DNA of 33,965 bases, taken from the NCBI GenBank assembly GCA_001901525.1, contig MPSY01000006.1:1-33965 (forward strand). The letters run 5' to 3'. The notes beneath the pieces are model-generated. The model worked only from the letters and a program-made list of their open reading frames with translations. It did no database searches and was not told the DNA's origin. This document shows, one piece after another, positions 1 through 33,965 of this stretch (within the stretch, counting starts at the first letter, position 1; every line of letters begins with the position of its first letter). The translations under genes and the position numbers were made by a program. The stretch is from Methylococcales bacterium OPU3_GD_OMZ. GTDB lineage: Bacteria > Pseudomonadota > Gammaproteobacteria > Methylococcales > Methylomonadaceae.

Positions 1-873
1 GAGTTAGACCAGCAAGAGTTAATCATGGCGGTCTTATCTAAATATGCTAACCATGGCGTGACTATTTCTACACGTCTAAGAGGTGATCGGCTTAAGTGGT
101 TGAAAATGGCGCAAACAAATGTTGAAAATGCGTTGTTAGGGCGGCTCAGTAATAAACAAAGCTTGTTTAATCGTTTTATGAGTCTTCAAGAAGAACTTGA
201 TTTAGAGGAAATTCCTAAGCGATTAGAGTGTTTTGATATTAGCCATACTCAAGGGGATCATACTGTTGCATCATGCGTGGTCTTTGATCGAGAGGGTCCG
301 GTTAAGTCTGCTTACCGGCGCTTTAATATTGAAGGGATTACCAAAAGTGACGATTGTGCCGCTATTCATCAGGCTGTTTCAAGACGCTTTAAACGCTTAA
401 TTAAAGGTGAGCATGAAGCCCCTGATATTTTATTTATTGATGGTGGGCTAGGGCAGGTTAATGCTGCAGAGAAAGCATTGGATGAATTATTATTAAATAA
501 TGTTATGATACTGGGGGTTTCCAAGGGGGTAGATCGGAAAGCGGGTATGGAGAAAATTATAAGTGTGGGTGCAAATTTGCCCTTAGATATTAATCCGAAT
601 GCAAGTGCCTTGCTACTGATTCAGAATATTCGGGATGAAGCGCACCGTTTTGCTATTACCGGACATCGTTTACGGCGTGGTAAGGCAAAGAAAAAATCCA
701 TTCTGGAGTCTATTGATGGCCTTGGACCTAAGCGCAGACAATTGTTATTAAAACAGTTTGGGGGGTTGCAAGGTGTTTCTAAGGCGGGTGTGGATGCCTT
801 ATGTAGTATTGATGGTATCAGCAATCAATTAGCACAGCGAATTTACGACACATTTCATCAAGATCATGGTTGA
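1..873 (+). CDS. uvrC: UvrABC excinuclease subunit C, C-terminal part (5' end outside the window)
   Basis: UvrC makes the two incisions around a DNA lesion in nucleotide excision repair. The reading frame is open from base 1 and continues upstream of the window, so only about the last 290 residues are seen. The ATG at 25 is internal, not the real start. Visible parts are the RNase H-like endonuclease domain (CFDISHTQGDHTVAS and LFIDGGLGQVNAA) and the C-terminal helix-hairpin-helix pair (SIDGLGPKRRQLLLKQFGG, then CSIDGISNQLAQRIYD) that binds DNA. The stop codon overlaps the start of pgsA by 8 bases, so the two are probably cotranscribed and translationally coupled; uvrC-pgsA is a common proteobacterial pair. 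The family call is certain; the N-terminal GIY-YIG nuclease domain cannot be checked here. Confidence 0.96.
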   Translation, partial: ELDQQELIMAVLSKYANHGVTISTRLRGDRLKWLKMAQTNVENALLGRLSNKQSLFNRFMSLQEELDLEEIPKRLECFDISHTQGDHTVASCVVFDREGPVKSAYRRFNIEGITKSDDCAAIHQAVSRRFKRLIKGEHEAPDILFIDGGLGQVNAAEKALDELLLNNVMILGVSKGVDRKAGMEKIISVGANLPLDINPNASALLLIQNIRDEAHRFAITGHRLRRGKAKKKSILESIDGLGPKRRQLLLKQFGGLQGVSKAGVDALCSIDGISNQLAQRIYDTFHQDHG

Positions 874-1444
874 ATATAATATACCGACATTACTAACTTT
901 TACGCGTATTGCGTTAACATTTCTTATCGTCATCATTTTTTACTTGCCTTGGGAATATTCCAATATAGCCTGTATGGTTATTTTCTCGATTGCAGGATTT
1001 ACCGATTGGCTCGATGGCCACTTGGCTAGAAAAATGGGGCAGCATACCAATTTTGGTGCTTTCTTAGATCCGGTCGCTGATAAATTATTGGTTGTTTTAA
1101 CCTTAGTTATTATTATTGAAACGGAATCGTCTATTTTTATGACGATACCGGCAGCCATTATTATTGGGCGAGAGTTGGTTATTTCTGCTTTGCGCGAATG
1201 GATGGCAAGCAGTGGTCAACGTGATGTGGTGGCTGTTTCTAATCTAGGTAAATGGAAAACAGGAACGCAAATGGTTGCTATTGGCTGTTTGCTTTTTAGC
1301 GACGATCTTTTATTCTTGCCGGTGAGTGCTTTAGGTTATGTATTACTCTATATTGCCGCAGTTATTACCGTTGTGTCGATGTATCAGTATCTGAGTGCCG
1401 TTTTTGGGGGTAATAAGGACAACTCAGAAAAGGTGGTCTCTTGA
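866..1444 (+). CDS. pgsA: CDP-diacylglycerol--glycerol-3-phosphate 3-phosphatidyltransferase
   Basis: Integral inner-membrane enzyme that makes phosphatidylglycerol phosphate, the committed step to phosphatidylglycerol and cardiolipin. The 192-residue protein has the full CDP-alcohol phosphatidyltransferase signature D-x2-DG-x2-AR-x8-G-x3-D-x3-D, here D47, D50-G51, A54-R55, G64, D68 and D72. Several hydrophobic stretches (about residues 8-28, 34-44, 75-105 and 130-175) are consistent with a multi-pass membrane protein. The length is normal for the family. The start overlaps the end of uvrC, which implies translational coupling. A perfect hairpin just downstream probably ends the transcript. 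Confidence 0.96.
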   Translation: MVEYNIPTLLTFTRIALTFLIVIIFYLPWEYSNIACMVIFSIAGFTDWLDGHLARKMGQHTNFGAFLDPVADKLLVVLTLVIIIETESSIFMTIPAAIIIGRELVISALREWMASSGQRDVVAVSNLGKWKTGTQMVAIGCLLFSDDLLFLPVSALGYVLLYIAAVITVVSMYQYLSAVFGGNKDNSEKVVS

Positions 1445-1464
1445 TTGATAAGCAATAATTTGCA

Positions 1465-1503
1465 ATTTATCAATGCTACGCTCAATGGGTAGCATTGATA
1501 AAT
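1465..1503. terminator. Bidirectional hairpin terminator between convergent pgsA and gltD
   Basis: Arms ATTTATCAATGCTAC (1465-1479) and GTAGCATTGATAAAT (1489-1503) are perfect 15-bp complements around a 9-base loop. On the plus strand the hairpin is followed at 1509-1513 by a short T run. It lies between the ends of two converging genes, so it can serve both. A role in termination is inferred from structure and position. Confidence 0.85.
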
Positions 1504-1524
1504 AAAGCGTTTTTGTTAACTTAT

Positions 1525-3042
1525 TTATTGTTTTGTTTGTAAATATTGGTCTATAGCGAGAGCTGCACCACGGCCTTCATTGATTGCCCAGACTACGAGA
1601 GATTGTCCTCGTCTACAATCGCCTGCTGCAAAAACACCTTCAACGTTCGTGCTAAACTGACCGTATTCGGCTTTTATGTTTGAGCGATTATCATAGTCAA
1701 TATTGATCATATCGGTAGCTGTGGCTTCAGGCCCTAAAAATCCCATCGCTAAGGTGATCAAGTCTGCTTTCCATTCTTTTTCACTACCCGGAACTTCGCT
1801 CATAGTAAAGCGACCGTTTTCATCTTGAGTCCATTCAACATTAACTGTGCGAACACCGGCTAGATTACCTTCGCCGTCATCAATAAATTCTTTACTGAGT
1901 ATGCAGTATTCGCGGGGGTCTTTATCATCACGTTTTGTGGCTTCTTCATGACCGTAATCAACACGGAATACCTTAGGCCATTGAGGCCAAGGATTATCAT
2001 CAGCACGTGTTTGAGGGGGTTCGGGTAGAAGCTCAAAATTAACCAATGTTTTACAGCCATGGCGTAAAGACGTTCCAATACAATCGGTTCCAGTATCGCC
2101 ACCCCCAATTACAATGACATTTTTATCTTTAGCACTGATAAATTGACCGTTTTCATGGTTGCTGTCCAATAGGCTTTTGGTATTGCGGGTTAAAAAGTCC
2201 ATTGCTGAATGAATGCCCTTGAGTTCTCGTCCGGGGATCGGCAAGTCACGTGGCTTGGTTGCACCGGTTGCCCACAGAACGGCATCATTATTTTTAACAA
2301 GGTCATTGGGGTCAATAAAGTTCATTTCATGATTATTCTCGGTCATGATTTTGTTGATATGCCCGCTAGGAAAGTCTTCGGGTTTTCCAATATGGGCATT
2401 GGTAATAAAGGTTACCCCTTCAGCACGTAATTGGTCGATTCTTCTTTCGACTACTTTCTTTTCAAGCTTCATGTTGGGGATACCATACATGAGTAAGCCA
2501 CCAATACGATCGGCACGTTCATAGACGGTAACGGTGTGACCAATACGGCGCAATTGTTGAGCGGCGGTAATTCCGGCAGGCCCAGAGCCAATAATAGCAA
2601 CTGTGTACCCTGTTTCCGTTGACGGGGGAAGTGTTTGAACCCAGTCTTCGTCAAAACCCCGGTCAATAATGGAATTTTCAATATTTTTAATGGTGACCGG
2701 CGGTTCATTAATACCTAAAACACAGGACCCTTCGCAAGGTGCAGGGCAAACACGGCCGGTAAATTCAGGAAAATTATTGGTTCGGTGTAAGCGGTCAAGT
2801 GCATCTTTCCAACGGCCACGATAAACCAAGTCGTTCCATTCTGGTATGAGGTTGTCAACGGGACAGCCCGTTGTTGACTGGCAGAACGGGACGCCACAAT
2901 CCATGCAACGTGCCCCCTGGGTCGTTAGATGTGACTCAGGTGGTGTGGTATAGATTTCTTGATAATCAGTAAGCCTTGCTTGCGGGTCACGATATGGAAT
3001 CGTTTGGCGTTGAAATTCTTTGAACCCTGTCGGTTTACCCAT
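1525..3042 (-). CDS. gltD: Glutamate synthase (NADPH) small subunit
   Basis: The beta subunit of NADPH-GOGAT passes electrons from NADPH through FAD to the large subunit, which makes two glutamates from glutamine and 2-oxoglutarate. The sequence shows the N-terminal cysteine clusters for 4Fe-4S centres ([24 protein letters not shown]), an FAD Rossmann motif ([11 protein letters not shown]), an NADPH motif ([11 protein letters not shown]) and the C-terminal [13 protein letters not shown] flavin motif. The frame is open to an ATG at 3063, but the ATG at 3042 is preferred: it follows GGAG with suitable spacing, gives the common MGKPTGF N-terminus, and overlaps the gltB stop by only 8 bases. The product is 505 residues. 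It is the second gene of a gltB-gltD operon. Confidence 0.95.
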
Positions 3043-6000
3043 TGCTTGTTTCTCCGTGTGCATGGCTACTTTGTTGTGCGCGTTCGGCTAGAACACGTTT
3101 ATAGTCGGTAGGCATGACTTTAATAAATTGAGTTAAGGCTGATGACCAGTTGTCTAGGATTTGTTTGGCAATTGGGGATGCAGTGTTTTCAAAATGTAAT
3201 GAAATTAGATTCTGTAATTCACTGACGTCTTCAGGTTGCTCAACGGTTTCAAGTTCAACCATACCTGGATTGTAATTTTTCCGGAATTCATTATTGTAAT
3301 CCCAAACATAGGCAATCCCTCCACTCATGCCCGCCGCAAAGTTACGCCCGGTAGGCCCTAAGATAACGACTCTACCACCGGTCATGTATTCACAAGCATG
3401 GTCACCCACGCCTTCAACAACCGCTAGGGCCCCTGAGTTACGAACACAGAAACGTTCGGCAGCACGACCGCGTAGGAATGCAGATCCTGAGGTGGCGCCA
3501 TAGAGAACGACATTACCGACAATAATATTTTCTTCAGAAGCAAAGGAACTGTTTTTAGGTGGGTATACAATAATTTGTCCACCTGATAGTCCTTTACCCA
3601 CATAGTCGTTAGCATCACCTTCAATGGTCATGGTGATTCCACCCGCTAAAAATGCGCCAAAACTTTGACCCGCGGAGCCATTAAATTTAAGATTAATGGT
3701 GTCAGTCGGTAACATCTCGGCACCCCATTTTTTAACGAGGTTGTGGCTAAGAATAGTCCCTACGGTTCGGTCTGTATTAATAATAGGCATTTCATGATTA
3801 ACCGGGGTGCCATTAGCCAGAGTCTCTTCACATATTGCCAATAATTGATTATCAATAACCGAGTCAAGACCGTGGTCTTGCGGAATAGTTTTGATGACTT
3901 TGACATCAGGGTGAGGTTTAGCCGCCATCGTTAATAAGGAGGTCAAATCAAGTCCATCAGCCTTCCAGTGCGCGATGGCTTCGTTAGTCTCAAGGACATC
4001 GGTGCGTCCAACCATTTCGTCGATTGATCGAAAACCTAGTTTTGCCATTAACACGCGTGCTTCTTCAGCAACCATAAATAAGTAGTTAACGACGTATTCA
4101 GGATCTCCTTTGAATTTCTTGCGAAGTTCTTTGTCTTGTGTCGCAATACCGACAGGACAGGTGTTTAGGTGACATTTGCGCATCATAATACAGCCCAGTG
4201 TAATGAGGGGGGCGGTACTAAAACCAAACTCCTCGGCACCTAATAAGGCGGCAATAACCACATCACGACCGGTTTTTAAGCCACCGTCAGTTTGTAAGGT
4301 AACGCGAGAGCGTAAATCATTCATAACCAGTGTTTGATGGGTTTCAGCAATGCCTAATTCCCATGGCAGACCGGCATGTTTGATGCTGGTAAGAGGGGAT
4401 GCACCGGTGCCACCACCATCACCTGAAATAAGGATATGATCCGCATGGGCTTTAGCAACGCCGGATGCAATCGTTCCTACACCTACTTCCGAGACGAGTT
4501 TAACGCTTATTCTAGCCGACGGGTTTGAGTTTTTAAGATCAAAAATTAATTGAGCTAAATCTTCAATCGAGTAAATGTCATGATGCGGTGGTGGGCTGAT
4601 TAAGCCAACACCGGGTGTTGAGTGGCGTAGCCTTGCAATATAGCTGTCAACTTTTCCGCCGGGCAATTCGCCGCCTTCACCGGGTTTAGCGCCTTGTGAA
4701 ATTTTGATTTGTAGTTCATCCGCATTGGCAAGGTACCACGCAGTAACACCAAAGCGTCCAGAGGCGATTTGTTTAATGGCAGAACGTTTGCTGTCACCAT
4801 TCGCCATCGGGGTAAAACGTTCACTGTCCTCCCCCCCTTCACCGGTATTGCTTTTACCGCCTAGGCGGTTCATGGCGATCGCTAATGATTCATGGGCCTC
4901 GGCTGAGATTGAACCAAAACTCATAGCACCGGTACAAAAACGCTTAACAATTTCTTGTGCTGATTCGACTTCGTCTAAAGGCACAGCGGTGATGTTTTCT
5001 TTAAAACCCAATAAGCCTTTAATGGTACAGCGCGTTTTAGAATCACGATTCATATGCTCGGCAAATTGCGCATAGGTTTCATGGTTGTTAGTTTGCGTAG
5101 CCAGTTGAATATTGCTGATGGCTTCAGGATCCCACATGTGTTTTTCACCGTTGGCACGCCAGTGAAATTCGCCTTGATTTGGGAGGCTATCTGAATTGTC
5201 GCTACTGTTTTCAGGGTAGCCAATGAGGTGTCTGCGACTTGTTTCTGAGGCGATGACATCGAAATCAACACCTTGGATACGGCTGGCCGTACCTTTAAAA
5301 CAACGTTCAATAACAGCATCACGTAGACCAATAGCTTCGAAAATCTGACCGCCTTTGTAGCTTTGTAATGTTGATATGCCCATTTTAGCCATTACTTTAA
5401 GCATGCCTTTACCGACGGCTTTTTGGTAGGTCTTAACAATGGTGTTATCGTCTGCTAAATCATTGTCTAAGAGGCCATCGCGGCGTGCTTGCCATAATGA
5501 TTCAAAAGCCAGATAAGGATTGATTGCATCGGCGCCAAATCCAATTAAGAGGCAATGATGATGAACTTCTCTAGCCTCACCGGTTTCAAGAACGAGTCCA
5601 ATACGTGTTCTTTGCGCTAGACGTAGCAAATGTTGATGTACAGCGCCGGTTGCAAGTAGAGCGGGAAGTGCAATGCGATCAATACTGACATTTCGGTCCG
5701 ATAGAATAACTAACTCTGCATTTTCTTCAATCGCTTGTTCTGTTTCAGCGCAAATGCGATCCAGTGCTTTTTCAAGGCCGGCATTCCCTTCAGTTTTGGG
5801 CCAAGTAATGTCAATAGTCTTGGTGTTCCAGCCGCGATGGTCAATGTCTTTGATCGCTGCCAATTCAGGATTGCTCAAAATGGGCTGTTCAATGAGTAAC
5901 CGATGGCAATGTTCTGCGGTTGTATCAATCAGATTTTTTTCAGGCCCGATAAAGCATCGTAAAGACATTATCGTTTCTTCACGAATTGAGTCGATAGACG

Positions 6001-7606
6001 GGTTGGTCACCTGCGCGAATAATTGTTTAAAATAGTCATACAACATTCTTGGCTGGTCTGATAGGCATGCTAAAGCCGAATCATTACCCATGGATCCTAA
6101 CGGGTCGCGTTTTTCTCTAACCATGGGGATCAGCATAAACTGCATCGTTTCACTGGTGAAGCCAAAGGCTTGCATTCTAGCTAATAGGGAGTCAGGTTCG
6201 AAAGCCTGATTTTTAGGGTTTATATTGAGGTCACTCAGTTGCAGACGGTGCTGATTAAGCCATTCACCATAGGGACGTTTTGCGGCAAAAGATGATTTTA
6301 GTTCTTCATCAGGAATTAATCGACCCTGTTCAAAATCAACTAAAAACATACGGCCTGGTTGCAACCGGCCTTTGTATTTAACATTTTCAGGTTCAACCTG
6401 TACGACACCGACTTCAGAGGCCATTATGACATGGTCGTCATGCGTCAGGTAGTAACGGCTAGGACGAAGACCATTACGATCAAGAACCGCGCCGATGTAT
6501 TTACCATCGGTAAATACGATAGAGGCTGGACCATCCCAAGGCTCCATCACAGCAGAATTAAATTCGTAAAAAGCGCGCTTTTCTTCAGACATGGTCTCAT
6601 GGTTCTGCCAGGCCTCAGGGACCATCATCATGACGGCTTCCTGGAGTGTTCGACCGCTCATTAACAAAAATTCAAGGACATTATCAAAGGTACCGGAGTC
6701 GGAGCAATCAGGCTCGACAACCGGCAGAATTTTTGCCAGCTCATCATCAAACAGATCACTGCTAAGCATGCCTTCTCGAGCACGCATCCAGTTTTGGTTG
6801 CCTCGTAGAGTGTTGATTTCACCATTATGGCTCATAAAGCGATTAGGTTGAGCCCGATCCCATGAAGGGAATGTGTTGGTGCTGAAGCGCGAGTGAACCA
6901 TGGCCAAATGGGAGGTGAAGTCAGGGTCATTTAAGTCAGGAAAATATTTCATGACTTGTTCGGGCATTAATTGACCTTTGTAGATAATGACTTTAGTTGA
7001 CAAACTGCACACGTAGAACATGGCGTGTTGTGCCAGTGTAGTGTCATTACGGATGAGCTTTGTGGCTTGCTTTCTGATTAAATAAAGTTGTCTTTCAAAA
7101 CTGTCGCCGCTAAAACCGTCTGAGGCTGCGATAAAGAGTTGTTCAATGACGGGCTCTGTTGCCCGTGCGGAGGGGCCAATATCGGCGGCATCGGCGTCAA
7201 CAGGGACCGGTCGCCATCCAATAAGTTGTTGGTTTTGTTGGCGAATAAAGTCTTCAACAACAGTTTTGCATTGTTTCCTTTCGGTGGAATCTTGCGGTAA
7301 GAAAACTAAACCCGCGGCATAGTGTCCGGGGGTTGGGAGTGTTACAGCTAAGTCTGTTAACGCAATTTTGGTGAAAAAATCATGGGGTAAGGCAGTCATG
7401 ATGCCAGCGCCGTCGCCTGTATTAGCTTCACAACCGCACGCACCGCGATGAGTCATGGCTTCAAGAGCAATACCTGCATCTTGAATTATTTTATGTGAGC
7501 GATGACCTTTAACGTGGGCAATAAAGCCTACACCGCAGCTGTCTTTTTCATTTGCAGGGTCATATAAACCTTGTTTATGAGGTTTTTTATATGTTTTAAC
7601 GGACAT
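3035..7606 (-). CDS. gltB: Glutamate synthase (NADPH) large subunit
   Basis: The alpha subunit of GOGAT is the main ammonium-assimilation enzyme together with glutamine synthetase. The 1523-residue protein begins with a propeptide ending before Cys24 (DSCGVGF); in this family that Cys becomes the N-terminal nucleophile of the class II glutaminase domain after processing. The central and FMN-binding synthase domains follow, with the 3Fe-4S cysteines at C1139, C1145 and C1150 (CIMMRKC...TC), at the same spacing as in characterised GltB. The C-terminal third has the Gly-rich beta-helix repeats ([36 protein letters not shown]). The adjacent gltD indicates the NADPH type rather than the ferredoxin type. 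It is divergent from the FAD hydroxylase gene across a 443-base region that must hold its promoter. Confidence 0.97.
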
Positions 7607-7650
7607 GTTTGAACCACCTAATTTAATTACCTAACAATGATTTCGAGCTA

Positions 7651-7679
7651 AAACCCGTTACATTATGTAGTGTGGGTTT
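7651..7679. promoter_or_regulatory. Inverted repeat in the gltB leader or promoter
   Basis: Outer arms AAACCC (7651-7656) and GGGTTT (7674-7679) enclose the near-perfect palindrome TACAT-T-ATGTA (7659-7669). It lies 45-73 bases upstream of the gltB start codon. It could be an operator or an mRNA leader hairpin; the sequence does not say which. Confidence 0.35.
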
Positions 7680-7819
7680 CAGGAATACTGATCTGTACAG
7701 TTTTTGCTATACTGCAGTTCAGATGCAGGCAATACGACACTGGGCAATGAATAAAACCCTGTTAGTAGTGCCGATAATATTACGAAATTTAATGCTTTGG
7801 CATATTTTTATCATTTGAT

Positions 7820-7850
7820 GTGATGAATGAGATAAAATTACATTCGTCAC
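7820..7850. promoter_or_regulatory. 31-bp inverted repeat upstream of the FAD hydroxylase gene
   Basis: Half-sites GTGATGAATG (7820-7829) and CATTCGTCAC (7841-7850) match at 9 of 10 positions around an AT-rich 11-base centre. The half-site spacing suits a dimeric DNA-binding regulator. It lies about 200 bases upstream of the plus-strand gene and 215 from gltB, so the target is unclear. Confidence 0.35.
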
Positions 7851-8049
7851 AAATTAGCCCTCTAATTATAAAAAAAAGAGAATAGTAAAGCAAGGCTAGT
7901 GTCGGCTGGGTTCTTTCTTTGTGAGTGCTGTATTTTTAGGTTTACCCTATTAAATTAACCTCTTGAGTAATTATTGGCGGTGGTTAAGGCGATACTGTGG
8001 GGCGAAAAGAAAAACATTCGATGTTAATTGATCATTTTTAAGAGTATTT

Positions 8050-9270
8050 ATGGACAAACAATTTGATGTCATTGTTGTGGGTGGCGGCATGGTGGGTGCA
8101 ACGGTCGGTTGTGCGTTAGGCGATACCTCGTTAAAGGTAGGTGTTATTGAACAATCAATGCCGGCGGCTTTTAAGTTGGATCAGCCGCATGATTTAAGAG
8201 TTTCAGCTTTAAGTAAAGCCTCGCAGGCTATTTTTGAATCATTAGGTGTTTGGCCTGGGATTGTTGAGCGGCGAGCTTGTCCTTATAAACGGATGCGCGT
8301 TTGGGAGTTAAATGAGGGCCCTGAGTTTAGAAGTCAAGATATTAATCAGCCTGAGTTAGGGTTTATTGTTGAGAATAGGGTCATTCAATTAGCGTTGCTG
8401 GAGCGGTTGCAGGGTTTCGCTAATGTTGAGTTGATATGCCCGGATAGGATTGCCAAGATTGATTATGGTTCGGGTTTAACGACCATTGAGATGGAAAGTG
8501 GGCGGCTTTTTAAAACAAGGCTGTTGGTTGCGGCAGATGGGGGTAATTCAATAGTCAGGCAAACCGTTGGTTTAGGCGTTAATAGTTGGGATTATGCGCA
8601 GCATGCTCTGGTTATTTATATTGAAACAGACTATGAACAGCAAGATATTACTTGGCAGCGTTTTGTTCCCAGTGGGCCGCAGGCTTTCCTACCATTAACC
8701 GGACGTTTTGGATCGGTTGTTTGGTATAACTCCCCGGATGAAGTTCGGCGTCTTAAGGCGTTGCCTAAACCCTTATTATTGGCTGAATTACTCGCAAATT
8801 TCCCTGACTGCTTAGGGCCTGTCGGTCAGATTTTAGGGGTTGCTAGCTTTCCACTTAAACGCCAGCATGCATTAAGTTATGTTAAGACGGGGGTAGCATT
8901 GGTGGGTGATGCTGCACATATGATTAATCCTCTTGCTGGGCAAGGTGTCAATATCGGATTGCTCGATGCGGCAACGCTGGCAGAGGTCTTGGTTGCCGGT
9001 CATCATAACGATCAGGATATTGCTTCGTTAAAGGTTTTGAAGCGTTATGAGGATTTGCGTCGTGGTGAGAATCTGAAAATGATGAATGTGATGGAAGTAT
9101 TTTATCGGGTTTTCAGTAATCAAATAGCACCGCTGCGGTTGTTGCGTAATGTTGGTTTGGGGTTTGCTGACCGCTTTACCCCTGCGCGGCATAAAGTGAT
9201 GCGTCATGCCATGGGCTTGCAGGGTCGGCTACCTAAATTAGCAAAAGGGGAATCCATTGTAGAGCGGTAA
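8050..9270 (+). CDS. FAD-dependent hydroxylase of the UbiH/UbiF/UbiI (COQ6) family
   Basis: Probably hydroxylates the aromatic ring in ubiquinone biosynthesis, using FAD and O2. The 406-residue protein has the N-terminal dinucleotide-binding motif VVGGGMVGA (residues 9-17), the DLRVSAL segment usual in this family, the middle FAD motif VAADGGNSIVR, and the C-terminal GDAAHMINPLAGQGVNIGL motif that contacts FAD in flavoprotein hydroxylases. The end (MRHAMGLQGRLPKLA) also resembles this family. The ring position (C5, C6 or C1) cannot be told from sequence by eye, so no symbol is given. It stands alone, 96 bases before tgt, and is divergent from gltB. Confidence 0.88.
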   Translation: MDKQFDVIVVGGGMVGATVGCALGDTSLKVGVIEQSMPAAFKLDQPHDLRVSALSKASQAIFESLGVWPGIVERRACPYKRMRVWELNEGPEFRSQDINQPELGFIVENRVIQLALLERLQGFANVELICPDRIAKIDYGSGLTTIEMESGRLFKTRLLVAADGGNSIVRQTVGLGVNSWDYAQHALVIYIETDYEQQDITWQRFVPSGPQAFLPLTGRFGSVVWYNSPDEVRRLKALPKPLLLAELLANFPDCLGPVGQILGVASFPLKRQHALSYVKTGVALVGDAAHMINPLAGQGVNIGLLDAATLAEVLVAGHHNDQDIASLKVLKRYEDLRRGENLKMMNVMEVFYRVFSNQIAPLRLLRNVGLGFADRFTPARHKVMRHAMGLQGRLPKLAKGESIVER

Positions 9271-9336
9271 GTGGCTTGGGTTTTTAGTGGTGGTTGTGGT
9301 TTTTTTTCGAGCAAGCGTGGCTCTATTTACGCTTAA

Positions 9337-10482
<1,146 letters not shown>

Positions 10483-10532
10483 TAGATCGTTTTTTTCAAT
10501 CAATCTAATTTTTTAAAGAGTGGGTATAGACA

Positions 10533-10901
10533 ATGAGTTTTTTTATTTCTGACGCATTAGCTGTTGGTGAAACAGTTGCAGCGGGAGCGGCTGCAGTAGA
10601 AGGTCCAGGATGGCAGGGTTTGGCTTTTCCTTTAGGGATTTTGTTTTTTTTCTATATTTTATTTATTCGACCACAACAAAAGAAAGGCAAAGAGCAGAAG
10701 AAAATGATCGTTGCCTTAACGAAAGGGGCTGAAGTGGTTACTAACGGTGGAATGTTGGGCCGAGTGGTGAGTCTGGATGATAATTTTGTGCAGTTAGATG
10801 TTGGTAACAACATGATTGTGCAAATACAAAGGCAAGCCGTTCAAAATTTGATGCCTAAAGGTACCTTTAAAGTTCAAAGTAAGCGATTAAATAATTCATA
10901 A
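10533..10901 (+). CDS. yajC: Sec translocase accessory subunit YajC
   Basis: Small inner-membrane protein that copurifies with SecDF and the SecYEG translocon. The 122-residue protein has one hydrophobic segment (about residues 28-45, LAFPLGILFFFYILFI) followed at once by the family hallmark RPQQKK and a basic, soluble C-terminal domain (GAEVVTNGGMLGRVVSLDD). A Shine-Dalgarno-like GAGTGGG lies a few bases before the ATG. It sits between tgt and secD; a hairpin with a T run separates it from secD. Confidence 0.95.
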   Translation: MSFFISDALAVGETVAAGAAAVEGPGWQGLAFPLGILFFFYILFIRPQQKKGKEQKKMIVALTKGAEVVTNGGMLGRVVSLDDNFVQLDVGNNMIVQIQRQAVQNLMPKGTFKVQSKRLNNS

Positions 10902-10922
10902 GTCGTCTCTTCGGAACATTTT

Positions 10923-10970
10923 CCCTTATGACGGGCATGTTAATGCTCAGCGTAAGGGTCTCGTTTTTTT
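10923..10970 (+). terminator. Hairpin with T run between yajC and secD (terminator or attenuator)
   Basis: Outer arms CCCTTA (10923-10928) and TAAGGG (10953-10958) enclose an inner stem GGGCAT/ATGCTC (one G-T pair) with a 4-base loop. TCTCG and a run of seven T (10964-10970) follow. This is the layout of an intrinsic terminator, but it lies inside the conserved tgt-yajC-secD-secF unit, so partial termination or mRNA processing is more likely than a full stop. Confidence 0.55.
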
Positions 10971-10998
10971 ATGAATTAAATTTGTTTTTGGAATTACT

Positions 10999-12846
10999 AT
11001 GCAGAACAGTTTCCCTCTTTGGAAAAATTTATTTATTGTCCTAGTTTTGGGCTTGGGTTTACTTTATGCGTTGCCAAATATCTATGGTGACGATCCTTCA
11101 GTTCAGATTTCTTCAACGCGAAGCACTCAACTCAATGAAGATCAGCGCGATTTAATAGAAAAAACATTAAGTGCGCAAGGTATTACGGCAAAGGCGATCG
11201 AATTTAGTGGTGATCGGATATTGGTTCGTCTGGAAAACCTTGATGATCAGATAAAGGCAGCAGATTATTTAAAGGTTGCTTTAGGGCGAGGGTTTACGAC
11301 CGCTTTGAATTTGGCTCCGGCGACACCGGCATGGTTACGTGCTATTGCTGCAGAACCTATGTATTTGGGCTTGGATTTACGTGGCGGGGTTCATTTCTTG
11401 CTTGAGGTCGATATGGATGCGGCAGTCAAACAAGCAGAGGAACGTTATGTCGGTGATATTCGAGGGGCATTACGGGCTGAGAAAATTCGCTATGCTTCGA
11501 TTGCTAAGGTTAATGACTTTGTTCAAGTTAAATTAAAATCAGAAGTCGATGCGGCTAATGCAAAAGCGGTATTAGGTACTGAGTTTAGAAATCTTAAATT
11601 GAGTGATGGTAAAGAGTTATTTGTTATTGAAGCACGCATTTCCATAGACGAGAAAACACAAATAAAGAAATTTGCATTGGCTCAGAATATGACAACGCTG
11701 CGAAACCGGGTCAATGAACTGGGTGTTGCAGAACCTATTATTCAACAGCAGGGAGACGCACGGATTGTTGTGCAGTTGCCGGGCGTGCAAGATACGACGC
11801 GTGCTAAAGAGATTCTTGGTGCAACTGCATCGTTGGAATTTAGAATGGTTGATGTTAAACACGATGTTCAACTTGCAGCCAAAGGAAAGCAGACGATTGG
11901 TTCACGGTTATATCATGAACGTAATGGTCAGCCGATTCTTTTAAAACGTCAGATTATTGTTACCGGCGATCAAATCGTTGATGCTTCTTCAGGGCTTGAC
12001 CAAAATAATTCCGCAGCGGTTTATATTACCTTAGATGGGATTGGAGCCAAGAAAATGGGGCGTACAACCCGTGATAATATTGGGAAACCCATGGCGGTTG
12101 TGTTTATTGAAAATAAGGTTGAAACACGTATAGCTAACGGTAAGAAGGTGCGCCATAAAGAAAAACTTGAAGAAGTGATTAATGTCGCAACTATTCAAGG
12201 GGTATTTAGTAAAAGGTTTCAAATTACCGGTTTAGACAGTACTACAGAAGCCCGTAATTTAGCTTTATTATTACGAGCAGGTGCGCTAGCTGCTCCGATT
12301 GAGATTGTTGAAGAGCGAACAGTTGGTCCGAGTTTAGGACAGGATAATATTGACCAAGGCACACTGTCGGTTATGGTTGGTTTTGCATTAGTGCTTGTCT
12401 TTATGGCGTTTTATTACAAAGTGTTTGGCTTGGTTGCCAATGTGGCATTAGCCTTTAATTTGATAATTATTGTTGCATTGCTGTCAATGATTCAGGCAAC
12501 CCTGACATTACCGGGGATTGCGGGTATTGTTTTAACCGTGGGTATGGCGGTAGATGCAAATGTCCTTATTTTTGAGCGGATTCGTGAAGAATTACGCAAT
12601 GGTAATTCTCCGCAAGCCAGTATTTATGCAGGCTATGAAAAAGCATTTGGTACTATTTTTGATGCCAATATTACAACACTGCTCGTTGCATTGGTCTTAT
12701 TTGGCTTTGGTACTGGGCCAATTAAGGGTTTTGCAGTCACATTATCGCTTGGAATTATGACCTCTATGTTTACAGCAATTATGGGAACACGGATGATGAT
12801 TAATTTAATATACGGCAAGCAGCGAGTAGAGCGCTTGTCACTGTAG
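10999..12846 (+). CDS. secD: Protein translocase subunit SecD
   Basis: Works with SecF as a proton-driven membrane factor that helps pull secreted proteins through SecYEG from the periplasmic side. The 615-residue protein has one N-terminal membrane helix (residues 9-25), a large periplasmic P1 region with the conserved DLRGGVHFLLEVDM motif (about residues 125-138), and a block of C-terminal membrane helices from about residue 455. TVGMAVDANVLIFERIREE marks the conserved fourth helix with its functional Asp. The length is usual for gammaproteobacteria. It is followed 49 bases later by secF. Confidence 0.97.
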   Translation: MQNSFPLWKNLFIVLVLGLGLLYALPNIYGDDPSVQISSTRSTQLNEDQRDLIEKTLSAQGITAKAIEFSGDRILVRLENLDDQIKAADYLKVALGRGFTTALNLAPATPAWLRAIAAEPMYLGLDLRGGVHFLLEVDMDAAVKQAEERYVGDIRGALRAEKIRYASIAKVNDFVQVKLKSEVDAANAKAVLGTEFRNLKLSDGKELFVIEARISIDEKTQIKKFALAQNMTTLRNRVNELGVAEPIIQQQGDARIVVQLPGVQDTTRAKEILGATASLEFRMVDVKHDVQLAAKGKQTIGSRLYHERNGQPILLKRQIIVTGDQIVDASSGLDQNNSAAVYITLDGIGAKKMGRTTRDNIGKPMAVVFIENKVETRIANGKKVRHKEKLEEVINVATIQGVFSKRFQITGLDSTTEARNLALLLRAGALAAPIEIVEERTVGPSLGQDNIDQGTLSVMVGFALVLVFMAFYYKVFGLVANVALAFNLIIIVALLSMIQATLTLPGIAGIVLTVGMAVDANVLIFERIREELRNGNSPQASIYAGYEKAFGTIFDANITTLLVALVLFGFGTGPIKGFAVTLSLGIMTSMFTAIMGTRMMINLIYGKQRVERLSL

Positions 12847-12895
12847 TTATTTTGAACGTTAAGTAACTTTAATTAAGGCTAGGAAAATATTTCAT

Positions 12896-13828
12896 ATGGT
12901 CATGTTAAAACAAAATTTTGATTTTATAAGTAAACGAAAAATCGCTTTAGTCGGTTCGGGTTTGTTGCTACTTATTTCGATGGTGTCATTGGTTGTCAAT
13001 GGCCTGAAGTTAGGAATTGACTTTACGGGGGGGACATTAATTGAGGTTGGCTATAGTGAAATAGTTGAGCTTGATAGTATTCGTTCTGCCTTAGAAGCTC
13101 ATGAATTCGGTGATGCGACGGTGCAGCATTTCGGAACGGCCAAAGATGTGTTAATCCGAATTAAACCGCGTGAAGGTGTTAATCATTCGCAAGCCAGTGT
13201 TCAAGTTTTGAATGCGATCAATAGTTCTTCGGAACAAATAGCTGATTTGAGACGGGTCGAGTTTGTTGGACCTCAAGTCGGGGATGAGTTGGCGGAAGAC
13301 GGTGGTCTGGCGTTATTGTATTCAATCTTTGGTATTTTGATTTATGTCGCGTGGCGATTTGAATATAAATTTGCTTTGGGGTCAGTGGCGGCATTGATTC
13401 ATGATGTTGTTATTACACTAGGCTTTTTTTCTGTTCTTGGGTTAGAGTTTGATTTAACGGTATTAGCCGCTATTTTGGCCGTTATCGGGTATTCATTAAA
13501 CGACACTATTGTTGTTTATGATCGGATACGGGAGAACTTTAGAAATCTTAGGAAAGGAACACCGCAGGTTATTTTAAATAATTCATTAAATCAGACATTG
13601 AGCCGGACGTTGATGACATCACTCACAACTATGCTGGTACTAATTGCCTTAGCCTTTTTAGGCGGTGAGATTATTCATAATTTTGCTATCGCATTATTAG
13701 TGGGTGTTTTGACGGGAACTTATTCGTCTATATTTATTGCAAGCCCCGTTGTGTTGGCGCTGGGTGTTCGTAAAGAGGATTTGATGTTACCCGAGAAAGA
13801 AGGGGAGGATATTAATAATCATCCGTAG
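12896..13828 (+). CDS. secF: Protein translocase subunit SecF
   Basis: Partner of SecD in the SecDF secretion motor. The 310-residue protein has a first membrane helix (about residues 16-36), the LGIDFTGGTLIEVGY motif that pairs with the SecD P1 base, and five C-terminal membrane helices. The conserved VIGYSLNDTIVVYDRIREN motif is in the latter part. Two ATGs lie close together (12896 and 12902); the first fits the AGGA at 12881-12884 better. It ends the secretion gene block, with ndk 42 bases downstream. Confidence 0.96.
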   Translation: MVMLKQNFDFISKRKIALVGSGLLLLISMVSLVVNGLKLGIDFTGGTLIEVGYSEIVELDSIRSALEAHEFGDATVQHFGTAKDVLIRIKPREGVNHSQASVQVLNAINSSSEQIADLRRVEFVGPQVGDELAEDGGLALLYSIFGILIYVAWRFEYKFALGSVAALIHDVVITLGFFSVLGLEFDLTVLAAILAVIGYSLNDTIVVYDRIRENFRNLRKGTPQVILNNSLNQTLSRTLMTSLTTMLVLIALAFLGGEIIHNFAIALLVGVLTGTYSSIFIASPVVLALGVRKEDLMLPEKEGEDINNHP

Positions 13829-13870
13829 GGACATTGTTAAAAATTAAATTTTTTTATTTTGGAGAGATAA

Positions 13871-14302
13871 ATGGCAGTTGAACGTACGTTTTCTATTGTA
13901 AAGCCTGATGCAGTCGCTAAAAATGTAATCGGTGATATTTACAGTCGTTTTGAAAAAAATGGCTTGCGCATTGTTGCATCAAAGATGTTGCATTTGACTC
14001 AAGAACAAGCTGAAGGATTTTATGCAGTACATAGCGAGCGTCCTTTTTTTAATGATCTGGTTTCTTTCATGATTTCAGGACCCGTGGTGGTTCAGGTTCT
14101 GGAAGGTGAAAATGCAGTTTTAAAAAATAGAGAATTAATGGGTGCAACCAATCCAGCGGAAGCTGATGCCGGTACTATTCGTGCTGATTTTGCAGAGAGT
14201 ATCGATGAAAATGCTGTCCATGGTTCAGATGCGTTAGAAACAGCAGCAGAAGAAATTGCGTTCTTTTTTAATGACGATGAACTCTGTAACAGAACCCGTT
14301 AA
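13871..14302 (+). CDS. ndk: Nucleoside diphosphate kinase
   Basis: Transfers the gamma phosphate of ATP to nucleoside diphosphates through a phospho-histidine, balancing NTP pools. The 143-residue cytosolic protein begins with the standard [15 protein letters not shown] phosphate-binding segment and carries the catalytic H117 in NAVHGSD. A good ribosome-binding site (GGAGAG at 13861-13866) precedes the ATG. The 3' end overlaps the start of rlmN in another frame, so the two are coupled. ndk-rlmN-pilF is a standard gammaproteobacterial order. Confidence 0.97.
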
Positions 14303-15398
14303 GCGCAATTTTGACAACCTGCTTGATTTTGACAAGAAGGGGTTAGAAGCGTATTTCTCGAAAATAGGTGAAAAACCCTTTCGTGCAAAACAATTGCTTA
14401 AATGGCTTTATCAGGCGGGGGTGACTGATTTTGATGAAATGACCGATTTAAGTAAGTCACTTAGAACTTACTTAAAAGAGCATTGCATGATCAACTTTCC
14501 TGAGATAGTTTTTGAGAAGGTGGCGACAGATGGCACGGTTAAATGGGTCTTAAAAATGGCTTGTGGGAACCGTGTTGAAACGGTTTTTATTCCTGAGGAA
14601 AAACGCGGGACCTTGTGTGTGTCATCACAAGTGGGGTGTGCGTTAGCCTGTTCTTTTTGTTCAACAGCCCAACAAGGGTTTAATCGAAATTTAACGACTG
14701 CTGAAATTATTGGTCAATTATGGGTTGCGAATCATCGACTGGGTGATGAGTCTAGAATAACCAATGTGGTCATGATGGGCATGGGTGAACCCTTGCTTAA
14801 TTTTGATAATACTGTCAAAGCAGTCAATTTAATGTTGGATGATTGCGCTTATGGGTTATCAAAACGGCGGGTTACCGTGAGTACTTCAGGTGTGGTTCCA
14901 GCTATGTATCGTTTATCAGCAGCTTGCGATGTCAGTGTGGCGGTATCGTTACATGCTCCTAATGATGTCTTACGGAATGAGTTGGTTCCGATTAATCAGA
15001 AGTATCCCTTAGCGCAACTCATGGAGGCCTGTCAGGATGTAGTTAAACATTCACCGCGAGGTTTTATAACTTTCGAGTATGTGATGCTTGATGGCGTGAA
15101 TGATACATTTTCAGATGCACGCGCGTTAGTTAAATTATTAAAAAACGTGCCTTGTAAAATGAATCTAATTCCATTTAACCCGTTCCCAAATTCGGGTTAC
15201 GAATGTTCAAAAGCAAGTGCTATTGAGGCCTTTAGAAGAATTTTACATAAAGCCGGAATAATCACAACCGTCAGAAAAACACGGGGTGAGGATATTGATG
15301 CTGCGTGTGGCCAGTTAGTCGGAAAGGTGGCCGATAAAAGTCGGCGGCAAGTTAAATTAGCGAAAAATCGTGTCAATGTCGAACTGCTCTCGGGTTGA
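14271..15398 (+). CDS. rlmN: Dual-specificity 23S rRNA/tRNA adenine C2-methyltransferase RlmN
   Basis: Radical-SAM enzyme that methylates C2 of A2503 in 23S rRNA and A37 of some tRNAs. The CxxxCxxC iron-sulfur motif is at C123, C127 and C130 ([15 protein letters not shown], numbering from 14271), with the SAM-binding GMGEPLLN and the C-terminal catalytic Cys in DAACGQLVG. The frame is open from an ATG at 14256, but ATGs at 14271 and 14277 fit the family N-terminus better; no clear Shine-Dalgarno separates them. Any of these starts overlaps ndk by 26-47 bases, so initiation probably depends on ndk translation. The function is certain, the start is not. Confidence 0.95.
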
Positions 15399-15432
15399 CT
15401 TTTTAGTTCAAGAGTGATCATTACTGAAAATT

Positions 15433-16197
15433 ATGGCTAAATTAAATAACGATTTTTTTAATTTAAAGGGATGGTTTATTTTAGCGCTAGTATTTTTTCT
15501 GACCGCCTGCGCTGCAACCGATGCTAGAAATAAAGAAAAACGCAAGACAGATGCACAACTCTATATTGATTTGGGTCTTCGTTATATGGAAATGGGTGAT
15601 TACCGCGTTGCGTTAACGAAGTTGAACAAGGCCCATGCCGTTGATGATGAAAATTTCGCAAGTCACAACGCACTGGCTATTTTTTATGAAACGACGGGTA
15701 AGAAGGAATTAGCCGTGCCCTATTATAAACGTGCGTTGAGTCTCGCTCCTGACAACCCAAGTGTATTAAATAATTACGGACGTTTTTTGTGTCAGCACGG
15801 GGACGTTGATAATGGCTTTGAGATGCTCATCAAAGCTGCTGAATTGCCTTTTAATAACCGCTCGTGGTTGTCTTATAGTAATGCTGGGCGCTGTCAACTC
15901 ATTAAAGGGAATCAACAACTTGCTGAAAAAAACTTTTTACAAGCAATTACGCGAAATAATAGTTTTGCGCCGGCTTTATTTGAATTAGCGACACTTAATT
16001 ATGTGCGCCAAGAGTTTCTTTCAGCACGTAACTATATTGAGCAATTTTTCACAGTTAATTTTGAAACAGCGGCTTCAGTTTTGTTGGCATATAAGATCGA
16101 AAACCAGTTGGGTCGATTAACGGCCGCGGAACATTATCGCAAGATTTTAAAGAAAAATTTTCCAGCGTCGAAAGAAGCCCAATCGTTGGTGAAATAA
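15433..16197 (+). CDS. pilF: Type IV pilus biogenesis lipoprotein PilF/PilW, TPR protein
   Basis: Pilotin-type outer-membrane lipoprotein that helps localise the PilQ secretin. The 254-residue protein has a lipoprotein signal peptide (hydrophobic residues 14-24, lipobox LTAC with lipidated C26). Tandem tetratricopeptide repeats follow, such as YIDLGLRYMEMGDYRVALTK and SHNALAIFYETTGKKELAV. The FLCQHGDVDNGFEML and SYSNAGRCQLIKGN segments are typical of PilF. Its place directly after rlmN is the conserved one. In many relatives rodZ and ispG come next; here hisS follows after only 75 bases. Confidence 0.92.
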   Translation: MAKLNNDFFNLKGWFILALVFFLTACAATDARNKEKRKTDAQLYIDLGLRYMEMGDYRVALTKLNKAHAVDDENFASHNALAIFYETTGKKELAVPYYKRALSLAPDNPSVLNNYGRFLCQHGDVDNGFEMLIKAAELPFNNRSWLSYSNAGRCQLIKGNQQLAEKNFLQAITRNNSFAPALFELATLNYVRQEFLSARNYIEQFFTVNFETAASVLLAYKIENQLGRLTAAEHYRKILKKNFPASKEAQSLVK

Positions 16198-16230
16198 ATA
16201 ATAACATTCAACGGAAGAGTTGTATTTGAA

Positions 16231-16252
16231 CAATACTACTTTTAATGTATTG
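16231..16252. promoter_or_regulatory. Short inverted repeat upstream of hisS
   Basis: CAATAC (16231-16236) and GTATTG (16247-16252) are perfect complements around ten AT-rich bases, about 20 bases before the hisS start codon. A weak promoter-like pair (TTGTAT at 16220, TAATGT at 16243, 17-base spacing) overlaps it. It may mark an internal promoter or operator for hisS. Confidence 0.25.
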
Positions 16253-16272
16253 AAAATAAATTAGATAGGTTT

Positions 16273-17580
16273 ATGGCAAAGAATATTCAAGCAGTAAGAG
16301 GGATGCATGATGTACTCCCTGAGCAAACGCAAAGCTGGCAACGTGTTGAGAAGGTGTTTCAACAGGTTTTAGCCAGTTATGGTTATCAGGAAATCCGTTT
16401 GCCTATTGTGGAGAAAACTGAACTGTTTAATCGGTCAATTGGTGAAGTTACGGATATTGTTGAAAAAGAAATGTATACCTTCAATGATCGTAACGGTGAT
16501 TCATTGACATTAAGACCTGAAGGGACAGCGGGGTGTCTTCGAGCCGGTATTGAGCATGGCTTGCTCCATAACCAAATTCAGCGGCTATGGTATTACGGAC
16601 CTATGTTTCGTCATGAACGGCCACAAAAAGGTCGTTATCGACAATTTTATCAGTTAGGGGTAGAAACATACGGTATGGCGGGTCCTGATATTGATGCTGA
16701 GATAATTGTTCTTGGGCATCGATTATGGACTCAGTTAGGAATAAGAGATAAATTAGAGTTGCAATTGAATACTTTGGGTTCAAAGGAAGAGCGGCAACAT
16801 TACAGGGAAAAACTGGTTGTCTATTTTTCAAAACATATTGCTTCATTGGATGACGACAGTCGGCGCCGATTACAGACCAATCCGCTGAGGATTCTTGACA
16901 GTAAAAATCCTGAAGTACAGGCTCTGGTCGAACAGGCGCCGGCCTTAATGGAATCTCTGGGGGATGAGAGCCTGCAACATTTTAAAGGGCTCACCCAGCT
17001 ATTGGATGAGATGGGTATTGACTATAAAATTAATTGTCGGTTGGTCCGTGGGCTTGATTATTATGGGCATACTGTTTTTGAGTGGGTAACAAATGATTTA
17101 GGCGCACAGGGAACTGTTTGTGCTGGCGGGCGCTATGATAGTTTGGTTGAACAATTAGGCGCTCGTAGTTCTTCTGCAATTGGCTTTGCTATGGGTATGG
17201 AGCGATTAATGGCCTTAGTTGAGATGCTTGATGAGGAATCTAGCCCGAAGCGTCGTTCAATTGATGTTTTTATGATCTGTGTAGGTGATAAGTCGCGAGC
17301 CGTTGGGATGGTTCTAGCGGAAACATTGAGAGATCAATTGCCAACACTGAAATTACAGGTCCATTGCGGGGGCGGTAGTTTTAAAAGTCAGTTTAAGAAA
17401 GCGGATAAAAGTGGTGCTGAAGTCGCTTTAATTATAGGTGATGACGAAGTCGCAAATAGTGAGGTTGGTGTGAAATCACTTCGAATACAACAGGATCAAA
17501 ATAATATGGCCCCAAAAGAGGTCGGTATGTACCTAGAAAAGGCATTGGATATTGCGCGTCGTGACGGGCGATCTTTTTGA
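16273..17580 (+). CDS. hisS: Histidyl-tRNA synthetase
   Basis: Class II aminoacyl-tRNA synthetase that charges tRNA-His. The 435-residue protein carries the class II motifs in order: motif 1 region after RGMHDVLPE, motif 2 [21 protein letters not shown], and motif 3 [13 protein letters not shown]. The histidine-specific loops [15 protein letters not shown] and [17 protein letters not shown] are present, as is a C-terminal anticodon-binding domain (from about residue 330). The length is typical. It is followed by yfgM, bamB and der as in other gammaproteobacteria. Confidence 0.97.
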
Positions 17581-17628
17581 ATGTCTATTATTTGAATAAC
17601 AGTTTTTTAAAATTAAGGTAAAGCAGAC

Positions 17629-18276
17629 GTGGAAATTTACGAAACAGAAGAAGAGCAGGTAGAAGCATTAAAACGATGGTGGAAAGCCAATGGAGCCTCA
17701 GTTATTTCTGGGATTGTACTTGCAGTTGTCATCATTCTTTCTTGGAAATATTGGGAGAATTATCAGGCTGATTTGACCATTGAGGCATCAAATTTATATG
17801 GGGAGTTATTATCCGCGCAGAAAGAGGGTAAGACGGAATCGGCGCTTAAAATAGCGGATCGTTTGGTCCAGCAGTATGAAACCACGCCTTACGCTGAGTT
17901 TTCAGTTTTATTTCAAGCCAAAATAAAAGTTGATAACAATGACTATGATGCGGCAAAAGTTTTTTTGAAAAAACTGGTTGCATCAGCGGCCGGTGAAATT
18001 AACCATATTGCCCGCATTCGCTTGATACGTTTGTTTCTGGCGACAGAAGACTATGATACGGGGCTGCAATTAATTGCAGAAGTTAATCCAACACAAGCGG
18101 AAAGTTTTGAAGGTATTTACCAAGAGTTAACCGGTGATTTATATGTTGCATTAGACCGGCGCGGGGAGGCTCGAACAGCTTACCAAAATGCCGTCAGAAA
18201 AGGACGAAATACGCCATTGATGCAGCTTAAAATTAATGACTTAACTATCTCTGAAATTATTGAAATCAAAGAATGA
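17629..18276 (+). CDS. yfgM: Periplasmic ancillary SecYEG translocon subunit YfgM
   Basis: Membrane-anchored TPR-like protein that associates with SecYEG and PpiD and helps hand over secreted proteins in the periplasm. The 215-residue protein starts with a charged cytosolic segment (EEEQVEALKRWWKANG), then one membrane helix (about residues 22-43), then alpha-helical repeats. Translation starts at GTG 17629, preceded by AAGGTAAAG. Its last codons overlap the bamB start by 4 bases (ATGA), a sign of tight coupling to outer-membrane assembly. Confidence 0.9.
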   Translation: MEIYETEEEQVEALKRWWKANGASVISGIVLAVVIILSWKYWENYQADLTIEASNLYGELLSAQKEGKTESALKIADRLVQQYETTPYAEFSVLFQAKIKVDNNDYDAAKVFLKKLVASAAGEINHIARIRLIRLFLATEDYDTGLQLIAEVNPTQAESFEGIYQELTGDLYVALDRRGEARTAYQNAVRKGRNTPLMQLKINDLTISEIIEIKE

Positions 18277-19475
18277 GATTAGTTTTATTATTTTTGGTTG
18301 TTATTAACTTTTTGGGTTGTTCTGCTGTTCAGACAGCCAGGGACAGTGCGCATCGATTTGCATATGGATTAATGGGCGGTAAAGATAATGCTACACCGCC
18401 TAAAAAATTAACGGACTATGAAGCCGCTGTAGAGATTGATGTGTTATGGGAGAGGCAGGTTGGGGAAGGTTATGAGGGCCAAGGTTTAAGACTCGCTCCA
18501 GTTGTTTCTGATGAGTTTATTTTTAGCGCAGGAAGTCAAGGGACTGTTGAGGCTATTAGCTTAAAATCAGGGGCTGTGATATGGGCGAGAGAAACAGGGT
18601 TTCCAATTTCAGCCGGAATCGGGCAGGGACGCAGGCATTTGTTTTTGGGAACCAGTAGTGCTCAGGTCATTGCGTTAAATAGTCGCAATGGGGTCACGGC
18701 TTGGGTTGCTCAGGTTACCAGTGAAGTTCTAGCAAGCCCGGTTGTGCATAATGGCATTGTTATCGTTCGAACCATTGATGGTAAAGTTATTGCATTGGAT
18801 GAATTGTCAGGAAAACAGCGATGGATTTTTGAACGTTCTGTCCCCGCTTTATCTATTCGAGGCAATGGAACTCCTGTTATTGATTCGGACCGAGTATTCA
18901 TTGGGTTTGCAGATGGACGAATGGTTGCTTTACAACTTCAAAGTGGTAAGAATTTATGGGAAGCAAGTCTTGCCGTTCCGAGTGGGCGAACACAGATTGA
19001 GCGCTTAGTTGATTTGGATACAGATCCTATCATTATTGATGATGTCATTTACATAGCAAGCTACCAGGGCGGGATGAGTGCGGTATTGGCTATGGATGGC
19101 GATATTATTTGGGGAAATGAAAATGTCTCTTCTTATTCAGGTATTTCCCATGACTGGCGTTATTTGTATTTGTCTGATTCTGAAAGTAATATTTGGCAAT
19201 TGGATCAACGCAGTGGTGGTTCCTTATGGAAACAGACTGATTTACATATGCGTAGGTTAACAGCGCCAGCCGTCTATCAGGATTATGTGGTGGTTGGGGA
19301 TTATGATGGTTATGTGCACTGGCTTTCCAGTGATGATGGACATCAACTTGGGCGGATACAAGCGACCGGTAAGGCAATTCTAGCAACGCCTGTTATTCAA
19401 GATGATATTGTCTATATTTATGGCAGCGGTGGCTCTGTTGTTGCTCTAAAAGCCTTTCCTTTAAGGGTGAATTAA
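18273..19475 (+). CDS. bamB: Outer membrane protein assembly factor BamB
   Basis: Lipoprotein of the BAM complex that inserts beta-barrel proteins into the outer membrane. The 400-residue protein has a signal peptide with lipobox LGC (lipidated C16) and then an eight-bladed beta-propeller of PQQ-type repeats, seen as recurring segments such as GTVEAISLKSGAVIWARE, GKVIALDELSGKQRWIF and GRMVALQLQSGKNLWEA. The length is close to known BamB. It overlaps yfgM by 4 bases and is separated from der by one base. Confidence 0.95.
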   Translation: MRLVLLFLVVINFLGCSAVQTARDSAHRFAYGLMGGKDNATPPKKLTDYEAAVEIDVLWERQVGEGYEGQGLRLAPVVSDEFIFSAGSQGTVEAISLKSGAVIWARETGFPISAGIGQGRRHLFLGTSSAQVIALNSRNGVTAWVAQVTSEVLASPVVHNGIVIVRTIDGKVIALDELSGKQRWIFERSVPALSIRGNGTPVIDSDRVFIGFADGRMVALQLQSGKNLWEASLAVPSGRTQIERLVDLDTDPIIIDDVIYIASYQGGMSAVLAMDGDIIWGNENVSSYSGISHDWRYLYLSDSESNIWQLDQRSGGSLWKQTDLHMRRLTAPAVYQDYVVVGDYDGYVHWLSSDDGHQLGRIQATGKAILATPVIQDDIVYIYGSGGSVVALKAFPLRVN

Positions 19476-19476
19476 G

Positions 19477-20901
19477 GTGTTACCAGTTATAGCATTAGTA
19501 GGACGACCCAATGTGGGAAAATCCACGTTGTTTAATTATTTAACGCGTTCGCGTGATGCCTTGGTTGCTGATTATCCTGGCTTAACAAGGGATCGCCAAT
19601 ATGGGCATATTAAGCGCGGGGAAAGAGATTGCCTTGTTGTTGACACGGGCGGTATTGCCGATGACCTTGACGGTATCGATGCTTTTTCTATCAAGCAAGT
19701 TCAAATTGCTATTCAAGAGTCGGATGTTGTTATTTTTATGGTCGATGCGCGTGATGGTTTGAATTCATCCGATCAAACGATAGCAGGCCAATTGAGAAAG
19801 TTATCAAAACCGGTTTTATTAGTCAGTAATAAGATTGATGGGCTTAATCAAGAAGAAGCTGGGCTTGAGTTTTATGCTTTAGGATTAGGGGATCCGATAA
19901 AAATTGCTGCAACGCATGGTCGAGGTGTCGGTGCTTTATTGCAGCAAATTAATAGTTTGATTCCTGATCAGAGTGTAGAACCTGAAGAGGATCAGGAAAA
20001 GCGTATTGGTGTTGCCGTGGTGGGTCGTCCTAACGTGGGTAAGTCAACCTTGATTAATCGATTGTTAGGTGAAGAGCGGGTAGTTGTCTTTGATCAACCC
20101 GGTACAACCCGAGACAGTGTTTTTATTGAATTTGAACGTCGTGGTAAAGCTTTTACCTTAATTGATACCGCAGGAATGCGGCGTCGTTCAAAGGTCTCTG
20201 AGACCATTGAAAAATTCAGTATTATTAAAACCTTGCAAGCTATTGATAGTGCCAATGTGGTTATTTATCTGGTCGATGCCAGTGAAGGGATTACTGATCA
20301 GGATGCCAGCTTATTGGGCTTGGTTTTAGAAGCAGGCAGAGGCCTGATCATTGGCCTTAATAAGTGGGATGGTTTAACGATTGAGCATAAAGAAAAAGTC
20401 AAAAAACAAATAGAGCTTAAACTGCCATTTCTTGATTTTGCTCAGAAACACACTATTTCTGCTTTATACGGTAGTGGTGTGGGTAAGTTGTTTGATATGA
20501 CTGAAAAAGTTTATCAGGCCGCTATGATGGATATGTCGACACCTAGCTTGACTCAGGTGTTGAAATATGCGATTGAAGCGCACCAGCCACCCTTAGTTCG
20601 GGGCAAGCGAATTAAACTGAAATATGCGCATCAAGGTGGACAGAACCCACCCATTGTGGTGATTCATGGTAATCAAACGGATTCAGTACCGACAGCTTAC
20701 AAGCGCTATTTAATGAATTTTTTTCGGGATCGCTTAAAACTGGCGGGAACACCCATTCGGATTGAGTTTAAATCGGGTGATAACCCATTTAAAAATAGGA
20801 AACAACCACTGACCGATCGGCAATTAAAACGAGACGAGCGTCAGCTTAAGAAAACCAGAAAAATAAAGACTCATAAGCGCAGTCGAACTAAAGGTAAATA
20901 G
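19477..20901 (+). CDS. der: Ribosome biogenesis GTPase Der (EngA)
   Basis: Essential double GTPase for maturation of the 50S ribosomal subunit. The 474-residue protein has two G domains in tandem: P-loops GRPNVGKS at residues 9-16 and again near residue 184, DTGG and DTAG G3 motifs, and G4 motifs NKID and NKWD. A C-terminal KH-like domain (from about 360) ends in a basic tail. Translation starts at GTG 19477, with AAGGGTG as ribosome-binding site inside the bamB end. It closes the hisS-yfgM-bamB-der block. Confidence 0.97.
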   Translation: MLPVIALVGRPNVGKSTLFNYLTRSRDALVADYPGLTRDRQYGHIKRGERDCLVVDTGGIADDLDGIDAFSIKQVQIAIQESDVVIFMVDARDGLNSSDQTIAGQLRKLSKPVLLVSNKIDGLNQEEAGLEFYALGLGDPIKIAATHGRGVGALLQQINSLIPDQSVEPEEDQEKRIGVAVVGRPNVGKSTLINRLLGEERVVVFDQPGTTRDSVFIEFERRGKAFTLIDTAGMRRRSKVSETIEKFSIIKTLQAIDSANVVIYLVDASEGITDQDASLLGLVLEAGRGLIIGLNKWDGLTIEHKEKVKKQIELKLPFLDFAQKHTISALYGSGVGKLFDMTEKVYQAAMMDMSTPSLTQVLKYAIEAHQPPLVRGKRIKLKYAHQGGQNPPIVVIHGNQTDSVPTAYKRYLMNFFRDRLKLAGTPIRIEFKSGDNPFKNRKQPLTDRQLKRDERQLKKTRKIKTHKRSRTKGK

Positions 20902-20929
20902 TGACTAGTGCTAGTCTAAGAGGAAAACA

Positions 20930-21433
20930 ATGACAGAAATTACATTGCAGGGCAAGGTTATGCAGACAGGCGGTGAATTACCCGTCGTGGGTGCTTCGGC
21001 ACCTGATTTTTCGTTAGTAAATCATAAGTTACAGACAGTCAACTTATCTACTTTCGAGGGGAAGGTAAAGTTGTTAAATGTGGTGCCCAGTTTAGATACC
21101 CCGGTTTGTGCAGCCTCGGCAAGACGGTTTAATGAAAAAGCAGCCGGTTTAAAAAATACTGTTATTTTAAATATTTCAGCCGATTTACCTTTTGCACAAG
21201 ATCGTTTTTGTAAACAAGAAGGGCTTAAAAATATTATTCCACTGTCAGGTTTTCGTTCCTCATTTGCAGTCGATTACGGACTGGAAATGACAACCGGTAT
21301 CCTGTTGGGGTTAATGGCAAGAGCGGTTCTTATTATTGATGAACAAAACAAGGTTCGCTATACCCAATTAGTGTCTGAAATTACCGCAGAGCCTGATTAC
21401 AAAGAAGTGCTAGAGACGTTGCGACAAATTTAA
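20930..21433 (+). CDS. tpx: Thiol peroxidase Tpx
   Basis: Atypical 2-Cys peroxiredoxin that reduces lipid and other hydroperoxides at the expense of thioredoxin. The 167-residue protein has the peroxidatic C60 in SLDTPVCAASARRF and the resolving C94 in DRFCKQEGL, at the spacing known for Tpx. A ribosome-binding site (AGAGG) precedes the ATG. It is 28 bases downstream of der and converges with fhs. A role in guarding the C1 enzymes from oxidative damage is possible but only suggested by position. Confidence 0.95.
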   Translation: MTEITLQGKVMQTGGELPVVGASAPDFSLVNHKLQTVNLSTFEGKVKLLNVVPSLDTPVCAASARRFNEKAAGLKNTVILNISADLPFAQDRFCKQEGLKNIIPLSGFRSSFAVDYGLEMTTGILLGLMARAVLIIDEQNKVRYTQLVSEITAEPDYKEVLETLRQI

Positions 21434-21475
21434 ACGGGTAGTTTTAGTTATCACCTGATAAAAGGAATTAAATGC

Positions 21476-23149
21476 TTAAAATAATCCCGTTATGGTGCCA
21501 TTGTCTTCAATATCGATTCGTTCAGCTGCAGGTGTTTTGGGTAACCCGGGCATAGTCATCATATTGCCAGCAATGGCTACCATAAATTCAGCGCCATTCG
21601 CTAAACGGACTTCTCTGATTTCAAACGTATGACCCGATGGTGCACCTTTGGCGGTTGGGTCGGTGGAAAATGACATTTGAGTTTTGGCGATACAGACGGG
21701 GAAAGAGCCGTAATCTTGTTCCCAGCGATCAATTTGTTGCCTGATTTTTAGTGGGGCTGTGACTTCACTGGCTCCGTATAGTTTAGTGGCAATTGCGGTG
21801 ATCTTATCCCAGAGGCTGTCTTTATCGTCGTAGACGTATTTAAAGCTGGGTTTTCTGTTATCAACAATATCAACAATCTTTTCAGCGAGTTGCAAAGCAC
21901 CCGCGCCGCCTTGGGCCCAGTGTTTAGAAACGATGCATTGAGCACCAATATGTTGACACAGGTCTAGTAGTAATTGAATCTCTTCGTCCGTATCAAAGGT
22001 GAAATGATTAATACAAATGACACAGGGAAGGCCGTATTGTTTGGTTACATTATTATAATGACGTTCGAGATTTTCAAAGCCCTGTTTTAAAGCCTCAAGA
22101 TTTTCATGGTTTAGGTTCTCTTTATCAATGCCGCCGTGAAATTTTAATGCCCGGAGAGTGGCGACTAAGACAACAGCTGAAGGGGTAATGCCAGACTTTC
22201 GGCATTTTATGTTAATAAATTTTTCGGCCCCGAGATCCGCGCCGAAACCGGCTTCAGTGACCGTGTAATCAGCTATTTTTAATGCAGTCTTGGTGGCAGT
22301 AACTGTATTGCAGCCGTGGGCAATATTTGCGAATGGGCCGCCGTGAATCAGTGCAATGTTATTTTCCAGTGTTTGAACAAGATTGGGTTTTATGGCATCT
22401 TTAAGGAGAGCGGCCATGGCGCCTTGCGCTTTTAAGTCACTGGCGAATACCGGTGTGGTGCCATCATTTTTGTAACCAATGATGATTCGACCTAAGCGTT
22501 GTTTTAAGTCAGCACGACTAGTTGCCAGACAAAGTATGGCCATAATTTCAGATGCGACAACTATATCATAGCCATCGGAGCGAAGAAAACCATTCAGCGC
22601 CCCCCCCATGCCAACAGTAATGTTACGCAAAGCACGGTCATTCATATCAACCACACGTTTCCACTGGATACGTCTGGCGTCAATAGCGAGTGCATTACCG
22701 TGATGAATATGATTGTCAATGAGTGCTGAAAGTAAATTGTGCGCAACACCAATGGCATGAAAGTCACCGGTAAAATGGAGGTTGATATCTTCCATGGGAA
22801 TGACTTGGGAATAGCCGCCCCCAGCAGCGCCCCCTTTAATACCAAAACAAGGACCTAAGGAAGGTTCACGCAGGCAACAAATAGTTTTCTTTCCCAATTG
22901 ATTCATCGCATCGGTTAGTCCCACAGTAGTGGTGGTTTTACCTTCTCCGGCGGGTGTTGGGCTAATAGCGGTAACCAGAATAAGTTTGCCATCCGGTTGG
23001 CCTGAGAGACTGTCAATGTAGTCCAGTGAAAGTTTGGCTTTATAGTGGCCAAACGGGTCCAGATGTTCATTGTCAATATTGTATTGTTCTTTAGCAAGCG
23101 CCAAAATTGGTTTTTTCGCGGCATGTTGAGCAATTTCAATATCAGACAT
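21476..23149 (-). CDS. fhs: Formate--tetrahydrofolate ligase
   Basis: Makes 10-formyl-H4F from formate, H4F and ATP, the entry of formate carbon into the serine cycle (called ftfL in methylotrophs). The 557-residue protein has the ATP-binding motif [11 protein letters not shown] (about residues 65-75), [20 protein letters not shown], the HFTGDFHAI segment and PALPKTP-like end [16 protein letters not shown], all typical of the family. GGAG lies 8 bases before the ATG. It is the last gene of the mtdA-gckA-glyA-fhs operon, 64 bases after glyA. With mtdA it flanks the H4F branch; the intervening cyclohydrolase is not seen here. Confidence 0.96.
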
Positions 23150-23213
23150 AGTTGTGACTCCAGATAAAATGAATTGAATAAGGAATTAAGCTAAAAGACA
23201 TAGTTACAAAGGT

Positions 23214-24470
23214 TTAGGTTGGGTAAACAGGAAACCGTGCGCATAATTGCGTGACCTGGTTTCGCACGTCACTAATAACAGCCTCATTATCAATGTTATC
23301 AAGGACATCACACATTAACTCGGCGATTAATTTGACTTCGTTTTCTTTAAAGCCACGTGTCGTTGGTGCGGGTGTGCCAACACGGATCCCGCTGGTGACA
23401 AAGGGTGATTGGGGGTCATTAGGAACAGCATTTTTATTAACAGTGATATGCGCTTTCCCTAAAGCTTCGTCGGCGGCTTTACCGGTAATGCCGTTAGCGA
23501 CTAATGAAATAAGTAAAAGGTGGTTATCTGTTCCTCCGGAAACGATATCATAGCCCCGACTGATGAAAACATCGGCCATGGCGCGGGCATTAGTAATAAC
23601 TTGTTGTTGGTAGTGTCTAAAACTCGGTTCTTGTGCTTCTTTAAAGGCAACGGCTTTAGCGGCAATCACATGCATTAAAGGGCCTCCCTGAATACCTGGG
23701 AAAATCATTGAGTTCAATTTTTTCTCAATATCAGGATTACTTTTACAAATAATAAAGCCACCACGCGGTCCCCGAAGACTTTTGTGGGTAGTGCTGGTAA
23801 CAATGTCAGCAAAAGGAATTGGGTTAGGGTACAAGTTGGCAGCGATTAAACCGGCGACATGGGCCATGTCGACCAACAAATAAGCACCGACTTCATTGGC
23901 AATGGCTCTGAAACGAGCCCAGTCAACCACTCTGGAGTAGGCAGAGAAACCGGCTACTATCATTTTGGGCTGATGTTCTTGGGCAAGTGTTTGCACTTGA
24001 TCATAATCAATTTCGCCGGTTGAACTATTTAATCCGTATTGAATAGAGTTATAGACTTTGCCGGAGAAGTTAGGTTTTGCGCCATGCGTTAAGTGACCGC
24101 CATCAGCAAGGCTGAGACCGAGAATGGTATCATGGGGTTGTAGTAAGGCCATGTAAACAGCCATGTTGGCCTGTGAGCCAGAATGAGGCTGAACGTTAGC
24201 ATAGTCAGCTGAAAACAGTTTTTTAAGACGGTCTATCGCTAATTGTTCAACAGTATCAACATGTTCGCAGCCGCCATAGTAACGCTTAGAAGGGTAACCT
24301 TCGGCATATTTATTGGTTAGCACCGAGCCTTGAGCTTCCATAACGCGGGGGCTGGCATAGTTTTCTGAAGCGATTAGCTCAATGTGCGTTTCCTGGCGTT
24401 GATTTTCTTGTTTGATTGCCTCAGAGAGTTCATCATCATAGTCGGCAATAGTTTGTGATTTGTTAAACAT
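23214..24470 (-). CDS. glyA: Serine hydroxymethyltransferase
   Basis: PLP enzyme that joins methylene-H4F and glycine to give serine, the first carbon-carbon step of the serine cycle. The 418-residue protein has the PLP lysine K230 in [12 protein letters not shown], the N-terminal [16 protein letters not shown] motif and the YYGGCEHVD segment. The ribosome-binding site AGGAG six bases before the ATG is the best in this operon. Lying between glycerate kinase and fhs, it is probably dedicated to C1 assimilation; whether a second housekeeping glyA exists elsewhere cannot be told. Confidence 0.97.
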
Positions 24471-24504
24471 TAAGGTCTCCTGAGTGAACTAATGCATTTG
24501 TTAA

Positions 24505-25872
24505 TTAAAAAGGCTGCAGTATTAAAATCTGTAAATCAGCGACATTAGTACCGGTTGCACCGATTATAAATAAATCATTCGAACGGCCAAGGGCTGTATT
24601 TGAGTCGTTATTAGTCAAACAAGTAGTCGGATCGATAGAGGACTGAACCATACGGTTAAAGGAAAAAGAATCCACTATGGCGCCAGCAGCCTCTGTAGGT
24701 CCATCTCGCCCATCTGTTCCGGCACTTAAAAATACCCAGTCAGATACAGCCAGTCTATAATTCTCAGCGGCAATGGTAAAGGCTAATGCCATCTCTTGAT
24801 TTCTACCTCCAACACCTTGACCGTTGAGGGTGACCGTTGTCTCCCCACCGGCAATGATGACCGTAGGTTTGGTTAATCCTTGGCTAATTATTTTTTGGGC
24901 AAAAAAAAGTATTTTTTTCGCCTCCTCTTTAGCTTCGCCACATAGTTTACTACTGTAGAGATGGGTTTCATAATAGTATTTTTTAGCGAGTGTAATGATG
25001 CTGTTAATACTCATAGTATTAGAGCCAATAATGCTTAGATGGTTTTTATAATCAGGATATAACGGTGGTTTTAATGTTTCATAGTTTGGATTTGTAATGC
25101 CCTGATCGCAAAAAAACTGGACCGCTTTAGGGAGTTGTTCCCAGAGTGTGTATTTTTTTAAAATCTCTATAACATCTAAGAAAGTCGTGGCGTCAGGTAC
25201 TGTTGGCCCGCTCGCTATGGTGCTGAGATCATTGTCAATAACATCGGATAAAATTAAAGTATGAACATCTGCAGGAAGGATGTGTTTAATGAGTTGACCG
25301 CCTTTAAGGGCTGAAAAATGTTTTCGAACGGTATTTATTTCTTGAATATTTGCGCCTGAAGCCAGTAATAAATTGTTAATGGATTGCTTTTCGATAAAGC
25401 TGATGGGAGATGCTGGGCAAGGAGCGAGCGCTGAGCCTCCACCGCTTAATAACACTAAAACTAATTCGTTAATTTGAGCTTTTTGGGCTATTTCAATGAT
25501 TTTTCTGGCTGCATAAAGTCCTGATTTATCGGGTGTAGGATGGCCAGCACCGATGATATTTAAATAAGAAACAGCTTGAATATTTTCATAATTTGTAATG
25601 ACAATATTGTCTGTGCTGAGTAAATGGGGTGGGATTATTTTATGCGCTGAAATAGCCATTTTACAGGCGGCTTTTCCAAGGGCTATTAAATGAACTTTGG
25701 ACCAATCCTCGCTTCGTTGCTGTATTGTGTCGTTATAAAGCGTCTTTATTTGTAACTGTTGGGATTGGTAAGTGAGAAACTGTTTAATGCCGTTGCTGGG
25801 GTCTGCCGCTGTTAAGCCGGCATTAAACAGTTGAATTGCTTCGTCACGTAAATGGAGAGATAAATTAGTCAT
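24505..25872 (-). CDS. gckA: Glycerate 2-kinase (MOFRL family)
   Basis: Phosphorylates D-glycerate to 2-phosphoglycerate, the exit of serine-cycle carbon towards PEP and biomass. The 455-residue protein belongs to the GckA/DUF4147-MOFRL type: LVLLSGGGSALAPCPA in the N-terminal part, then IIAGGETTVTLNGQGVGGRNQEM and LSAGTDGRDGPTEAAGA in the C-terminal MOFRL domain. It is not related to the GarK/GlxK type. By eye the gene is more AT-rich, with more Lys, Asn and Ile, than its neighbours glyA and mtdA. Position in the operon, 34 bases before glyA and 78 after mtdA, supports a serine-cycle role. Confidence 0.92.
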   Translation of the reverse strand: MTNLSLHLRDEAIQLFNAGLTAADPSNGIKQFLTYQSQQLQIKTLYNDTIQQRSEDWSKVHLIALGKAACKMAISAHKIIPPHLLSTDNIVITNYENIQAVSYLNIIGAGHPTPDKSGLYAARKIIEIAQKAQINELVLVLLSGGGSALAPCPASPISFIEKQSINNLLLASGANIQEINTVRKHFSALKGGQLIKHILPADVHTLILSDVIDNDLSTIASGPTVPDATTFLDVIEILKKYTLWEQLPKAVQFFCDQGITNPNYETLKPPLYPDYKNHLSIIGSNTMSINSIITLAKKYYYETHLYSSKLCGEAKEEAKKILFFAQKIISQGLTKPTVIIAGGETTVTLNGQGVGGRNQEMALAFTIAAENYRLAVSDWVFLSAGTDGRDGPTEAAGAIVDSFSFNRMVQSSIDPTTCLTNNDSNTALGRSNDLFIIGATGTNVADLQILILQPF

Positions 25873-25950
25873 TATTCTCTACAGTATAGACTCTTGGCGG
25901 AATCGGCTTAAAGTGATTGCCTTTGTAAGCAAATACTATAGAGCCAAATA

Positions 25951-26814
25951 CTATATCAATGCCATTGATTTGGCTAATCGGAATATTTCCTCCGCATCGA
26001 GCACTTGGTCATTGCTTTCGAAAAGCTGGTTAATACAGGCTTTATGCAAGGCCAACTTTAAGGTGCCAAAGCCAATGCTACCCCAAATGATTTTGCCATG
26101 CCGGTTGAGGCCTCGGTCCATCATATCGGTCCCCCCGACCCCAATGGGAGGCGATGCGTTGGCATCGGCAATGAGTTCAAGGGTAGGGTTATCTTTCCAG
26201 TGTGCCTCTTCGAGTAATTGTATATTGGCAGCACCGGCAGCGAAAACAATGTGTGTTTGTGCAATGGCTTTGGCACGTGCTATGTTGTCCGTGGCCTCAA
26301 TAGGGTTGACAGTCACATTGAAGCGGGTGTTAATCGCTTGACAGGCTTTTTGGGCTTTATCAAATGAGCGTGAGGTGATCGAAACATGGGCGCCTTCTTG
26401 TGCCAACATAGCTGCTGCTCTTTGTCCGACAGGGCCGGTGCCGGCTAAAACGACAGCGTTTTTATTTTTTAAAGAACCGCTACAGGTTAATTTGGCAACA
26501 CCCGCAGCAGCGGTGGTATTACTGCCATTACTGTCAAGCATAATTGAGACGCGAAAGTTTGCAAAGAATTGCTGTTGAATGCTATTAAAAAGAAGTTGAC
26601 CGGAGGTCATTTGGCTCCCGCCGACAAAAATAGCAGTATTCTTCTTGTCTTTGGGTGCGCGTGTAAAAATGCAGCCTTCAACTTGTGGTTTTATCGTTTC
26701 CGGCGTAAGGCCACCATATGCGATGACATGATCGACGTCGGCATCGTAGGCAACAACGGTATCGAAAACAGAGGGCGTTGTATCGGTATCAAATTGAAAG
26801 AGTAGTTTTTTCAC
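25951..26814 (-). CDS. mtdA: NADP-dependent methylene-tetrahydrofolate/methylene-H4MPT dehydrogenase MtdA
   Basis: Interconverts methylene-H4F and methenyl-H4F with NADP, and in methylotrophs also acts on the H4MPT compounds. The 287-residue protein matches MtdA rather than FolD: start KKLLFQFDTDTTPSVFDTVVAYDAD, the GGSQMTSGQLLFNSI segment, and the NADP Rossmann motif VVLAGTGPVGQRAAAML with SRSFDKA after it. Translation starts at GTG (26814-26812), with GGAA a few bases upstream. It is the first gene of the mtdA-gckA-glyA-fhs unit and divergent from mdh. MtdA is a marker of methylotrophic metabolism. Confidence 0.94.
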   Translation of the reverse strand: MKKLLFQFDTDTTPSVFDTVVAYDADVDHVIAYGGLTPETIKPQVEGCIFTRAPKDKKNTAIFVGGSQMTSGQLLFNSIQQQFFANFRVSIMLDSNGSNTTAAAGVAKLTCSGSLKNKNAVVLAGTGPVGQRAAAMLAQEGAHVSITSRSFDKAQKACQAINTRFNVTVNPIEATDNIARAKAIAQTHIVFAAGAANIQLLEEAHWKDNPTLELIADANASPPIGVGGTDMMDRGLNRHGKIIWGSIGFGTLKLALHKACINQLFESNDQVLDAEEIFRLAKSMALI

Positions 26815-26876
26815 AGCATTTCCAGAATTAGCGAGGAAGTTAATAAATAAATTGCGTTAATGAATGTTGTGAATCA

Positions 26877-26896
26877 ATTATACTGTAATTCAGTAT
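26877..26896 (-). promoter_or_regulatory. Probable mtdA promoter -10 overlapping an inverted repeat
   Basis: On the minus strand a perfect TATAAT (26882-26877) lies about 60 bases before the mtdA start; the -35 position is poor. It overlaps the palindrome ATACTG-N5-CAGTAT (26880-26896). A poor -35 with an overlapping dyad suggests control by a DNA-binding activator or repressor, which could also serve the divergent mdh. The rest of 26815-27054 shows no gene. Confidence 0.45.
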
Positions 26897-27054
26897 GGGT
26901 TGTTTGAAGAGCCTTTGGTATTATTTTAGGGGGTTCTTAATAGGTAACAAGTAGAGTTTTATTCTCGCACGCGCTTGTTGATGTGTGGGTTGGTATTTTG
27001 TCGCTACGGTAAACGAAAGTAATTTTTGAAAAAAATAACTATAAATAAAAGATT

Positions 27055-28044
27055 ATGAAAACCCCAATTAATATTACAATCACCGGTGCTGCTGGCAGAA
27101 TTAGTTATGCACTTATTTATCGTGTGGCAGCAGGTGAGTTGCTAGGCCCTGACCAGCCTATTAATTTGCAGTTGCTGGAAGTTTCTTCAGAAATGGCGGT
27201 GTTAAAGGGTATAGTAATGGAGTTGAACGACTGCATATTTCCTTTGCTTAATCATGTCGTTATTACCGATCAACCTGAAGTTGCTTTTAATCAGGCTGAT
27301 TATGTCTTTATGTTAGGTGCAAAGCCTCGTGTTTTAGGTATGGAACGTAAAGACTTATTGCAGGCGAATGCTGAGATTTTTGCAATACACGGTCGTGCCC
27401 TAGGCGAGGTGGCTAGTCGAGATGTTAAAGTTCTGGTGGCCGGGAATCCATCTAATACCAATGCCTTGATTGCCTTAAAGAGCGCTGAAGGTTTAGGGGC
27501 TAAGAATTTTACCGCATTGACTTATTTAGATTTTCACCGGGCGATTGGCTTATTGGCAGAGCAAGGGGGGGTACACCCGAATTTTGTGAGGGATATAGTG
27601 ATTTGGGGTAATCATTCCGCTACACAATACCCTGATATCCATCATGCTCAGATTAAAGGTTCAGCTGCGTTAGATTGTGTCGAGTACAGTTGGTTTGTTG
27701 AGGAATTTATTCCGATTGTTCAGCAGCGAGGGGGCGCTATTATTGAAGCACTTGGGCATTCGAGTGTGGCTTCTGCAGCCTATGCGGCCATTTGTCAAAT
27801 GAGGGATTGGATCGTTGATACAAACCCTGATAGTTGGATTAGTATGGCGGTATTATCGGACGGTAGTTATGGTATTGAGGAAGGGTTGATTTATTCTTAC
27901 CCCGTTCGTGTCGTGGCGGGAGAGGCTACTATTGTTCGTGGTCTTGATATCAGTGAATTTAGTATTGAGAAAATGAAAGAAACAGAGGCTGAGTTAAAAG
28001 AGGAGCGTGATGCGGTTAAATATCTGTTGGAAGGCGAAGGTTAG
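27055..28044 (+). CDS. mdh: Malate dehydrogenase
   Basis: Reduces oxaloacetate to malate, supplying the substrate of malate thiokinase in the serine cycle. The 329-residue protein is of the cytosolic-type MDH group: GAAGRIS (residues 11-17), LQLLEV for NAD binding, N131, catalytic D159 and H187 (WGNHSATQYPD) and substrate arginines R92, R98 and R162 are kept. Several normally constant positions differ: VL instead of GP in PRVLGMERKDLL, YLDFHRA instead of RLDHNRA, and EALGHSS instead of EARGASS. It stands as a single plus-strand gene between two minus-strand units and ends 8 bases from hprA. No clear Shine-Dalgarno is seen. Confidence 0.9.
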   Translation: MKTPINITITGAAGRISYALIYRVAAGELLGPDQPINLQLLEVSSEMAVLKGIVMELNDCIFPLLNHVVITDQPEVAFNQADYVFMLGAKPRVLGMERKDLLQANAEIFAIHGRALGEVASRDVKVLVAGNPSNTNALIALKSAEGLGAKNFTALTYLDFHRAIGLLAEQGGVHPNFVRDIVIWGNHSATQYPDIHHAQIKGSAALDCVEYSWFVEEFIPIVQQRGGAIIEALGHSSVASAAYAAICQMRDWIVDTNPDSWISMAVLSDGSYGIEEGLIYSYPVRVVAGEATIVRGLDISEFSIEKMKETEAELKEERDAVKYLLEGEG

Positions 28045-28052
28045 TTTTTTAG

Positions 28053-29024
28053 TTAGCAAATAAGGTCTCTGGGGGTTTGACCAGAAAAAAAAGCTTTAAT
28101 ATTATCAATCACCCGAAGCCCCATTGCTCTGCGGGTTTCTTCAGTGGCACTCCCTAAATGCGGAAGTAGCGTCACATTATCAAGCGTTAAGAGCGCTGGG
28201 TCTATTGTGGGCTCATGTTCAAAAACATCTAATCCGGCACCGGCAAACCAGTTATTTTGGAGTGCTTTTACTAATGCTTTTGTGTCAATAAGGGTGCCGC
28301 GGGCGGTATTAATGAGGTGTGCGTTTGGACGCATACGCTTTAATTGTTGTTCGCCGAGTAAGTGATGGTTTTGGGGTGATCCGGGGCAGTGAATGGAAAC
28401 AAAGTCTGCGGCTGCTAATACATCATCGATTGAGCCACAACAGTGTGCTTTAACGGGTTGTGTTAGATTTTCTGGTACCGGACTGGTATTGTAAAAAATA
28501 ATTTTCATATTAAAGCCGAAGTGTGCTTTATAGGCGGTGGCTTGAGCAATTCGCCCAAAACCAATAATACCCAGTGTTTTAGCCGTTACTTTTTGCCCAA
28601 GCATGTCGGTTGGGCTCCAGCCTTGCCATCGTTTTTGGCGGATTAAGCGGTCACCTTCGGCACCGCGGCGAGCGGACATAAGTATTAACAAAATAGCGAT
28701 GTCAGCGGTACAGTCCGTTAAGACATCCGGTGTGTTTGTGACGCAAATGTTTTGTTGTTGTGCGGATTCAATGTCAATATTATTGAAGCCGACACCAAAA
28801 TTCCCAATGATCTTGGTTTGAGTGGGCTTGGTCATTAAAATATCAGCAGTTAATGAGTCAGTAACCGTCGAGAGGATGGCGTCGAAAGTCTTCAGTGCAT
28901 CTTTAAGTTCTGAGGGGGTAAGCGGTTTGTCTTGGTGATTAAATGAGCAGTCAAAATCCTTTGTAAGGATTTTTTCAATATTATCAGGCCATTTACGGGT
29001 GACCAGAACCTTCGGGGGTTGCAT
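28053..29024 (-). CDS. hprA: NAD(P)H-dependent hydroxypyruvate/glyoxylate reductase
   Basis: D-2-hydroxyacid dehydrogenase; by context it reduces hydroxypyruvate to D-glycerate in the serine cycle. The 323-residue protein has the NAD-binding motif GIIGFGRIAQATA (third Gly replaced by Ala), and the catalytic Arg (INTARGTLID), Glu (DVFEHEP) and His (LLPHLGSATEETR) in the usual order. The NFGVGFNNIDI substrate-domain motif is typical of glyoxylate/hydroxypyruvate reductases. It lies downstream of sga, the enzyme that makes its substrate, across a 113-base gap holding three repeat copies. Substrate preference is inferred from this neighbourhood. Confidence 0.88.
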   Translation of the reverse strand: MQPPKVLVTRKWPDNIEKILTKDFDCSFNHQDKPLTPSELKDALKTFDAILSTVTDSLTADILMTKPTQTKIIGNFGVGFNNIDIESAQQQNICVTNTPDVLTDCTADIAILLILMSARRGAEGDRLIRQKRWQGWSPTDMLGQKVTAKTLGIIGFGRIAQATAYKAHFGFNMKIIFYNTSPVPENLTQPVKAHCCGSIDDVLAAADFVSIHCPGSPQNHHLLGEQQLKRMRPNAHLINTARGTLIDTKALVKALQNNWFAGAGLDVFEHEPTIDPALLTLDNVTLLPHLGSATEETRRAMGLRVIDNIKAFFSGQTPRDLIC

Positions 29025-29056
29025 CGTTAATCGCCTGTGGTAAGGTGGATAACGAT

Positions 29057-29123
29057 CAGTTTATCAGAAAATAATGTGCAAAGTAGTGCTGATAAACTGC
29101 AAGACGAGCCTCCAGTTTATCAG
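29057..29123. repeat. Three copies of an 11-bp sequence in alternating orientation between sga and hprA
   Basis: CAGTTTATCAG occurs at 29057-29067, inverted as CTGATAAACTG at 29089-29099, and again direct at 29113-29123, all exact. The middle copy can pair with either neighbour, giving two mutually exclusive hairpins (loops of 21 and 13 bases). No T run follows, so a plain terminator is doubtful; a processing or stability element that sets the sga to hprA ratio is possible. Confidence 0.8.
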
Positions 29124-29137
29124 CGGACAGTAGGTTG

Positions 29138-30304
29138 TTAGCTGGCGGTAGTGCGGTAATATTCGATGGCGGCAGCAACACCACTTCCGGGTGTTATATC
29201 AAAGCCATTATCAAGTAGAGCCATTTCTACACCGGCGATGGCACCGAGCATGGAAACATCATTCATATTGCCCATATGACCAATTCTGAAAACTTTTCCG
29301 GCGACTTCGGTCAGGCCGCCTCCCAGTGATATGTTGTATTTGTGGTAGGCTGTCGCGATGACGTCGCGGGCATCTTTGTTTTCAGGAACGACAACGGCAG
29401 AAACGGTATTTGATTCGAAGCCGGGTTGTGCGCAGAGGGATAGACCCCATGCGGCAATCGCTTTTCGGGTGCCTTCTGCAAGACGGTGGTGGCGGGCAAA
29501 TACGTTTTCCAGTCCTTCTTCCAGTAATAAATCTATCGATTTACGGAGGCCATGTAAGATCGGGGTAGACGGCGTGTACGGCGTGTAACCATCTTTGTTG
29601 GTGTTAATGTGGTCTTTTAGATCTAAGAAGCAGCGCGGGTACGTATTGGTATCACAGGCAGCCATTGCTTTTTGACTGAAGGCAAGGAAAGCACCGCCAG
29701 CAGGTAGCATAAAGCCTTTTTGTGAGCCACTAATCGCTCCGTCAACGGCCCAGTCATCCATTCTGAAATCAAGACTTGCAATTGAGCTGACCCCATCAAC
29801 AAATAATAAGGCCGGATGATTGGCTGCATTCATTGCCAAGCGAACACCACCGATATCAGAGGTGACGCCGGTTGATGTCTCGTTATGGGTGGCTAAAACA
29901 GCCTTAATTTGATGGCCGTTGTCTTCTTTCAGGCGGGTTTCTAAAGCATCAAGCGGGATGCCTTGACCCCACTCAACTTCGTGGCATTCGACTTCAAACC
30001 CTAAGCGATTCGCCATGTCCATCCAAAGGTGAGCGAATTGTCCAAATCGGTAAATAAGAACTTTGTCGCCTGGGTTTAGGGTGTTCGTAAGGGCAATTTC
30101 CCAACCCGCAGTGCCGGTAGCGGGAAAGATGAATGCTTGACCTTGTTCGGTTTTAAAGATTTTCTTGAGGTCTTGCAGCAGTGGCTTAAGGAATTCAGGG
30201 AAAGTCGGTGACCTATGGTCTTCCATATCGACCCGCATGGCATTGCTGACTTCAGTTGGAACGTTTGTAGGACCTGGGATGTAAAGATGATTTCGACCTG
30301 CCAT
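29138..30304 (-). CDS. sga: Serine--glyoxylate aminotransferase
   Basis: PLP class V aminotransferase that converts serine and glyoxylate to hydroxypyruvate and glycine, the hallmark step of the serine cycle. The 388-residue protein begins with GRNHLYIPGPTNVP and contains DMEDHRSP, FPATGTAGWEIALTN, THNETSTGV and the PLP lysine K196 in SGSQKGFMLPAGG, all typical of methylotroph Sga. AGAGG lies six bases before the ATG. It is first in the sga-hprA unit. A 23-bp tandem duplication starts 16 bases upstream of the start codon and so lies in its leader or promoter. Confidence 0.96.
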   Translation of the reverse strand: MAGRNHLYIPGPTNVPTEVSNAMRVDMEDHRSPTFPEFLKPLLQDLKKIFKTEQGQAFIFPATGTAGWEIALTNTLNPGDKVLIYRFGQFAHLWMDMANRLGFEVECHEVEWGQGIPLDALETRLKEDNGHQIKAVLATHNETSTGVTSDIGGVRLAMNAANHPALLFVDGVSSIASLDFRMDDWAVDGAISGSQKGFMLPAGGAFLAFSQKAMAACDTNTYPRCFLDLKDHINTNKDGYTPYTPSTPILHGLRKSIDLLLEEGLENVFARHHRLAEGTRKAIAAWGLSLCAQPGFESNTVSAVVVPENKDARDVIATAYHKYNISLGGGLTEVAGKVFRIGHMGNMNDVSMLGAIAGVEMALLDNGFDITPGSGVAAAIEYYRTTAS

Positions 30305-30320
30305 GGGTTACCTCTTAAAT

Positions 30321-30366
30321 AATATTAGTAGTGTAAAAAATGAAATATTAGTAGTGTAAAAAATGA
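30321..30366. repeat. Perfect 23-bp tandem duplication upstream of sga
   Basis: The unit at 30321-30343 begins AATATTAGTAGTG and ends in a run of six A plus TGA; it is repeated exactly and without spacer at 30344-30366. It is 16-62 bases upstream of the sga start codon. Two full helical turns per unit (about 23 bp) would put protein sites on roughly the same DNA face. Confidence 0.9.
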
Positions 30367-30507
30367 TTTAATCAGCCTTAACTTATCAAATCAATAGAAA
30401 ACCGATTATTTTCCCATATAACTTGCATAACAGCAATGATGATCTGAAATAGTGTTGTTTTTTAAGGCTTAAATGTAATTATTTTTTGCGAATATTAGAG
30501 AGGGGGT

Positions 30508-30582
30508 ATGGCAATAAAGACTGCTGGAATATATAATGATGGGTTGCTTTTAGTTGCTTTGAAGTCTAGGTGGAGTGGCTAA
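30508..30582 (+). CDS. Possible 24-residue leader peptide upstream of mcl
   Basis: An ATG at 30508 opens 24 codons (start MAIKTAGIYNDG, end SRWSG) to a TAA at 30580. The very purine-rich GAGAGGGGG lies directly before it, though at shorter spacing than usual. It matches no family I know. If the promoter-like pair at 30559-30588 is used for mcl, the frame lies upstream of the mcl transcript. It may be chance. Confidence 0.2.
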   Translation: MAIKTAGIYNDGLLLVALKSRWSG

Positions 30583-30588
30583 GATAAT
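30559..30588 (+). promoter_or_regulatory. Candidate sigma-70 promoter for mcl-mtkA-mtkB
   Basis: TTGAAG (30559-30564) and GATAAT (30583-30588) match the -35 and -10 consensus at 4 and 5 of 6 positions with an 18-base spacer. Transcription would begin near 30595 and give a leader of about 28 bases before the mcl ATG. Confidence 0.4.
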
Positions 30589-30622
30589 CTGATTGTAATT
30601 TTTAGAGGTTTGGGTATTTATT

Positions 30623-31573
30623 ATGAGTTATACATTGTATGAACCATCAGTACAACGAGTGCAACGTTGTGAGTTGGCTGTGCCAGGGTCAAGTCCGGAG
30701 ATGTTTGAAAAAGCATTGTTAAGTGGTGTTGACTTTGTTTTTCTGGATTTAGAAGATGCGGTCGCCCCGGATGATAAGTTACAAGCACGTAAAAATGTAA
30801 TTGAAGCGATTAATGATTTGGATTGGGCTGGGCATGGTATTGCTGTTTCTGTTCGGATTAATGGTTTAGATACTCAGTATATGGTTCGGGATGTTGTTGA
30901 TTTGGTAGAACAGGCCGGTCATAAATTGGATACCATATTGATTCCTAAGGTAGGCGTTTATGCTGACGTTTACATGGTGGAAGCGATGTTGAGTCAATTG
31001 GAGGTTCAAGAGGGGTTAACGCACAAAATAGGGATTGAATGTTTGATTGAGACCGCCTTGGGAATGGCAAATGTTGAAGATATCGCGCGCAATGGTGCGA
31101 CCGGCAGATTAGAGGCGCTGCATTTTGGGGTTGCTGATTATGCGGCCAGTAATCGCGCTAGAACTACAAATATTGGTGGGTTAAACCCAGACTATCCGGG
31201 GGATCAGTGGCATTCGGCTATTAGCCGAATGACTGTTGCGTGCAGAGCTTATGGGTTACGGCCTGTTGATGGTCCCTTTGGCGATATTAAGGACCCTGAC
31301 GGTTATATTGCTGCAGCTAAACGAGCAGCTGCCTTGGGTTGTGAAGGGAAATGGGCTATACACCCCTCACAAATCGCATTAGCAAATGATGTGTTTACCC
31401 CACCGCCGGCAGAAGTAGATAAAGCCAAACGGATTCTGGTTGCGCTTAAAGAAGCCGCGGAACAAGGTAAAGGTGCTGCGGCACTGGATGGGCGATTGAT
31501 CGATGCTGCATCAGAAAGAATGGCATCTAATGTTGTTAAGACTGCTGAAGCGATTGCGTTAAAGACTAAATAA
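30623..31573 (+). CDS. mcl: L-malyl-CoA/beta-methylmalyl-CoA lyase
   Basis: Cleaves malyl-CoA to acetyl-CoA and glyoxylate, closing the serine cycle. The 316-residue protein belongs to the HpcH/HpaI/CitE aldolase superfamily: LAVPGSSPEMFEKALLSG, the metal-binding VFLDLEDAVAPDDK, substrate-binding SVRINGLDT, ILIPKVG, and the second metal ligand region IGIECLIETA. The C-terminal segment (KWAIHPSQIALAND) is typical of malyl-CoA lyase. Followed after 29 bases by mtkA, so malyl-CoA synthesis and cleavage are made together. A citrate lyase beta subunit is excluded by context: no citD or citF is near. Confidence 0.94.
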   Translation: MSYTLYEPSVQRVQRCELAVPGSSPEMFEKALLSGVDFVFLDLEDAVAPDDKLQARKNVIEAINDLDWAGHGIAVSVRINGLDTQYMVRDVVDLVEQAGHKLDTILIPKVGVYADVYMVEAMLSQLEVQEGLTHKIGIECLIETALGMANVEDIARNGATGRLEALHFGVADYAASNRARTTNIGGLNPDYPGDQWHSAISRMTVACRAYGLRPVDGPFGDIKDPDGYIAAAKRAAALGCEGKWAIHPSQIALANDVFTPPPAEVDKAKRILVALKEAAEQGKGAAALDGRLIDAASERMASNVVKTAEAIALKTK

Positions 31574-31602
31574 ACGGGACTGAATAATTAGGGGGAAGGC
31601 AC

Positions 31603-32790
31603 TTGGATATTCATGAGTATCAGGCTAAAAATATTTTAGCGGGTTATGGCGTTAAAATCGCCGAAGGTGGGCTTGCTTATAGCCCTGAGCAAGCGACACA
31701 GCGCGCCAGAGATATTGGCGGAAATGTCTGGGCGGTAAAAGCACAGATCCATTCCGGTGCACGCGGTAAAGCAGGTGCTATTAAGATTTGTAAAACGCCG
31801 GATGAAGTTTTTACGGCTGCAGATGAGTTATTAGGTAAAAACATTGTGACTCATCAGACAGGGCCGCAGGGTAAAGTCTGTTCTCGCCTCTATATTGAAG
31901 CCGGAACCGATATTGTTCGAGAGTTATATTTGAGTTTCTTAATAGATAGAGAGCATGAGCGCATTGTGATGATTGGCTCATCAGAAGGCGGCATGGATGT
32001 TGAGGAAATGGCTGAAAGTGACCCGGAGGCCATTATAAAAATTTATATTGAACCGGCGATTGGTCTTCAGGATTTTCAGGCAAGAGCTATGGCTTTTTCT
32101 TTAGGACTCCCTGCCGGCATGTTAAGCCAGGCGGTAAAGTTGATCGAAGGCTGTTACCGGGCATTGCGAGATACCGATGCGAGTATGTTAGAGGTTAATC
32201 CGTTGGTTGTTAACGGTCATGATGAACTCATTGCACTGGATGCTAAAATGGACTTTGATGATAACGCCTTGTTCCGGCGTCAGAACATCTCAGAGTTGCG
32301 GGATAAGTCACAGGAAGATGCACGGGAAATGGCTGCGGCGGATAGAGGCTTGAGTTATGTTGGTTTAGACGGTGATATTGGCTGTATGATCAATGGCGCT
32401 GGGTTAGCGATGGCAACGATGGATATGATTAAATTGGCGGGTGGGGAACCGGCTAATTTTCTTGATGTTGGCGGCGGCGCGTCACCGGAAAGAACAGAAA
32501 AAGCATTCCGATTGGTGTTGGCTGATGACAATGTCAAAGTGATGTTGGTTAATATTTTTGCAGGTATTAATCGCTGTGATTGGATTGCTGAGGGAGTCGT
32601 TCAGGCAGTCAAGAAAATTGACTTGCATATGCCTTTGATTGTGCGCTTATCCGGAACCCATGTTGAGGAGGGTAGAGAAATTATTGCAAAAAGTGGTCTC
32701 CCTATAATTATGGCAGAAACACTGGCTGATGCCGCTGAAAAGGCAGTAGTAGCACGAAATGAAATTGTAGCGACGGCACAAGGGGAATAG
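31603..32790 (+). CDS. mtkA: Malate--CoA ligase (malate thiokinase) beta subunit
   Basis: ATP-grasp subunit of malate thiokinase, which makes malyl-CoA from malate, CoA and ATP. The 395-residue protein is a SucC homologue: [16 protein letters not shown] start, [15 protein letters not shown]-like [26 protein letters not shown] metal-binding segment and the [12 protein letters not shown] phosphate loop. Translation starts at TTG 31603 after AGGGGGAAGG, with no ATG in a suitable place. Its position directly between malyl-CoA lyase and the partner subunit favours malate thiokinase over succinyl-CoA synthetase; sequence by eye cannot separate the two. Confidence 0.92.
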
Positions 32791-32793
32791 ACG

Positions 32794-33681
32794 ATGGCAA
32801 TTCTAATTAATGAAAGAACGCCCATTGTTGTTCAAGGGTTTACCGGTAAAATTGGTACATTTCATGCTCAAGATATGATCAATTATGGGTCAAACGTTGT
32901 GGGTGGAATAACCCCGGGTAAAGGCGGTGTTCAGCATTTAGGTCGTCCGGTCTTTAATACCGTGAAGGAGTCTGTCGAACAACTAGGTGCTGAAGCCAGT
33001 ATTGTTTTTGTACCACCTGCTTTTGCCGCTGATTCGATTATGGAAGCAGCGGAAGCCGGTATTAAGTATTGTGTGGCTATTACCGATGGTATACCCACGC
33101 AAGATATGATGAAGGTCAAAAATTATTTAAAGCATTTTCCGGAAGATGAACGCATGGTCCTTACCGGACCAAATTGTGCCGGTACAATCAGTCCTGGGCA
33201 ATCTATGCTGGGTATTATGCCCGGTCATATTTATATTCCCGGAGACGTTGGTGTTGTGGGTCGGTCAGGGACGCTCGGTTATGAAGCAGCCGATCAAATG
33301 AAGGCCTTGGGTATTGGTATTTCAACATCGGTTGGTATCGGTGGTGATCCTATCAATGGTAGTTCGCACCGTAAAATTTTAGAAAAGTTTGAACAAGATC
33401 CGGAGACGAAAGTTGTTCTTATGATTGGTGAGATTGGCGGCCCTCAAGAAATTGAAGCCGGTATTTTCGCCAAGGAACAGATGACTAAGCCGGTTGTAGC
33501 GTATATTGCTGGTTTGACAGCACCCAAAGGTCGCCGAATGGGACATGCAGGGGCGATTATTTCATCAACGGGTGAAAGTGCCAGTGAAAAAGTAGAGCAA
33601 CTCCTTGATATGGGCGTCACCATTGCTCCCACACCCTCGGCAATGGGTGAGACGGTTGCAAAGGTTATTGCTAACCTTTAG
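32794..33681 (+). CDS. mtkB: Malate--CoA ligase (malate thiokinase) alpha subunit
   Basis: CoA-binding subunit that carries the phospho-histidine of malate thiokinase. The 295-residue SucD homologue has VVQGFTGKIGTFHAQDMI (CoA domain), GGITPGKGG, GPNCAGTISPGQ, and the phosphorylated H251 in RMGHAGAII. It starts 3 bases after mtkA with AGGGGAA as ribosome-binding site, so the subunits are made in step. A small hairpin follows, then recA; in some methylotrophs ppc comes next, but not here. Confidence 0.94.
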   Translation: MAILINERTPIVVQGFTGKIGTFHAQDMINYGSNVVGGITPGKGGVQHLGRPVFNTVKESVEQLGAEASIVFVPPAFAADSIMEAAEAGIKYCVAITDGIPTQDMMKVKNYLKHFPEDERMVLTGPNCAGTISPGQSMLGIMPGHIYIPGDVGVVGRSGTLGYEAADQMKALGIGISTSVGIGGDPINGSSHRKILEKFEQDPETKVVLMIGEIGGPQEIEAGIFAKEQMTKPVVAYIAGLTAPKGRRMGHAGAIISSTGESASEKVEQLLDMGVTIAPTPSAMGETVAKVIANL

Positions 33682-33715
33682 TCAAGTGTTAAAAAAGTGC
33701 TTTTATATCGCATGG

Positions 33716-33736
33716 TATAGCCGAGATTAGGCTATA
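33716..33736 (+). terminator. Small hairpin after mtkB, possible terminator
   Basis: TATAGCC (33716-33722) and GGCTATA (33730-33736) are perfect complements around a 7-base loop, followed by TTTATC. The stem is short and the T run weak, so termination may be partial. It separates the C1 locus from recA. Confidence 0.5.
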
Positions 33737-33750
33737 TTTATCGATAAGTG

Positions 33751-33779
33751 ACCGGTGCGCTATTATCCCAGTCACCGGT
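33751..33779 (+). promoter_or_regulatory. Candidate recA promoter -10 framed by an inverted repeat
   Basis: ACCGGTG (33751-33757) and CACCGGT (33773-33779) are perfect complements enclosing a -10-like TATTAT (33761-33766), about 45 bases before recA. The -35 position (TTATCG, 17-base spacing) is weak. The region 33682-33809 contains no CTG at all on this strand, hence no LexA box of the CTGT-N8-ACAG type. Confidence 0.4.
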
Positions 33780-33809
33780 GGTTAGTCGAGTTAAAAAAAG
33801 GGGCAGTAA

Positions 33810-33965
33810 ATGGATGACAATAAAAAGAAAGCGTTAGATGTTGCATTAATGCAGATAGAGAAACAATTTGGCAAAGGATCAGTCATGCGGATGGGTGATT
33901 CGCCCGCCTCTAGAGATATTGATACAGTGCCCACGGGGTCTTTATCCTTGGATATTGCTTTAGGA
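33810..33965 (+). CDS. recA: Recombinase RecA, N-terminal part (3' end outside the window)
   Basis: RecA forms filaments on single-stranded DNA for homologous recombination and triggers LexA self-cleavage. Only the first 52 codons are present: start [20 protein letters not shown], then [10 protein letters not shown] and [11 protein letters not shown] just before the Walker A motif, all diagnostic of RecA. AGGGG precedes the ATG at suitable spacing. The upstream neighbour is mtkB, with a hairpin and a 128-base gap between, so recA probably has its own promoter. Confidence 0.95.

Follow-up and report, generated by a model that had tools for sequence, protein, structure and literature searches.

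The window analysed here, a stretch of 33,965 nucleotides from Methylococcales bacterium OPU3_GD_OMZ, carries on its minus strand two consecutive open reading frames separated by a gap of 113 nt. The upstream gene (29138 to 30304) encodes a class V aminotransferase (Pfam Aminotran_5), by context of the serine-glyoxylate type, and the downstream gene (28053 to 29024) encodes a D-2-hydroxyacid dehydrogenase (Pfam 2-Hacid_dh and 2-Hacid_dh_C), by context a hydroxypyruvate/glyoxylate reductase. The best NCBIfam matches of the two products, BhcA and glyoxylate reductase respectively, scored below the model cut-offs, and the names sga and hprA were therefore taken from the gene context. Neighbouring genes encode malate dehydrogenase, a CitE/malyl-CoA-lyase-like protein, the beta subunit of malate-CoA ligase and the alpha subunit of succinate/malate-CoA ligase, and together with sga and hprA they form what we take to be a serine-cycle cluster. 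The closest named relatives are metagenome-assembled genomes of Methylococcaceae and Methylococcales (hprA identity of 94, 80, 80 and 79%). sga and hprA apparently form a two-gene operon and would be co-transcribed. The malate dehydrogenase gene converges on hprA and ends only 8 bp (28045 to 28052) from its end.

A preliminary description of this DNA had reported three exact 11-bp copies in direct-inverted-direct order between the two genes, and an exact-match search of the window recovered them: CAGTTTATCAG is present at 29057 to 29067 (plus strand), 29089 to 29099 (minus strand) and 29113 to 29123 (plus strand), with all copies inside the sga-hprA gap. In the direction of transcription, the copies read CTGATAAACTG, CAGTTTATCAG, CTGATAAACTG. 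When up to one mismatch was allowed, the 11-mer matched five times in the window against 0.43 matches expected, and none of 100 shuffles reached five. A third exact copy in the linker has an expectation by base composition of about 3e-5, a figure computed after the fact. On paper, the copies allow two mutually exclusive pairings, one with a 12-bp stem and a 13-nt loop, the other with an 11-bp stem and a 21-nt loop.

The first of these pairings, which we call H1, begins 13 nt past the sga stop, and the expectation that the repeat would form a hairpin in the direction of the sga-hprA transcript was borne out by it. Its 5' arm (29113 to 29124, minus strand; GCTGATAAACTG in the transcript) contains the copy at 29113 to 29123, and its 3' arm (29088 to 29099, minus strand; CAGTTTATCAGC) contains the copy at 29089 to 29099; the arms were recognised as an inverted repeat (I1) and from folds and pair counts in five genomes. 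The 12-bp stem is A/T-rich. Folding of the whole gap gave a z score of -3.9, with none of 200 shuffles folding as well, and the energy of H1 was -19.5 kcal/mol including pairs within the loop, or -16.0 kcal/mol for the bare stem. In the computed ensemble, the core of H1 had a probability of 0.999, against 6e-5 for the alternative pairing. A search of the window for Rfam families at gathering score returned none.

We compared the window with four relatives of the same genus (L036 to L039), giving five sequences in two clades. The length of the sga-hprA gap was 106-113 nt in all five genomes, and H1 was found in each of them. The stem in L036, the nearest relative, is identical to that of the window, and in L037 to L039, where the arms read GTGGATAAAC and GTTTATCCAC, three pairs are changed on both sides and H1 is still formed. 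Three of five measures of pairing rose above shuffles, indicating that the pairing is kept in these genomes: the fraction of cells paired (96.7%), the number of cells with a two-sided change (6, where shuffles gave 2.4) and the covariation score, each of which was matched by 2 of 500 shuffles. The other two did not exceed shuffles, namely the number of pairs with a two-sided change (3 against 2.1; 167 of 500 as high) and the number of further pair types (3 against 3.0; 367 of 500 as high). Six slid versions of the H1 pairing showed zero two-sided changes. Since the five sequences form two clades, the two-sided changes in H1 may represent one event on one branch. Identity between the two clades was 77% in the stretch holding the third copy, 69-75% in the H1 arms, 72% in the stretch around the ribosome site, 52% in the linker and 35% in the leader. 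The word TGTGGATAA in the H1 arm region of L037 matches on the other strand the DnaA-box word TTATCCACA, possibly by chance.

A second hairpin, H2 (29023 to 29056, minus strand; inverted repeat I3), is predicted over the putative ribosome-binding site and the start of hprA. It is imperfect in the window; in L037 (4966 to 4996) it is a perfect 11-bp stem in a register that differs from that of the window. Folding predicted H2 in all five genus genomes over an AGG-like ribosome site (TGG in L038), and the L037-type pairing had 85.5% of cells paired, while 7 of 500 shuffles scored as high. The number of shuffles (of 200) that folded as well as H2 was 0 in the window, L037 and L039, 4 in L038 and 23 in L036. 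Judged from folding alone, the openness of the hprA site in read-through RNA was 0.00-0.08. Values of 0.1 or less were obtained for all four genus members that could be scored, the fifth having no scorable site word, and for 8 of 51 other loci, which had a median of 0.25. H2 is therefore at best a trait of the window's genus, and it was rejected as a family-wide feature.

To place H1 in a wider setting, we turned to the family and the order. An hprA match was obtained in 101 genomes of the family, of which three with the match near a contig end (G090, G131 and G139) were left out; at the level of the order, five matches (G041, G047, G052, G055 and G058) were likewise left out. Among the 107 hprA loci examined, 71 had sga upstream (at least 50% identity) and 36 had no sga match in the stretch examined, which for 77 of the 107 loci extended about 1000 nt or less upstream. 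Gaps of 40-350 nt were used (63 loci), with 8 of the 71 falling outside this range. A hairpin was called strong when no more than 1 of 50 shuffles equalled the best hairpin of the gap. By this measure, strong hairpins were present in 46 of the 63 gaps and in 21 of 25 genera, and in 41 of 58 gaps outside the window's genus; 41 of the 46 begin no further than 30 nt past the sga stop. No unusual hairpin was detected in the remaining 17 gaps, including all three of one genus and five of seven of another. The stem sequences, compared by eye and not from an alignment, differ between most genera. As a control, hprA coding stretches of 60-120 nt (from loci among L006 to L035) were put through the same test, and 1 of 27 passed.

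Within the window, 2 of 11 gaps between tandem genes passed the hairpin test, the sga-hprA gap (equalled by one of 50 shuffles in this run) and the gap at 10902 to 10998, and because the latter passes too, gene-end hairpins are not special to sga. The convergent gap at 1445 to 1524 also passed. Here, a strong hairpin whose stem contains TTTATCA/TGATAAA lies between convergent genes and is followed by GTTTTTG on the plus strand, and it is possibly a two-way terminator.

H1 is real and conserved, and most likely ordinary in kind. As to its role, our estimate falls a little on the favourable side of even for an intercistronic protective hairpin at the 3' end of the sga mRNA, with the inferred outcome that sga mRNA would exceed hprA mRNA. 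H1 is a stable stem-loop directly 3' of the upstream gene, as would be expected of such an element. Intercistronic stem-loops that block decay are known from malE-malF and the puf operon. H1 resembles these, and those of the differential-decay operons of E. coli, in being a stable stem-loop just past the upstream gene of an apparent operon, in having no T run and in its plausible effect on a two-gene ratio; it differs in being a predicted structure and no REP copy. According to the protective reading, a cut or 3'-to-5' decay would begin in the hprA part of the presumably shared transcript, H1 would stop the exonucleases so that a stable sga segment would remain, and the level of sga mRNA would end above that of hprA mRNA. 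H2, if it forms over the hprA ribosome site, would reduce hprA further. An effect of H1 on the ratio of the two enzymes is plausible. Weighing against the protective reading are the 17 gaps that failed the hairpin test, the 36 loci with no sga match, the passing gap at 10902 to 10998 and the two pairing measures that did not exceed shuffles.

H1 may also be compared with papBA-type processing, in which an RNase E site is followed by a protective 5' hairpin. The two are alike in that H1 is followed by a linker predicted to be little structured and then by H2, where the downstream gene begins; however, H2 covers the ribosome site, and the strict RNase E motif (RN|WUU) occurs after H1 in only two of the five genus genomes, which was also counted against the protective reading. 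In E. coli, operon segments that lie upstream are shielded from decay by RNA structures, and downstream segments by hairpins that follow RNase E cuts (PMC5927463). That study places E. coli protective structures generally within coding regions, and this we likewise counted against a protective reading of H1.

With the protective reading, the triple repeat becomes a testable and mostly ordinary gene-end hairpin. Among gammaproteobacterial methanotrophs, most of the genera covered have a strong hairpin at the sga-hprA junction, in some cases with a terminator-like site and in others with none, and the junction offers a modest series of natural variants in which to ask what determines the relative expression of two adjacent enzymes. 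It is this series of hairpins at the same junction, with and without a T run, that is mildly new; the literature matches listed (titles and the beginnings of abstracts) gave no description of a methanotroph hairpin at this place.

The main rival of protection is termination, since the gaps of 9 of the 25 genera hold terminator-like sites. Such sites were found in 13 of the 63 gaps against 0.6 expected, the window's genus having none, and at least one of the 13 (in L174) is not the strongest hairpin of its gap. These 13 gaps also mean that the ancestral role could be termination. H1 might accordingly be a partial or Rho-assisted terminator of sga, with read-through into hprA setting the ratio, a reading that we regard as possible but rather unlikely. 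It shares with intrinsic (Rho-independent) terminators its nature as a gene-end hairpin, and C outnumbers G after H1, by 16 to 8 in the window and by 15 to 11 in L036. This excess, however, is small or absent in L037, L038 and L039 (C/G of 11/12, 13/10 and 13/12), and a scan for terminators gave no site at H1. The preliminary description had argued from the missing T run that a plain terminator is not the preferred reading, and this held: no T run directly follows the stem, which is A/T-rich and 12 bp long, in the window or in its four relatives, and H1 was rejected as an intrinsic terminator.

A doubtful alternative is that the gap holds the hprA promoter, with the repeats perhaps serving as operator sites of a regulator. 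In this proposal, the third copy (29057 to 29067, minus strand; CTGATAAACTG) would be an extended -10 element (TGnTAnACT). The alignment of the genus (A1) favours the idea in so far as the third-copy stretch is as highly conserved between the clades as the H1 arms, and more so than the linker and leader, and TGnTAnACT is kept in all five genomes, the copy itself reading CTGATAGACTG in L036 and CTGCTAAACTA in L037 to L039. Genera with terminator-like gaps may, moreover, need a separate hprA promoter. Nevertheless, the best -35 match reaches only 2-3 of 6 positions (spacers of 15-19) and the -10 matches reach 4 of 6. The third copy was not conserved as a partner of H1: its sequence does not track the arm changes of the other clade, and a single regulator reading three equal sites therefore fits poorly. 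The divergent region upstream of sga (30305 to 30622) likewise holds no match to the 11-mer, even when one mismatch is allowed.

A more elaborate proposal, which we hold to be quite improbable, treats the gap as an insulator with two hairpins. H1 would end the sga message, the third-copy stretch would act as an internal promoter of hprA, and H2 would mask the ribosome site of hprA when the RNA comes from read-through, though not when it starts within the gap; if this were true, hprA output would depend solely on its own promoter. The 5' arm of H2 does lie at or just past the -10-like element. For the short transcript, however, folding gave no consistent opening of the site across the genus, with predicted values of 0.00, 0.32, 0.03, 0.15 and 0.01 in the five genomes, and the idea that an internal start frees the hprA ribosome site was unsupported.

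The preliminary description had proposed that the repeat forms two exclusive hairpins as a switch. Both hairpins can indeed be drawn, but the switch itself, in which the middle copy would pair with either the first or the third copy in response to ribosomes completing sga or to a ligand, is in our estimate very improbable. What speaks for it is the presence of three exact copies in the window, the third being improbable by base composition, and the finding that the alternative hairpin wins when the first 20 or 25 nt past the stop are held unpaired, though not when only 15 nt are; alternation linked to ribosomes is therefore not impossible on energy alone. Against this, the alternative pairing has an energy of only -10.4 kcal/mol, the bare stem included, and H1, which is much the stronger on either count, precedes it in the transcript and dominates the ensemble. 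The alternative had 72.7% of cells paired and zero two-sided changes, and 5 of its 11 pairs are lost in three of the five genus genomes. An attenuator or riboswitch, in which both pairings would be conserved, was rejected on the same grounds. The third copy occupies a conserved stretch of its own, and its membership in a switch is unlikely.

The further suggestion of a small REP-like element failed. A REP- or MITE-like mobile repeat has an inverted-repeat layout within an intergenic gap in its favour, but is scarcely credible, since a search of the draft genome (2,106,857 bases in 304 contigs) gave a copy count too low for such a family at the level tested, with five exact 11-mers in 2.1 Mb, three of them in the sga-hprA gap and two (L004 and L005) inside long open frames, and since the gap is of similar length throughout the genus, with no empty site among the five members. 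With up to one mismatch, the 11-mer matched 54 times in the genome, against 24 matches for the backwards control. The sga-hprA gaps of four loci of genus g16 (L166, L168, L170 and L175) contain words, ATCCGTG and CGCGTTCATC among them, that look like dispersed repeats of that genus.
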